A program made the position numbers and the translations under genes. Below are positions 1 to 64,000 of a DNA stretch of 64,000 nt, one piece after another; position 1 is the stretch's first letter, and each line of letters starts with the position of its first letter. The notes under the pieces were generated by a model that was not told the origin of the DNA, made no database searches, and worked only from the letters and a program-made list of their open reading frames with translations. Source of the stretch: Fidelibacterota bacterium (GTDB taxonomy: Bacteria; Fidelibacterota; Marinisomatia; SCGC-AAA003-L08; JACNLC01); NCBI GenBank assembly GCA_013204025.1, contig JABMOW010000107.1, positions 1-64,000 of the forward strand, given 5' to 3'.

Positions 1-2
1 AA

Positions 3-78
<76 letters not shown>

Positions 79-144
79 AATTCTGTCTGTGAACAGGGCG
101 AAAATTTAGGACTGGAGTGATATTCATTTGAGGGTTTTTATCTG

Positions 145-1533
145 ATGGGACGAGTTCAGAGGCACAATGCCGCCACCAAACCAATAATATTTTTCATTCA
201 CCTTCAATTGCTTAAATTATCCATTGATATGAGTATGGATAATATCCCAATGACTAGCCGTATTTACCACCAAATTAGAAAACTCGGGCGTTGCCTGACC
301 CCGATCTTTTTTATAGTTGTTTTCATCACAACCGGCTGGGGATGTCGGCTTTGGGCGGTCCTTGCGTCTGACGGGCGCGACCTTTATAATCCGGGTACCG
401 TTGATTTATCCTGTTTGTATCAGGAGTTGTACCTGTTGCAACAGCAGGGTGGCCTTCCAACAAATTCGTGGCCATATAATAATAATGACGGGTGGGGGAT
501 TTCCTATTATTATCAACCCGGCTTTCATCTTATGCTAAATACGATTCGATCTTCTGAGCCCGCCGCAATCGACTCCATTTTATTTGAAAACACTATTACT
601 TCTCTGTTCTCTCCATTGAATCATACAAATATCGCAATGGGGCATGTCCGCACCGCATCATCTGGCGCTATCAGCATTCCGAATCCACACCCATTTGTAT
701 TTCGGGACAGTGCTGTCACATACACGTTCATTCATAATGGAAGCGTCGATAAATCGACACTTCTGAATTTGCTGACCGATGACGAAACTGATTATTCTTG
801 GATAAATCAGCATCCACCGCAAACCTATGGATATGGAGACTGGCAAACCGATGGGTGGGATTATGTGGTTGACTCTGAATTATTTTTTCTTTGGCTTGTA
901 CAATCAATTCAGCAGAACGACGGAGATATCAATTCAGGAATGAATGAGGCGTTGGGGGTTCTTGAACAGGTTCGACCGAATGATCATAAAAATTTCATTT
1001 TCTCCGATGGAGAAGATCTGTATGCTTATCGATCCAATATGCTTGTTTTCCCTAATCTATATTATACATTACCGACTAACAATATTTTTCATTATGCAAT
1101 CATGAGTTCGCCGCCCACCACTGGCCCGGCAGGTGAATTGAATTGGGTGGAAATCCCTCATCGTTCTCTGGTTAAGTTCTCACCGGGAGGATTAATCAAT
1201 GTGGACGACCACCTGTTCCCCGGATTATTATCATCAGAAACGGATGTTGTTCCTGCCGCGATGAATCTTTCAAATTATCCGAATCCCTTTAATTCCAATA
1301 CGCAGATCAACTTTACAATTCCCAACTCGGCTCCGATCTGGCTCAGACTCATTGACATCAATGGAAAAACCGTACGACAATTTTCTGAAGGTGAAGTCTT
1401 TTCTCCGGGAGAATATCAGTTCCTCTGGAATGGAAAGGATAGTTCGGGGAACGCCATGAGTTCGGGGATTTATTTTATCCGTTTACACACAGATGCGGTT
1501 TCAGATGTTCGTAAAATAATCCTGGTCAGGTGA
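145..1533 (+). CDS. Exported class II glutamine amidotransferase-like protein with C-terminal sorting domain
   Basis: The core matches the GATase_4/YafJ-like Ntn fold: CRLW at residue 67, GHVRTASSG near 166-174, NPHPF, then FIHNG at 195-199 (numbered from the ATG at 145). In cytoplasmic relatives the catalytic Cys directly follows the initiator Met. Here a hydrophobic segment (about residues 51-64) ends immediately before Cys67, so signal-peptide cleavage would create the N-terminal Cys nucleophile. The last about 90 residues are an NYPNPFN-type sorting domain that would target the protein to the cell surface. Start is uncertain: the ATG at 145 has TGAGGG about 10 bases upstream, while the ATG at 250 gives a more normal signal peptide. 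The substrate is unknown. The next gene follows after 9 bases and is probably cotranscribed. Confidence 0.75.
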   Translation: MGRVQRHNAATKPIIFFIHLQLLKLSIDMSMDNIPMTSRIYHQIRKLGRCLTPIFFIVVFITTGWGCRLWAVLASDGRDLYNPGTVDLSCLYQELYLLQQQGGLPTNSWPYNNNDGWGISYYYQPGFHLMLNTIRSSEPAAIDSILFENTITSLFSPLNHTNIAMGHVRTASSGAISIPNPHPFVFRDSAVTYTFIHNGSVDKSTLLNLLTDDETDYSWINQHPPQTYGYGDWQTDGWDYVVDSELFFLWLVQSIQQNDGDINSGMNEALGVLEQVRPNDHKNFIFSDGEDLYAYRSNMLVFPNLYYTLPTNNIFHYAIMSSPPTTGPAGELNWVEIPHRSLVKFSPGGLINVDDHLFPGLLSSETDVVPAAMNLSNYPNPFNSNTQINFTIPNSAPIWLRLIDINGKTVRQFSEGEVFSPGEYQFLWNGKDSSGNAMSSGIYFIRLHTDAVSDVRKIILVR

Positions 1534-1542
1534 GGGGGTTGT

Positions 1543-2580
1543 ATGATTGAATTGGTGAAGCAAAAGCACTCCCTGTTTTTCCCATTATGGGTGATTTTAT
1601 TTTCGTTTGTGTTGTGTCAGCAGACTGATATCAAACAATTCGTCGAAGAAATCCCCATCGTGCCTATTCCGCTTGATGGTCCTGCAGCGGAGAGCCGGGC
1701 GGAATTTTCAGGGCTTGCCTGGTTTGGGGAATATCTGATTATGTTACCCCAATACCCCGAAAGATATGGTAATCATTTTTTTATCATCCATCAGGATTCG
1801 TTACGCGGATTTCTTCAGAGTGGAAGTTCCAGTACAGTCACACCTACGCCACTACCAGTCAACATGCCAGATTTTTCCTCAATCATTCCAGGATATGAGG
1901 GATTCGAAGCCATTGATTTCTATCATGATCGGGTATTTATCACTATTGAGAGTGAAGCGGGATCAGGCGTGATGGGCTATTTAATCACCGGTACGGTTTC
2001 GCCAGGATTTACGGATATTGACCTGGATGTCAATTCATTGAGAAAAATCCCACCCCAAACCCATTTACCAAATTTTAGTGAGGAATCGTTGATCATCGTA
2101 GATAATACTGTTTGTACGATTTATGAGATCAATAGCTCTGAACTGAATAAACATTCCGTTATGCATACTTTTTCGATAGATGGGAACTCATCGGGGACGA
2201 TTCCTTTTCCATCCATAGAATACCGAATTACTGATACTACCCGCCCAGATCACAACAACCGATTCTGGGTAATTAACTACCTTTGGCCGGGGGACGGAGA
2301 TGATCTTAATGTTGTGGAAGATCCACTATTTCAGAAATATGGAAAAGGTTCATCGCATTCTAGCAGCAAAACGGTTGAGCGCCTGATTCAACTTGAGTAC
2401 ACTTCTAATGGAATTATCCTGACGGAGTCACCGCCTATTTTGTTGCAGCTTGAAAAAGGACAATCCCGTAATTGGGAGGGAATCGTTCGATTTCAAGATG
2501 TTGGGTTTTTACTAGTCACAGATAAATATCCCAAAACTATTTTAGCTTTTGTTCCTTATGCTATGAACGATCAACGCTGA
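1543..2580 (+). CDS. Exported hypothetical protein, possibly phytase-like beta-propeller
   Basis: 345 residues beginning with a hydrophobic N-terminal segment (PLWVILFSFVLC, about residues 15-26) that should act as a signal peptide. The mature part is rich in beta-strand-like segments. Motifs such as SGLAWFGEYL, YEGFEAIDF and NWEGIVRF...LLVTDKYP resemble the strand ends of the esterase-like/phytase-like propeller family (PF13449), but I could not confirm this. GAGGGGG sits 7 bases before the ATG and overlaps the end of the preceding amidotransferase-like gene, so the two form a likely operon. No catalytic residues are identified. Confidence 0.6.
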   Translation: MIELVKQKHSLFFPLWVILFSFVLCQQTDIKQFVEEIPIVPIPLDGPAAESRAEFSGLAWFGEYLIMLPQYPERYGNHFFIIHQDSLRGFLQSGSSSTVTPTPLPVNMPDFSSIIPGYEGFEAIDFYHDRVFITIESEAGSGVMGYLITGTVSPGFTDIDLDVNSLRKIPPQTHLPNFSEESLIIVDNTVCTIYEINSSELNKHSVMHTFSIDGNSSGTIPFPSIEYRITDTTRPDHNNRFWVINYLWPGDGDDLNVVEDPLFQKYGKGSSHSSSKTVERLIQLEYTSNGIILTESPPILLQLEKGQSRNWEGIVRFQDVGFLLVTDKYPKTILAFVPYAMNDQR

Positions 2581-2736
2581 TTTATCTCTGAATCAATATC
2601 GACATGAGTTAATACAAATGAGAGCTTCCAATAACAGTGGTTTAACATGTGGGCCGGCTTGGATTATCGTTTGTAAACAACTACCAGCAACTTTCAACCG
2701 GTATGACATTAGACGAATGTGACGATTAGCATTGCT

Positions 2737-3762
2737 TTAGTGTTCGATGCTGTTCAGATATGGCAATAACTTCTGAATTTCCTCTGTCGTGGTTTGGGAT
2801 TCCCAAATCCCTGCGGCTTTAGAAACGACTACCAGAATAAGGAAGCTCCCCACAATAATAAATGCCAGCCTTCGCGTAGTCCAAAAGGAGGTTCTTAATG
2901 GCAACGTTTCGAATTGAAGCGCTTTGTTTACCGGGCACGCATCGGTGCATGCAACACAACCGGTACATTCTGCGCTGATGATGTAAGGCTTTTTATCCAC
3001 CGGTAAATATGCTGGACAGACTTTTGCACAGAGACCGCAATCTGTGCAGGCATTGTCATCGCGGGCTATTCTTGAAGGACTGATGAAAGAAAAAATACCT
3101 AGAAAGCCTCCGTACGGGCAAAGATATCTGCACCAGAAATTTCTGATAAATAAAGAAAAAACCGCCAGAAGAACCAACACTGTTATGGCCATTCCGCTCA
3201 TGCTGGCAAAGAATGATAGCATTTTGACATCGGCCATTTTCCAGTACTGTCCACCGAGAATAGATTCTAAACGGCCCACATCCATTCTTAGCACCGAAAT
3301 CACAAAAAAGTACATTAATAAATATTTTATGCTGCGCAGAGGGATGTCAATCCATTTTGGGGGTTTATAATTTTTACCGAAAATTTGATACCCAAGTTTC
3401 CACAGCCATTCTGATACCGTCCCTACAGGACAAAACCAACTACAGAACGCTTTCTTAAACAGAAACGAAATTATCACGGCAAAAAGAAGGATAACAACTC
3501 CCGCAGGATGCACGTGGTCCATTATGCCTGTCATGAAAAAATATTTTAGCGATATGAGAGAACCAATGGGTAAAAAACCATCGACAGCCTGTGGTTTTGA
3601 TAAGGATGAAAATCCGGTTAACGAAAGCGAACTGATAAAAACGGTAAATTGTATCCCTGCAAGAATCGTGATCGCGAAGATGAACCACTGAACCTTGTTT
3701 CTATCAGAACGAAAGATGCTCAGGTGTCGTTTTTTCAGTTTGATTTTTTTTGCACTTGCCAC
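2737..3762 (-). CDS. NapH/CcoG-like membrane polyferredoxin
   Basis: 341-residue membrane iron-sulfur protein. Membrane segments lie near residues 25-50, 85-105, 145-160, 190-208 and 298-318. Two CxxxCP motifs (C107/C111 and C211/C215), typical of NapH/NosR/CcoG-like proteins, follow membrane segments. They are followed by two ferredoxin-type [4Fe-4S] motifs, CxxCxxCxxxCP at 239-250 and 266-277. Such proteins pass electrons from the quinone pool or ferredoxin-like donors to periplasmic or membrane reductases. The start codon is GTG with no obvious ribosome binding site. It lies 64 bases downstream of a rhodanese lipoprotein gene on the same strand, so a shared role in sulfur or redox chemistry is possible; no nap, nos or cco structural genes are nearby. 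The specific partner is unknown. Confidence 0.85.
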   Translation of the reverse strand: MASAKKIKLKKRHLSIFRSDRNKVQWFIFAITILAGIQFTVFISSLSLTGFSSLSKPQAVDGFLPIGSLISLKYFFMTGIMDHVHPAGVVILLFAVIISFLFKKAFCSWFCPVGTVSEWLWKLGYQIFGKNYKPPKWIDIPLRSIKYLLMYFFVISVLRMDVGRLESILGGQYWKMADVKMLSFFASMSGMAITVLVLLAVFSLFIRNFWCRYLCPYGGFLGIFSFISPSRIARDDNACTDCGLCAKVCPAYLPVDKKPYIISAECTGCVACTDACPVNKALQFETLPLRTSFWTTRRLAFIIVGSFLILVVVSKAAGIWESQTTTEEIQKLLPYLNSIEH

Positions 3763-3826
3763 TGGATATAATTTATGTCTTTAAAGGCATAATTTATTCT
3801 GCAAGACCTGGAAATCAACCTTCAGA

Positions 3827-4522
3827 TTATTTAACTAAATTGTGTTTTTCCTGCATCCAACCGTTTATTCCATCTCGAAGATTGTAAACTCTTTTAAAGC
3901 CTGAATCGATTAACAGTTTAGATGCAACAGTGCTTCTATTTCCTGATCTGCAATAAACCAGTATCGTTTCGTTTTTATGGTTCTCCAATTCGTGTATCCG
4001 CGCCTGTAATTCCTGTACCGGGATTAGTTGCGCTTGATTAATATGTCCTGATTGAAATTCTGGTGGAGTTCTCACATCCAGAATTATTGGTGTCAGATTT
4101 TGAATCACTTCAAGAGCATTTTTTGAGGATATTTCTTCGTATTGGGGATGAGCGAAATCAATGACATGTATTAAACCGTTTTCTCCATCAATAATTGTTG
4201 GGTAATTACCAAGGTTTGTCATTTTAATTTTCTTGTCGGCTTCAAGCGATTTACCAATCTCAAACAAAACTTGAAGATCCGGAATTTCCAGAATCTCGCC
4301 TCCCGCAGGACTCAAAAACACGACATAATCTCCGCGATAAACTGTGAAATTGGTTGTTGCCTCAATGTGCTCTGACAATTCAATTACCCGCAATCCTTCA
4401 ATTATTTCTCCTGACACCGAAGCATTCGGTACCTCAACGGTGCAAGAGCTATTGCATCCTGATGCGCCGATGTATCCCAGCAGAATCAAAACGAATTTTA
4501 TTATGTTACCATTTACTTTCAC
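3827..4522 (-). CDS. Rhodanese-domain lipoprotein
   Basis: 231 residues. An N-terminal signal with lipobox GASGC puts the lipidated cysteine at residue 23, so this is an envelope lipoprotein. Residues about 55-115 (YRGDYVVF, LEIPDLQV, MTNLGNYP) look like a degenerate cupredoxin-type beta-sandwich without obvious copper ligands; this is a weak inference. Residues about 133-225 are a rhodanese domain: ILDVRTPPEF, a GHINQA loop and the active-site loop CRSGNRS with Cys191, ending in GINGW. Rhodaneses carry sulfane sulfur on this Cys. It starts at GTG with AAGGGA about 7 bases upstream. The polyferredoxin gene follows on the same strand, suggesting a small redox/sulfur operon. Confidence 0.85.
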   Translation of the reverse strand: MKVNGNIIKFVLILLGYIGASGCNSSCTVEVPNASVSGEIIEGLRVIELSEHIEATTNFTVYRGDYVVFLSPAGGEILEIPDLQVLFEIGKSLEADKKIKMTNLGNYPTIIDGENGLIHVIDFAHPQYEEISSKNALEVIQNLTPIILDVRTPPEFQSGHINQAQLIPVQELQARIHELENHKNETILVYCRSGNRSTVASKLLIDSGFKRVYNLRDGINGWMQEKHNLVK

Positions 4523-4791
4523 GAAAATCCCTTCAATATTGTATTAGAGATGAATTATTGGATAAGAAGTTACTAAAATTAATTGAAGGTTGGTTTAAAC
4601 TCTGCTAATTTTACTCGGTGGTGCGCCCATATGGCAGCCGAGACGGTCACATTGGCGGATAAGTCGCGCTATATTTCAGAGATTTTCTCAATGTTCTCAT
4701 TGGAACATCATTTGTATTCACCAGACCAAGCTTGTGATTGGTAAACGAATTACAAAAAAACTTAAGAAAAATCAAATGAAAGGAAAATATC

Positions 4792-5235
4792 ATGACTTTA
4801 GTAAAATGGACACCCGTAATTAGCAGACCCGTTTCTCACATGATGGATGACATGGAGACTTGGATGGATCAGATATTTAGGCGAAACACCATAATTCCAG
4901 GAGAGGATAAAACCTGGACCCCCGCATTTTCAGTATCCGAAAATGACAAGGAGTTTGTTATTTCCGCGGACCTACCGGGTATGGAGAAAAAAGATGTGGA
5001 AATTTCTGTAGAAGAAAACGTGCTGACTATTTCAGGGGAGCGAAAGTCCTCGCTGGAAGACAACAGCAAGCATTACAGCGAAATCTTCTTTGGGAAATTT
5101 TCTCGCTCGTTTACATTGCCAGAGAATGTAAAAGAAAATGAAATTCAAGCAACGTTTAAAAATGGAGCGCTTACACTGAACTTGCCCAAAGCAGAGCCAA
5201 TCAAACCCGTCGTCAACAAAATCGCAATTAAATAA
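4792..5235 (+). CDS. Small heat shock protein, Hsp20/alpha-crystallin family
   Basis: 147 residues, normal length for bacterial class A small heat shock proteins. The alpha-crystallin domain covers about residues 38-140 (WTPAFSVSE, VISADLPGM, ISGERK, FSRSFTLPE, NGALTLNLPK). It holds partly unfolded proteins in an ATP-independent way. AGGAAA precedes the ATG by about 7 bases. It stands alone on the plus strand between minus-strand genes and ends at a strong terminator hairpin. I see no CIRCE element upstream, so regulation is unclear. Confidence 0.93.
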   Translation: MTLVKWTPVISRPVSHMMDDMETWMDQIFRRNTIIPGEDKTWTPAFSVSENDKEFVISADLPGMEKKDVEISVEENVLTISGERKSSLEDNSKHYSEIFFGKFSRSFTLPENVKENEIQATFKNGALTLNLPKAEPIKPVVNKIAIK

Positions 5236-5250
5236 TAAACGTACCATCAA

Positions 5251-5286
5251 AAAACGGGGACCGGACTATCGGTTCCCGTTTTTTAT
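5251..5286. terminator. Bidirectional rho-independent terminator
   Basis: The 13-base arms at 5251-5263 (AAAACGGGGACCG) and 5270-5282 (CGGTTCCCGTTTT) pair across loop GACTAT with one non-Watson-Crick position. A T-tract follows on the plus strand and an A-tract precedes it, so the element can terminate both the Hsp20 gene and the convergent peptidase gene. Confidence 0.9.
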
Positions 5287-5312
5287 TTTCTGATAAATAA
5301 CCGGCTTCGCGG

Positions 5313-7094
5313 TTAATCTTCTTTGCCTTGCGGTGCAATATTCAGTTTAATTTCTTCCTCGCCTCGTTGGATAACCACTGGAACCTCGACTCCTGCAGTG
5401 CAACTCTGTAACGCAAACATATAATCATAAATATTCATCGTCGTGATGTTATTAATGCTGATAATAATATCTCCAGCTTGCATTCCTGCACGACCTGCCG
5501 GTGCCATTTCTCGCACACCACTGATTTTAAATCCATCGCCACTATAAACAAAATCTGGAATAACTCCAAACGTAACGCTATATCCTTTTCTACCAGAATG
5601 TTTTTGGGATTCCACTTTCACATATTCTGGCTTCTCTGATGCGGTTAACACACGCTGAGTTAATCTGGCAATTAAATCTGTCACCTTTGCAGTCCCGGGA
5701 AAATTCAACAACTCCACATCATCTGACGGTCTGTGGTAGTCTTCATGCGCGCCAGTGAAGAAAAACAATACCGGAATGCTCTTTAAATAAAACGATTGAT
5801 GATCGCTGGAACCAAATCCTTCTTCGTCAAATGTGAAGTCAAGAGAGTCGGTATTGATATCAGTCAGCAGGGATTCCCAAGACAATGAAGTACCCGTACC
5901 ACCAATGACCAAGCTGTTTTCCTGGAGTCGCCCAACCATATCCATATTGAACATGGCGACAGCACTATCAAGGTGTATCGATGGATGCTCGACGAAATAT
6001 GCAGAACCCAACAAGCCTACTTCCTCCGCGCCAAATGCAATAAATAAAAGGGATCGTCTGGGTGATATAGGGCTGGTATCCGGTGAAAAATATGCCGCCA
6101 GTTCTAAAAGCGCGGCAATTCCGGATGCATTATCATCTGCACCATTATGAATTTCATGAAGATCTGGAGCCATTGAATTGCTGCCTTCGCCGCCCCATCC
6201 CAAATGATCCATGTGGCCACCCAGTATCAACCACTCGTCTTTAAGCGTCCCACTGCCCGGGATTGAACCAATCACATTTCGAGAGGTCAATAATTCAGGG
6301 TCAATATCTGTACTGACAGTTATGGTTTTCCCAATTTCAAAACTCGACGGATTCGGACTTCCATTCTTATTGATTTTATCCTGCAACTCTTCGACAGATG
6401 GATGCCCAGAAAATGAGAGCCAATCATCAATGACGCTTCTTTTAACATGAACAGCAGGAATTCCAACACTTTGCTTTCCACCCAATGAACCTCCTGTTTT
6501 AAGCTTATCGTTATCGTGATCTTCGAATGGACCCGTGACAAAAATAATTCCGGAGGCGCCCCTTTCTCTTGCTGCCATTGCTTTGTACCGGAGGGGAGAA
6601 AATTGTGCGAACTCGCCATCTTGGATTTCGCCATCAGGAGAATACCTCATCACTATAACAATTTTTCCTTTTACATCCAGCCCTTCATAATCATCGTAGT
6701 TAAGGTCGGGGGTTGAAATTCCATAACCTGCAAAAACGATCGGAGCCGTTATTTGTCCAGATGATGAAAACGAGAGCGTCGTAAAATCTGAATCAGAGAT
6801 TCTTTCCTCGGATGAAATAAAATTCTTTTTCCCTAGAGCCATCCCTGCTGCAAATTCAAATTCCTGAAAAAAACTATTACCAACGGGGATTAAACCATAG
6901 GCGTCGAAACATTTTGCAACGTAGGCTGCTGTCTGGTGATCGGATTTAGACCCCGCTTTACGACCCTCCATTTGGTCGCTTGCCAGAAATGAAATATGAG
7001 TATAAATATCATCTGCTGTGATGTTTTTATCATCAGGGATTGAAGGATTTTTGCAGGCGATTATTAAGATCAGTAATAATATCATTTTTTTCAT
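5313..7094 (-). CDS. M28-family metallopeptidase lipoprotein with PA and PDZ domains
   Basis: 593 residues. A short signal with LIIAC puts the lipidation Cys at about residue 14. After an N-terminal segment comes a PA-like insert (about residues 115-230), then the M28 zinc peptidase core: GGHMDHLG, DDNASG, EEVGLLGS, NMDMVGR and the late His in EDYHRPSDD. These supply the ligands for two zinc ions and the general base Glu. The last about 100 residues form a PDZ domain (GRAGMQAGDIIISINN). Such enzymes are secreted aminopeptidases; the substrate is not predictable. The ATG overlaps the stop of the upstream GDPD gene by four bases (ATGA), so the pair is translationally coupled. It ends at the shared terminator. 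Confidence 0.9.
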   Translation of the reverse strand: MKKMILLLILIIACKNPSIPDDKNITADDIYTHISFLASDQMEGRKAGSKSDHQTAAYVAKCFDAYGLIPVGNSFFQEFEFAAGMALGKKNFISSEERISDSDFTTLSFSSSGQITAPIVFAGYGISTPDLNYDDYEGLDVKGKIVIVMRYSPDGEIQDGEFAQFSPLRYKAMAARERGASGIIFVTGPFEDHDNDKLKTGGSLGGKQSVGIPAVHVKRSVIDDWLSFSGHPSVEELQDKINKNGSPNPSSFEIGKTITVSTDIDPELLTSRNVIGSIPGSGTLKDEWLILGGHMDHLGWGGEGSNSMAPDLHEIHNGADDNASGIAALLELAAYFSPDTSPISPRRSLLFIAFGAEEVGLLGSAYFVEHPSIHLDSAVAMFNMDMVGRLQENSLVIGGTGTSLSWESLLTDINTDSLDFTFDEEGFGSSDHQSFYLKSIPVLFFFTGAHEDYHRPSDDVELLNFPGTAKVTDLIARLTQRVLTASEKPEYVKVESQKHSGRKGYSVTFGVIPDFVYSGDGFKISGVREMAPAGRAGMQAGDIIISINNITTMNIYDYMFALQSCTAGVEVPVVIQRGEEEIKLNIAPQGKED

Positions 7095-7921
7095 ACGAAT
7101 TTCCTTATAAGTTCAATTTCATCGGTAATTATTCCGTCTACGTTCATTTGCCGGACCGTTTCCAACTTTTCTTCGGTATTTACTGTCCAGATATTTACTT
7201 TTAATCCAAATCTATGACAGGCATTTACAATTCTGTTATTCGCCAATTCCAAGTGTAAATGCAAAGCATCCGCTCTTACCAAGAACGACAGGATTATTGG
7301 TAGAAACCAGAGAACGCTATCGGTCCTTTTATCCCATAGTAATCCGGTTTGAATTGTACTGTCAATTTTTTTTACTTTCCTAAGCGCAAACAGATTAAAA
7401 GAGGAAATAAGGGTGGTGTCGATTTCACGGTGGAGACGAACCAACTTGATCACGCTTTCTTCGAATCCCGCACACTTCATTCGCTCAACTTTAATCTCTA
7501 AGTTCATCCATTTTCCTGCAGGTATTTTTGTCCACACATCTTCCAGCAGTGGCATCATTTGGTTTTCATTAAAATTGATATCCGCGATTTTTTTTTGAAA
7601 CCCAATTATGTCAGAATAATTTGAATCTCTGATCACAATTGCAACCTCTGCTTCACTGTGGAATTCTGCGTTATGGTGCAGCACCAGACATCCATCTTTT
7701 GTCTGTCGAATATCCGCTTCCGCGCCATCTGCACCAAAGAATAGAGCAGATTTAATCGCTCCGATTGTGTTTTCATGTGCAGATTTAGAGTACCCTCTGT
7801 GCCCGAGAACAATTAGCTTTCCAGTTGGATAAAATCGGCTCGCATCAGGACACCATCTCAGAAAAGATATCCGCAGAATTATGACTACTGCAATAAAGAG
7901 GGCAAATAATGTTGTTATCAT
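7091..7921 (-). CDS. Glycerophosphodiester phosphodiesterase family protein
   Basis: 276 residues with a single N-terminal membrane segment (about residues 3-18). The GDPD fold is recognisable: GHRGYSKSAHENT with the catalytic HR and EN, the metal-binding EADIRQTKDG, LEIKVE, and a C-terminal VNIWTVN...GIITD. The usual HD catalytic pair after the TKDG motif reads H-N here (VLHHNAEF), so activity may be altered. Family members hydrolyse glycerophosphodiesters to glycerol-3-phosphate and an alcohol. First gene of a two-gene minus-strand operon, divergent from dnaA. Confidence 0.85.
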   Translation of the reverse strand: MITTLFALFIAVVIILRISFLRWCPDASRFYPTGKLIVLGHRGYSKSAHENTIGAIKSALFFGADGAEADIRQTKDGCLVLHHNAEFHSEAEVAIVIRDSNYSDIIGFQKKIADINFNENQMMPLLEDVWTKIPAGKWMNLEIKVERMKCAGFEESVIKLVRLHREIDTTLISSFNLFALRKVKKIDSTIQTGLLWDKRTDSVLWFLPIILSFLVRADALHLHLELANNRIVNACHRFGLKVNIWTVNTEEKLETVRQMNVDGIITDEIELIRKFV

Positions 7922-8127
7922 GAAGAAAAAATTACCAATATCGTTATATCAATCATGACTTTTAATTACGCATCAATGGCATGTTTACCGAGATAGGGGG
8001 ATCGGTATTTTGATTGTAAGTTGTTTTTGGATTGTTTGATATTCTTGTTTTAGTGGCTTCGTGCTGCCTTATTGTTTTGGATTCTGATTGATGGCTCTGC
8101 AAATTTTGGGTCAAGGACGAATGGAAA

Positions 8128-8147
8128 TGTGCATAAGTTGTGAATAA
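8128..8147 (-). promoter_or_regulatory. Two tandem DnaA boxes upstream of dnaA (candidate oriC/autoregulatory site)
   Basis: On the minus strand the sequence contains TTATGCACA (8128-8136) and TTATTCACA (8139-8147). Both match the TTATNCACA DnaA-box consensus exactly, in the same orientation, with starts 11 bases apart. They lie just upstream of the dnaA start. This also lies at the transition from minus-strand genes on the left to plus-strand genes on the right, as expected around an origin. Two boxes alone do not prove an origin; dnaA autoregulation is the minimum reading. Confidence 0.6.
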
Positions 8148-8171
8148 AAATTTTCAATAGGAAGCTCTCGC

Positions 8172-9533
8172 TTGGAAAAAGAATCTCTGTGGAATAAATG
8201 TCTCGTCTATTTTAAGGAAAGAATTCCGGAACAGGCATACCAAACATGGTTTGATGGAATTGCTATATCCACTTTAACTTCCGAAGAAATCGTATTACAG
8301 GTACCCAATCAGTTTCACTATGAGTGGCTTGAGTCCAAATATCGGCATTTGATTGATGCTGCCATAAAAGACGTTTTCGATAAGCCTCTTATCGTTAATT
8401 ATAGCGTAGTGGTAAGCCATAAAAAACCAAACGAAATTCCGTCATTAGTACAAAAAGAGAATGTCATTCCGCCGGGATATCAGGAGAAGACCCAACTTAA
8501 CAGCCGATATTTATTTGATAATTTTATCGAAGGAAAAGGAAATCAACTGGCAAAAGCTGCATCCTATTCTGTCGCAGAAAGACCCGGACAGACCCCGTTT
8601 AATCCGCTGCTGATTTATAGTATAACCGGACTTGGGAAAACACATCTTTTGCAGGCGATAGGTAATTTTTGTATTCGACGGTACCCTTCAATGAGAGTGC
8701 AATATCTGACCAGTGAAAAATTTATGCTGGACTTTATCAAAGCCATTCAAGAGAATAAGTCCACAGAGTTTGCCGGCGCTTACCGTGGCGTGGACATGTT
8801 ATTGCTCGACGATGTTCAATTTTTTCAAAAAAAGGAGCAAACTCAGGAACAGTTTTTCCATTTGTTTAATGAATTATATCAACAAGGAAAACAAATCGTT
8901 TTAACTACCGATCGCCCTCCCAATGAGCTCACGGGATTAAAAGATCGGCTTATCTCACGATTTCAATCCGGTCTTATGGTGGATATTCAACCACCCGATT
9001 TAGAGACCCGAATTGCGATTTTGTCGAAGAAAGCTCACGACGATCATCTTGAAATACCATTTGAAATTATTGAATACATCGCTTCTCATATCAAGAGAAA
9101 CGTGAGAGAGCTTGAAGGAACTATGGTGAGACTCCTGGCGCGATCATCCTTGTATCGAAAAGACATTACCATGGAATTGGCGCGTGAAGTTCTAGAAGAG
9201 ATTTTAGGCAGAGAGGCCTTCATTGGAGTGACAATTGATCACGTAATCAAAAGTACCAGCAAAGAGTGGAAAGTTTCCGAAAGACAACTTGTTGGAAAGG
9301 GACGAAAAATGGAAATTGCTATGGCTCGACAGATTGCGATGTACCTTTCCCGCGAACTTACCGGAGCATCACTATTCAACATTGGCTTACATCTTGGGGG
9401 AAGAGATCACTCAACTGTCATTCATGCATGCAAAACCGTTGAAAAGAAAATGTCTAATGATAATGAATTGAAAAAGCGAATACTGCGATTAAAAAACGAA
9501 TTGCAACCGGTTGGTGGTATTTCAACATATTAG
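8172..9533 (+). CDS. dnaA: Chromosomal replication initiator protein DnaA
   Basis: 453 residues, normal length. Domain I (about 1-75), a short linker, AAA+ domain III (about 110-330) and DNA-binding domain IV with GRDHSTVIHACKTV. Walker B is LLLDDVQFF, sensor 1 is LTTDRPP, and the sensor-2/arginine region reads KRNVRELEG. The Walker A loop is S150-ITGLGKT, so the first P-loop glycine is serine. Start is TTG at 8172, supported by AGGAAG 7 bases upstream; no better in-frame ATG exists. DnaA binds oriC and opens it for helicase loading. Two DnaA boxes sit just upstream, consistent with autoregulation. Downstream is a two-component pair rather than dnaN. Confidence 0.97.
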   Translation: MEKESLWNKCLVYFKERIPEQAYQTWFDGIAISTLTSEEIVLQVPNQFHYEWLESKYRHLIDAAIKDVFDKPLIVNYSVVVSHKKPNEIPSLVQKENVIPPGYQEKTQLNSRYLFDNFIEGKGNQLAKAASYSVAERPGQTPFNPLLIYSITGLGKTHLLQAIGNFCIRRYPSMRVQYLTSEKFMLDFIKAIQENKSTEFAGAYRGVDMLLLDDVQFFQKKEQTQEQFFHLFNELYQQGKQIVLTTDRPPNELTGLKDRLISRFQSGLMVDIQPPDLETRIAILSKKAHDDHLEIPFEIIEYIASHIKRNVRELEGTMVRLLARSSLYRKDITMELAREVLEEILGREAFIGVTIDHVIKSTSKEWKVSERQLVGKGRKMEIAMARQIAMYLSRELTGASLFNIGLHLGGRDHSTVIHACKTVEKKMSNDNELKKRILRLKNELQPVGGISTY

Positions 9534-9566
9534 CTGTAATATTTAATAACTCAATTAGGAAATAAA

Positions 9567-10259
9567 ATGGGCAATAAAATACTCGTCGTTGACGATGATA
9601 CTCAATTGACTGATTTACTTGGAGAGTTTCTTGAGTCTCATGGGTTTTCTGTTACTGCGCGCCACACACCAGAAAAAGCGTTTAAATATCTGGATCGCGA
9701 GACGGCTGATCTCTTGGTTCTAGATATTATGCTGCCGGGGATGGACGGCCTTCAATTCTTGCGTAAATTGAGGGAGAACTCAAGCGTTCCTGTAATTATG
9801 CTGACCGCCAGAGGCGAGGTTTCTGACCGGATCATCGGACTTGAGTTGGGCGCAGATGATTACATGCCAAAACCCTTTGAGCCCCGCGAGCTACTTGCCA
9901 GAATTCAATCAATTCTCAGGAGAAGTCACGCCCCCGCCGAACTTCAAGATATTCTTACGTTTGAAGGCCTTTTAGTTGACAAGCTTCGTCAAGAAGTTCA
10001 TCTCGATGGACAACTCGTGCATTTATCCACAACGGAGTTTGAAGCGCTTTCTTTGTTTTCCAGTAATGCGGGGAAAGTATTGGATCGTGAGTTTTTAGTT
10101 GAGAATATACGCGGTATCCGGTGGCAATCTTATGACCGCTCTATCGATGTCTTGGTTAGTCGGTTACGCTCAAAGCTTGGGGAAACCCCTAATTCCATGA
10201 GGTTTATTAAAACAATCCACGGAGTAGGATATAAATTTGTGGCGCTCCCTCAAAAATAG
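9567..10259 (+). CDS. OmpR-family response regulator
   Basis: 230 residues. The receiver domain (about 1-120) has the acidic pair VDDD, phosphoacceptor Asp53 in VLDIMLPG, Thr in MLTARG and Lys in PKPFEP. A winged-helix DNA-binding domain (about 130-228) ends with IHGVGYKF. It is a transcription factor controlled by the kinase encoded immediately downstream, whose start overlaps it by 23 bases. AGGA precedes the ATG. A perfect DnaA box (TTATCCACA) occurs inside the gene at 10023-10031. Targets are unknown; the position next to dnaA is unusual. Confidence 0.95.
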   Translation: MGNKILVVDDDTQLTDLLGEFLESHGFSVTARHTPEKAFKYLDRETADLLVLDIMLPGMDGLQFLRKLRENSSVPVIMLTARGEVSDRIIGLELGADDYMPKPFEPRELLARIQSILRRSHAPAELQDILTFEGLLVDKLRQEVHLDGQLVHLSTTEFEALSLFSSNAGKVLDREFLVENIRGIRWQSYDRSIDVLVSRLRSKLGETPNSMRFIKTIHGVGYKFVALPQK

Positions 10260-11589
10260 CTCTCTTTTCTTACTTCCTTTCCGCAAAAGTCTTTTTTTAA
10301 GAATTGCGATGATGGTGACGACATTCACCGTCGCGCTTATTATGGTAATTTACTTTGTTGTTTATTTATCCTTCACTGAGCAGGACACGATATTAGACAC
10401 ACATGAGTTTTACTATTATTCTCATATGGTGGAATCCTGGGGCATGCCCCCCGATACAACTATAATTCTAAAAGATCTGAAAAATCTTAAGATGATTGGC
10501 GGAATTTATAAAGAAGGTGTGAAAGTTTGGTCTTTCCCAAATGATTTTTCCCGTGAAGGATATTTGGAATACTCCGATAGTCAATATCTTGGCGATTTGT
10601 ACGAAATACAAATCCCCTTGTACGTCACTTTCGGCGATCTATATCAACTTCCAGCCGCCACTGTTGAAAATGGAGATTTTATATATTATTTGGCAATAAA
10701 TTTTGAGTCTCCGTCTGAACTAATGTTAAGAATGGTTCCTGCGTCTATACTCACGCTTGCCTTCATGATCATTCTATTCTTGTTTCTACAACGTTACTTG
10801 TACCCGATCAAATTGATGAAAAGGCGCATATTTGCCCTCGAAGGCGGTGATTTAGATTCTACAATTACTATCCGTGGCGAAGATGAACTTGCAGATCTTT
10901 CCAAGACGATTAATAAATTAATATTCGATATTAAATCGCTTTTAACCAAGAAACAAAACCTGCTTGCCGATGTAAGTCACGAGTTAAGATCCCCTCTCGC
11001 CAGAATGCAACTACTGATTGAAATGTTACCTACGCATAAGAATGCTATTCGGTTAAAAAATGAAGTGCGATATCTCGAACAAATTATTTCTAATCTTTTG
11101 CTTTCTGACAAACTATCTGTTCCTTATAAAAATCTTGAGCTATCTGAGGTAGGCCTGCCTGATTTTTTAGATAGAATTATCGCAAGAATTCCTCAATCAT
11201 CTTCCGAAATAAAGGTTGTGGGTGAGATTCCCAATATAAAATTGAAAATTGACAGCACAAAGATGGGGATTGCCTTTACTAATCTTTTGGGGAATGCTAT
11301 TAAGTATGGCAGATCTTCAACACCAATTCAAATCGTTTGCAATGCTGATAATCTATATTTTTCCTTTATTGTTCAAGATTTTGGTACTGGTATTAACCCT
11401 GACGATTTAAAAAGAATTACAGAACCATTTTTCCGAGTAGCATCAGAAAGACAAAAGGGCGGGATTGGTTTGGGTTTATCAATAACTCAAAAAATTGCTT
11501 CCACTCACGGTGGAGATTTGCTAATCCAAAGTGAAGTGGGAAAGGGATCGGTGTTCACAATTCGACTTCCAGCTTCTCTGATAATATAG
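10237..11589 (+). CDS. Membrane sensor histidine kinase
   Basis: 450 residues. Two membrane segments (about 20-45 and 165-188) flank a periplasmic sensor of about 120 residues. Then come a HAMP linker (about 190-240), the H-box VSHELRSP with His248, an N-box NLLGNAIKYG, and G-boxes FGTGI and GGIGLGLSI. It should autophosphorylate and drive the preceding OmpR-type regulator. The start is probably TTG at 10237, inside the regulator gene, with GGAGTAGGA about 8 bases upstream. The pair resembles CpxAR/EnvZ-type envelope systems in architecture only; the stimulus is unknown. Confidence 0.92.
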   Translation: MWRSLKNSSLFLLPFRKSLFLRIAMMVTTFTVALIMVIYFVVYLSFTEQDTILDTHEFYYYSHMVESWGMPPDTTIILKDLKNLKMIGGIYKEGVKVWSFPNDFSREGYLEYSDSQYLGDLYEIQIPLYVTFGDLYQLPAATVENGDFIYYLAINFESPSELMLRMVPASILTLAFMIILFLFLQRYLYPIKLMKRRIFALEGGDLDSTITIRGEDELADLSKTINKLIFDIKSLLTKKQNLLADVSHELRSPLARMQLLIEMLPTHKNAIRLKNEVRYLEQIISNLLLSDKLSVPYKNLELSEVGLPDFLDRIIARIPQSSSEIKVVGEIPNIKLKIDSTKMGIAFTNLLGNAIKYGRSSTPIQIVCNADNLYFSFIVQDFGTGINPDDLKRITEPFFRVASERQKGGIGLGLSITQKIASTHGGDLLIQSEVGKGSVFTIRLPASLII

Positions 11590-11675
11590 TATTAATAAAA
11601 TATTTTTTATATTCATAAATAATTTGTAATATACTGCTGTTAATCCAACATTAAAAACAGGAGTTTAACATCTAT

Positions 11676-12077
11676 ATGGAAAAATCCAGCCTTAATAAAG
11701 TAATTCTAATAGGTCGTGTGGGAGATAAGCCTGAGGGGCGTTATACCTCTGGTGGCAAATCTACCTCCAGCTTTTCAATTGCAACCAATGAGACCTGGGG
11801 TATCGATGATAACCGCCAGGAACATACAGAGTGGCACAACATTGTCGCGTGGGGGAAACTTGCAGAATTTTCATCAGATTATCTGCAAAAAGGCCAATTG
11901 ATTTGCATCGAGGGCAAATTAAGGACCCGCGTCTGGAAAGACAAGGAAGAGAATTCACGAAAAACAACTGAAATTGTCGCTGACAGAGTTACGCCATTGG
12001 AGTGGAAAGGAAAAAAATCTTCGGTTGATACTGAAGTATCGGACGCGGATGACGATGAAGAGGAATTGCCTTTTTAA
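11676..12077 (+). CDS. ssb: Single-stranded DNA-binding protein
   Basis: 133 residues. An OB-fold covers about 1-108 (NKVILIGRVGDKPE, SSFSIATNE, EWHNIVAWGKLAEF, GQLICIEGKLRTR). A short acidic linker leads to the tail DDDEEELPF, the conserved SSB tip that recruits replication and repair partners. It is somewhat shorter than the E. coli protein. AGGAG lies 12 bases before the ATG. The AT-rich 86-base gap upstream may hold its own promoter. Confidence 0.96.
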   Translation: MEKSSLNKVILIGRVGDKPEGRYTSGGKSTSSFSIATNETWGIDDNRQEHTEWHNIVAWGKLAEFSSDYLQKGQLICIEGKLRTRVWKDKEENSRKTTEIVADRVTPLEWKGKKSSVDTEVSDADDDEEELPF

Positions 12078-12176
12078 AAAAGAAGCATCCTGTTACATGA
12101 TGTAATATTTTTGTTTTTTATCTTATCACAAATGTATTTTACATTTAGCCGATCAGTCAACAATAGAAATACAAAA

Positions 12177-12419
12177 ATGGCTCGAATTTATAAAATAATA
12201 ATTCCAATTGGTATGTTCCTTGCGCTTGCCTTCTCAGGCTCTCGTGCCGATGTTGTACGTGCCGGGCAGAATATAATCCGTAGCAATTCTTTTGGAGCAG
12301 AACAAAAGAAGCAATTAAATACGTGGATTGATTTTGATGACAGTGACTATGCCGCGCCCGATCGAAAAAGATCTCATAAGCGTCGAAGAAAAGTTAAGCC
12401 TAAAAAGGAAACTAGATAA
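12177..12419 (+). CDS. Small exported basic-tailed hypothetical protein
   Basis: 80 residues if started at the ATG at 12177; an upstream in-frame start at 12111 is possible but would put a long extension before the signal. Residues 2-23 look like a signal peptide (IIIPIGMFLALAFSG, then SRADVV). The mature chain of about 58 residues ends in a strongly basic tail rich in Lys and Arg. I do not recognise a family. It is followed directly by a strong terminator, which supports it being a real gene end. Confidence 0.55.
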   Translation: MARIYKIIIPIGMFLALAFSGSRADVVRAGQNIIRSNSFGAEQKKQLNTWIDFDDSDYAAPDRKRSHKRRRKVKPKKETR

Positions 12420-12452
12420 ATTTCTAAAATTTAATTAACTATTACTCTTTTC

Positions 12453-12480
12453 AATAGGCGTCAGAGACGCCTATTTTTTT
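12453..12480 (+). terminator. Rho-independent terminator hairpin abutting queF
   Basis: A perfect 10-base-pair stem AATAGGCGTC/GACGCCTATT with loop AGA, followed by a T-tract to 12480. It ends only 2 bases before the queF ATG, so it either terminates the upstream gene or acts as an attenuator-like structure masking queF translation. Confidence 0.9.
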
Positions 12481-12482
12481 AC

Positions 12483-12836
12483 ATGGAAAAACCAAAATAT
12501 ACCGATCTTACTGCCGTTAAAAATGAATACCAAGACAGGGATTATGAGATCAAAATCTCTATCCCGGAATTTAACTGCGTTTGTCCAAAAACGGGATTGC
12601 CTGATTTTGGAACCATTCGAATTACTTATACGCCGACAGAAAAAATCGTCGAGTTGAAATCTCTCAAGTTATATATCATCAAATTTCGTTCCATGGGAAT
12701 ATTTCATGAAGATGTCACAAATAAAATTTTCGACGACATCAATTTGGCACTTTGCCCCAAGCAAATCGAAGTGATTGGTGACTTTAATCCCCGTGGCGGT
12801 ATTTTAACAGAAGTAAAAGTATCAAATAAAAAGTGA
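12483..12836 (+). CDS. queF: NADPH-dependent 7-cyano-7-deazaguanine (preQ0) reductase
   Basis: 117 residues, the short unimodular QueF type. Conserved motif FNCVCPKTGLPDFG with nucleophile Cys34 and Asp41, the QueF signature ELKSLKLY (about 59-66), and FHED (about 79-82). It reduces preQ0 to preQ1 in queuosine biosynthesis in the cytoplasm. No Shine-Dalgarno sequence is visible because the ATG directly follows a terminator hairpin and its T-tract; translation may be leaderless or structure-regulated. I see no preQ1 riboswitch consensus upstream. No other queuosine genes occur in this window. Confidence 0.93.
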   Translation: MEKPKYTDLTAVKNEYQDRDYEIKISIPEFNCVCPKTGLPDFGTIRITYTPTEKIVELKSLKLYIIKFRSMGIFHEDVTNKIFDDINLALCPKQIEVIGDFNPRGGILTEVKVSNKK

Positions 12837-12903
12837 TTTTTCTAAATGTGAATTGGTGCCTAAATTAACAGGCTATAATTTAATCTAAAATGGATAGGGT
12901 GTT

Positions 12904-13038
12904 ATGAAAATAACCGTCAGAATAAGTAATCGGAAACGAAAAAACAAACATGGCTTTTTTAAACGTATGTCAACCGCCAGCGGCAGAGCCATATTGGCTA
13001 GAAGACGAAGTAAAGGGAGAAAGACAATCTCCGCATAA
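12904..13038 (+). CDS. rpmH: 50S ribosomal protein L34
   Basis: 44 residues, the normal L34 length. The core matches the family: [11 protein letters not shown], then a Met-Ser-Thr-Ala segment, GRAILARRR and SKGRK, ending in a short Ser-Ala tail. Only the first seven residues (MKITVRI) depart from the common MKRTFQP start. It is the first gene of the classic rpmH-rnpA-yidD-yidC-mnmE block found near bacterial origins. The gene is too short for a standard ORF length cutoff. Confidence 0.95.
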
Positions 13039-13044
13039 TATCTT

Positions 13045-13350
13045 TTGAAAAACAATTTGACAAAATTAGATTTCCCGCTTTGTTATAAATCTTCTAAATC
13101 CCTGGTTGCCGGGGATTTGTTTTTCTGGTACAATAATGTTTCTCCCTCGCGGTTGGGTGTGATTGTACCAAAAACATATGGCAAAGCTCACGAGAGAAAT
13201 TTATTTAAAAGACGATGCCGGAATATTTTTACCAACATATTTACACCTGATCAATTATTTTGTATTATTGTCAGGCCTAAAAAAAAGTCCCTTTCATATT
13301 TAGAAATATTTAATTCTTTCAACCTTTTTAAGAACACCTTACATGCTTAA
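13045..13350 (+). CDS. rnpA: Ribonuclease P protein component
   Basis: 101 residues, slightly short for RnpA. Family motif [18 protein letters not shown] followed by [10 protein letters not shown] is the RNR-type helix that contacts RNase P RNA. The protein assists 5' maturation of tRNAs. Start is TTG at 13045, 6 bases after the rpmH stop; no ATG is available before the conserved N-terminal strand. It overlaps yidD by 8 bases, as is common in this operon. Confidence 0.92.
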
Positions 13351-13558
13351 ATACGCGTCAGTAATATTTGTTAAAATCTACCAGAATACACTCGGATTAC
13401 TGCTTCCTGCATCATGTCGATATTCCCCATCGTGTTCTCATTATACGATTCAAGCCATTCAAAAATATGGTGCTGGGAAAGGTTCTCTGATGGGGATTAA
13501 ACGAATTTTAAGATGTCATCCTTTTTCCAACCATAACCTTTGGGATCCTTTAAAATAA
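13343..13558 (+). CDS. yidD: Membrane protein insertion efficiency factor YidD
   Basis: 71 residues. Clear YidD signature: [20 protein letters not shown] followed by AIQKYG and RILRCHPF, with three conserved Cys. It is a small membrane-associated protein that assists YidC insertion. It overlaps rnpA upstream and its TAA shares one base with the yidC ATG (TAATG). Confidence 0.95.
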
Positions 13559-15300
13559 TGGAAATGAAACGAAATCTTTTTGCAATCCTCTTGATTGCGT
13601 TGGTCATTCTTTTGACTCCGAGTTATTTAAAGCTCATATCTCCCGATGCGGAGAATTATCAGCCACAAGAAATTGTCCAGCAAGAAGAGCAAATTAATGA
13701 AGAAGCGCCAACAACTGTTAATCCTCCACGAAACCAAGTACAAGTAGAGGAAAAACAGGAAGATACGCCATTGGATTCATCGGCAGATGAGCTTGTGATT
13801 GATATCGAAACAGATCTTTTTGTTGCAAAACTATCAAATCGTGCGGGTGGCACATTAAAGGATTTCAAACTAAAAAATTATTCCGGTGGTTACGATGATT
13901 TCGGCTCTTTTAATGGCGATAGCTTGGTGTCATTAATTTTACCAGGTTCAGATCAATGCACGCCTTGTCTGGCATTGTTCGATCGGGATGAGCAAGAGTA
14001 TGAGTATTTTAATCATAATTTTGATATTCTTGATTCTCCATCTAGCCAAATCAACCTTAGCGGTTCTGATTTTATGACTTTCAAGTTTTATCTATCCCTG
14101 CCTGACGGAAGAAATATTACTAAAGCAATTACTATTTCCGGAGATTCCTATTCTATTGATCAATCTTACTCTCTTGATGGGTTTGACCAAAGCTATCGAA
14201 AAAATCTCGAATTAGTCTGGCGCAATGGTATAAGGCCTACAGAATCTCGCGAAAAAGAAGAAAATCAATACTCTGGCGCTGTTATTTATCAAGCGGGAGA
14301 AACAGATGATATTAAATTAAAAGACGAAACTCCAATTGTACGAAAAGTCTACGACGGAAATACAAATTGGGTTGTCATAAAGAATAAATATTTCCTTGTG
14401 GGAATAACCTCAGATTTTCCCGGTAAGTATGGTACGCTGTCTGCAACTAATTTGATATTTGGGGATCGGTTAATTACTCCTGTTTATTCAGCCTCAATCG
14501 GTTTCGATATCAATACTGCCATCCTGAACTCATCTTTATACATTGGTCCGCAGGACTATCGCATTCTTAAAGCTGAGGGACATTCTCTGGATGATGCAAT
14601 GAATTGGGGATTCGCATTTATCCGTCCTATTAGTAAATATGTGATATTAGGACTGTTAACCTTTTTACACAATCCATTTGGTAATATTTTTATTAATTAT
14701 GGGCTTGTATTGATTCTGTTTGCATTCCTTATCAGGCTTATCACTGGACCATTAACGAAAAAGAGCGCGGAGTCGGCTCAAAAAATGCAACAGCTTCAAC
14801 CAAGGATGAAGCTTGTCCAGGAAAAATATAAAAATGATCCTCAAAGGAAAAATCAGGAAATGATGAAACTGACAAAAGAACATGGAGTCAACCCTCTTGG
14901 GGGATGTCTGCCCATGTTAATCCAAATGCCCCTGCTATTTGCATTATTTGTCGTTTTTAGGAATACAATAGAGTTTAGAGGTGCCGAATTTATATTTTGG
15001 ATAAAAGACCTTTCTCAGCCAGATGTAATTTTCAATCTTCCGTTTTCTGTACCAATTTACGGAGACGGTGTTGCCATACTCCCTATTGTTATGGGCCTCA
15101 CCATGTTTTTGCAACAGAAACAATCCATGGCAACAATGGATAAAAGCCAGCGCCCAATGATGTATATCATGTCAGGGTTTTTCTTTTTATTGTTTAATAC
15201 TTTTCCATCCGGCCTAAACCTGTACTACGCCGTGTATAACTTTTTGAGCTTCCTTCAACAGAAAAAAATCCGTGCTGGTGCAATAAAAAAAGCGTCTTAA
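13558..15300 (+). CDS. yidC: Membrane protein insertase YidC
   Basis: 580 residues from the ATG at 13558, which overlaps the yidD stop; an in-frame TTG at 13540 is less likely. It has the Gram-negative layout: an N-terminal anchor (about 5-23), an acidic linker, a large periplasmic beta-supersandwich domain (about 75-345), then the conserved insertase core with about five membrane segments (GLVLILFAFLIRLI, NPLGGCLPMLIQMP, NTFPSGLNLYYAVYN). It inserts inner-membrane proteins alone or with SecYEG. The conserved hydrophilic-groove Arg is in the first core helix. Confidence 0.96.
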   Translation: MEMKRNLFAILLIALVILLTPSYLKLISPDAENYQPQEIVQQEEQINEEAPTTVNPPRNQVQVEEKQEDTPLDSSADELVIDIETDLFVAKLSNRAGGTLKDFKLKNYSGGYDDFGSFNGDSLVSLILPGSDQCTPCLALFDRDEQEYEYFNHNFDILDSPSSQINLSGSDFMTFKFYLSLPDGRNITKAITISGDSYSIDQSYSLDGFDQSYRKNLELVWRNGIRPTESREKEENQYSGAVIYQAGETDDIKLKDETPIVRKVYDGNTNWVVIKNKYFLVGITSDFPGKYGTLSATNLIFGDRLITPVYSASIGFDINTAILNSSLYIGPQDYRILKAEGHSLDDAMNWGFAFIRPISKYVILGLLTFLHNPFGNIFINYGLVLILFAFLIRLITGPLTKKSAESAQKMQQLQPRMKLVQEKYKNDPQRKNQEMMKLTKEHGVNPLGGCLPMLIQMPLLFALFVVFRNTIEFRGAEFIFWIKDLSQPDVIFNLPFSVPIYGDGVAILPIVMGLTMFLQQKQSMATMDKSQRPMMYIMSGFFFLLFNTFPSGLNLYYAVYNFLSFLQQKKIRAGAIKKAS

Positions 15301-15312
15301 ATTTTGTTTTAA

Positions 15313-16665
15313 ATGCCTAATTATGTAGATGATAACATTGCTGCATTGGCTACACCATTTGGAATTGGTGCAATTGCAGTCATTAGGGTCTCCGGAAAAA
15401 ACATTGATAATTTAATTTTCCGCCTGACTGGGAAACGCCGATTAAAACCCCGTTATTCAACACTCGCAAATATTTCTTCGCCAGACACCGGAGAAACAAT
15501 TGATAGGTGCCTAGTTACCTACTTTTCATCTCCCGACAGCTATACGGGTGAGGATATCCTTGAAATTTCTTGTCATGGCGGAGAATACGTGCCTCGTGCA
15601 ATATTGTCTGCGTTATACCATCATGGTGTTCGAGCAGCACTTGCAGGAGAATTTTCTTACCGGGCGTTTATGAATGGTAAAATCGATTTATTGCAAGCCG
15701 AATCCATTGTTGGTCTGATTAATTCCAAAACCAGTTCAGAGGCTTCAGCAAATTTGAGAAATTTGTCTGGTAAGTTAGGTAAAAAAATTGATTCCTTGCG
15801 AAAGGCACTGCTTGATATTCTGTCTTTAATCGAACACGAGCTCGACTTTCAGGAAAATGAAATTACATTTACTGAGGTTAAAGTTATTATAAATAAGCTT
15901 CAAAATATTTCAGATTCTATTCATGAACTTTCTTCTTCCTTTTCAATAGGGAAGCTTCTTTCGCGAGGGATCAGAGTTCCATTGATCGGACGCCCCAACT
16001 CTGGCAAGTCAAGCCTTTTTAACTCCATTATTGGTCACGAGAGGGCCATTGTATCAAGTCTTCCCGGTACGACGAGGGACACTCTCGAAACTTGGTTTGA
16101 TCTCGAACACTTCTCTATTTGCTTAATTGACACCGCTGGCTATTGGGAATCGGATGATTTTCTTGAGCGCTTGGGAATTAAAAGGACTATTACAGAAATG
16201 GGGCGCGCAGACTATCTCGTTTTTATTGATGATGTAGATCCGATTCATGAATTTAACAATTTCAATATCAACGTTGATCAAGATCGCATTATTTTTGTCA
16301 AGACAAAGTGTGATTTGGGTATAGAGGCTTCAAATTCGACTAACGAAAATTATATCTGTACTTCCTCTAAAAATGACTTCGGAATAGCCGAGTTAATCAC
16401 ACAACTATCCACAAAAATTATTACTTCTTATGAAAATTATAATGAGAATAATTCGTTTTTGATGACATCAAGACAAAATGCTCTATTAAAAAGAGCCAAG
16501 GTCTTTATTAATAATAGTTTAGGCGCTTTTAAGTCAGGCTCCGAAATTGATCTTTTGGCATCTGATTTGAGAGAACTTGTTAATATTCTCGATGAAGTTG
16601 TTGGTACAATTACCAACACAGAAGTCATTGACAATATTTTTACAAATTTCTGTGTAGGAAAGTAA
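15313..16665 (+). CDS. mnmE: tRNA uridine-5-carboxymethylaminomethyl(34) synthesis GTPase MnmE
   Basis: 450 residues. An N-terminal tetrahydrofolate-binding domain (about 1-118), a helical domain, an inserted G domain with GRPNSGKSS (about 225-233), DTAGYW (about 273) and TKCD, and the C-terminal catalytic FCVGK, with Cys at the expected position (canonical C-[IVL]-G-K). With MnmG it modifies U34 of tRNAs reading NNA/NNG codons. It lies 12 bases after yidC and 15 bases before mnmG. Confidence 0.96.
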   Translation: MPNYVDDNIAALATPFGIGAIAVIRVSGKNIDNLIFRLTGKRRLKPRYSTLANISSPDTGETIDRCLVTYFSSPDSYTGEDILEISCHGGEYVPRAILSALYHHGVRAALAGEFSYRAFMNGKIDLLQAESIVGLINSKTSSEASANLRNLSGKLGKKIDSLRKALLDILSLIEHELDFQENEITFTEVKVIINKLQNISDSIHELSSSFSIGKLLSRGIRVPLIGRPNSGKSSLFNSIIGHERAIVSSLPGTTRDTLETWFDLEHFSICLIDTAGYWESDDFLERLGIKRTITEMGRADYLVFIDDVDPIHEFNNFNINVDQDRIIFVKTKCDLGIEASNSTNENYICTSSKNDFGIAELITQLSTKIITSYENYNENNSFLMTSRQNALLKRAKVFINNSLGAFKSGSEIDLLASDLRELVNILDEVVGTITNTEVIDNIFTNFCVGK

Positions 16666-16680
16666 AATTAAGATAATAGC

Positions 16681-18489
16681 ATGAATATTCCCACAGTAGT
16701 CGTTGCTGGCGCTGGACACGCCGGCCTTGAAGCAGCGCATGCAATCTCTCGGATGGGCGGGAGGGCAATATTGGTCACCATGGACAAAGCTGCTATTGGC
16801 AGGGCTTCGTGTAACCCTGCTATCGGTGGGCTTGCCAAGGGCCATCTTGTCAAAGAAATAGACGCCTTGGGAGGCATGATGGGAATGATAACCGATCTTG
16901 CTGGAATTCAGTTTAAAATGTTAAATCGATCAAAGGGACGGGCTGTTTGGGGTCCTCGCGCACAAATAGACAAGGTTGAATATTCTCGCCTCGCCATTCA
17001 CCATATTTCACAACAAAAAAACATCAAAGTGCTTCAGGGAGAAGTTGTTGATTTTTCTGTTGATAAAACTTCAATAAAAACCGCAATTTTGCGAGATGGA
17101 ACTGTATTAACCTGTGATTGTCTAATTATAACATCTGGTACATTTTTAAATGGACTAATCCATATTGGGAAAAGAACATTCCCTGCGGGGCGTTTTGGAG
17201 AAATACCTGCAAATGGGTTAAGTGAATCGTTGTTGAACTACGGATTTAAAATTGGAAGATTAAAAACTGGAACACCGCCGAGAATTCACAGAGATTCTGT
17301 AGACTGGAGTGAGACGGAAATATCTGGTGGAGACTCTACTCCAATCCCATTCTCTACTCAAACATCACGGCCGTTCAAACCACCAAACCAGACATGTCAC
17401 ATTGTATACACTAATACAGAATGTCACAATTTACTATTTGACAATATTAAATTGTCAGCGATGTATTCAGGGCAAATTTCTGGAATCGGACCAAGATATT
17501 GTCCCAGCATCGAGGATAAAATTGTACGCTTTTCTGACCGTGGTCATCATCAGTTATTTTTAGAGCCTGAATGGCGGGACTCTCATCAAATTTATGTTAA
17601 CGGGTTCTCTACCAGTATGCCAGAATCTGTGCAAATACAGGCTTTGCGCTCAATCCATGCGCTAAGAGGCGTGAAATTGATTAGGCCTGGGTATGCAATT
17701 GAATACGATTATTGTATCCCATCTCAACTAACGGCATCGCTTGAGAGCAAAGCATTAAAAGGTCTTTTTTTTGCTGGTCAAATTAATGGCACATCTGGCT
17801 ATGAGGAGGCCGCAGCACAGGGATTAATTGCTGGTATTAATGCAATTGCTAAAATTACTAAAAAAGGCGAATTTGTACTTACACGACAAGATGGGTATAT
17901 CGGCGTACTCATAGATGATCTAATTACAAAAGATATTACCGAGCCTTATAGAATGTTTACATCCAGCGCTGAATTCAGACTCTCTTTTAGATCAGATAAT
18001 GCCGATTTGCGATTAACGCAAAAAGGGCTTGAGATTGGATGTGTAAGTAAAAAACAGTGCGAAAAGATGAACTCCCGTCGAAATAAAATTGAAAACATCC
18101 GGACAATATTAAATAAAAACACTATCCCTATCATTGATGGTTTGAAAAAACGAGCTGACGAGTATTTAAAACAAAATGGCGTTTCCATTGCGGAAATCGG
18201 TAACATTTTACCGGAGCTAAATATTTACGATGAGCAGGATCTTTTTACAGCCGAAACTGATATTAAATACTCTGGGTATCTCGCTCGCGAAAAAATTCGA
18301 ATGGAACAGATGAAGGGTGTCGAATCCGTATTAATTCCTTACGGAATGGACTATTCTCAAATTAACAATCTATCAAGCGAGGCACGAGAAAAACTTAACT
18401 CTATCAAGCCTCAAACGCTTGGTCAGGCTTCAAGAATCGCAGGGGTGTCTCCTTCGGATATTTTTGCCATAAGCATACATTTACGGTGA
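16681..18489 (+). CDS. mnmG: tRNA uridine-5-carboxymethylaminomethyl(34) synthesis enzyme MnmG
   Basis: 602 residues. FAD-binding GAGHAGLEAA near the N-terminus, the conserved GRASCNPAIGGLAKGHL, the MnmG segment with KTGTPPRI, and ANGTSGYEEAAAQG-type FAD contacts (GQINGTSGYEE). It forms the MnmEG complex with the product of the preceding gene. In many bacteria rsmG-parA-parB follow mnmG; here mfd follows and a parS-like site lies at the junction. Confidence 0.97.
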   Translation: MNIPTVVVAGAGHAGLEAAHAISRMGGRAILVTMDKAAIGRASCNPAIGGLAKGHLVKEIDALGGMMGMITDLAGIQFKMLNRSKGRAVWGPRAQIDKVEYSRLAIHHISQQKNIKVLQGEVVDFSVDKTSIKTAILRDGTVLTCDCLIITSGTFLNGLIHIGKRTFPAGRFGEIPANGLSESLLNYGFKIGRLKTGTPPRIHRDSVDWSETEISGGDSTPIPFSTQTSRPFKPPNQTCHIVYTNTECHNLLFDNIKLSAMYSGQISGIGPRYCPSIEDKIVRFSDRGHHQLFLEPEWRDSHQIYVNGFSTSMPESVQIQALRSIHALRGVKLIRPGYAIEYDYCIPSQLTASLESKALKGLFFAGQINGTSGYEEAAAQGLIAGINAIAKITKKGEFVLTRQDGYIGVLIDDLITKDITEPYRMFTSSAEFRLSFRSDNADLRLTQKGLEIGCVSKKQCEKMNSRRNKIENIRTILNKNTIPIIDGLKKRADEYLKQNGVSIAEIGNILPELNIYDEQDLFTAETDIKYSGYLAREKIRMEQMKGVESVLIPYGMDYSQINNLSSEAREKLNSIKPQTLGQASRIAGVSPSDIFAISIHLR

Positions 18490-18491
18490 AT

Positions 18492-18507
18492 TGTTTCACA
18501 TGAAACA
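18492..18507. promoter_or_regulatory. parS-like ParB-binding palindrome
   Basis: TGTTTCACATGAAACA differs from the widespread chromosomal parS consensus TGTTNCACGTGAAACA at a single central base. It lies between mnmG and mfd and contains the mfd initiation codon (18500). parS sites cluster near origins, in agreement with the dnaA/dnaN/gyrB content here. No parA or parB is in the window. Confidence 0.7.
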
Positions 18508-21500
18508 TGGCTCTGAAATTCTACGAAATTTTTTCGATAAGCAGGTCGACCCAACAACCAGCTTGCTTGATGGTACGGTTGAAATCCAGGGATTTCATCT
18601 TGGTGCGCTAACATCTCTTATAAATTCAATCCACGATACATTGCTAATTGTTTCTCCACAAAACTTGTATTCAGTCATTGATGATTATCTCGTTCCCAAC
18701 TGGGAAATTAATTGTGGGCTCGCTTTGCCCGATCCACTTTTTATCGCCCCCTCGCCGGCAGGGTTTTTATCAGAAGACGAAAGGCGACGGCAAATAAGTA
18801 AATCAATCATTCAATCATTTCCTCGAGACATCCGCTTTATCTTGTCTACAGAGGCGGCGCTCAGAGAAAGCTGCTTCTCCTATGAAAAAACACCTCCTTT
18901 AGAAGTTGATAAAAATATTTTATTTGATTCATTGATTGATTGGTTGATCTCTGCAGAATATGTTGTGGGAGAAATCGTTGTTCGCCCGGGTGCGTATGCA
19001 ATCCGGGGTGGCATTGTTGATGTATTTCCAATCTCCTCCAACTCTCCTGTCAGAATTAATTTCCTTGCGGATGAAGTGGATCTTTTTTCTTTTAATATCG
19101 ATTCTCAAATGACAACAGATAATTTATCTTTGGTTAAAATTCCTCCTGTGGATCGGGGCAACAAGGATGGCGTCTCATTCTTTGATGTTTTTACGGAAAA
19201 TCTAACTAAAATTCATGTTATCGATGAAAATACCATTATTATTGGAAACCACGTCCCCCCAAACAAAACTATCCACTTCCCATTCTCACCCTTGCCCTTG
19301 AAGGAGTTTATCAACCAACGCAGCAAGGGCTTTCTTAATTTTGAAATAGATTTACAACTAACTGAGCTTGGGTTTATTCATGAAGGCGGTAGGATTATTG
19401 TTCCACCTTGGTTTGAAACAAGGGGACCGGCTTCAACCGCTACTAATATTGCTCATCAGTCACAGATTATAGATTTTGACAAGATTGAGCAGGGCGATAT
19501 TTTAGCTCATAATGATTATGGGTTGTGTCGGTATTTGGGCCTTAAGCAAAACGAAGATGCTAAAGCAGAATTCATTCTTTTGGAATTTGAAGAAAATGGG
19601 CTTATTTCTCTCTCTGTTCAAATGATCAGAAAGCTAACTTTTTATGCCTCCTCTAACCAGCCCGGAGTATCGCTTGACAGCCTAACCAAAACAAAAACAT
19701 GGAAGCGTAAAAAGGCTTCGGCAGAAAGTCGCGCGGAGGAAATTGTTGATAAGTTGCTTATGTCATATGCCGAACGAACATCAACAACAAGAAACCCATA
19801 TAAATATGACTCAGAAATAGAGGATATTCTGCTGGCTCGATTTCCGTATTCAGATACTCTCGACCAAGAGACCGCATGGAATGAAATTAGCAATGATATG
19901 TCATTTAGCAATCAACCAATGAATCGATTGCTTTGTGGTGACGTTGGTTTTGGGAAAACAGAAATCGCTGTCCGCGCATCATTTAGATCGGTATATAACG
20001 GTAAACAGGTTGCTGTTCTCGCGCCAACAACTATTCTTGTGAATCAATTATTTTCAACGTTTAAATCTCGTTTGGATGAATTTAGTATAAGCATTGGCAT
20101 GGTTTCGAGGTTTCGGTCTGGAAAGGAAATTAAAGAGACATTAAACAATCTTGCTTCTGGTAATTTGGATATTATCATCGGCACCCATTCTTTGTTGTCA
20201 GACCGGGTAACATTTGCAAATTTGGGGCTTTTAATCATTGACGAAGAGCAGCGGTTTGGAGTAAATCAAAAAGAAAAGATTCAGGAATTACAAAAAAATC
20301 TTGACGTGCTATCCATGTCCGCAACACCAATTCCCCGAACGCTACATTTGGCTACTAGTGGTATTCGCGATATTTCAACACTTCAAACCCCCCCTGTATC
20401 TAGGCACCCCATTAACACACAGATTTCATTTTTTGATATTGAAACTATCAAGCGTGCTGTTTTTAACGAGATCCGCCGTGGAGGGCAGGTGTTCTTTGTT
20501 CACAATGAAGTAAAAACTATCATGGAAATGTTCAGCCTGCTAACCGAACATTTTCCTTTGTTGGAAATATCCGTTGCCCATGGCCAAGAGCCAGCCACAA
20601 CGCTGGAAAAAACAATTATTGATTTTCAGAATCACAAAACAGACATTCTTATTTGCAGCTCAATTATTGAAACTGGAATTGATATTCCAAACACCAATAC
20701 AATCATTATCAACAAAGCCCATCGTTTTGGACTGTCCCAGCTTCATCAAATTCGAGGGCGCGTAGGTCGCAGCAATAGAAAAGCGTTTGCTTTGCTTCTT
20801 GTTCCGAAAGGATTAACGTTAAACAATAATGCCTTTCGGCGCCTGAAGGCCATAGAAAAACATTCCGGGTTGGGAGAGGGGTATAATATCTCGACTATGG
20901 ACTTGGAGATCCGAGGGGCTGGCACTGTTTTTGGATATCAACAAAGCGGGGGTGTCGGTCGCGTGGGATCAGAGTTATACACACAACTTATCAACCAAGC
21001 CTTAAAGCAAAAATTGAATCCAAAAAACATTATAGACCTTCGGCCAGATCAAATTTCTGTTAGCGTTTTCAATGATGGAACCATTCCCCATTCCTATATC
21101 CACCCAACAGGACTAAGGCTTGATTTTTATAGAAGACTTGCTCAGGCAAATACAGTTGATGACATATTGGAAACAGAATATGCACTTGAGAACCGATTTG
21201 GTCCAATTCCCGAATTGGTGCAGCATTTGATTTTTGAAACAAAAATCAGAATTCGTTGTTGTGTGCTTGGAATTGATAGAGTTGCCTTGGCTGATGGTGT
21301 GTTGGTATTTGGGTTTGTTCGAGAATACATTGTTTCGCGTGTTGGAGTGTTTTTAAATGCGGTTAATGATTATTTTTCCAACTATAATTACAAATATTGG
21401 TATAAAGAAGAATCTTCAGGCAAAATAAAAATCTTCGTTTCGGGCATCTCATTAGAAGATATTCCTTCGACGATTGACAGGTTTTTCGATAAATTATATG

Positions 21501-21520
21501 ATGCTTTTAACAAAAAATAG
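18500..21520 (+). CDS. mfd: Transcription-repair coupling factor Mfd
   Basis: 1006 residues from the ATG at 18500 (GGTGAA about 9 bases upstream); a TTG at 18491 is in frame but has no spaced ribosome binding site. Domains: an N-terminal UvrB-like region, shorter than in E. coli (1148 residues); a CarD-like RNA-polymerase-interaction domain (about 325-385, QGDILAHNDYGL); a RecG-like translocase with Walker A GDVGFGKTE (about 479-487), DEEQRFG (about 580) and QIRGRVGRS; and a C-terminal TRCF domain. It removes stalled RNA polymerase and recruits UvrA. It occupies the place where rsmG and parAB are often found. Confidence 0.96.
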   Translation: MKHGSEILRNFFDKQVDPTTSLLDGTVEIQGFHLGALTSLINSIHDTLLIVSPQNLYSVIDDYLVPNWEINCGLALPDPLFIAPSPAGFLSEDERRRQISKSIIQSFPRDIRFILSTEAALRESCFSYEKTPPLEVDKNILFDSLIDWLISAEYVVGEIVVRPGAYAIRGGIVDVFPISSNSPVRINFLADEVDLFSFNIDSQMTTDNLSLVKIPPVDRGNKDGVSFFDVFTENLTKIHVIDENTIIIGNHVPPNKTIHFPFSPLPLKEFINQRSKGFLNFEIDLQLTELGFIHEGGRIIVPPWFETRGPASTATNIAHQSQIIDFDKIEQGDILAHNDYGLCRYLGLKQNEDAKAEFILLEFEENGLISLSVQMIRKLTFYASSNQPGVSLDSLTKTKTWKRKKASAESRAEEIVDKLLMSYAERTSTTRNPYKYDSEIEDILLARFPYSDTLDQETAWNEISNDMSFSNQPMNRLLCGDVGFGKTEIAVRASFRSVYNGKQVAVLAPTTILVNQLFSTFKSRLDEFSISIGMVSRFRSGKEIKETLNNLASGNLDIIIGTHSLLSDRVTFANLGLLIIDEEQRFGVNQKEKIQELQKNLDVLSMSATPIPRTLHLATSGIRDISTLQTPPVSRHPINTQISFFDIETIKRAVFNEIRRGGQVFFVHNEVKTIMEMFSLLTEHFPLLEISVAHGQEPATTLEKTIIDFQNHKTDILICSSIIETGIDIPNTNTIIINKAHRFGLSQLHQIRGRVGRSNRKAFALLLVPKGLTLNNNAFRRLKAIEKHSGLGEGYNISTMDLEIRGAGTVFGYQQSGGVGRVGSELYTQLINQALKQKLNPKNIIDLRPDQISVSVFNDGTIPHSYIHPTGLRLDFYRRLAQANTVDDILETEYALENRFGPIPELVQHLIFETKIRIRCCVLGIDRVALADGVLVFGFVREYIVSRVGVFLNAVNDYFSNYNYKYWYKEESSGKIKIFVSGISLEDIPSTIDRFFDKLYDAFNKK

Positions 21521-21533
21521 GAATTGGTTTGTA

Positions 21534-23258
21534 ATGAAATTTAGAATGTGTTTTTTATTGTTTTTGGCGTTGTCTTTTGGTTCTCAAGCTATTATTACCA
21601 TTGACAATGTCGAAATATCTGATTCTTTGTTCTTTGAAAAATATCCTGAAGGAGAATGGACGGGATATGATGATAGTCACAAACTACGCGTAATTGATGA
21701 TTTTATTCGCAGAAAAGTGTATGCCAGAGAGGCTATGGAATTAAAACTCCACCAAAACCCCGAAACTCGCATAAAAATTTCAAACCAAAGAGATCGCTTG
21801 CTTGTAAATTTTTCTTATGAAGAATTCGTTGCCAAACCACTTGTTACAGAACAATTACTCAGCCTGACGAAAGAATTTCTAAAGAAAGAAGTGGTTGTTC
21901 ACCACATTTTAATTGGTTTCGACGGTAGTCGTTTACAAAAACAGGTAAACCGATCTATTGAGGAGTCAAAAACACTTGCACTTAAAATCAAAGAAGAATT
22001 CGAATCCGGTCAAGAGTTTGAAGCGCTTGCACTCCAATATTCCGATGATAAAAGCGTCACTTCTAACAACGGTAAGCTTGGGTGGATTGAATGGGGTCAG
22101 ACAGTTCACGATTTTCAGCTCGCTGCTTTTTCCTTAGACATTAACGAATTATCAGATCCGGTTTTGACTGATTATGGATACCATTTGATTTTTATCTCTG
22201 AGGTTCGCGATACCGGGTTTAATATTGATGATCCCAAATCTCCTAAGGTTGTTCGACAAGTTGCTCGTAAATGTATCAATTCTCAACTTTTTAAAACCGC
22301 CGAGGTCTACGACGAAAAAATGATTTCTGACAATGCGGTGACATTCCATGACGAAAACCTCCAGTCTGTACTTGAGGATATTGAAAAAACGTCAAAGAAA
22401 AACAAAATAACTGGCAATCCAAACATTGACCTTCAATCCGTTTTATCACGCTCTGAAAATCTCAATATCATTTGTGTATTTGATGGGAAGGGGTTTGGGG
22501 CAAAATGGTTCGCGGAAAAACTTGCACAATCTCCAGCGTCACGCAGACCAATCATTACTGATATGGAATCTCTGAAAATGGCATTCCGAACAATTGTGTT
22601 ACAAGAAATTGCTCTCAAGAATGCCCTCGAACACCATTTAGGTGAAAATTTAGAGTTTTTGTCTTTGTTTGATGATTATGAGACTGCAATATTGTATGAT
22701 GCTTTCAGAAAATATATTGAAGATAACACGTCCGATATCGACAGCACTCAGGTTGTACAATATTATAATACAAATAAAGATCGAGATTACAAAGAAGGCT
22801 CCAAGGTTTCTATTCGGGAATTAAACGTATCAACAAAAAGCCTGGCTGACAGTTTGTATGGCTTATTCCAAAGCGGAACGGGTTTTGTTTATCTAACAGA
22901 AATGTACGGCCAAATTAATCCAGAAGACGGTGGGCTGGTTGAGCCGTTTACTGAGGGAAAATACGACATAATGGGGCAAAAGGCCTTTTCAATGAGCGTG
23001 GGTGATGTTTCCCCGCCATTCGAAAAACTTAACCGCTCATGGTCAATTATAAAATTGGAAGAAAAACTTCCCGAGAGTTATAAAGAAATTGAAAAGGTGT
23101 ACAATAAAATTTATTCCATTTTACTCAGAGAAAAAAAGGCTAGCGATAAAGATGAAACCTTTGAAGGATTGAAAACAAAATATCAGGTTTCCGTTAATCC
23201 TTCTTTCTTTAATTATCCCGTGGTCACGAACAACAGCCAGACGACAGGTAGCGAATGA
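21534..23258 (+). CDS. Exported parvulin-type peptidyl-prolyl isomerase
   Basis: 574 residues from the ATG at 21534, 13 bases after the mfd stop; an upstream in-frame start inside mfd is unlikely. Signal peptide about residues 3-19 (CFLLFLALSFGSQA). A rotamase domain at about 115-220 reads VVHHILIGFD, FEALALQYSDD, GKLGWIEWG and DYGYHLIFI. A second, degenerate rotamase-like unit lies near the C-terminus (EDGGLVEPF, MSVGDVSPPF). Likely a periplasmic PrsA/PpiD-like folding factor for outer-membrane proteins. It overlaps the next isomerase gene by four bases (ATGA). Confidence 0.88.
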   Translation: MKFRMCFLLFLALSFGSQAIITIDNVEISDSLFFEKYPEGEWTGYDDSHKLRVIDDFIRRKVYAREAMELKLHQNPETRIKISNQRDRLLVNFSYEEFVAKPLVTEQLLSLTKEFLKKEVVVHHILIGFDGSRLQKQVNRSIEESKTLALKIKEEFESGQEFEALALQYSDDKSVTSNNGKLGWIEWGQTVHDFQLAAFSLDINELSDPVLTDYGYHLIFISEVRDTGFNIDDPKSPKVVRQVARKCINSQLFKTAEVYDEKMISDNAVTFHDENLQSVLEDIEKTSKKNKITGNPNIDLQSVLSRSENLNIICVFDGKGFGAKWFAEKLAQSPASRRPIITDMESLKMAFRTIVLQEIALKNALEHHLGENLEFLSLFDDYETAILYDAFRKYIEDNTSDIDSTQVVQYYNTNKDRDYKEGSKVSIRELNVSTKSLADSLYGLFQSGTGFVYLTEMYGQINPEDGGLVEPFTEGKYDIMGQKAFSMSVGDVSPPFEKLNRSWSIIKLEEKLPESYKEIEKVYNKIYSILLREKKASDKDETFEGLKTKYQVSVNPSFFNYPVVTNNSQTTGSE

Positions 23259-24517
23259 AATACCTGTATGTTTTTATTCTCGCTTCCTCATTATTATTCA
23301 CCCAACAACAGGTTGATGGTGTCGTCGCGATAGTTGGCGACAATGTTATCTTGCAAAGTGAAGTTTATCAAAACGCTCAATTGCTAGCAATGCAGGATGA
23401 AGTGGATGTTTCCTCAAATCCATATTTAGTTAATTCATTTGTTGAAAAATCCTTAACTAGCCTTATCCAGCAAAACGTTATTTTTGAATATGCAAAAAAC
23501 GATACGCTTATTTCCATCTCTGAATCAGAAGTAAAACTTGCATTGGATCAACAAGTAGAATCAATGATCGCCAAAGCAGGATCGGAAGACAAATTAGAAG
23601 AATATCTAAGTCAATCAATACGCGCATTTCGCAAGGATTATTACGAAGATCTTTACAAACTAATGTTGGTTGATCGATACCAGGGAAGCTTTATGTATGG
23701 CGTTTCTATTACTCGACCAGAAGTTGAAACTTTTTACAACACATATCAAGATTCACTTCCACGGAGTATTGCAAGTACGAGTTACAGCATTATCGAAGTA
23801 CCGATTCTACCGGGTGACACAGCAAAAATTAATTCCATTAATCTAATCCAATCGCTTCGAGACAGCATTATTGCAGGTATTGATTTTTCAACTCTGGCAA
23901 AACAATATTCAGACGATAAAGGCTCTTCTGAATCCGGTGGCGAGCTTGGCTGGATCCACAGGGGTTCTTTGGTACGCGAGTTTGAAGAGGCGGCATTTTT
24001 ATTGGAAATCGGTGGCGTTAGCCAGCCCGTTAGTACGGTTTATGGATATCATTTAATTCAACTGTTAGACAAACAGGGCGAAAAGATCAAAGTCCGCCAC
24101 ATATTAAAAAGTGTTGCACCAACACCATCCGATAAAGAAGATGCTTTAAATGAGATACGTAATCATTTTTATTTTCTTGAAGCAAATCCCGGACTATTTG
24201 ATTCTTTGGCAATCGACTACTCTATAAATTACAATAACCATTCAGGAGTATATCCGCTAACAGCAAATCAAAACATCAGCGGTGATATACTTCAACAGAT
24301 TGCCGAATTATCAGAAACTAGTTTTTCATATCCTTTCGAATCGGGTTTTAACAGCTTTATGCTTGTGTTTGTGCATGAATCAAAGCCGTCTGAAAAACCA
24401 TCTTTGGAAAATTCATGGAAATTCATTGAACAATTGGCTTTACAGAAAAAAACCAACGATGAGTTCTTTGAGTGGGTAAATGATCTTAAAAGTGAAATTT
24501 TCATTAAAGTTTTTTAA
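23255..24517 (+). CDS. SurA-like periplasmic peptidyl-prolyl isomerase
   Basis: 420 residues with an N-terminal signal (about 3-16). The opening VDGVVAIVGDNVILQSEV is the SurA N-domain signature (canonical D.IVAVVND.VI..SE). A central rotamase domain runs about 165-270 (FSTLAKQYSDDKGSSESGGELGW, read as two motifs, and YGYHLIQLLD), followed by a second degenerate rotamase region starting VRHILKS. SurA-type proteins chaperone unfolded barrel proteins through the periplasm. Translationally coupled to the preceding isomerase. Confidence 0.9.
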   Translation: MKYLYVFILASSLLFTQQQVDGVVAIVGDNVILQSEVYQNAQLLAMQDEVDVSSNPYLVNSFVEKSLTSLIQQNVIFEYAKNDTLISISESEVKLALDQQVESMIAKAGSEDKLEEYLSQSIRAFRKDYYEDLYKLMLVDRYQGSFMYGVSITRPEVETFYNTYQDSLPRSIASTSYSIIEVPILPGDTAKINSINLIQSLRDSIIAGIDFSTLAKQYSDDKGSSESGGELGWIHRGSLVREFEEAAFLLEIGGVSQPVSTVYGYHLIQLLDKQGEKIKVRHILKSVAPTPSDKEDALNEIRNHFYFLEANPGLFDSLAIDYSINYNNHSGVYPLTANQNISGDILQQIAELSETSFSYPFESGFNSFMLVFVHESKPSEKPSLENSWKFIEQLALQKKTNDEFFEWVNDLKSEIFIKVF

Positions 24518-24737
24518 CAGTGTAAACCCAGGGTTGTGTTTTTACTAGTTTATCAACATATTCACCAAGTTATCCACTGTTTTTTCTTGTTTTTATTATT
24601 AGATTATTCTCTTTAATAATAATGAGTTAGATTGTTTTTTTGTCTTTTCACAAACAGTATTCAATAACATAAATAAAAAATTATTAGAATTACTAAGACT
24701 AATTATTTTATTACAACAAACGAAGAGGAACTAATCA
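24518..24737. promoter_or_regulatory. AT-rich intergenic region with DnaA-box-like sites upstream of dnaN
   Basis: 220 bases between the SurA-like gene and dnaN, strongly AT-rich. DnaA-box-like nonamers on the plus strand: TTATCAACA (24550-24558), TTATCCACT (24570-24578) and CTTTTCACA (24644-24652), each one base off consensus. Runs of T and AATAATAATGAG could serve as an unwinding element. It is a second candidate for origin function or DnaA-controlled dnaN transcription. Confidence 0.45.
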
Positions 24738-25847
24738 ATGTTTTTTTCAATCGATAAAACGAAACTTCAAAGTTCTTTGATACAACTAAATAAGGTTATT
24801 CCAACGAGATCTACGTTACCTATTATCAGCTGTGTCTTGTTTGATATACGTAAAGACGGTATCGAGCTACGAGCCACAGACTTGGAAATCACGCTGTCGA
24901 TATTTGTTAATTCCGAAATTAAAGAAACAGGAATGATTGCAATTCCAATAAAAACACTACTCGATATTACTCAGGAGCTAGATGAAGGTGATTTGTCATT
25001 TGAAATAACAGATATCGGTAAAATCATTATTAATACCCATTATGGGAAGTACACAATTATGGGAAAACAGGCTGACGAATTTCCAGCGATTCCAACAATT
25101 GATCAGGCAAACGAGCTTTTATTGAAAAGCGATGATTTGACAGAAATGATAGATAATACCGTTTACGCAGTTAGTAAAGATGAAATGAAGCCAGCTTTGC
25201 AAGGCGTGTTGCTTCAGGTAAAAGAAAATCAATTGATCACAGTTGCAACAGATGGTCATAGATTGGTTCGGTATATTAAAGACCAAGCAAAAGGACAGGC
25301 ATTTGAAGGCCAAGTGGTTATGCCTTCAAAATTTTTGTCTCTCATCAGAAACCAACTAAGCAACATAAAGGATTTAGCATTAAAAATTAGCGAAAACCAC
25401 GTTCAGATTTCATTTGACGACACAACTATTTATTCACGCATTATTAAACAAAGATTTCCTGATTATGAGAGTGTAATTCCACAAGACAATGATAAAAAAC
25501 TGGTAGTTAATAAAAACGAATTGTTAAGTTCTGTCAAAAGAGTTTCAATTTTTTCAAATAAATCCACGAGACAAATATCTTTATCCATTACCAAAGATTC
25601 TCTCACAATTAGCACCGAAGATCCCGAAAACATTACAACGGGAAAAGAAACAATCGCCTGTGTATACGAAGGAGAACCGCTCTTAATTGGATATAACGCA
25701 CAATATTTAAAAGAAGTTTTGGCGCACCAAAAAGACGATGACATAAATGTGAAATTAAAAACTCCCGTGAGCGCGACAATATTTACACACAAAACAAAAA
25801 AGGAAAACATAGTTACGCTGCTCATGCCCATCAGAATTAACGATTAG
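24738..25847 (+). CDS. dnaN: DNA polymerase III beta subunit (sliding clamp)
   Basis: 369 residues, the usual clamp length, built of three similar domains. Recognisable segments: TLPIISCVLFDI and RATDLEITLSI in domain 1, PALQGVLLQV and ATDGHRLVRY in domain 2, and the C-terminal LLMPIRIND (canonical MP-M-R-L). It encircles DNA as a dimer and tethers the polymerase. AGAGGAA precedes the ATG by about 8 bases. recF starts 3 bases after its stop. Confidence 0.97.
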   Translation: MFFSIDKTKLQSSLIQLNKVIPTRSTLPIISCVLFDIRKDGIELRATDLEITLSIFVNSEIKETGMIAIPIKTLLDITQELDEGDLSFEITDIGKIIINTHYGKYTIMGKQADEFPAIPTIDQANELLLKSDDLTEMIDNTVYAVSKDEMKPALQGVLLQVKENQLITVATDGHRLVRYIKDQAKGQAFEGQVVMPSKFLSLIRNQLSNIKDLALKISENHVQISFDDTTIYSRIIKQRFPDYESVIPQDNDKKLVVNKNELLSSVKRVSIFSNKSTRQISLSITKDSLTISTEDPENITTGKETIACVYEGEPLLIGYNAQYLKEVLAHQKDDDINVKLKTPVSATIFTHKTKKENIVTLLMPIRIND

Positions 25848-25850
25848 TAG

Positions 25851-26909
25851 ATGATCATTGAAAGCATAGAAATTAAAAACGTCAGGAATTTTGAAAGTTA
25901 TGACTGTGAGTTCACCCCGGGTATTAATCTGATTTATGGAAAAAATGGTAAGGGTAAAACAACAATATTAGAATCCATTTATTCGCTGTCAATGGGTAAA
26001 AGTTTCAAAAACAGTCAAAGAAAAAGCATGATCAATTTTGAAAAGGATAGTTTTTATATTAAAGGGAAAATAATAACTGACGACAATGTCAAAAAAACAA
26101 TAAGCGTGGCCTGTTTGGGTGATCAACACAGAATAACAATAGATAAAAAAGCAATTACTTCAATTTTAGACCTAATTGATGTTTTTCCTGTGGTGGTTAT
26201 GGCACCCGAGAATATCAACCTGATTGATGGTTCAAGCGTTATAAGAAGAAAGTTTTATGACAGGCTATTTTCAATAATTGATAAACAATACCTGTTTTCA
26301 CTAAAAGAGTATAATAAGATTATCAGGCAAAGAAAAATCCTGCTATTTGAAAAAAATGACGAAATGATTCAATTATGGTCGGATAAAATGGCGGAGACAG
26401 GAGTCGTCCTATGGAAAAAAAGAAAACACTTTTTTCAGCAGTTTTCAAAATTATTTAGCGCATCCTGGTCGAACGAACTTAATGGTATTGAAACAGAAAT
26501 AAAATATTCGCCCAAATCAGTTGAATCAAAAAATGAGTTTCTCCATCAATTACAACAAGTAAAAAAACAGGAAATATTGAAAAGATCAAACCTATACGGT
26601 CCGCAAAAAGATGACTATTTATTTTTGGTTAATAAGGCACCCGCAAGATACTTTGCTTCACAGGGCGAAAAGAAACTTCTCTTGACGGTTTTAAAAAACA
26701 CTGAATGCAAATTTATCGAGAAGTATTTGGGGAAGCCTCCAGTCTTATTATTAGACGATCTCTTGGCAAAACTGGATAATGAAAGAGGCTTGAAAATAAT
26801 GGATATGCTCCGATCAAACAATCAGGCGATTATTACTTCTACAGATCGAAGCGTTATGGATATTTTAAATCAATCGTGGGGCAAAATCAACACCATTCAC
26901 CTGGATTAA
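25851..26909 (+). CDS. recF: DNA replication and repair protein RecF
   Basis: 352 residues. SMC-like ATPase with Walker A GKNGKGKTTILE (about 30-41), the RecF segment LYGPQKDDYLF, signature ASQGEKK and Walker B VLLLDDLLAKLD. It binds gapped DNA and helps RecOR load RecA. It lies in the typical dnaN-recF order, 3 bases after dnaN, and 4 bases before the DciA-like gene. Confidence 0.96.
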   Translation: MIIESIEIKNVRNFESYDCEFTPGINLIYGKNGKGKTTILESIYSLSMGKSFKNSQRKSMINFEKDSFYIKGKIITDDNVKKTISVACLGDQHRITIDKKAITSILDLIDVFPVVVMAPENINLIDGSSVIRRKFYDRLFSIIDKQYLFSLKEYNKIIRQRKILLFEKNDEMIQLWSDKMAETGVVLWKKRKHFFQQFSKLFSASWSNELNGIETEIKYSPKSVESKNEFLHQLQQVKKQEILKRSNLYGPQKDDYLFLVNKAPARYFASQGEKKLLLTVLKNTECKFIEKYLGKPPVLLLDDLLAKLDNERGLKIMDMLRSNNQAIITSTDRSVMDILNQSWGKINTIHLD

Positions 26910-26913
26910 AAAG

Positions 26914-29147
<2,234 letters not shown>

Positions 29148-29156
29148 GGGAAGTAA

Positions 29157-31631
29157 ATGGATATAATCGGTGGAAATGTTAAAGACAGAGATATTGTTCA
29201 TGAAATGCGTGAATCATATCTTAATTATGCCATGTCAGTTATTGTCAGCCGGGCATTACCGGATGTAAGAGATGGATTGAAACCCGTTCACCGACGGGTG
29301 TTATATGGAACTTCGGAACTAGGCGCCTCGTGGAACAGGGCTTATAAGAAATGCGCAAGAATTGTGGGTGAGGTTATGGGTAAATACCATCCACATGGCG
29401 ACAGCTCCGTTTATGATGCGTTGGTCAGAATGGCGCAGCCATGGTCTCTTAGATATCCCCTAATGGATGGACAGGGCAATTTTGGCTCGATTGACGGTGA
29501 CTCTGCGGCAGCGATGCGGTACACCGAAGCAAGAATGTCCAGAATGTCATCTGAAATGTTGAGAGACATTGAAAAGGATACCGTTGACTGGGCAGCAAAC
29601 TTTGATGATACGCTCAATGAACCAAAAGTACTACCCACCGTAATTCCAAATCTGTTAATGAACGGCGCGGACGGGATTGCCGTTGGGATGGCAACGAAAA
29701 TTCCACCACAGAATCTGAACGAGATAATTGAAGGATTAAAAGCGCTGATCGACAATCCCGATCTTACTATCGATGAATTAATCGAAAATTACATCAAAGG
29801 ACCGGACTTCCCCACCGGCGCTATGATTCTCGGGACAGATGGTATTAATGATGCCTACAAAACCGGGCGCGGAAGAGTAATTATGCGAGCCCGGGCAAGC
29901 ATCGAAGAAACAAAAACCGGTAGAGAGCGGATCATCGTCCATGAGCTCCCATATCAGGTGAATAAAGCGAACCAGATTGAAAAAATTGCCGACTTAGTCC
30001 GGGAGAAAAAACTAGAGGGTATCTCCGACCTTCGGGATGAATCTGATAAAGACGGCATCCGGATTGTCGTCGAATGCAAAAAAGATGCGATTGCCAGTGT
30101 CGTTCTGAACAACCTGTTCAAACACACCCAGCTTCAAGACACCTTTGGGGTCAACATGCTCGCGCTCGTAGATGGAGCACCACGTCTTCTGAATCTCAAA
30201 GAAGCGTTGGTCCATTTTCTGAATTTCAGAAGAGACGTTATTATCAAACGCACCCGGTTTGAATTGAAGGAAGCAGAAGATAGAGCGCATATCCTTGAGG
30301 GGCTTAAAATCGCGTTGGATAACATCGATGAGGTCATTGCAATTATTCGGGCGTCCAAAGATCCTGAATCAGCGAAAATTGGCCTTATCGAACGGTTTGA
30401 ATTTTCCGAAAGGCAGGCAAAGGCGATACTGGAGATGCGATTACACAGACTGACATCACTTGAAGTCGACAAAGTTGTCGCCGAATATCGTGAATTACTC
30501 ATGCTGATTGAACAACTGAAATTCATTCTGGAGAATTACGGTAAACAAAGCGATATTATGAAGCAGGAATTTAACGATGTAGCTGAGAGATATCGGCAGA
30601 AACGACGCACCGAAATTGTTGGCGCGGCGGGCGATTTCAGCGTTGAAGATATGATCGCCAACGAAGACATGGTTATCACCATAACCCATAATGGTTTCAT
30701 AAAAAGAACCGCTTCTTCTGGCTGGAAAAGACAACGACGTGGTGGCAGAGGCATGCAGGGTGCCAAGGCAAAAGGGGATGATTTTGTTGAACACTTGTTT
30801 GTAGAATCGACCCACAACCACATGCTCTTTTTTACTGACAGCGGGCGTTGCTATTGGCTCAAGGTCCATGAAATTCCTGAAGCGGGAAGAGCCTCGCGTG
30901 GCAGGGCTATTGTGAATCTCATCGGTTGTTCTACTGATGAAAAAGTCAGTGCGTTTGTCTCAGTAAAAGACTTTTCTGATGAAAATTATGTTGTTATGGC
31001 AACTCGAAATGGGCTTGTCAAGCGGACCAATCTGTCGAAATACAGCCGCCCGAGAAAGGGAGGCATTTTTGCCATCGAAATCAAAGATGGGGATGAATTA
31101 ATTGAATCCAAAATTACCACCGGAGACGAAGATATTATTCTGGGAACACGGAACGGGAAATCTATTCGATTCAATGAAAACAACATCCGACCCACCGGCC
31201 GAAAAACCATGGGCGTGAAGGGAATCACCCTAAGTTCAAAAGACGACCATGTGATTGGAATGATTGCAGTCAAACGAGAAGGAACCATTCTGGCTGCCAC
31301 AGACAAAGGATTTGGAAAGCGAACCAGCATTCTTGAATACCGGGTCCAAAACCGTGGCGGTAAAGGCATCATCACTTTAAAAACCTCTGAAAAAGTTGGA
31401 AAATTGGTCGCCATGTTGGAGGTCGTCAATTCAGATGACTTAATGATTATTACAGACTTTGGCGTTATGATCAGACAATCCGTTCAGGCGATCCGGGTAA
31501 TCGGCCGAAACACACAGGGGGTTCACCTGTTACGATTGGATGAAGGATCAATAATTTCCTCCATTACACGGGTTATGGAGAAAGACGATGACAAGGATGA
31601 GGCTGAAGAAACGGACCAAGATGCAGAATGA
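29157..31631 (+). CDS. gyrA: DNA gyrase subunit A
   Basis: 824 residues. The breakage-reunion domain carries the catalytic tyrosine at residue 122 (MRYTEAR), the same number as in E. coli. The quinolone-determining region reads [13 protein letters not shown]. The C-terminal beta-pinwheel (about 500-800) contains the GyrA box QRRGGRG (about 526-532), which marks gyrase rather than topoisomerase IV. It ends in an acidic tail. It lies 9 bases after gyrB and overlaps yggS by four bases. Confidence 0.98.
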
Positions 31632-32341
31632 TCACCAGTTCAAATATTCAATCCGTTGAAAAAGAAATCAGGCGCATCGCCGAGGGATGTGGGAGATCGC
31701 CTGACGATATCACACTAGTCGCGGTAACAAAGGCATTTCCGGTAGAATATATGATTGCTGCGTACAAGCACGGGTTGAAAACGATGGGCGAAAGCCGGAT
31801 TCAGGAAGCAGAGAATAAACTTCCTCAATTTAAATATCGCGACGACACAGAATTGCATTTTATTGGTCATTTGCAAAGCAACAAGGTAAATAAAGTTGTC
31901 CCGATTTTTGATGTGATCCAATCGGTTGATTCCGAACATCTTGCAAAACGGATTGGGGATGCCGCTGTCCGTATAAAAAAGCGTCAAAAAATTTATCTAC
32001 AGGTTAACACGGGAAAAGATGATAACAAATTTGGTATTGATCCGGCAGATGCTTTGTCGATGGCGGAAGAAGTACATCAATATCCTGGAATTGAACTTGA
32101 GGGGATCATGACAATAGCCCCCATGACCAACGACAAAAATATTTTACATCGGGTATTTTCAGCCACCAGGTCAATACGCGATAAAATTCTGAAAACCGGC
32201 ATTCACACATGCCAGGCACTTTCTATGGGGATGAGTAATGACTACCATATTGCCATTCAGGAGGGAGCCACGCACGTACGAATCGGCCGGGCTTTATTTG
32301 GAGAAAGACCACAATGGAAACCATCTACACACAACAGTTAG
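31628..32341 (+). CDS. YggS-family pyridoxal phosphate homeostasis protein
   Basis: 237 residues. Alanine-racemase-like TIM barrel with the PLP lysine in LVAVTKAFP (about residue 36). Conserved [62 protein letters not shown]. It binds PLP and maintains B6 vitamer balance. The start overlaps the gyrA stop (ATGA). Confidence 0.94.
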
Positions 32342-32742
32342 CAGACCACAGACTACCTTCTGGTAATAATCCGATCATAATTGATCCGGAAAATATTGAA
32401 CAAACAATTGCGGTTTTAAAATCGATTCTTGAAAAATCAGACACGATTGAAATCTTCGATTGCCCCTCGCTAAATAATCTGGCAGGTAAAATTATTCCCG
32501 TAAACGATCATGTTAATAGAACGGGAATTAATCCATTGGTGGGTAGGCAAAAAATATCTACTGTGGAGTTTATCGACCTCACCCAATTATATGTACAAAA
32601 ACAGGACGGGGTAACTACCTATTGTTGCGGAAATCACCCCATTCCGGATGTAGCCTCACATCCGTCCATGTTTTTATCTACTATTTCCATTTTGGCAAGA
32701 GCGCTGGATTACAAAGAGATACACGCATACGTAGTGTGCTGA
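32314..32742 (+). CDS. Small purine-nucleoside-phosphorylase-like protein
   Basis: 142 residues. The segment VNDHVNRTGINPLVG followed by FIDLTQLY closely resembles the central motif of PNP family members (DHIN-x-G-x-NPL followed by F-x-DMT-x-xY). The family is normally about 270 residues and the N-terminal phosphate-binding half is absent, so this is a miniature or fragmentary relative, not a standard phosphorylase. GGAGAAAG precedes the ATG by about 7 bases, and the start lies 28 bases inside yggS. Function unknown. Confidence 0.6.
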   Translation: METIYTQQLADHRLPSGNNPIIIDPENIEQTIAVLKSILEKSDTIEIFDCPSLNNLAGKIIPVNDHVNRTGINPLVGRQKISTVEFIDLTQLYVQKQDGVTTYCCGNHPIPDVASHPSMFLSTISILARALDYKEIHAYVVC

Positions 32743-32803
32743 CGCCAAAATGATGTAAATTCTTTTCAAATTCAAGAATTGTTTCATTAAAAAAGGAGGC
32801 CCA

Positions 32804-33145
32804 ATGCATAATATCGCCCATTTTGAACTACCCAGTACAAATTTGGAAATTTCCAAAGCGTTTTATCAGGCGCTTTTTGGTTGGAAAGTTGAAAAGTTTT
32901 CAGACGACTATTACTTGCTCTTGCTTTCTGACACCGATTCTGGAGGATTGTTTTCAGTTGAAACCATCCAACCGTCACAGATCGCTATTTATTTTGATAC
33001 TGACGACATTCCTGCAACACTGGCCAAAGCTGTTGAATTGGGCGGCAAGGAGCTTGAAGCCAAGAGAAGCATTGGTGACCACGGATTTATCGGCGCTTTT
33101 TCTGACCCATGTGGCCTCAGGATCGACCTTTGGTCAAAGAGTTGA
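32804..33145 (+). CDS. VOC (glyoxalase-like) family protein
   Basis: 113 residues made of one VOC unit pair: IAHFELPSTNLEISKAFY...LFGWKVEKF in the first beta-alpha-beta-beta-beta module, then FDTDDIPATLAKAVELGGK and GFIGAFSDPCGLRIDLW in the second. Potential metal ligands include His6 and a late Asp/Glu. Family members act as isomerases, dioxygenases or resistance proteins; the substrate cannot be told. AAGGAGG gives it a strong ribosome binding site. Confidence 0.88.
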   Translation: MHNIAHFELPSTNLEISKAFYQALFGWKVEKFSDDYYLLLLSDTDSGGLFSVETIQPSQIAIYFDTDDIPATLAKAVELGGKELEAKRSIGDHGFIGAFSDPCGLRIDLWSKS

Positions 33146-33152
33146 TTGACTC

Positions 33153-36100
33153 ATGAAAACACCATATTTTTATCTCCTTATTTTTGTTACGGTAATATTT
33201 TCACAAGTTAATCCCGAGATTGGATTACGAGACAGAACCCCCCATGTTTATGCATTTATCAACGCCCGTATTGTCGTTTCCCCCGGTAACGAAATTCAGC
33301 AAGGTACAATCGTTGTTCGCGATCAAAAGATTGTTGAAATTGGGAAAAATGTCGGTATCCCAAAGGACGCCCGCATCCTGGATATGACAGGTAAAACGAT
33401 TTATCCCGGATTCATTGATATGTATGTAGAAACACCCATAGCAAAGCCCGTTGTCAAGTCAGCCTACCCTCACTGGAATTCTCGGGTTCACCCGGAAACC
33501 ACCCCAACCTTAGCGAATTTAAAAGATGAAGACGCCGATGCCCTGAGAAAGGCAGGATTTACTACTGCCCTGCTAGTGCCCGAGAAAGGTATCTTTCGCG
33601 GAAACGGTCAGCTGGTCAACCTTGGTGATGAAAAAAACAATGCTTTGACGGGAAGCGTCTCTTCGCAATGGATTGCCTTTGAACATGGATCCTGGGCAGA
33701 TGAGACTTACCCCAACTCATTGCTTGGTACTATTGCCTTAATCCGCCAGTCGTTTTTTGATGCCAACTGGTACGGCGAGGCCTTAAATGCATGGATAAAC
33801 TACCCGGCTGAAAATCCGAAACCGCAGACCGATGATGCGCTCCAGACCCTTGCCACACATTTATCAGGTAATTCCCCATTTGTATTTAAGGTTGATGATG
33901 ATATCAATGCGCTCAGAGCGTTGAAGTTATCAACCCAATTCGATCTTCCGCCGTGGATGGCTGGTTCAGGCTACGAATATCGAAGAATTGATGAGATTGC
34001 GCAATCTTCACCATTTATCATTTTACCACTGAACTTTCCCGCAGCTCCAGATGTGACCGCAGAAGAATACGCCATTGATGTCTCGCTTCGAGATTTGAGG
34101 CATTGGGATATAGCGCCGGATAATCCACGAATCCTTGACGAACATGAAATATCATTCGCATTAACATCTGCGAAGCTGAAAGACCGAAGTCGCTTCAAAA
34201 AGAACGTTCTCCATTCGGTTTATCGGGGCCTAGATAAAGATAAGGCGCTGTCATCGCTCACGGTCATTCCTGCAAAACAACTGGGAGTTCATCATATTCT
34301 GGGGACCCTGGAATCTGGCAAATATGCTAATTTGCTGGTAACGGATGGTGATTATTTCGACGAAGGCACCAAAATATTGTCTGTCTGGGTTGAGGGGCAC
34401 GAATTTGTACAGGATGACACTGGTAACAAGGTTTCTGTTCAGGGGGCGTGGATTGGCGCACTAGCCGAATCGCAATGGACGTATAAATTTTCACTTTCTG
34501 AAACGAATGGAACGTACTCTGGATCCGTTAACCACGACACAACCAAGGTCTCATTGGACAAGCTTAAGTACGAACCGCCGTTTGTCTTTTTTTCATTCCA
34601 GGGAGAAGAACTACCCGGATTGGATAAAGGGATATACCGTTATTCAGGTATAAACATTGATGGCAATATCACAGGAACGCTGATTGCCCCCGATGGCACA
34701 CCATCGCGGATGACTCTCGTTTCGGAAGTGTCAGATGAAGAACAAAAAGAACAGACAAAGTCCGATTTCCCTCCAAAATCTAATCTGAAAACCAGATATC
34801 CGGAAGGTGCCTTTGGATTAGATGGCCCACCGGAAACATATGATGACGTGATTATCGAAAATGCCACAATTTGGACCAGCAGTGATTCCGGGATACTCGA
34901 AAATGCCAGCATCTGGATTAAAAATGGCAAATTTTACAAAGTAGGGCAGAACATCAATGCTCCCCGTTCCGCAGAAATTATCGACGCCAGGGGAAAAACA
35001 ATTACCCCGGGGTTAATAGATTGCCACTCTCACACGGCCTTGCACGCAGTCAATGAAGGCACGCAATCCATAACAAGCGAGGTGCGGATAAAAGATGTGA
35101 TCAATCCCAATGATATTGCTATTTACCGTGAGCTTGCAGGTGGCCTCACTATGGCAAACCTGTTTCATGGATCGGCCAATGCAATTGGTGGGCAGAACGC
35201 TGTAGTAAAACTGAAATGGGGACAAACGGCAGATGAAATGATTTACCAAAATGCCCCAGAGGGAATAAAGTTTGCCTTGGGTGAAAACGTGAAACAGTCC
35301 AATTGGGGTGATAATTACACCACCAGATATCCCCAGACGCGCATGGGAGTAGATCAAATTATCCGTGACGGATTTTCCGCAGCAAGAGAATATCAACAAA
35401 AATGGGAAGAATACACCGCTCTATCAAAAAGAGAGCAGAAGAAAATAGCGCCTCCCCGAACCGACCTCGAGCTTGACGCACTTTCGGAAATTTTGAAAGG
35501 TCAACGCCTGGTTCACTGTCATAGCTACAGACAGGATGAAATACTGAACCTGATGAGAATTGCAGAAGATTTTGATTTTAGGATCCGAACATTTCAACAC
35601 ATTCTCGAAGGGTACAAAGTGGCGGATGCCATGAGTAAGCACGGAGCGGGCGGTTCTACGTTCTCTGATTGGTGGGCGTACAAATTTGAAGTGTATGACG
35701 CGATTCCATACAATGCCGCACTGATGCACGAACAAGGCGTCCTTGTTTCTATAAACTCAGACAGCAACGAACTCGCCAGAAGAATGAATCTTGAGGCAGC
35801 AAAAGCCGTCAAATATGGCAATGTTTCAAAAGAAGACGCTTTAAAAATGGTCACCCTTTATCCTGCACAGCAATTGAAAATAGATCAATGGGTGGGAAGT
35901 ATCGAACCGGGTAAAGACGCCGATTTTGTGATTTGGAGTGGTGATCCGCTGTCGGTTTATACCAAATGTGAACAAACCTGGATAGATGGCATGAATTATT
36001 TTGACCTGGATAAAGATCTGGAGATGAGGCGACGAGACGCAGAAGAGCGCCAGACATTGATCCAAAAGGTACTCATCACTCCGGACAAGAATGGTGAAAA

Positions 36101-36164
36101 TGGTCACGAATGGCGTGCTCCCAATTACTTGGAACATAGTTGTGGAACGGAGGTCGGGCGATGA
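33153..36164 (+). CDS. Exported tandem amidohydrolase (imidazolonepropionase-like) fusion
   Basis: 1003 residues with a signal peptide (about 4-17). Two amidohydrolase modules are fused. The N-terminal one (about 25-430) reads YPGFIDMYVET where the metal-binding HxH should be, so it is degenerate. The C-terminal module (about 565-985) has the full set: PGLIDCHSHTA, VHCHSYR, FQHILEG, and the catalytic Asp region SINSDSNE. A linker domain of beta strands joins them. It probably hydrolyses a cyclic amide or dipeptide-like substrate in the periplasm. The stop overlaps the next amidohydrolase gene. Confidence 0.85.
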   Translation: MKTPYFYLLIFVTVIFSQVNPEIGLRDRTPHVYAFINARIVVSPGNEIQQGTIVVRDQKIVEIGKNVGIPKDARILDMTGKTIYPGFIDMYVETPIAKPVVKSAYPHWNSRVHPETTPTLANLKDEDADALRKAGFTTALLVPEKGIFRGNGQLVNLGDEKNNALTGSVSSQWIAFEHGSWADETYPNSLLGTIALIRQSFFDANWYGEALNAWINYPAENPKPQTDDALQTLATHLSGNSPFVFKVDDDINALRALKLSTQFDLPPWMAGSGYEYRRIDEIAQSSPFIILPLNFPAAPDVTAEEYAIDVSLRDLRHWDIAPDNPRILDEHEISFALTSAKLKDRSRFKKNVLHSVYRGLDKDKALSSLTVIPAKQLGVHHILGTLESGKYANLLVTDGDYFDEGTKILSVWVEGHEFVQDDTGNKVSVQGAWIGALAESQWTYKFSLSETNGTYSGSVNHDTTKVSLDKLKYEPPFVFFSFQGEELPGLDKGIYRYSGINIDGNITGTLIAPDGTPSRMTLVSEVSDEEQKEQTKSDFPPKSNLKTRYPEGAFGLDGPPETYDDVIIENATIWTSSDSGILENASIWIKNGKFYKVGQNINAPRSAEIIDARGKTITPGLIDCHSHTALHAVNEGTQSITSEVRIKDVINPNDIAIYRELAGGLTMANLFHGSANAIGGQNAVVKLKWGQTADEMIYQNAPEGIKFALGENVKQSNWGDNYTTRYPQTRMGVDQIIRDGFSAAREYQQKWEEYTALSKREQKKIAPPRTDLELDALSEILKGQRLVHCHSYRQDEILNLMRIAEDFDFRIRTFQHILEGYKVADAMSKHGAGGSTFSDWWAYKFEVYDAIPYNAALMHEQGVLVSINSDSNELARRMNLEAAKAVKYGNVSKEDALKMVTLYPAQQLKIDQWVGSIEPGKDADFVIWSGDPLSVYTKCEQTWIDGMNYFDLDKDLEMRRRDAEERQTLIQKVLITPDKNGENGHEWRAPNYLEHSCGTEVGR

Positions 36165-37459
36165 GAAAATTATTCGTATTCATCTGCCTGTTAAGCGCCG
36201 GACTTTTTTCATCTGATCAGATACCGGCACCAGATCAAAAGGTCCCCATCTTGTTGACCAACGGCACGGTACATCCTGTGAGCCAGCCATCGTTTGAAGG
36301 CAGCATTCTGTTTGAAAATGGAAAAATCACTAAAATGGGACCAGAAATTTTAACATCGCCCGAAACAGAGGTGTGGGACATCTCCGGAATGCATGTTTAT
36401 CCCGGACTCATTGCGGCGGGGACGACTATTGGACTTGTTGAGATTAGCGCAGTTCGCGCCACAGCGGATAATGCCGAAACCGGATGGCTAAACCCAAATG
36501 TGAGGGCAGAGCGGGCGTATAATCCCGACTCTGAATCTATCCCCGTTACCCGGTCAAACGGCGTATTGCTTGCCCATGTGACGCCACAGGGTGGGAGAGT
36601 ATCCGGCACGTCTGCAGTTATGCAGTTGGATGGTTGGACATGGGAGGATTGCATCCTCCGCACACCTATTGGAATACATGTAAACTGGCCTTCAATGAAA
36701 ATCGAAAAATCATCCCACCCAAAACCCGATCAGAAAAAAGAAAACCAGCGGGATGTTCAGATGAAACAATTGGACGACATGATGGAAGATGCCCGGGCAT
36801 ATTTGAACGCACTGGAAAATAATACACTAAAAGGGACCGACCAACGCTGGGAAGCGATGATTCCCATACTCCGAAAAGAGATACCATTTTTTATTCACGC
36901 CAACCGGATATTACAGATTCAAGCGGCCGTTGAATGGTGCAATCGACAAGATGTGAACATGATTCTCGTTGGCGGTGGAGATAGCTGGCGAACCACGGAT
37001 TTATTAAAAGATAACCACATTCCTGTAATTTTCGAACATCCGCTCTCGACTCCAATGCGCCGGGATGAATCCACAGATGCAAAGTATGGAGTGCCATCCA
37101 TGCTCTTTGAAAACGGGATCAAATTCTGCGTTTCGGCATCAGCCGGGACATTTGAAGCATCCCACCAGAGAAACGTACCCTACGAGGCCGCTATGGCTGC
37201 TGCGTATGGTTTGCCTCGCGACGAAGCATTGAAATCCGTCACATTGTATGCCGCAGAAATCCTGGGCATTGATGACCAGGTAGGTAGCTTGGATGTCGGA
37301 AAAGACGCCACCCTGATCATAACCGATGGAGACCCATTAGAAATCACTACCCATGTTGAAATTGCATTTATACAGGGGCGGCTCATCGATTTAAGCGATA
37401 GACATAAAACTCTGTACGAAAAATATCAGCAGAAATATCTGCAAAAACAAAGTGATTGA
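36161..37459 (+). CDS. Exported amidohydrolase-like protein, degenerate metal site
   Basis: 432 residues from the ATG at 36161, which overlaps the upstream TGA (ATGA); an ATG at 36140 is in frame but less likely. Signal peptide about 2-17. Amidohydrolase fold recognisable from VYPGLIAAGTTIG, FIHANRILQIQAAVEW, VIFEHPLS and the C-terminal GSLDVGKDATLIITDGDP. The HxH ligands after PGLI are replaced (A-A-G), so catalysis in the usual way is doubtful. It may pair with the preceding fusion protein as a non-catalytic partner. Confidence 0.82.
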   Translation: MRKLFVFICLLSAGLFSSDQIPAPDQKVPILLTNGTVHPVSQPSFEGSILFENGKITKMGPEILTSPETEVWDISGMHVYPGLIAAGTTIGLVEISAVRATADNAETGWLNPNVRAERAYNPDSESIPVTRSNGVLLAHVTPQGGRVSGTSAVMQLDGWTWEDCILRTPIGIHVNWPSMKIEKSSHPKPDQKKENQRDVQMKQLDDMMEDARAYLNALENNTLKGTDQRWEAMIPILRKEIPFFIHANRILQIQAAVEWCNRQDVNMILVGGGDSWRTTDLLKDNHIPVIFEHPLSTPMRRDESTDAKYGVPSMLFENGIKFCVSASAGTFEASHQRNVPYEAAMAAAYGLPRDEALKSVTLYAAEILGIDDQVGSLDVGKDATLIITDGDPLEITTHVEIAFIQGRLIDLSDRHKTLYEKYQQKYLQKQSD

Positions 37460-38997
37460 TCTCACAAAATGAATATCCATTTTTACCGGTAAGTAAATTG
37501 AACCAAGACCTATCAAATTTTAATGAATGGGCATCTGAAGTCGTTCGATTTCGGGATTCAGAAACCGTAAAAATTGCACGATCGGTAGATCGCGTACAGC
37601 AAGTGCTGGAGGATATTTGTGCATTTGCGAATTCCGGTAAAGGAGCGTTGTATTTTGGTGTTGACGATGACGGGCTTGCCATTGGCGATACTGTGTATAA
37701 CAAAAAACCCAAGAAGTTAATGACGGCTATTTTTCTGCACATCTCCCCCCCACTTTTCCCACGTATTCAAATTAAAGATTTCGATGGAAGAAAGGTAGTA
37801 TGCGCCGACATCATTCAAACACCGGACAAACCCTATTTTTTGGACGGAAAATATTTTAAACGAATGGGGGCGACAAATCTGTCATTATTCCCTCATGAAA
37901 TCAAAATATTCATGCATGCCAGAAAAACAGTTGAACGATATGATTCGACAGTGATTATCACATACCCCGGGGGCATCAATCAGGAACGGTTCGACTGGTA
38001 TCTTTCAAAAGTAGATTTTGGAGATCTTTATTCGTCTGAAACGCAGTTTGACGAACATGAAATCATGCAAAAACTAGGACTGCTCTCTCAAAATAAAATA
38101 AATACCGCTGCAATTTTATGCTTTGGGATCGGAATTCAGGAAACCCTACCACAGGCGAGCATAATTTGTCAGCGAGTGAATGGAACTGATGAAACTGGAA
38201 ATGTCATCCGAAACGAAAAAATTACAGGCGACCTTTTCAATCAATGTGAATCGACACAACAATTTCTGACGCAAAACATGACACAGACAAGTCGGCCCGG
38301 AGAAGATTGGGGCGAGAAAAGGCAGGTCATTACAATGTTGGCCACAGAGATGTTGCTTGAGGCAGTAGTTCACCGGGATTATTCCATGAAAGACCCTATC
38401 GCTCTACTGATTTTTAACGACCACATCGAAATAATCATTCCTGGTGGCCTGACAAAGTGGTATTCTAATCATACAAGCTCGCAAGAAGAAGCGGTTATAC
38501 CCCCCAATCCATTGTTGGCAAAATTATTTTATTTATCCGGACACCTTACAAATTGGCTACCTTCACTTGCACACTACGACGAAATATTAGATGAATACAG
38601 TCTTCCCCCGCTGGAACTTTTTAGCCACTTGGAATACACGGCTATTCTGTTGCGATGGGAGCGGGAAAGAACAGGCACCGCCATATCACGCCAAGAGGAA
38701 GAAGCGCAAGTATATGCCGTGTCTACCGAGGACACATCATCCCAGAATACTGGCCGATATCAAAGAGATTCGTACACACCGGCAATATTACAATTTTGCC
38801 GAACAGCAAAATCCAGGGGCGAAATACAGGATCATATTGGAATTAAAGATCGAAAACATTTTAGGCAATCGATCTTGCAGCCCATTCTGAAACAAAACCT
38901 TCTTGCCATGACCATACCAAGTAAACCCAACAGTCCGCGGCAACAATATAAAACCACGGCTCGGGGTGAACAATGGTTCAGGAATATCACAAGTTAA
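37456..38997 (+). CDS. AlbA_2-domain/RecG-like ATP-binding regulator
   Basis: 513 residues from TTG at 37456; an alternative TTG at 37498 has GGTAAG upstream and may be the true start. N-terminal AlbA_2 (Schlafen-like) domain about 25-150, with ICAFANSGKGALYFGVDDDG and FKRMGATNL. A RecG C-terminal-like GHKL-type segment follows (LLEAVVHRDYSMKDPIAL, IEIIIPGG). The C-terminal about 80 residues look like a winged helix. Such proteins are often annotated as transcriptional regulators or putative helicases, but no helicase motifs are present. The TTG start overlaps the stop of the amidohydrolase. Confidence 0.75.
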   Translation: MISQNEYPFLPVSKLNQDLSNFNEWASEVVRFRDSETVKIARSVDRVQQVLEDICAFANSGKGALYFGVDDDGLAIGDTVYNKKPKKLMTAIFLHISPPLFPRIQIKDFDGRKVVCADIIQTPDKPYFLDGKYFKRMGATNLSLFPHEIKIFMHARKTVERYDSTVIITYPGGINQERFDWYLSKVDFGDLYSSETQFDEHEIMQKLGLLSQNKINTAAILCFGIGIQETLPQASIICQRVNGTDETGNVIRNEKITGDLFNQCESTQQFLTQNMTQTSRPGEDWGEKRQVITMLATEMLLEAVVHRDYSMKDPIALLIFNDHIEIIIPGGLTKWYSNHTSSQEEAVIPPNPLLAKLFYLSGHLTNWLPSLAHYDEILDEYSLPPLELFSHLEYTAILLRWERERTGTAISRQEEEAQVYAVSTEDTSSQNTGRYQRDSYTPAILQFCRTAKSRGEIQDHIGIKDRKHFRQSILQPILKQNLLAMTIPSKPNSPRQQYKTTARGEQWFRNITS

Positions 38998-39045
38998 TTA
39001 TCCATGGCCGACTCGCAGCCCTAATTCATTATTACAGGAAACTAC

Positions 39046-41358
39046 ATGAAAATACAGCAAATCATTTGGATTTTTATTGCCATAACAAATTTTATCATAC
39101 CGGCAGATGCATACAATGTGCGATTAGTCGGACAAATATCCTATGATTATACCTCGGATATTTGGGGATATGAAGCACCCGACGGACATGAATTTGCCCT
39201 TGTGGGCGGTCACGAGGGTACACATATCGTTGATATTTCATCAAATCCTTCCAGTCCCACAGAGACAGGATTTATTCCTGGTGCAAGTTCAATCTGGAGA
39301 GATTTGAAAGTTCACCAGCACTACGCCTATGTCACAAATGAATCTGGCAACGGGATGGATATTATAGACTTGTCAGACCCTTGGAATCCCATATTGGTAA
39401 GTCAGTATTTAGGATTTTGGACAGCACACAATCTGTACATTGATGATGGGTACGCATACATTGCGGGTTCTAATTTGGGTTCCGGTGGAATCAGAATTTT
39501 GGATTTGAGTAATCCTACTCAACCCGTAGAAGTGGGCAGCTGGGAAACCACCTACATTCACGATCTCTACGTAAAAAACAATATCGTTTATGCAGCCGGA
39601 ATCGAAGCGGATAAAGCCTTTATTCTGGATGTAACCAACAAAGGGAATATCCAGAGTCTCGCGACGATTTGGAATATCCCCCATTCTCACGCCACATGGG
39701 TTTCTGAAGATGAACAAACTCTTTTCGTGGCTTCCGAAATGTCAAACGGATACATCCGGATATACGACATTAGCAATTTATCCAACATCAATCATATTGC
39801 AGATTTTGTAGTCGGGGCGGGGGATAATCAATCCGTTCACAATGTGTTTGAGCGGGATGGGCTTTTGTATTTGTCCTATTATGTACACGGTACCCGGATT
39901 GTGGATGTGTCCGATCCAAGTAATCCGACAGAAGTGGGATATTACGATGCCTTCCCACCGGATACGGGTTTGTACGAGGGGAACTGGGGAACCTATCCGT
40001 TCGCATCTTCCGGGCTGATCTATTCAACCGACATGAACGGTGCCGGACTATCCGTACTTTCCTTTCCACTGGTCGCTGGCTTTGAACACACACAACTGGG
40101 CGATTCTGAGGATATGGATAATCCCATACCCGTATCAGTAACCGTTTTTTCCGGACCGGAATTTCAGTTGGATTTTAACACAGTAAACGTCGTTTCCGGT
40201 TTAAATGGTAATTTCACGAACACCACTCCAATGACGGCAACGGGCAATCTGGATGAGTTCAGCGCAGAGATGCCCAACCCCGCAGACATTGGAGAGTTCA
40301 ATTATTATTTTTCCGTACAAACCATAGATGGAAATGTTGAAACACAACCCTACGGCGCACCTAATGCATCTTATTCATTTCATCTGGGTCCAGACCAAGA
40401 ACAGCCACAACTGCTCTACGTTTCTCATTCAGACTATCTGGGCTTTATCAATGCCACCGGATCATACCAAGTTAATGCCACGGCAACAGACAATATCGGC
40501 ATTGGATCCATGGCGTTGAACTATTCCATCAATGGCGAAACCTGGATTGAAATCCCCATGGACTTTGCATACTCATCAGATGAAGAAGACACATATTCAA
40601 ATATTTTGACCTGGGAAAATTTGCCCATTCCTTCCACAATTAATTACTATGTGAATTGCTGGGATTCATCCACTCAAAGCAATCTCACTACATCGCAGGT
40701 ATACGAAATAGCCATAGGGGGTTATGAATTGGTAGATGATTTTGAAAACGGTTTGTGGAAGTGGAACGCCGACGGAGACTGGGGGGTTTCAACTTGGGGG
40801 GTTAACCTGTCACATGCAGCCCATGACAGTCCACAGGGACCCTATCTCCCAAACTCAAACACATCAATTATCAGTGCCGCGCCCTTTGACATGTCTCCCT
40901 ATCAATCTGCAGAACTGATATTCTACAAAGCGGTTTTTTCAGTACCCAATCAAGATTTCTGTTATGTGAAAATTTCTTCAGATGGGGAAAACTGGGAGAC
41001 CCTCATAACCTACAGTGGATGGCAGACATGGATGACTCAGGAGGTCATTGATATTTCACCCTGGACGGGCACCGGAATGAGCACCATCTACATCAGATTC
41101 CAGATTGTGACAGATGGTTCAAACAACGCAGATGGCTTTCATATTGACATGGTGGAGTTAAGCGCTGTTGTGGCAATGCCCGTCATCCCAGGCGATGTTA
41201 ATGGTGATGGCATCATTGATGTCTTGGACATCGTCACCATGGTTTCAATCATTCTGGGTGAGCCTCCAACACCATACCAGCTTCAGGCGGGCGACCTTAA
41301 TGGTGATGGCATCATTGATGTTCTGGATATTGTTTCCATTATAAATGAAATCCTCTGA
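39046..41358 (+). CDS. Exported LVIVD-repeat (choice-of-anchor B) protein with C-terminal dockerin
   Basis: 770 residues with a signal peptide (about 5-22). Residues about 25-345 form LVIVD-like propeller repeats (THIVDISSNPSSPTETG, IIDLSDPWNPILVS, IRILDLSNPTQPVEVG, TRIVDVSDPSNPTEVG). A middle Ig-like/jelly-roll region follows, then a C-terminal type I dockerin (about 715-770) with two calcium loops, DVNGDGIIDVLD and DLNGDGIIDVLD. Dockerins bind cohesins, and none is in the window. Surface or extracellular location is likely. The AGGAAA ribosome binding site supports this ATG. Confidence 0.85.
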   Translation: MKIQQIIWIFIAITNFIIPADAYNVRLVGQISYDYTSDIWGYEAPDGHEFALVGGHEGTHIVDISSNPSSPTETGFIPGASSIWRDLKVHQHYAYVTNESGNGMDIIDLSDPWNPILVSQYLGFWTAHNLYIDDGYAYIAGSNLGSGGIRILDLSNPTQPVEVGSWETTYIHDLYVKNNIVYAAGIEADKAFILDVTNKGNIQSLATIWNIPHSHATWVSEDEQTLFVASEMSNGYIRIYDISNLSNINHIADFVVGAGDNQSVHNVFERDGLLYLSYYVHGTRIVDVSDPSNPTEVGYYDAFPPDTGLYEGNWGTYPFASSGLIYSTDMNGAGLSVLSFPLVAGFEHTQLGDSEDMDNPIPVSVTVFSGPEFQLDFNTVNVVSGLNGNFTNTTPMTATGNLDEFSAEMPNPADIGEFNYYFSVQTIDGNVETQPYGAPNASYSFHLGPDQEQPQLLYVSHSDYLGFINATGSYQVNATATDNIGIGSMALNYSINGETWIEIPMDFAYSSDEEDTYSNILTWENLPIPSTINYYVNCWDSSTQSNLTTSQVYEIAIGGYELVDDFENGLWKWNADGDWGVSTWGVNLSHAAHDSPQGPYLPNSNTSIISAAPFDMSPYQSAELIFYKAVFSVPNQDFCYVKISSDGENWETLITYSGWQTWMTQEVIDISPWTGTGMSTIYIRFQIVTDGSNNADGFHIDMVELSAVVAMPVIPGDVNGDGIIDVLDIVTMVSIILGEPPTPYQLQAGDLNGDGIIDVLDIVSIINEIL

Positions 41359-41403
41359 AACGCTAGCAATTAAACATTACTATCATTATTTGAAAGGCCA
41401 AGA

Positions 41404-42561
41404 ATGAAAACCATATTTTGGATATCCGCGTTGATTCTATTTTCAGGATGCGGTATTTTCGACTCCCACAAAGAAGATACAAACGGACCGGCAACAAAGC
41501 TTTATGTGGTGTTACAGGGGCTGGATCAGATTGCGGTATATGATGCTGATAACCAGGAACTTATCAGAACAATCGACACAGATTTTACAGCAGATCAATC
41601 TGGAAACACTCCCCATTTTGTCGCGATTGATGATGAAAATGGATACTGGTTTGCCACGGCGATTTCAAGTGGTTATGTGGCCATGTATGATATGGATTCT
41701 GACACATTAATTGATACCCTCATGGTAGGTGACTCTCCGGCGCTCATGGCAATAGATTTTGTGCAGCAACGCCTATTTTGTTCTCGGATGATGCCAATGG
41801 GGGGGATGATGTCCAGTTCCGTTTCTCAAGTGATTCAAGAAATCGATTACTCTACAGGACAACTGCAATCCATCGCAGAATTCGAAGTAGATTCACCAGC
41901 GCCCCATGGTATCACTCTGGATGTGGTCAATAACTGGATTGTCACCACAAGCAATACCGCAGATTGGATTTACAAAATTGATATCACAACAGAAGTAGTT
42001 GAAGGACAAGCATTGGACAGCCAAATAGGTGCTCTGCCCAATAATGAAATACAACGCATGAAACCCATCCAGTGTGTCACCGTCGCCCCTGGAAAAGCAC
42101 TGGTTACATGTTCTGCGGGTATATGGATGGATTATTATGGTAATCAAACACATATACCGGGAATGCTCCAACTATGGGACACACAGACGATGACAGTACT
42201 AGACACGATGCAGCTAAATTGGCATTCAAAGCCTTGGCATGCGGTTAAATCTTCTGTTTCGGACAAGATCTTTATAACGCTATCAGGCGATATTCAAGTT
42301 AGCGCAAGTGCGGGCGTGGCATGTGCCCGGTATGAAGATGACGAATTACACCTGGAATGGATATCTCGATCCGATGAATTCCATACGCTTCACGGGATTG
42401 ATGTTTCCTACGATGAAAGTCAGGTGTTTGTATCTTCCCGATCTAACGGAAAACTGTACACGCTTGACGCACGGACCGGTGAGATTATCTCTACGATGCT
42501 GTTGTCAAACAATCCTGATATGGTAATGGCCGGTGGCGTTGCTGTCATGAAAAATAATTGA
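41404..42561 (+). CDS. YncE-like beta-propeller lipoprotein
   Basis: 385 residues. Signal with lipobox FSGC puts the lipidated Cys at about residue 16. The mature chain repeats strand patterns typical of YncE/7-bladed propellers (YVVLQGLDQIAVYDAD, GYVAMYDMDSDTLIDTL, GKLYTLDARTGEIIS). A Met-rich loop, MMPMGGMM, in the middle is notable and might bind metal; this is only an inference. It lies 45 bases after the dockerin protein and overlaps or abuts the cytochrome gene, suggesting joint expression. Confidence 0.8.
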   Translation: MKTIFWISALILFSGCGIFDSHKEDTNGPATKLYVVLQGLDQIAVYDADNQELIRTIDTDFTADQSGNTPHFVAIDDENGYWFATAISSGYVAMYDMDSDTLIDTLMVGDSPALMAIDFVQQRLFCSRMMPMGGMMSSSVSQVIQEIDYSTGQLQSIAEFEVDSPAPHGITLDVVNNWIVTTSNTADWIYKIDITTEVVEGQALDSQIGALPNNEIQRMKPIQCVTVAPGKALVTCSAGIWMDYYGNQTHIPGMLQLWDTQTMTVLDTMQLNWHSKPWHAVKSSVSDKIFITLSGDIQVSASAGVACARYEDDELHLEWISRSDEFHTLHGIDVSYDESQVFVSSRSNGKLYTLDARTGEIISTMLLSNNPDMVMAGGVAVMKNN

Positions 42562-42569
42562 GAAACCCA

Positions 42570-43970
42570 ATGATGATAAAAATAAAAAACATTCCTTCAA
42601 AAATAATTGCTCTCAACGGACTAATCATGACCGTTGTATTGCTGCTTTCCGGCTGCTCTGACAGCCCAGCCAATAACTCCGGTCAGCCTGATGATTTCCC
42701 CGAAAAAAGCTATCAGGTGGATGAAACCGGTCACATCATCCAAACAGAGATGGTTGTATCGGATTTTGAGCCATCGTCCGCCTGCCAAGAATGCCACCCA
42801 CAACATTACGACGAATGGCAGCAATCCATGCACGCGTATGCAATGCAGGACCCCGTATTCTTCGGTGGCTGGAATGGAGAACAACAGAACCGACCAGAAA
42901 CAGGTGAACGATTTTGCCTTCAGTGCCACAATCCCGTTGCTTTTGTTACAGGCACCTCGCTGACGGGCAACGCAGATGCAAATGAATTTCTTTCTTCAGA
43001 CCTCCCTGATGTTATCAAAGATGGCGTCGGGTGCGATATTTGCCATGTCATGACCGGACTTTCGCCATCTGTTGTGACCGACGATCAGGTAAGCGCAAAT
43101 GCGGAATATCACCTGAATCCCGGAGAAAATATTAAATATGGTTCCATTGAAACGCCCATATCAACAGACGCACACGAATCTCAATTTGCCCCCATTTATA
43201 AACGTTCGGAGATTTGTCTACCTTGTCATGATTTCGTAATCCGTGGCGTTGAGGCAGAGATCACTTTTACCGAATGGAACCGAATCCCCGGTCTTGCAAT
43301 GAGCGGAGGATTGGCTTGTCAGGTGTGTCACATGGCGGAAACAGGTGACGGACATCATGACCACCGATTTATTGGAGTGGATTTAGATCTATCTATCCCG
43401 GCTGAAGACAACCCCACATTTAACGCAGTCACAAATCTTTTACAGTCATCTCTTGAAATTTCAATGGGCGATCCGGTTTACACACCTCCAGACGAATTTA
43501 TAAATGCTACCATTGTAGACATCCCCACCACAATTACGAGTCTGACGGCACACGCCGTTCCTTCTGGCGTATCATTTGTTCGTGAAATCTGGATTGAATT
43601 TCAGGTTAGGCATAATGGAGAAATCCTAGCGCAATCGGGTTCCATATCTTCGAATAGTGAGCCTTTGGATAAAGATGACCCACAATTACTGTTGTTCAAT
43701 ACCCAATTATTGGATGAAAACGGAGACCCAATCGGTGGCGTAACAGATGCACACGGCATTGTGAACAAGACGCTTGGCGCGTTTGCAAACAGATATCATA
43801 CTTACTCATTTTTAATACCCAACGGACTAACGGACGATTTAGAGATTTCAGCAAGGGTATTGTTTAGACCATTTTATCCGGCCGCCCTCGAAGGTACACA
43901 TGATAATTTATTAGATAATCTTCCGGTGATAGAGATGGCATCATTGACGCAAATGATTTCTGCACCCTAA
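42570..43970 (+). CDS. Pentahaem c-type cytochrome lipoprotein
   Basis: 466 residues from the ATG at 42570; the frame is open from a TTG at 42558. Lipobox LSGC (Cys29). Five CxxCH haem-binding motifs at about residues 72, 116, 155, 216 and 250 (CQECH, CLQCH, CDICH, CLPCH, CQVCH). The arrangement, including CxxCHPQHYDEW, resembles the cytochrome c554/c-prime family of multihaem proteins. The C-terminal about 200 residues lack haem motifs and look beta-rich. It probably transfers electrons at the outer surface or in the periplasm. Neighbours are two dockerin proteins and a propeller lipoprotein. Confidence 0.9.
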   Translation: MMIKIKNIPSKIIALNGLIMTVVLLLSGCSDSPANNSGQPDDFPEKSYQVDETGHIIQTEMVVSDFEPSSACQECHPQHYDEWQQSMHAYAMQDPVFFGGWNGEQQNRPETGERFCLQCHNPVAFVTGTSLTGNADANEFLSSDLPDVIKDGVGCDICHVMTGLSPSVVTDDQVSANAEYHLNPGENIKYGSIETPISTDAHESQFAPIYKRSEICLPCHDFVIRGVEAEITFTEWNRIPGLAMSGGLACQVCHMAETGDGHHDHRFIGVDLDLSIPAEDNPTFNAVTNLLQSSLEISMGDPVYTPPDEFINATIVDIPTTITSLTAHAVPSGVSFVREIWIEFQVRHNGEILAQSGSISSNSEPLDKDDPQLLLFNTQLLDENGDPIGGVTDAHGIVNKTLGAFANRYHTYSFLIPNGLTDDLEISARVLFRPFYPAALEGTHDNLLDNLPVIEMASLTQMISAP

Positions 43971-43982
43971 TAATCAGTTCGA

Positions 43983-45947
43983 ATGAAACTTCCGGTTACC
44001 GGGCTGATCATAGGACTAATGACCCTGTCGTTTACGCAGGAGTTTTGGTTACAAAATCTACCTATTGAGATGACTCTCGGTGGAGAGCCGGTTGAAAATC
44101 CGTTTTTTGGTGGATTTAACAAACCGAAAAACCAATCTTTAGACTGGGATGCAGACGGTGATACGGATATCTTTGTTTTAGATGTGGACGGGCGCCTTCG
44201 GTATTATCAAAATATCGGAACCCCAACATCCCCGGAATTTATCCTGAAGACTACCGATTTTCAGACCATTCCTTCGGTCAATTGGTTCTATTTTGGAGAT
44301 ATCAATGGAGACGAGGCAATGGATCTGATGACCCAGCACCCCGAAAATACTTCACGCGTTATGTATTTCGAAAACACTGGAAACCAGCTTGGTTCCGGGA
44401 TTCAGATCAATCAATCGGATGGCATACCGGTAACCAGCGACCCCTTTATGACTCCAACATTTGCGGACATTGACAATGATGGCGATGCTGATTTTTTCAC
44501 CGGGAATTATGTGGGCACCGTTACATTCTATGAAAACGTTGGATGGGAAGACGGAGCACCAGTTTTTCAATGGATGACGAATGCGTGGCAGAATATCAGT
44601 ATTATCGGTAACACCCGCCACGGTGCAAGCGCACTCCAGTTTATTGATTTGGATGATGACGGCGACCTGGACCTCAGTTGGGGCGATTATTACTCGCAGA
44701 GCCTTTACATCATCTGGAATCTGGGATCGGCGAATGTTCCCGTTATGGATATTTTCAACATTACCAGATCATTTCCGGAAAATGATCCAGTGATCACCGC
44801 CGGACAAAATATGCCGGGATTTACTGATCTTGACGGGGATAACGATCCGGATCTGATCATATCGGTTTTGTCAGGGGCATTTGGCAATCAACTGATAAAC
44901 AATTTGTACTATTACGAAAATACTGGATCACCCGGATTTCCATTTTATGAATTTCGCACGAACCATTTTTTTGATGGGCTCGATTTGCTCACGGATGCTT
45001 CCCCGGCGTTAGCGGATATTGATAACGACGGTGACCTGGACCTGTTTATTGGAAATGGGTTTGAGCCCACGTCATTCCCCTGGGTGGGCAGGATTCACTT
45101 CTTCAGAAACACCGGAACATCTAATATTCCCATTTGGGAAGAAGAAAATGCAGGATTTCTGGGCACAGGCATGGGCAACAATCTGTCCCCGGTATTCGCA
45201 GATATGGATAACGATGGCGATCAGGATGTTATGGTTGGAGAGTTCAACGGATTTATCCTTTACTTTCAAAATATGGGATCCGCGGAAGAAGCAATATTTT
45301 CTGACCAAGGCGTTCCTTTACCCGGTATTGATCTTTCCGGACACGCCACCCCCGCACTGGTAGATTTGGATGGAGATAATGATTACGATTTGGTTTGTGG
45401 TGAAACCGCAGGTAATATCATATTTTTTGAAAATTCTGGGAGCCCCGAAGAATTTTCATTTTCATCAGTAGTAGATTTGATCACGCCGGCGCCAGTGTCA
45501 TCGCGATCTGCTCCATTATTTAAAGATGTGGATATGGACGGCGATCAAGATTTGCTTGTGGGTTCGGAATATGAAAATATTCGGTTTTACCGGAACACCG
45601 GGGATCCTCAATCTCCACAATTTACCGCAGACACATCGATAACCATTCCGAGGCTTGGTACAAATCTGAAATTAGCGGGTGGACATTTTTTAGGCGGCGA
45701 TGACTACCAACTGATTGTTGGATTGTCAACCGGTGGGTGCTACCATTTGGCGTTTTCGCCTTGCCTTGCAGGTGATATCAATTCTGATGGAACAACAGAT
45801 ATTTTGGATGTGGTGATCCTGGTAAATATCATTCTAGATAACACCGAACTCACACCAACCGAAATGTGTGCCGCAGATATGAATAACGATCAGCAAACAA
45901 ATATTCTGGATATTGTGTCAATTGTTTTTACGATTCTTGAAGAATGA
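43983..45947 (+). CDS. Exported FG-GAP/VCBS-repeat protein with C-terminal dockerin
   Basis: 654 residues with a short signal (about 3-17, ending FTQEFW). Repeated calcium-binding-like units (DWDADGDTDIFVLD, DIDNDGDADFFTGN, DLDDDGDLDLSWGD, DIDNDGDLDLFIGN, DMDNDGDQDVMVGE, DLDGDNDYDLVCGE, DVDMDGDQDLLVGS) mark an FG-GAP/VCBS propeller. A type I dockerin lies at the C-terminus (DINSDGTTDILDVV and DMNNDQQTNILDIV). It pairs in architecture with the dockerin protein at 39 kb and follows the cytochrome gene by 12 bases. Confidence 0.87.
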   Translation: MKLPVTGLIIGLMTLSFTQEFWLQNLPIEMTLGGEPVENPFFGGFNKPKNQSLDWDADGDTDIFVLDVDGRLRYYQNIGTPTSPEFILKTTDFQTIPSVNWFYFGDINGDEAMDLMTQHPENTSRVMYFENTGNQLGSGIQINQSDGIPVTSDPFMTPTFADIDNDGDADFFTGNYVGTVTFYENVGWEDGAPVFQWMTNAWQNISIIGNTRHGASALQFIDLDDDGDLDLSWGDYYSQSLYIIWNLGSANVPVMDIFNITRSFPENDPVITAGQNMPGFTDLDGDNDPDLIISVLSGAFGNQLINNLYYYENTGSPGFPFYEFRTNHFFDGLDLLTDASPALADIDNDGDLDLFIGNGFEPTSFPWVGRIHFFRNTGTSNIPIWEEENAGFLGTGMGNNLSPVFADMDNDGDQDVMVGEFNGFILYFQNMGSAEEAIFSDQGVPLPGIDLSGHATPALVDLDGDNDYDLVCGETAGNIIFFENSGSPEEFSFSSVVDLITPAPVSSRSAPLFKDVDMDGDQDLLVGSEYENIRFYRNTGDPQSPQFTADTSITIPRLGTNLKLAGGHFLGGDDYQLIVGLSTGGCYHLAFSPCLAGDINSDGTTDILDVVILVNIILDNTELTPTEMCAADMNNDQQTNILDIVSIVFTILEE

Positions 45948-45977
45948 TACTCTGCAATAAACAGCAGGTTTGAACAT

Positions 45978-46041
45978 GAGGGTTGGGGGGCAGCAACCCC
46001 GTACTGTAGATACCCAAGGGGGTTCCGAGGAGGGTTGGGGG
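45978..46041. repeat. G-rich intergenic direct repeat pair
   Basis: GAGGGTTGGGGG occurs exactly at 45978-45989 and 46030-46041 with starts 52 bases apart. GGGTTG (45980-45985) also pairs with CAACCC (45994-45999). It sits in the 291-base gap between the dockerin protein and the GIN-domain gene. It may be a dispersed palindromic repeat unit; a 54-codon ORF spanning it is probably not a gene. Confidence 0.45.
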
Positions 46042-46238
46042 AAATTATATTGGCCACGCATGAAAAATGGCAATATAACCCCTTCAGCTGTTTTCTGTTT
46101 TTTTAAGAATTACAGAGCAACCAAATGCACACAAATGTAATCAAACCTTTGTTAAATTTTGCATCCATTATCAGATGATTATCAGAAAAAGCATATTGAC
46201 TAAAAATAAAATCATACCAAACCGGAGGTATAAAACCG

Positions 46239-46949
46239 ATGAAAAAAGCCATTATTATTTCATTAGCCGTTAGTGCAGTTCTTTTGCAGGGCTGTTTAAT
46301 GGATTGTGTCAGTCCATCTACCAATGTAACTACAGAAACGCGCGCCGTCCCTGTATTTACCGGGATAAAACTATTGGGTAGTGGAACCGTTGTTCTGCAC
46401 AGCGGCGCCCCCGCACCGCTAACTATTCGGTGTAATGAGAATATTTTCCCGTATTTAAAAACAGTAGTGGAGGGAAGCACGCTCGTCATCAGTTTTGATA
46501 AATGTGTTACCGGACGAACTACCCTTGAAATTGACGCAACCATACAGGAGTTACAATTATTAGAATTGTCCGGTTCCGGGAAAATCATAGGTGTTGATAA
46601 CTTGGATGGCAGCAGCGTGGATATGAATATTAGCGGTTCCGGGGACATCATGGCAAACATTGAAGCCAATAATGTGGATAGCAGAATTTCCGGATCAGGA
46701 ACCATCACCCTTGCCGGCAGCGTAAATGACCACAACATCCGAATTAGCGGATCAGGTGACTTGATCGGATTTGATCTTATATCAGCGGACGCCAGCGCCA
46801 GTATTAGCGGTTCAGGAACCTGCGAGTTGAATGTGTCCAACGACCTGGAAGTTCATATCAGTGGTAGCGGAGATGTGATTTATAAGGGTAGTCCCGAAAT
46901 TCACAGTAATATTTCAGGATCAGGCACGGTCAGAGCGCTTCCTAATTAA
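46239..46949 (+). CDS. GIN-domain (DUF2807) lipoprotein
   Basis: 236 residues with lipobox LLQGC (Cys17). The mature protein is a right-handed beta-helix-like GIN domain: regular turns of ISGSG or LSGSG (at least eight), roughly every 15-25 residues, follow a head starting FTGIKLLGSGTVVL. This family was formerly called putative auto-transporter adhesin head; its role is unknown, probably envelope-associated. GGAGG gives a strong ribosome binding site. Confidence 0.88.
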   Translation: MKKAIIISLAVSAVLLQGCLMDCVSPSTNVTTETRAVPVFTGIKLLGSGTVVLHSGAPAPLTIRCNENIFPYLKTVVEGSTLVISFDKCVTGRTTLEIDATIQELQLLELSGSGKIIGVDNLDGSSVDMNISGSGDIMANIEANNVDSRISGSGTITLAGSVNDHNIRISGSGDLIGFDLISADASASISGSGTCELNVSNDLEVHISGSGDVIYKGSPEIHSNISGSGTVRALPN

Positions 46950-47350
46950 TCCACATTTATGAGGTCAGTGAACAGGGTCATCGTTAGCATTGTCGGATTC
47001 GGCGGTGTAATTATCGCGCTTATCAACAAGAGAAAAGCCAAAACAGCCACCGCATAGACAAACACGGGGCTCTATAATTCTTCAATTATTCCTCAATTTA
47101 TGATGGGAGAATATCATTCCCATTCGAACCTTTATTTTTATAAATTATAAGTGGCTTCCACTTGAAAATGTACTCATGTGAGAGTTGCTGAATTCGGTTA
47201 AATCGATTTATTGGCCAATTATAAAAAATAATCATCTGTGGACATAAATTATTAAATGCGCATTTACATTCTTTGCCAACACCATTGTATCGCTGTAATA
47301 GCTCTGCTTCAATGAACAATTCATTTGTCAAATCCCCCCCCGTTGATAAA
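46950..47350. other. Mostly non-coding gap
   Basis: 401 bases between the GIN-domain gene and the likely start of the DUF3365 kinase. It holds a 32-codon ORF at 46959-47057 (ATG...TAG) with a hydrophobic middle (VIVSIVGFGGVIIALI) but no ribosome binding site. It also holds a perfect hairpin AAGTGG-CTT-CCACTT at 47149-47163 without a T-tract, and an 8-C run at 47334-47341. I see no RNA gene. Confidence 0.5.
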
Positions 47351-49147
47351 ATGCGGTCATTTTTTTGGTTGTTCATTGTCCTGTGGACAACTTGTCTCAC
47401 AGTACTATCTGCATGGATCTATTTCAACGAAAAACGCGATGCTATTGAGATGGCCGTACTAGAGGCAAAAACCTCTTTTGATAAGGATATGATGTATCGC
47501 AGTTGGGCCTCCAGCCATGGGGGAGTATACATCAAGAGCCCGGATGATGATTCTCAAAATCCAGCTCCCGCATCAACACAGGAAGAAAAACAGGATCTCG
47601 TCCACATACACCCAGAAAAAATGGCCCGACTCGTTTATGATTTAGCGGGAGAATCCCACGAAGCCCTCAATCATATTACCAGCCTGAAGCCAATTCATGA
47701 AGGCAACAAACCGGATGCATGGGAAAGACAGGCGCTGCTAAAGCTGGAATCCGGAATACCGGAAGTATATGAAATTGAAACTGTGAGCGGTAATAAGCGG
47801 CTCAGATTTATGGGTAAGCTTATTACGGAAGAATCCTGCCTGAAGTGTCACGGAGTCCAAGGATATAAAATTGGTGATATTCGAGGAGGCATTAGTATCA
47901 CAATCCCCTATGCTCCATATTATCGGGTATTCCGATCTCACGCCCAATTTGCATTTATTGCATTGAGTGCTACTTGGTTAACAGGAATTCTAGTAATTGG
48001 CTTTATGTTTAGAATGCTTCGCAAAGAAATTAGAATGAACGCCACATTATTCACAGATTTGGAAGATGAAAAGCAATATTTTGAAAACTTGTTTCAAAAT
48101 TCACCGGAGGGGATCATCCTGGTTGACGGAAAAAGTAATATCTTTCGGGTAAACGATGGATTTTGTACACTATTCGGATTCACCGAAGAGGAGCTGATAG
48201 GTAAAAATATTGACCGCCTCATCGCAGGCAAGAAGCGCCAAAATGAAGCCTTGCGTATTACTGAGCATTTTTCTAATAATAAAAGGAAAAAAACATTTGA
48301 ATCCATCCGAATTCACAAAAATGGACACCCTGTTGAAGTCTCAATTCTCGGTACTCCCATATTGACGGATGATGGTCAGCGTCAGGTTTTGGGGATATAC
48401 CGCGACATTTCTCGTCAGAAACAAATTGAACGAGAAATAAAAGAATCCTCAAAAAAATATAAAAAGTTAAGCGATCGCCTGACTGAGACCAATAGCTTAA
48501 AAGAACTGCTTCTTGATATTATTACCCACGATCTGAGAAACCCCGCAGGTTTAGTATCTGGCGCGGTTGGATTGTTAAAACAAGAATATCCGGATGATGA
48601 ACTTTTGGGCATGGTAGATCAAGGCGCAGAAAGCATTTTAAAGGTAATCGATAACGCCACGGCTCTATCCAAATTGTCAATGGACGAGTCAATTTCAATG
48701 GAAAAGATCAATGTCGTTACCCTAATTCAGCAATCCGTAAGAGGCTATCATCAATTAATTAAAGAAGCCGATATGACTATCGAAGTAAACCTCCCGCCAG
48801 AGTTGATTGTTGACGCACACGTGATTATCGAAGAGGTTTTTAAGAATTATATCAGCAATGCAGTTAAGTATGCTACCGCAGGGAAAAAGATCAGGATCAA
48901 TTCAAAAACGGAAACGGATTGTATCACCATCGAAGTATCGGATTTTGGAGAAACGATTCAACCCGAATTTAGAAAAAAAATATTTACACGGAGCTTCCAA
49001 ATGACTTCTGCCAAAGGCAAGGGAAGTGGATTGGGATTGTCCATTGTCGATAAAATCGCCTCCGCCAACAATGCCACCGTTGGAATAAAACCCAATTCTC
49101 CCAACGGAAACACTTTCTTTATATCATTCCCAGTCTCCTCCTCCTGA
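47351..49147 (+). CDS. DUF3365 (Tll0287-like) haem-sensor histidine kinase with PAS domain
   Basis: 598 residues from the ATG at 47351; in-frame starts at 47273 and 47312 exist, and none has a good ribosome binding site. Membrane segment about 5-22. The DUF3365 sensor domain (about 30-190) contains one haem motif, CLKCH at 163-167. A second membrane segment lies about 195-220, a PAS domain about 240-360 (FQNSPEGIILVDGK), then an H-box IITHDLRNPAG and an ATPase domain with GSGLGLSI. It is an orphan kinase with no response regulator adjacent. Single-haem sensing suggests redox or gas detection, which is an inference. It is downstream of the cytochrome cluster but not in the same operon. Confidence 0.85.
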   Translation: MRSFFWLFIVLWTTCLTVLSAWIYFNEKRDAIEMAVLEAKTSFDKDMMYRSWASSHGGVYIKSPDDDSQNPAPASTQEEKQDLVHIHPEKMARLVYDLAGESHEALNHITSLKPIHEGNKPDAWERQALLKLESGIPEVYEIETVSGNKRLRFMGKLITEESCLKCHGVQGYKIGDIRGGISITIPYAPYYRVFRSHAQFAFIALSATWLTGILVIGFMFRMLRKEIRMNATLFTDLEDEKQYFENLFQNSPEGIILVDGKSNIFRVNDGFCTLFGFTEEELIGKNIDRLIAGKKRQNEALRITEHFSNNKRKKTFESIRIHKNGHPVEVSILGTPILTDDGQRQVLGIYRDISRQKQIEREIKESSKKYKKLSDRLTETNSLKELLLDIITHDLRNPAGLVSGAVGLLKQEYPDDELLGMVDQGAESILKVIDNATALSKLSMDESISMEKINVVTLIQQSVRGYHQLIKEADMTIEVNLPPELIVDAHVIIEEVFKNYISNAVKYATAGKKIRINSKTETDCITIEVSDFGETIQPEFRKKIFTRSFQMTSAKGKGSGLGLSIVDKIASANNATVGIKPNSPNGNTFFISFPVSSS

Positions 49148-49244
49148 TCCACTAGTCGTTCTGCAAATCCATCGTCCCCACTTTTCGAAATGCGGGATAT
49201 GATTTTCCGGGTGTAAAATACGTCCTTAATTATTGGATGGATTT

Positions 49245-51716
49245 ATGCACATAAAAAATATACGCTCTTTCATGCCGGGTTTAATTTGGTTGTTGATCAC
49301 CCTGGCTCTTGTCGTTATGTTGAACCGAAAAACCGGTGACATACCACCGCTTGGAAAATTCCTCGATCCCTATCACGGATATTTAGCTTTGGTGGCGAGC
49401 GATAATCTCCCTTCAGAGGAGATGATTTTTTCGAATCTACTTGAACCGGTCACCGTCCGATGGGACGAGAACCGAATTCCCCATATCTTTGCAGAAAATA
49501 ACCACGATCTGTTTTTCGTACAGGGCTATGTGATGGCGTTTGACCGATTGTGGCAACTGGATTTCCAAACCCTTGCGACTGCCGGACGCATGTCAGAAAT
49601 TATTGGTGAGAAAGCGATTGAATATGACCGATTCCAACGCAGGATCGGATTACCGCTTGGTGCGGAAAAGGCAGTATCCGCCCTGGAAAAAGACCCTGAA
49701 ACTCTTGCTTCGGTGCAGGCATTTGTGGATGGCGTCAATGCGTATATCGATCAACTTCCAAAAGACCAATTTCCCATCGAGTACAAAATTCTAGATTATG
49801 CTCCTGAATATTTTTCCGTCGAAAAAACGACCCTGCTTTTGAAAAATATGGCATGGACGCTCACCGGCCGTTCCAGCGACCTTCCACTCACCCGGCTATG
49901 GAACCAGTACGGAAAAGGAACGGTGGATGAGCTTTTTCCGGTGACACCATATTTTGTGGACCCAATCATTTCAGAGCCAGTCATTCCGGCAATACCCCTG
50001 ATTACTGTAGCACCTGAAGACCTGTATCAATCGATAGCCGGAGAGGCAAACCTGCCATTTTTGCCAGACGAGCGAAATGGGAGCAATAACTGGGCGGTAT
50101 CTGGTGCACGGACTCAGTCCGGCCATCCCATTTTAGCCAACGATCCACATCTGACGCTGACCCTGCCAGCCATTTGGTACATCATGCACTTGGTCAGCCC
50201 GGACATGAATGTGATGGGCGTCACCATCCCCGGCGCTCCGGGAATCATCAGCGGATTCAACGAAAATATTGCCTGGGGCGTCACCAACGGCAACGACGAT
50301 GTGATGGACTGGTATGACATTGTGTTCAAAGATGGATCAAAAAATGAATACTGGTATGACGGAAAATGGAATCCCACCGAAAAAAAAGTGGAGACCATTC
50401 AGATACGCGGCCAGTCAGCTTATTTGGACACCATCATTTACACACACCACGGTCCCGTCGTCTGGGATAAGGTAGATCAAACCCGCGATTTTAGTGTTGG
50501 GAATATGAGAAATCCCACGCAGCAGGTATCCACCGGCAGGGCGCTGAGATGGCGGGGGCACGATGAAACGGAGGAGATCCGCGCATTGTTATCAATCGAT
50601 GTTTCTGACAATTACGATGAGTTTGTTCATTCTTTAGAATATTTCGTCTGCCCCGGTCAAAATTTTGTCTACGCGGATGTTGCCGGCAATATCGCCATGT
50701 GGCACAGCGGAAGCCCACCTCTTCGCTGGGAAGGCCAGGGCAGATTCATCAGCGATGGCACGGATCCGGCATACGACTGGAAACAGTTTCTTCCCATGGA
50801 ACACATGCCGCATGAGAAAAACCCCTCGCGCGAATTTGTGAGTTCCGCCAATCAAAATCCTGTGGTCGATCCGGAATATCCATATTATCTCTCGGATAAT
50901 TACTGGATGTCATGGCGGGGTGCACGGATCAATGAGCGATTATCAGAAATGTCAAGCGCAACATTACTTGAAGTGGTGGATGTACAGAATGACAATATCA
51001 GCATTCTGGCACGCACCGTTCTCCCCATCATGTTGAACGAAATGAAAACCGCACCGCTATCTGATAAAGAGTTGAAGATTGTCGGCACGATGAAAGATTG
51101 GGACCATGCCCTGGATCATGATTCCTGGCAAGCCACTCTGTTTTACCACTGGCTCCGTAATCTGGAACAACAAACCTGGTCAGATGAATTCGGGCTTAAA
51201 AAGAACGATCACAATTGGCCGTACCTCACCGAGTTGGCAGAAATCATTGAACAAGATAAAAATGCCAGATGGTTTGATGACGTTCGAACAGACACAAAGG
51301 AGAGTTTCAGCGATATTTGTCTCCAGTCATTTCATACATCTATCCAAGAACTCACTGAAAATTTTGGGAGTGATCCTATACTTTGGAACTGGGAAAAATA
51401 TCGGGGAACGGACATCCATCATTTGGCAAAGATTCCAGGGTTTGGCAGATTGAAGCTACCCACATCCGGGGGTGATGGCGTGCCCAATGCCACACATCGG
51501 ACATTCGGTCCGTCATGGAGATATGCTGTAGAAATGGGGCTGCCTGTCATTGGCATCGGTATTTATCCCGGGGGACAATCCGGTTTTCCAGGGAGCACAC
51601 ATTACGATGATTTCGTTAACCGATGGGTAGATGGAAAGCACCTGAATTTACATTTTACAGACAATCCGGAAGATATACCCGGAACCGAAGTCACATTTTC
51701 AAAGGGGGAGAAATGA
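49245..51716 (+). CDS. Penicillin acylase family Ntn-hydrolase, exported
   Basis: 823 residues from the ATG at 49245 (GGATGG just upstream); TTG at 49233 is less likely. An N-terminal membrane or signal segment (about 11-26) is followed by the alpha chain, then the autocleavage site GSNNW with nucleophile Ser280 (counted from 49245). Conserved NDPHL, GFNENIAWGVTN and a late Asn region support the S45 family. The precursor self-cleaves into two chains and hydrolyses amide bonds of small acylated molecules such as beta-lactams or homoserine lactones; the actual substrate is unknown. The stop overlaps the next ATG. Confidence 0.92.
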   Translation: MHIKNIRSFMPGLIWLLITLALVVMLNRKTGDIPPLGKFLDPYHGYLALVASDNLPSEEMIFSNLLEPVTVRWDENRIPHIFAENNHDLFFVQGYVMAFDRLWQLDFQTLATAGRMSEIIGEKAIEYDRFQRRIGLPLGAEKAVSALEKDPETLASVQAFVDGVNAYIDQLPKDQFPIEYKILDYAPEYFSVEKTTLLLKNMAWTLTGRSSDLPLTRLWNQYGKGTVDELFPVTPYFVDPIISEPVIPAIPLITVAPEDLYQSIAGEANLPFLPDERNGSNNWAVSGARTQSGHPILANDPHLTLTLPAIWYIMHLVSPDMNVMGVTIPGAPGIISGFNENIAWGVTNGNDDVMDWYDIVFKDGSKNEYWYDGKWNPTEKKVETIQIRGQSAYLDTIIYTHHGPVVWDKVDQTRDFSVGNMRNPTQQVSTGRALRWRGHDETEEIRALLSIDVSDNYDEFVHSLEYFVCPGQNFVYADVAGNIAMWHSGSPPLRWEGQGRFISDGTDPAYDWKQFLPMEHMPHEKNPSREFVSSANQNPVVDPEYPYYLSDNYWMSWRGARINERLSEMSSATLLEVVDVQNDNISILARTVLPIMLNEMKTAPLSDKELKIVGTMKDWDHALDHDSWQATLFYHWLRNLEQQTWSDEFGLKKNDHNWPYLTELAEIIEQDKNARWFDDVRTDTKESFSDICLQSFHTSIQELTENFGSDPILWNWEKYRGTDIHHLAKIPGFGRLKLPTSGGDGVPNATHRTFGPSWRYAVEMGLPVIGIGIYPGGQSGFPGSTHYDDFVNRWVDGKHLNLHFTDNPEDIPGTEVTFSKGEK

Positions 51717-52096
51717 ACAACCGCAATCACATATTGAATTCAATCTGGGCGCTCATCTTTATGATTATGGTCATTGATCTTGTGATCCTCCCATTTGTAC
51801 CCTGGTGGTCATTGATCTTTCCAACATTTGCTTTTGGAAGGATGTACACTAGTGGTGCGCGATCCTTTTTCCAGGCGGGGATGGGTAGCACGCTGGCTTG
51901 GGCGATCATGGTATTTTTCCAGTATCAGGCGGGTGGAGAGATAATTGTCCGACGCGTTTCCGAAATGATGGGGGTTTCCTCTCCGTGGATACTCATTCTG
52001 ATCACATTGCTGATTCCGATGATCATCGGCGGACTTGCAGGCGTGAGTGGGTTTATGCTTCTTGGCCGAAAAGCGCGGAACCACACTGGACAGTGA
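51713..52096 (+). CDS. Hypothetical multi-pass membrane protein
   Basis: 127 residues from the ATG at 51713 (GGGGGAG at 51704-51710); the start overlaps the upstream stop (ATGA). Four hydrophobic segments at about 9-25, 30-42, 58-70 and 90-118 suggest an integral inner-membrane protein. No family is recognised. Its coupling to the acylase gene suggests a linked role. Confidence 0.7.
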   Translation: MNNRNHILNSIWALIFMIMVIDLVILPFVPWWSLIFPTFAFGRMYTSGARSFFQAGMGSTLAWAIMVFFQYQAGGEIIVRRVSEMMGVSSPWILILITLLIPMIIGGLAGVSGFMLLGRKARNHTGQ

Positions 52097-52184
52097 TATG
52101 TGATGCGAAATTTGGTAATCGTGCTTCGATCCCAGAGAGCCGTCTGCCGTAACCACTAAAATTCACACTTTCACACGATCCAAG

Positions 52185-52209
52185 TTATGTACTAATATAC
52201 GGTACATAA
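52185..52209. promoter_or_regulatory. Inverted repeat, probable toxin-antitoxin operator
   Basis: TTATGTAC at 52185-52192 and GTACATAA at 52202-52209 form a perfect 8-base inverted repeat 20 bases before the yefM-like ATG. E. coli YefM operators share a TGTACA core, so this is likely the autoregulatory site. Overlap with the promoter is inferred. Confidence 0.6.
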
Positions 52210-52228
52210 TATTGTTAAAAGGAAACGC

Positions 52229-52501
52229 ATGAAAGTTCTTTCTGTAAACCAATTCAGAGCAAACATCAAGACTCTGGTAGATCAAGCCATCGCGGATCAT
52301 GAACCGGTAAAAGTGACCAGAAGAGCCGGTCAAGATTTCATTATTGTTAGCGCCGAAGACTGGGATCGGGATCAGGAGACGCTGTATGTCATGCAGAATT
52401 CCTCCATTATCAATCAGATCCGAGAATCGATTTTGACTCATGATGGTGGTACGGGATATGCCCCCACTCAGGAAGAGTTGGATGAGATCAATCGTATTTG
52501 A
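52229..52501 (+). CDS. Phd/YefM-family antitoxin
   Basis: 90 residues. The N-terminal Phd/YefM DNA-binding fold is clear: VLSVNQFRANIKTLVDQAI, then PVKVTRRAGQDFIIVSAEDW. The C-terminal half should wrap the toxin. AAAGGAAAC precedes the ATG, and a palindromic operator lies just upstream. It overlaps the toxin gene by 20 bases, so the two are coupled. Confidence 0.93.
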   Translation: MKVLSVNQFRANIKTLVDQAIADHEPVKVTRRAGQDFIIVSAEDWDRDQETLYVMQNSSIINQIRESILTHDGGTGYAPTQEELDEINRI

Positions 52502-52751
52502 AGGCAGTACGTGGCTGAAACATGAAGACCTGCGGGCAAAAGACAAGGTGCTCCATAAAAACCTGTGTAAAATTTTGAAAGAAATGCAGCGTGGAAATCC
52601 GGCGACGGGCACGGGGAAACCGGAACCACTCAGACATAGCCTATCGGGACTGTGGTCACGACGACTGTCAAAAAAGGATCGGTTGATTTATAAATTTACA
52701 GATACCTCCATCTACATATTTGCCATCGGTGGACATTACGATAGCCTATAA
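52482..52751 (+). CDS. YoeB/Txe-family mRNA-interferase toxin
   Basis: 89 residues from the ATG at 52482, inside the antitoxin gene and with GAAGAG upstream. RelE-fold YoeB features: FEGSTWLKHEDLRAKDK (canonical W-x-x-Y/H), GTGKPEPLRHSLSGLWSRRL and RLIYKFTD, ending IFAIGGHYDSL. In YoeB the His-Tyr near the C-terminus is part of the active site (HYH-type); here it reads GHYDS. It cleaves ribosome-bound mRNA and is neutralised by the YefM-like partner. Confidence 0.9.
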   Translation: MRSIVFEGSTWLKHEDLRAKDKVLHKNLCKILKEMQRGNPATGTGKPEPLRHSLSGLWSRRLSKKDRLIYKFTDTSIYIFAIGGHYDSL

Positions 52752-52753
52752 CC

Positions 52754-52849
52754 ATGAAGATTAACACAGTATTAGAATTAAGTAAAGAAGAATTGAGCAA
52801 CCTGAGGCTCCACCTTGGTGTTTCTAGCGATCGCGAAACAGGTAAATAG
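52754..52849 (+). CDS. Short ORF after the toxin gene
   Basis: 31 codons starting 2 bases after the toxin stop (MKINTVLELSKEELSNLRLH...), with no ribosome binding site. It may be a remnant of a larger gene or not translated. Listed because it is the only open frame in the 107-base gap before the HEPN-like gene. Confidence 0.25.
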   Translation: MKINTVLELSKEELSNLRLHLGVSSDRETGK

Positions 52850-52858
52850 ATAGTTCAA

Positions 52859-54268
52859 ATGTCAACTATTCAAAAAAACGTTAAATCCACAATTGATTTT
52901 ATTAATACTCAATTCCTTATTGGCGAATATGTCATTAGTACGAAATTACCATATTTAGACAATGAGATTGCATCCATAGTATTAACAGAGAGCAAACTCG
53001 CGATTTGCATATCAACAAGTGAACTAATAGCGCAGGCTAATAGGAGTAAGATTCTTGGATCTGATCTTGATATTGTTTTAAAAAGTGCAAAATGCAATAT
53101 CCGATGGAATTTCAAAAATTATAAAGGCTTTAATCTACTATTCCCTATTAATTCCAAGTTGACAATTCAAATATTTCCTACAATATATTCTGTCGAAGTC
53201 AGTCGTACGGTCGAGCCCCCATTTTTCAGAATGATTGCAACTTCAAAACATGAGCATCAACATACTTCAATGAGCAATTTTTGGAAGTGTGATTACTTGC
53301 AATTACCGGAGCTTGATTTGACAACAACCAGTGGGATATCCGAACTTCAAGTAAACGAACACAAAGTACAGGTATTCAGCTTCAAATATGAACAGACATT
53401 TTTTATAATAATTGAATCTAGATCAAAAATTATAAAATCAGAATTTCTAGAATTGAGTAATGGAATTCTTTTAGGTTTCGCATTTGCAAATGCGAAATTA
53501 TATAGGAATCATCTGTTATTAGTTTCCTTAAATGAACACGACGGTGTATCCCCGGTTAAATATGATTATTTAGAAGGAGAGAAAGATTGTTATTCCAGTT
53601 ATGGTTTTTTTCCAACAGTTCCATTTCAACTTGAATTTGGTGTAGAGCCTCAAGCAATATGTTATTTAAATAAAATTTGGTTTCAAGAAATCATTTTAAA
53701 GATTATTGCCGATAATAACTACAAGCGTGGAATTGAACTTCTGGTAGCAGATGAAAATATAGAACCCAAATCTCGTTCGCTAATCTATTCTGTTGCATTA
53801 GAGACGATTTCAAACATCGTTTATAGAGGAAACGATGTTTCGATGAGTTTATTAAAAGAAAAATCATTGAGACAAAATATTATTAACCATCTTGTGGTCA
53901 CTTTAGATAAATTTATAGATAAACTATCACCAGAGGCATATTCCACTATATTATCAAAATTAAAAAACATATCTAATCCATCAAATAAAAAAAAGTTATT
54001 ATTCCCATATGACCTATATGGAATTACATTGACAGAGATAGAAAAACAAATTATTAGTCAAAGAAATTCATTGCTCCATGGCAGGCTGCCGAAATTGGAT
54101 TATATCAGTAATTATGACATTCTACAAGTGAACCTGACGCTGTATTACTGTGTGGCCACACTTTTTTTAAAAGTAGCTGGTTACTCTGGGCCAATTATCT
54201 ACCACCCAACCTTACACCAGATTTACTCAAAAAAGGAAACTTCGGATTATCTTGTAAAAATAATTTAG
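52859..54268 (+). CDS. Hypothetical protein with HEPN-like Rx4H motif
   Basis: 469 residues, visibly more AT-rich and Lys/Ile/Asn-rich than neighbours, which suggests transfer. I do not recognise the whole protein. The N-terminal about 300 residues look like beta-rich ApeA-type domains (inference). Near the C-terminus, IISQRNSLLHGRLP contains R402-x4-H407, which fits the HEPN RNase motif Rx4-6H. HEPN proteins are common in toxin-antitoxin, CRISPR-associated and anti-phage systems. It sits 107 bases after a YefM/YoeB pair and is followed by unrelated minus-strand genes. Likely a small defence island; the function remains an inference. Confidence 0.6.
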   Translation: MSTIQKNVKSTIDFINTQFLIGEYVISTKLPYLDNEIASIVLTESKLAICISTSELIAQANRSKILGSDLDIVLKSAKCNIRWNFKNYKGFNLLFPINSKLTIQIFPTIYSVEVSRTVEPPFFRMIATSKHEHQHTSMSNFWKCDYLQLPELDLTTTSGISELQVNEHKVQVFSFKYEQTFFIIIESRSKIIKSEFLELSNGILLGFAFANAKLYRNHLLLVSLNEHDGVSPVKYDYLEGEKDCYSSYGFFPTVPFQLEFGVEPQAICYLNKIWFQEIILKIIADNNYKRGIELLVADENIEPKSRSLIYSVALETISNIVYRGNDVSMSLLKEKSLRQNIINHLVVTLDKFIDKLSPEAYSTILSKLKNISNPSNKKKLLFPYDLYGITLTEIEKQIISQRNSLLHGRLPKLDYISNYDILQVNLTLYYCVATLFLKVAGYSGPIIYHPTLHQIYSKKETSDYLVKII

Positions 54269-54354
54269 TACAATCAGCATTTACTTTGACTGATATTGAA
54301 TCGAAACAAGCTTTCTCTGGATGGACTTATCCGCATCATACTTTTCTAGCTCTT

Positions 54355-55536
54355 TCAAACCACTTTATATTTCTTCCCCACCTCGGTGAACGCCTGAATG
54401 GCTCGGTCCAGATGGGTCTGGGTGTGGGCGGCGCTGATCTGTACGCGGATACGTGCCTGTCCTTTTGGGACCACCGGGAACGAAAATCCGATGACATAAA
54501 TTCCTTCAGCCAACAGATCGGCGGCAATGTTCTGCGCCAATTTGGCTTCGTAGAGCATAATGGGCACGATGGGATGGTCACCGGGTTTGATATCGAATCC
54601 CGCGGTGGTCATTTTTTCACGAAAACATTTTGTGTTTTTCTCAAGTCTATCTCGAAGTTCGGTGGTGGCGCTGAGCATATCCAGTACAGCGATAGATGCG
54701 CACACGATTGCCGGAGCTACCGTATTGCTAAACAGATAAGGTCGGGATCTCTGACGCAATAATTGAACGATTTCCTTTTTCCCGGAGGTAAATCCACCGG
54801 ATGCTCCACCCATGGCTTTTCCCAGCGTGGAAGTGACCATATCCACTCTGCCCATGACGTGCCGGTAGTCGATAGATCCGCGCCCGGTAGCGCCGAAAAA
54901 TCCTGTGGCATGGGAATCATCAACATGAACAACGGCATTGTATTTGTCCGCCAAATCACAGATCTGATCCAGCTTCGCCACGAATCCATCCATAGAGAAC
55001 ACACCGTCAGTGGTAATGAGCCGTGTCCGCGCTGACTGCGTCTGTTTCAGGATATCCTCAAGTTCATTCATATCCGAATTGGCGTATCGGAACCGCTGCG
55101 CCTTACACAATCGCACACCGTCAATAATGGAGGCATGATTCAGCGAATCGGAGATCACCGCGTCTTCCTCCGACAGTAGCGTCTCGAAGAGTCCGCCATT
55201 GGCATCGAAACAGGAGGTGTACAAAATTGTATCTTCCATCTGCAGAAATTGTGAAATTTTATCCTCAAGGATTTTGTGGATGGTTTGTGTGCCACAGATG
55301 AACCGTACCGAGCTGAGACCGAATCCCCATTTTTCCAAACCGTCCTGTGCGGCTTTGATAAGCGCAGGATGATTCGCCAGACCCAGGTAATTGTTGGCGC
55401 AAAAATTCAGAACCGTCTCATTGTTTACAATGATCTCGGCGCTCTGCTGCGATTGGATGATCCGTTCGTCTTTTTGCAGTCCGGCATCGCGAATTTCGTT
55501 CAGTTCATGGGTCAGTCTGGATTGTATCGTATGCAT
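54355..55536 (-). CDS. kbl: Glycine C-acetyltransferase (2-amino-3-ketobutyrate CoA ligase)
   Basis: 393 residues, the usual length. Alpha-oxoamine synthase fold: [10 protein letters not shown], a PLP-lysine motif TLGKAMGG with Lys240, and [10 protein letters not shown]. It converts 2-amino-3-oxobutyrate plus CoA to glycine and acetyl-CoA. AGGAGA precedes its ATG. It is 26 bases downstream of the dehydrogenase gene on the same strand, giving the complete threonine-to-glycine pathway. The intergenic side facing the HEPN-like gene is convergent. Confidence 0.95.
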
Positions 55537-55562
55537 TTTTTCTCCTAATGATTGCTGATGAC

Positions 55563-56582
55563 TTATTTCCCGTAATGTGCTTTGATCCCGGGAAGCAGGT
55601 AGTCGTCGAAAGCATTTTGAAAATGATGTTCAGGCTGCCATCCCCAGTCCTTTTGGGCGGCACTATCGTCCACATCAGCGGGCCAGCTATCCACGATGGA
55701 TTGCCGTTTTTCGTTGACGGTGAACGTGATATTTGCATCAGAATAGACGGATTGCATTTTATCCCTGAATTTATCAGCAGATGCACTCCACCCAGTGATG
55801 TTATACACTTGTCGGGTCAGGTTACTCTTGGGTGCACTCATCAATTCCAGAATAGATCGGATGGCATCGGGCATGGTCATGAATGGAATCGTCGTATCCG
55901 GGCGAACGAAACAGTCATATGGGTGATGCTGGATCGCCGCATGGATCATCTCTGGAGCAAAATCACTGGTACCGCCGGAAGGAACTGTCACGGCGCTGAT
56001 CAGTCCGGGAAATCGCATTCCACGGAAGTCCACCAGCCCCGGCAAACTATTATCTGATAATCGTTGATAGTGTTTCGAATAATATGCTCCAAGGCTTTCG
56101 CAGTATAGTTTATTGCATCCGTACATCGTTTCAGGAAAACAGTATTCGTCCTCATGGATTTTGGTGATTTTCTGCTTTATTTTCAGAGACGGGATACCAT
56201 AAACCGCGATGGAACTGGGGAAAAAGAACTTCACTGGCTGGCCATGGCTTCGCGCCTGTTGCACCGCCAGCTCAAGAAGATTCAATGTGCCACCCACATT
56301 CACGTCGTGAGCCGCAACGGGTGAAAATTCTGCTCTCGTACTTAATAATGCTGCCAGATGGTAAATTTCAGATATTTGATACTCGGCATTGATCTGGTCC
56401 AAAAGTGCTTTGTCTAAAATGTTACCAGCGATACTTTCTTTCACATGGGGTCTGATTTCTGGATCGATAACCTTCAGGTCTAATGCCACGATATTTTGTT
56501 GATATCGTTCTTGCAAAGAGGATATCAACCCGTGTCCGATTTCTCCATTGGCACCCGTAATCAAAATGACGCTTTTTCTCAT
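55563..56582 (-). CDS. L-threonine 3-dehydrogenase, SDR/epimerase type
   Basis: 339 residues from the ATG at 56582; an ATG at 56588 is in frame, but TAGGGG is better spaced for 56582. Extended SDR with N-terminal GANGEIG and catalytic YGCNK (Tyr-x3-Lys). It is of the bacterial SDR-type threonine dehydrogenase group, not the zinc MDR type, and oxidises threonine to 2-amino-3-oxobutyrate with NAD. Operon partner kbl follows 26 bases downstream, which strongly supports this assignment over a generic sugar epimerase. Confidence 0.9.
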
Positions 56583-56780
56583 GAACATCCCCTATAAATT
56601 GATATGTAAATTCGGTGGCAAATTTACATCTGAAGGGTATTACAGAATAGAACTGGAGGTTGATAAATTGATTTTCAGATTCAGAACTGCACCGTTCGAA
56701 ACAGTGATGTAAAAACTACTTCTCCTTTGGTGGTATCTACCGATAAAATTTAACTTTGATCATTGATAAAAGGAGCTATC

Positions 56781-57206
56781 ATGAAAAAACACATGTTATT
56801 TGTATTATCTTTAATTTTCTTTTCACTTTCATGTGACGACGATTCATCACCAGCCACCATCGACCTCATTGGCACACAATGGAATTTGTATCAGCACACA
56901 ATTATAGACACGGGACCCATTAACATCGTACCGGAAACCGATGAAGATTATTGGATCATCTTTAATACAGATGGAACGCTTTCTGCACAAGATGCCTGCA
57001 ATTTATGTGATGGGAGCTATAGCATTATAGCTGACACCCTTAATGTCGTCGGAATAGGTTGCACCGAGGCTGCGTGCACAGGGAGTAATTGGATTGGCGC
57101 TATTTCAGGTGTTTACACAACATCAATCACAAACGACATATTGGTGGTGACCAGATATCCGGATTTCTTGATGGAATTGGAATCATATTATTTTGTCGCT
57201 GATTAA
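56781..57206 (+). CDS. META-like domain lipoprotein
   Basis: 141 residues from the ATG at 56781 (AGGAGC 7 bases upstream); an ATG at 56763 is less likely. Lipobox FSLSC gives the lipidated Cys at about residue 18. The mature protein shows a META/HslJ-like pattern: TQWNLYQHTI, IFNTDGTLSAQDACN, GSYSII and a paired-Cys segment CTEAACTG. Function unknown; a cell-envelope location is likely. It stands alone between divergent and distant genes. Confidence 0.75.
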   Translation: MKKHMLFVLSLIFFSLSCDDDSSPATIDLIGTQWNLYQHTIIDTGPINIVPETDEDYWIIFNTDGTLSAQDACNLCDGSYSIIADTLNVVGIGCTEAACTGSNWIGAISGVYTTSITNDILVVTRYPDFLMELESYYFVAD

Positions 57207-57293
57207 TGTAACCGACCAATGAAAATTCACTCTGATCTTCAGATTTTTGTGAAGACCGAATCATTATTGTTACACCCAACGTAAATTTTACCT

Positions 57294-58976
57294 GTGCAAA
57301 AAGATTTTCTTTACTTCAAAAACCGATTTATCCATCACGTCGGATGTCTGCTCATCCTCACGATCGCACTATCACAAGACCACGAAGGCTGGAGTTTTAA
57401 CCAAAGCATTTACGAAGTCAACACCCGTCAATTCACTCACTCCGGGACCTTTAGTGAATTTGAAACTCATTTAGACCGCTTACAAGATTTGGGTGTGGGG
57501 ATTCTCTACTTTATGCCCATCCACCCCATCGGGATTCAAAATAGGTTGGGCAGTTTGGGCAGCCCCTATTCGGTGCGCGATTATCTGGATGTGAATCCAG
57601 AGTTCGGCACCCTGGAAGAATTCGTCGCTCTGGTGGATTCAATCCACGCCCGGGGCATGTACGTCATCATGGATTGGGTGGCGAACCATACCGCTTGGGA
57701 TAATCCGCTTACCGTCTCACACCCCGAATGGTATGTCACCGATGGACAGGGCAATTTTATTCCCCCACCCGGTACCGGCTGGTCAGATGTCATTCAACTA
57801 AACTATGGCGAACAGGGATTGCGCGATTACATGATCCAGACGATGGCATATTGGATCACCGAAGTTGATATTGACGGATTTCGCATCGATGCTGTTAGTT
57901 TTGTGCCGGATAATTTCTGGCCCGGTGCCATTGCCCAACTCAAAGCCATCAAGCCTGAAATCCTCATGTTGGCAGAGGATGACGGCACCCAATATCAGAA
58001 CCTTGGATTTGATATGACTTATGCCTGGGGACTATACGGATTTGGAAACGGCGTACTGCAGCGCATGGCTGACGGTGACGATGATGCTATCAATCTGGCT
58101 AATTATCTGAACAATGAACTGAATTATTATTCCGATCAGCATTATCGAATGTATTTCACATCGAATCATGACGAAAATTCCTGGTACGGCACCGTCTTTG
58201 AACGGTTCGGCGCTGCGGCGGAAGCCTTTGCCGTTCTTACCGTCACCATGAATAGTATGCCGCTAATCTACAGCGGACAAGAAGCAGGGCTGGATCATTC
58301 ACTAGCATTTTTTGATAAAGATGAGATTGTGTGGCAGGCGCACCCTTTTGAAAATATGTACAGCACACTGTTTCATTTGAAAAAAGAGAACCGGGCATTA
58401 TGGAATGGCAGCAACGGTGGTTTACTCCAGCGAATCACCACTACTAATAATTCCCGGATATTTTCGTTCGTCAGGGAATCCGAAGATGATAAAGTTTTTG
58501 CTGTATTTAATCTGTCCGCCAGCTTCACAGGCGCCACCCTCATCGATACCCTTTTCCATGGCACCTACGCAGATGTGTTTTCCGGTGATACCACTACCTT
58601 TGATGAGACAACTACCGTTACAATGCCCGCATGGAGTTACCACATTTATGAGCAAATCACGCCAGACCTTTCCGTCGACGAAACACCAGTGCAACCGATT
58701 GACTTTCATCTTTGGCAGAATTACCCCAATCCTTTCAATCCGGTAACGACAATTCAGTATGACATACCATTTGCGAGTCATGTAAAGATCGCCGTGTTCG
58801 ATATCACTGGCCGATGGGTGACGACTCTGGTAGATGAACGTCAAATCTCCGGTGAAAATTCTGTCACGTGGAACGGAAAAGATCAATCCGGGGAAAACGT
58901 TAGTTCTGGCGTATACATTTGCAGGATGGATGCTGGTAATTCCAGTACTACCCGACAAATGGTGTTGTTGAGGTAA
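57294..58976 (+). CDS. Exported GH13 alpha-amylase with C-terminal sorting domain
   Basis: 560 residues from GTG at 57294, with a signal segment about 14-26. The GH13 catalytic domain contains VIMDWVANHT, GFRIDAV with nucleophile Asp199, MLAEDDG with acid/base Glu228, and SNHDENSW with Asp293, so all three catalytic residues are present. A C-terminal beta domain is followed by an NYPNPFNP-type sorting domain (about 475-560) that would secrete or anchor it at the surface through a T9SS-like route. It degrades alpha-glucans; the exact substrate is unknown. Confidence 0.92.
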   Translation: MQKDFLYFKNRFIHHVGCLLILTIALSQDHEGWSFNQSIYEVNTRQFTHSGTFSEFETHLDRLQDLGVGILYFMPIHPIGIQNRLGSLGSPYSVRDYLDVNPEFGTLEEFVALVDSIHARGMYVIMDWVANHTAWDNPLTVSHPEWYVTDGQGNFIPPPGTGWSDVIQLNYGEQGLRDYMIQTMAYWITEVDIDGFRIDAVSFVPDNFWPGAIAQLKAIKPEILMLAEDDGTQYQNLGFDMTYAWGLYGFGNGVLQRMADGDDDAINLANYLNNELNYYSDQHYRMYFTSNHDENSWYGTVFERFGAAAEAFAVLTVTMNSMPLIYSGQEAGLDHSLAFFDKDEIVWQAHPFENMYSTLFHLKKENRALWNGSNGGLLQRITTTNNSRIFSFVRESEDDKVFAVFNLSASFTGATLIDTLFHGTYADVFSGDTTTFDETTTVTMPAWSYHIYEQITPDLSVDETPVQPIDFHLWQNYPNPFNPVTTIQYDIPFASHVKIAVFDITGRWVTTLVDERQISGENSVTWNGKDQSGENVSSGVYICRMDAGNSSTTRQMVLLR

Positions 58977-59082
58977 AAAACCGATATTCTCCCATTGTAA
59001 TCACTTTAATACACAATCATCGTAAATTAACTACCCCGAAATCCTACGGGATTCACCCGGGTTTTAAGGGCTGATCGCCAAG

Positions 59083-60021
59083 ATGAAAAAGTTATTGATA
59101 TTATTATTTCCCCTCATTTTTTGGGTGTGTGCCGAAAAATCACCCTATACGCCATCGATTACCCAGACCACTATCGACGACATCCAGTTTGGATTATCCG
59201 GTACATTTGAAGTGGCTACTTGGAACATAGAATTTTTCCCCAAACAGTTCAATACGACGGTTGAAAATGTCCGCAGGGTTATGTTGGCAATTGACGCGGA
59301 AGTGTATGCCCTACAGGAAATCAGCAACAGAAGCTATTTCTATCAACTAATAGATGAAATAAACGAAGCAGATACGGTGGAAACCTGGGTTGGATTTCGT
59401 GCCGGTGGTTCCAGCACTTGGGGAGAATTGGCTTATATTATAAAGACCAGTGTGGTTGAAATCGTTCAAGAACCTTATGAGAGATTCACAAGTGAGTGGT
59501 CAGCATTTCCCCGGGCTCCGTATATCCTGGAAGTATCCTACGAGGGTGAAGAGATTATCGTCATTAATAATCATTTAAAATGCTGCGGAAATGGCACAAT
59601 TGATTACGGTAATAATAATGACGAGGAATATCGACGCTTGAGAGCAATTCAATTATTATATGATTATATCAATGATGTTTTTCAAGACAAAAATGTCATC
59701 GTAGTGGGAGACTTCAATGATGAGTTGCAGGATAATCCTGAAAATAATATTTTCTGGGAATTTATCGATGACCCCGCTCAATTTCAATTCACGGATATGG
59801 GCATTGCGCAGGACCCCACTCAGCGCTCATGGTCCTATCCACTCTGGCCAAGTCATCTGGACCACATCCTTATCAATGATGAATTGTTTGACGAATTTTT
59901 ACTCACCGGCTCACAGATCAAGACCATCCGTATCGATGACTACATGGATGGCGGCTTTTCAGAATACGATATGACAACGTCTGACCATCGTCCGGTGGGC
60001 ATCCGCCTACAATTTGACTAA
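59083..60021 (+). CDS. Exported endonuclease/exonuclease/phosphatase family protein
   Basis: 312 residues with a signal segment (about 4-16) ending FWVCAEK, possibly a lipoprotein with a weak lipobox. EEP/DNase I-like fold: ATWNIEFFP, LQEIS with the catalytic Glu, INNHLKCCG, VVGDFNDE and a C-terminal TSDHRPVG. Family members hydrolyse phosphodiester or phosphomonoester bonds with Mg; the substrate is unclear. AAG lies near the ATG; the gene follows the amylase by 106 bases. Confidence 0.87.
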   Translation: MKKLLILLFPLIFWVCAEKSPYTPSITQTTIDDIQFGLSGTFEVATWNIEFFPKQFNTTVENVRRVMLAIDAEVYALQEISNRSYFYQLIDEINEADTVETWVGFRAGGSSTWGELAYIIKTSVVEIVQEPYERFTSEWSAFPRAPYILEVSYEGEEIIVINNHLKCCGNGTIDYGNNNDEEYRRLRAIQLLYDYINDVFQDKNVIVVGDFNDELQDNPENNIFWEFIDDPAQFQFTDMGIAQDPTQRSWSYPLWPSHLDHILINDELFDEFLLTGSQIKTIRIDDYMDGGFSEYDMTTSDHRPVGIRLQFD

Positions 60022-60125
60022 TTGCCCGACTTCCACTAAATCCTGATTTAATCCAACTATTCAAAAAATAATCGGGCTTATTAAATGAGCCAATAACAAC
60101 GGCATTTTGCAGATTTCGAAATGCA

Positions 60126-60410
60126 TCAGTGATGATTTGATGATTGCCGATGTTCCTCGATCACATCAGGCGGGATCATCTTTAAAGCGAGAAAAATCAG
60201 CATCGGAACGACAATTGCATCGTCCAAGTGTCCGATGACAGGGATAAAATCGGGGACGATATCAATGGGTGACAGGATGTACCCGACAGCCAATGCAAGT
60301 AACCATTTTGCCGCCCTTGGTGTGCGGGGATCGTTTTTGATTCCTTGATACATACGGATTGATTTTACCAGTGTTGAATGAATGGATTTCAGTTTGCCGG
60401 AGATTCCCAT
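60126..60410 (-). CDS. DUF1232 (YkvA-like) membrane protein
   Basis: 94 residues. Clear DUF1232 pattern: YILSPIDIVPDFIPVIGHLDDA followed by a second hydrophobic stretch (about 70-86). Function unknown, small membrane protein. It lies 15 bases after coaBC on the same strand, so it is probably the last gene of that operon. Confidence 0.88.
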   Translation of the reverse strand: MGISGKLKSIHSTLVKSIRMYQGIKNDPRTPRAAKWLLALAVGYILSPIDIVPDFIPVIGHLDDAIVVPMLIFLALKMIPPDVIEEHRQSSNHH

Positions 60411-60425
60411 TTTTACTCGAAGCGG

Positions 60426-61643
60426 TCAGGGTCGGTTGGATAAAACGATTTCGATGATCTTCTTCCCCACCCGGTCTTTACGATCTTTTGAAATATGGAA
60501 TTTGTCACCATTTTTGGTAAAAACCGTCACTTGATTCGTGGAACTGTCGAATCCCTCACCGGGTTTGTTTGCATAATTTAGGACGATAAAATCAGCACCC
60601 TTGTCGGTCATCTTCCGTTGGGCTTCGGACTCACCGTTTTCGGTTTCCAGTGCAAATGCTATAACGGTAGCGTTGGCCTTAGGTCGCATGGTTTTGAGGA
60701 TGTCCGGTGCCGCCGATAAAGTAAGTTGCAGATTGGACGATTGTCTTTTAATCTTTTGCGTGCTAGGCTCCGTCACCGTGTAATCCGCCGGTGCCGCTGC
60801 CATGAAAATAAAATCATACTCGTTGTTTGCCAGTTCCTGTTGAACCGCCTGTAGCATTTCTGATACGGTCTTCACTTTCTGCAAGGTCATTTCTGCCGGG
60901 TCGGGTAACCCCACAGGACCGGTAACAAGATAGACATCCGCACCCATATCCCGGGCAGATTCTGCCAGTGCGAATCCCATTTTTCCGCTGGATCGATTGG
61001 AAATATACCTTACTGGATCGATAGGTTCCCTAGTGGGACCCGCCATGACCAGCACTCGTTTTCCCTTCAATGGCAATGGGACTTCAAACAATTCCCGGAT
61101 GGCATTCATGATTACGGTTAACTTTGGCAATCTCCCTGCGCCTTCGTGCAGACTGGCAAGGTATCCAGATTCCGGATCCAGAACCAATTTTCCCCGTTGG
61201 CGAAGGGTAGCCACCGCTTGCATCGTGGCAGGATTTTCCCACATCTTATAATTCATCGCTGGGGCAAATAATGTGGGCTGCTCACAAACCGCCAAAAGAG
61301 ATGACACCAGATCGTCCGCGACTCCATTTGCAGCCTTCCCCAGAATATTGGCGGTGGCAGGTAGGACAACCAGCGCATCCATGGTCATCGATAGCTCGAT
61401 ATGTTCCAGTCCGGCCTTTGGGGATTTGGGAAACATCGTGGTGATCACGTCATTTCCGGTAAGCGCTGCAAGAGTCGCAACTCCGATAAATTTCTCCGCG
61501 GCGGATGTCATGGCGACCTGAACAGTCGCACCATCTTTTCGCAACGTCCGAATCACATCACAGGATTTGTACGCTGCCACAGAACCCGTAACACACAGTA
61601 GTATTTTTTTACCGGCGAGTGGATTCAAATTATCATGGTTCAC
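60426..61643 (-). CDS. coaBC: Bifunctional phosphopantothenoylcysteine decarboxylase/phosphopantothenate-cysteine ligase
   Basis: 405 residues. The N-terminal flavin decarboxylase CoaC has GSVAAYKSCDVIR, the catalytic His region EHIELS and PATANILGK/PAMNYKMW. The C-terminal ligase CoaB starts about residue 195 (VLVMAGPTREPIDPVRYISNRSSGKMG). The enzyme makes 4'-phosphopantetheine precursors for CoA. The start overlaps the upstream GNAT gene by 11 bases. Confidence 0.96.
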   Translation of the reverse strand: MNHDNLNPLAGKKILLCVTGSVAAYKSCDVIRTLRKDGATVQVAMTSAAEKFIGVATLAALTGNDVITTMFPKSPKAGLEHIELSMTMDALVVLPATANILGKAANGVADDLVSSLLAVCEQPTLFAPAMNYKMWENPATMQAVATLRQRGKLVLDPESGYLASLHEGAGRLPKLTVIMNAIRELFEVPLPLKGKRVLVMAGPTREPIDPVRYISNRSSGKMGFALAESARDMGADVYLVTGPVGLPDPAEMTLQKVKTVSEMLQAVQQELANNEYDFIFMAAAPADYTVTEPSTQKIKRQSSNLQLTLSAAPDILKTMRPKANATVIAFALETENGESEAQRKMTDKGADFIVLNYANKPGEGFDSSTNQVTVFTKNGDKFHISKDRKDRVGKKIIEIVLSNRP

Positions 61644-62211
61644 TGTGAAAATCTTTTTTGAGGATCGAAAATAGTTTATAATCGAAATAGTGCCCTTTAA
61701 TGAACAGGTAGTCTCTCAACAAGCCTTCTTCCTGCATCCCCACATTTTTCATCACCCTCTGCGAGGGGATGTTTTCTACCCTGGCAATGGCCTGAATACG
61801 ATGCCACTGGAGCGTTTCAAAGCCATATTTCAATAATACACTTACCGCTTCAGTCATGATACCCTTACCCCAATAATCTTTATGGAGCACATATCCCATT
61901 TCTGTCCGGCCGTGGGAAAGCGTAAAGTTGTGGAATCCGCACATCCCCACAAATAAATTGTTTTCTTTCAACGTAATGCCGAAATCCAGTTGATCGTAAC
62001 GCCGATCAGACTCAATGCAGCGATCCAGAAAATCGGCTGAATCCTGTAGAGATCGATGTGTGTCCCAATGCATGTACTTTGTAACATCAGGATCAGAAGC
62101 GTAATTAAAAATGGATTGTGCGTCTTTTTGTGTGGGTAACCGCAACAACAGATTGTCAGATTGGATGACGGGGTGTGAGTCGATCACTTCCTGTAAGCGC
62201 TCAGGGGTCAT
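61633..62211 (-). CDS. GNAT-family N-acetyltransferase (RimJ/RimL-like)
   Basis: 192 residues. RimJ/L-type GNAT: RLPTQKDAQSIFNY at the start, then a beta4 region MGYVLHKDYWGKGIMTEAV containing the acetyl-CoA pyrophosphate loop (GKGIMTE), and IQAIARVENIPSQRVMKNVG with GMQEEGLLRDY. The acceptor may be a protein N-terminus or a small amine. It overlaps coaBC at one end and the glutaredoxin gene (ATGA) at the other. Confidence 0.9.
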   Translation of the reverse strand: MTPERLQEVIDSHPVIQSDNLLLRLPTQKDAQSIFNYASDPDVTKYMHWDTHRSLQDSADFLDRCIESDRRYDQLDFGITLKENNLFVGMCGFHNFTLSHGRTEMGYVLHKDYWGKGIMTEAVSVLLKYGFETLQWHRIQAIARVENIPSQRVMKNVGMQEEGLLRDYLFIKGHYFDYKLFSILKKDFHSEP

Positions 62212-62459
62212 TGCGATTGAACCAGTTCGTCTAACTTTCCGCTTTGGTTTAATGCAAATAAGTTGTCAAATCCCCCGATGGGTTTGTCATTGATGACGAT
62301 TTGAGGGACGGACCGCCCGCCGGTGATTTTTTCCAGTTCATCTCGAGACATTTCCAACTCTTCAATGTTTATTACATCAAATTTAAGTCCCTTTTCTTCC
62401 AGTACTCGTTTTGCCCGTTGACACCAGGGGCACCAATTTGTGGTATACATTTTGATCAT
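62208..62459 (-). CDS. Dithiol glutaredoxin
   Basis: 83 residues. Active site CPWC (Cys10 and Cys13), cis-Pro region SVPQIVIN and the GSH-binding GGFDNL. It reduces disulfides using glutathione or an analogous thiol. It is first in the minus-strand operon with GNAT, coaBC and the DUF1232 gene, and it is divergent from the selenocysteine peroxiredoxin across 146 bases, which suggests it could be that enzyme's reductant. Confidence 0.95.
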   Translation of the reverse strand: MIKMYTTNWCPWCQRAKRVLEEKGLKFDVINIEELEMSRDELEKITGGRSVPQIVINDKPIGGFDNLFALNQSGKLDELVQSQ

Positions 62460-62562
62460 ATTTATTCCTTAATTTGAGACGAAATTTACAGAAGGTTCAT
62501 CGTCTCCCGCGAAAAATTCAAGTTGGCAGCAGGAGATTCGTATTAACTTCAACCGTCACTAA

Positions 62563-62587
62563 AATATCAAATTGATCAAATATCAAA
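62563..62587. promoter_or_regulatory. Direct repeats in the glutaredoxin/peroxiredoxin intergenic region
   Basis: AATATCAAA occurs at 62563-62571 and 62579-62587, flanking the palindrome TTGATCAA (62572-62579). The element lies 18 bases before the peroxiredoxin start in the shared divergent region and could be an operator or AT-rich promoter element. It is only a repeat observation. Confidence 0.35.
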
Positions 62588-62605
62588 ACACTTGAAGGAA
62601 TGATA

Positions 62606-63061
62606 ATGTTATTAAAACCCGGAGAAAATGCCCCTGCATTTATCCTACCCGATGCGGACGGAAACGACGTTTCTCTCACTGATTTCGCAGGCAAAAAAGT
62701 AGTATTGTGGTTTTTCCCCAAAGCAAGTACGCCCGGCTGAACCGTTGAAGGACAGGGATTCCGTGATGAATTCCAAACATTCGAAAAACAAAATGTACAC
62801 ATTATCGGTGTATCAGCAGACCCGCCTGCCAAACAAAAAAAATTCGCTGAGAAGCAGAATTTTCAATACCCCATGCTCTGCGATGAATCCCATGAAATGC
62901 TTGAATCCTATGGCGCTTGGGGATTAAAAAAATTCATGGGCAGGGAATACATGGGCATCAACCGGATTAGCTATGTGATTGATGAAGGTGGTAAGATTGA
63001 ACACGTTTTCGAAAAAGTGAACACCAAAACTCACGCACAGGATGTATTGGTGCTACTATAA
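62606..63061 (+). CDS. Selenocysteine peroxiredoxin, BCP/PrxQ type, with in-frame TGA at the catalytic position
   Basis: A single reading frame of 151 sense/recoded codons is interrupted only by TGA at 62738-62740. Read as selenocysteine it gives the active-site sequence KASTPGU-TVEG at residue 45, the exact position of the peroxidatic Cys45 of E. coli BCP (TPGC-T). The frame around it is a normal [48 protein letters not shown] and [11 protein letters not shown]. The resolving Cys50 is absent (Gln), and the only Cys is Cys92, so a monothiol/glutaredoxin-type cycle is plausible. Start chosen at 62606: GAAGGA is 6 bases upstream; an ATG at 62600 has no spacing. A hairpin starts right after the TGA. 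The reaction would be peroxide reduction. Alternative: an inactivated gene, but a lone stop at the catalytic codon with the rest intact argues against it. Confidence 0.8.
62743..62778 (+). promoter_or_regulatory. Candidate bacterial SECIS stem-loop
   Basis: Directly downstream of the TGA, ATTC (62758-62761) pairs with GAAT (62768-62771) around the loop CGTGAT. A lower stem GGA (62750-62752) with TCC (62772-62774) and GTT (62744-62746) with AAC (62776-62778) adds further pairs, with bulges. The loop starts 21 bases after the TGA and has G in its second position, within the described bacterial SECIS range (16-37 bases). The stem is short and AT-rich, so this is a weaker call than the TGA itself. 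Confidence 0.5.
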
Positions 63062-63115
63062 AACGAGTTGATCTAAAAGCAGTGTAATGAGCTCAAGCAA
63101 ACCAATTGAAAATTC

Positions 63116-64000
63116 TCAATTTCGAATGCACACTCCAATTCTCAGGCTTTGGTTTTGCGCATTAACTGGTGCAAAGACATTGGTGAATCCATGATAATAT
63201 TGGATATCCAGAGACAATAGAGAGCCCATGGGTATCCGTAGATTGGCAAAGAGTCCTGCATCTTCGTAATTCCCATTGAAATCATGTTGCCAATCCGATC
63301 CTGAAATAGATGCGGTCGCTGATTGACATTCGCCATCTGGATCGCAAATCGTTGTCTCGCTGTCAATGGTCAGAAGATAACCCAATTCGGCCCCCAGTAG
63401 TAATTGAGACAAACCGACCGTTAACGGTTTTGCCAAATACGCCCGAAAATAATTCAGATGAAAGTCAATGGAAATGGTGTTGTCAAAAAAATAATCCATG
63501 TCCTTCATTGCAAATCCAAACCGTGCGAACCTGAACCCGGTGACTAGATTCGTTCTTTCAAAAAGATTGGATACTTCTACGCCAATATCAAATCCGGGTA
63601 ATGAAGAATACGCGCTTTTGTTAGATTGATACCACAGATTGGACATTAGATAACTTCCAAACCAAGACACATTGTCCTTCCCCATAAAAGACAACAATTT
63701 CTGTGGATTATTTAATGATAAGGCAACTTCCTTATAATATGTTCCATTACGGGGGCTGAATACTTCAGATGACGATTCCAGGGCATAATTATAGCGGATA
63801 TTGAAGTATTCGGACATTTTTAAAAAAGAAGGATCTTCGGTTAATATGGAAAACAGGCTAAACAACCCGGCGAGATTATATCCGTATCCGGAAGTATAAA
63901 TGTCAACTTGACCATCAGTATCGATCATATGACCTTTTCTGACAAAGAATGCATTCATTATTCCTATCTCGCTTCCCTGATACAAGGTTACCGATTCGTC
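63116..64000 (-). CDS. Outer-membrane beta-barrel-like protein, 5' end beyond the window
   Basis: At least 294 residues are visible; the frame stays open to the window edge and the codons before the apparent TTG at 63985 read on (ESVTLYQGSE), so the true start is outside. Alternating hydrophobic/polar segments, many aromatic residues and ending LSLDIQYYHGFTN...LRIGVCIRN are typical of a porin-like barrel, but the C-terminus does not end in Phe. No family is recognised. Function unknown. It converges with the peroxiredoxin gene. Confidence 0.6.
   Translation of the reverse strand, partial: DESVTLYQGSEIGIMNAFFVRKGHMIDTDGQVDIYTSGYGYNLAGLFSLFSILTEDPSFLKMSEYFNIRYNYALESSSEVFSPRNGTYYKEVALSLNNPQKLLSFMGKDNVSWFGSYLMSNLWYQSNKSAYSSLPGFDIGVEVSNLFERTNLVTGFRFARFGFAMKDMDYFFDNTISIDFHLNYFRAYLAKPLTVGLSQLLLGAELGYLLTIDSETTICDPDGECQSATASISGSDWQHDFNGNYEDAGLFANLRIPMGSLLSLDIQYYHGFTNVFAPVNAQNQSLRIGVCIRN

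Follow-up and report, generated by a model that had tools for sequence, protein, structure and literature searches.

The window, which is the whole stretch of 64,000 nucleotides that was analysed, contains a divergent gene pair. One gene, on the forward strand, encodes a peroxiredoxin of the BCP/PrxQ type whose reading frame is interrupted by one TGA. The other gene, on the reverse strand, encodes a glutaredoxin. The features of this locus are as follows:

62208 to 62459, reverse strand: gene of a glutaredoxin with the motif CPWC, the head-to-head neighbour (PF00462, 73.8 bits)
62460 to 62605, no strand: intergenic region of the divergent pair, 146 bp, a possible shared control region
62594 to 62599, forward strand: probable ribosome-binding site, a GAAGGA run in the sequence
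62606 to 63061, forward strand: gene of a BCP/PrxQ-type peroxiredoxin, a predicted selenoprotein of 151 codons, assigned by profile scores, structural model and Foldseek
62738 to 62740, forward strand: TGA, the probable selenocysteine (Sec) codon for residue 45, the peroxidatic position (P-x-x-x-T-x-x-U; TGA also present in relatives)
62756 to 62773, forward strand: SECIS-type hairpin, with the stem 62756-62761 / 62768-62773 and the loop 62762-62767, CGTGAT
62879 to 62881, forward strand: TGC codon for Cys92, the protein's sole Cys apart from position 45

The frame begins with the ATG at 62606 and ends with the TAA at 63059-63061, and the in-frame TGA is its sole interruption. When this TGA is read as U, the local sequence is PKASTPG-U-TVEGQ. 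The NCBIfam equivalog model of BCP, NF006960, matches residues 3-149 with 185.6 bits, which is above the family cut-off of 140, and PF00578 matches with 128.6 bits against a cut-off of 26. Because the NF006960 match covers residues 3-149, the two flanks of the TGA form one domain. The preliminary description had claimed a single in-frame TGA with intact coding sequence on either side, and the 151-codon frame with its one domain bears this out. It had also proposed alignment to the PrxU and BCP families. PrxU of Eubacterium acidaminophilum, which PMC13188914 cites, is a peroxiredoxin whose peroxidatic residue is Sec, as is predicted for the window protein. However, the window protein scores 31.5 bits with the PrxU model NF040737, whose cut-off is 270, and passes the BCP model instead; the curated models place it with BCP/PrxQ and outside PrxU.

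The AlphaFold2 model of the window protein, built from an input alignment of 38 rows, has a mean pLDDT of 97.5. Its top Foldseek matches are mostly BCP or PrxQ by name, and the top matches among solved structures include 9a4d (BCP model), a Burkholderia alkyl hydroperoxide reductase, Mycobacterium BcpB, and Xanthomonas PrxQ. The PxxxTxxC/U motif and its Arg are present as P38, T42, U45, and R120, the last of which we take to be the catalytic Arg; T42 and R120 are invariant across all 38 rows. PrxQ/BCP of Xanthomonas campestris (5iiz, 5iph, 3gkm) has the same fold as the model (TM 0.90) and the same active-site frame, but has a peroxidatic Cys where the window protein would have Sec. The residue that corresponds to Ala81 of the window protein is its Cys84, a Cys in 5iox that is replaced by Ser in the C84S mutant 5iph. 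Escherichia coli BCP is of the Cys45/Cys50 type. It belongs to the same family and has its peroxidatic residue at the same position 45, whereas the window protein differs in having a putative Sec45 and a Gln50. Gln at the Cys50 position had been noted before, and it is found in the window protein, so that the loss of Cys50 is real.

Matches at E 1e-20 or better were found in 193 of the 245 genomes of the phylum, with paralogs counted. Among the 150 matches listed, 130 loci (including that of the window) were read, and the other 20 carried no in-frame stop. Codon 45 is TGA in 102 of the 130 loci and Cys in 28 (23 TGT and 5 TGC), a count in which G009, with a TGA at codon 28, and G063, whose frame ends early at a TGA, were scored as Cys. 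Relatives with Cys at residue 45, for which a search had been suggested, are thus present. The TGA-bearing relatives range down to 52% identity, with one at 38%, and the remainder of their frames is open. That 102 of the 130 loci share a TGA at precisely codon 45 excludes chance. Within the window's family, three of the four other genomes have an ortholog of 67-69% identity with one TGA each, and the fourth, which is 98% complete, gave no match at 1e-15. Two Cys-form frames of genus f13 g29, L154 (G063) and L157 (G050), end at a TGA after about 125 residues, where 151 is usual; they are perhaps truncated or frameshifted. A scan of named genomes found Cys at the site in all of the best 80 loci; one of its two search patterns demanded Cys, so the scan says little about Sec forms outside the phylum.

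Both of the usual resolving sites are empty in the window protein, which has Gln50 and, at the alpha-3 site, Ala81, and so has neither resolving Cys of the 2-Cys BCP/PrxQ type. Tallied by ungapped offset from position 45, Cys50 occurs in only 6 of the 102 Sec forms, Cys81 in 50, and Cys92 in 33. Twenty-two of the 102 have none of these three residues, and 15 have no further Cys at all, so the clade does not depend on a resolving Cys within the same polypeptide. In the proposed mechanism, the selenolate of Sec45 would attack a hydroperoxide and become a selenenic acid. Since positions 50 and 81 are Gln and Ala, the oxidized selenium would then be resolved either by Cys92 or by an external thiol, which may be that of the divergent glutaredoxin together with glutathione, or that of a thioredoxin. 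The most likely function, as deduced from the sequence, is that of a selenolate peroxidase that is recycled by glutaredoxin and glutathione or by thioredoxin.

A strong competitor, to which we would give only slightly less than even odds, is that Cys92 serves as a substitute resolving residue. It would form an intramolecular selenenylsulfide that is reduced by thioredoxin, and the glutaredoxin would be a mere neighbour. The frequencies of Cys92 and Cys81 among the Sec forms argue for this pathway, as do the position of Cys92 at the end of strand 90-92 of the AlphaFold2 model, which it closes, and the name of NF006960, thioredoxin-dependent thiol peroxidase. The 22 Sec forms without any of the three cysteines and the 15 without any further Cys argue against it, as they indicate that an internal resolver is dispensable.

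Recycling through glutaredoxin and glutathione can be considered in the light of the neighbourhood. The divergent glutaredoxin is the only PF00462 match that was found in the draft genome. A head-to-head glutaredoxin accompanies 21 of the 102 Sec loci vs none of the 28 Cys loci, as read in flanks of about 1.5 kb that are shorter at contig ends. All 21 pairs belong to the window's order, in which 31 Sec loci were read. In the window's family, f5, none of the nine Sec loci shows the pairing in flanks of this length. The genome of the window contains two PF04107 genes (glutamate-cysteine ligase family), so glutathione synthesis may be possible in this organism. Within the flanks of about 1.5 kb of the 102 Sec loci, a GNAT gene was found at 2 loci, CoaBC at 21, and the gene at 63116-63985 of the window at 2; these genes are not general partners of the Sec form of BCP.

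The hairpin downstream of the TGA extends from nucleotide 19 to nucleotide 36 in a numbering that starts at the U of this codon, and its loop starts 21 nt past the TGA. RNAalifold applied to the 102 Sec genes gave a 6-bp stem at +19..24/+31..36 with a score of -5.3. Control alignments, in which synonymous codons were shuffled between sequences, averaged -0.06, and none of 200 reached -5.3. No consensus structure was obtained from the 28 Cys genes. Within the Sec genes, 597 of 612 stem cells pair, and this number falls to at most 375 once the 3' arm is slid by 1-6 positions. The pair 21-34 is A-U in 54 genes, G-C in 24, and G-U in 20, and the pair 22-33 is U-A in 73 and C-G in 25, indicating compensation. 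The loop reads CGKGAY in 100 of the 102 Sec genes, with one more ending in N, and 101 of the genes have a G at the first or second position of the loop. A G in a small apical loop is described for bacterial SECIS elements in the passages available from PMC1088965.

All six stem pairs are formed in 96 of the 102 Sec genes vs 5 of the 28 Cys genes. Fewer than six are formed in the other six Sec genes, three of which have 1-3 of the six pairs, namely L105 (G031), L108 (G030), and L156 (G075); their SECIS may use another register. When 22 segments of 54 nt along the gene were scanned in 101 of the 102 Sec rows, those whose site falls on residue 45, a consensus fold beyond the shuffles appeared only in the 3 segments that hold the stem. 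Folded alone, the hairpin of the window shows no unusual stability (z -0.47 and 0.14). The mean single-sequence folding was -9.3 in Sec genes vs -7.5 in shuffles, and -6.2 in Cys genes vs -5.4 (sd 0.28), which is also a slight excess. Two segments upstream of the TGA likewise folded better than their shuffles. Single-sequence stability is therefore not specific. Because the shuffles ignore kinship, more weight falls on the sliding of the 3' arm and on the contrast between Sec and Cys genes.

One could attribute the TGA to a sequencing error, or take the gene for a decaying pseudogene, as the assembly is a draft of 163 contigs that is 88% complete. The conservation of the TGA at the same codon, in frames that are otherwise open, refutes this explanation, and the compensating changes that keep the stem paired also speak against it; its probability is negligible.

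The draft genome of the window contains the whole set of Sec genes that was looked for. One tRNA-Sec match exceeds the Rfam cut-off (65.2 bits), and ARAGORN reports it as tRNA-SeC with the anticodon tca. SelA (448 bits) adjoins SelB, which scores 350 bits against a cut-off of 242. SelD (379 bits, over its cut-off) lies at C11:61611-62537 and has its own in-frame TGA in SSGAGUACKLG. SelD of the Sec type usually carries its own TGA. The profile searches for SelB and SelD covered the window genome. A further gene of this genome with a PF00578 domain, C94:99566-99931, has a TGA in a UxxC motif (FFAPWUPVC) and is a probable selenoprotein. SelB and Sec-tRNA would decode the TGA at codon 45 of the peroxiredoxin gene with the aid of the downstream hairpin. 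The reassignment of TGA to an ordinary amino acid such as Trp, which would likewise explain why a conserved protein has a single in-frame TGA, is refuted by its use as a stop elsewhere (16 of the 33 mechanical ORFs of at least 250 aa within the window end at TGA) and has next to no chance, given also that the 28 homologs without the TGA carry Cys at codon 45 and that tRNA-Sec, SelA, SelB, and SelD are all encoded in the genome.

SelA was found in 89 of the 102 genomes with a Sec form, and 9 of the remaining 13 have a tRNA-Sec match of more than 60 bits. The last four, which have neither SelA nor a strong tRNA-Sec, are drafts of 55-87% completeness, and two of them have weak tRNA-Sec matches. 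Taken together, SelA or a tRNA-Sec above 60 bits is present in 98 of 102 Sec-form vs 12 of 28 Cys-form genomes (Fisher p 8e-10, uncorrected for kinship). Genus f13 g29 consists of 24 genomes of 0.4 to 1.0 Mb, and all 15 of the 15 orthologs read in it are Cys forms. SelA was found in none of the 24 genomes, and a tRNA-Sec over the cut-off in none of them. Among the 45 weak tRNA-Sec matches listed, the 30 that were read, with every genome represented at least once, are all tRNA-Ser or tRNA-Leu according to ARAGORN. Judged from these sequences, the genus is a natural control for the reading of Sec.

These findings suggest that the window gene encodes a Sec-containing peroxiredoxin of the BCP/PrxQ type, with a probability of about 0.95, a figure that excludes the choice of reductant. 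Both Sec incorporation and the peroxidase activity of the protein are predictions from sequence. The preliminary description had held that Sec replaces the peroxidatic Cys of a BCP and that the organism has a Sec machinery. The second claim was confirmed by locating selA, selB, selC (tRNA-Sec), and selD in the draft genome, and the first gains support from this machinery, from the TGA in 102 of 130 loci, from the covarying hairpin, and from the Cys in 15 of 15 orthologs read in the genus without SelA and tRNA-Sec.

The evolution of the site was considered on a quick maximum-likelihood tree in which position 45 was masked, the root was not inferred, and many forks are weak. The U/C label requires five changes on this tree, and the starred branches alone force only two. 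The tree is consistent with a single acquisition of Sec and four reversions to Cys, which would have taken place in f13 g29, in two genera of f18, and in one f12 genome. In the two f18 genera, all four Cys genes (G119, G120, G126, G127) retain the complete stem of six pairs, apparently as a relic of a SECIS element; SelA is present in three of the four genomes, and a strong tRNA-Sec in the other. The f12 Cys gene, G037, has 4 stem pairs. Six pairs are also formed by a fifth Cys gene, G054, which belongs to genus f13 g29 and whose genome has neither SelA nor tRNA-Sec. In Table 1 of a 2006 survey (PMC1794560), as far as the available part goes, peroxiredoxin has five Cys-to-Sec events and no Sec-to-Cys events; the phylum tree is compatible with as many as four Sec-to-Cys events.

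A broader hypothesis can be proposed tentatively, and we hold it to be rather less probable than its negation. In the phylum, the Sec form of BCP would have arisen once and reverted several times, with one genus losing SelA and tRNA-Sec and two genera keeping a hairpin relic. In addition, in the window's order, the Sec form, which in several lineages is without the usual resolving Cys sites, would pair divergently with glutaredoxin and act as a selenoperoxidase that depends on glutathione and glutaredoxin, which would make it a bacterial equivalent of glutathione peroxidase.

Peroxiredoxins of this kind have been described since 2005. The available passages of the Sargasso Sea study report a Sec peroxiredoxin (COG1225, TXXU) as the second most abundant known selenoprotein family, with 43 genes (PMC1088965), and those of the GOS study report 253 Sec peroxiredoxin sequences (pfam00578, TxxU; PMC2398784). 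Corresponding passages of a 2022 review list the family as COG1225 (Bcp) with TxxU (PMC9312934), and those of a 2026 review as PF00578 with TxxU and the PxxxTxxU motif (PMC13188914). As described there, these proteins share with the window protein the COG1225 assignment (in the 2005 and 2022 papers; pfam00578 in GOS), the TxxU motif, and Sec in place of the peroxidatic Cys, and no basic difference was found in a comparison by description. Therefore, the window gene belongs to a known kind and adds a member to it. The Sargasso and GOS sequences are given no phylum in the passages available, whereas the window gene comes with a genome, a machinery, and relatives. SAR406 is mentioned in the available part of PMC5029168 only under orphan SelD. 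Abstract openings and passages of the open-access literature yielded no phylum placement of a Sec-BCP gene, no Cys series with a hairpin relic, and no pairing of Sec-BCP with glutaredoxin.

The finding of a Sec form of BCP is in itself expected biology. A gene caller that treats every TGA as a stop would truncate or overlook this gene in at least 102 of the 245 phylum genomes searched. The phylum offers a natural Sec-to-Cys series, with and without the decoding machinery, that helps to ask why a peroxidase keeps or drops selenium. A second BCP-like gene with a pair of the Cys45/Cys50 type (PRCTKEAC) lies about 4 kb from the Sec-BCP gene, just beyond the window (L031, C97:66864-67268). Within the window, a stretch without a large ORF contains, at 52440-52751 on the forward strand, the toxin gene of a type II toxin-antitoxin pair, whose product is YoeB-like (PF06769, 67.7 bits).
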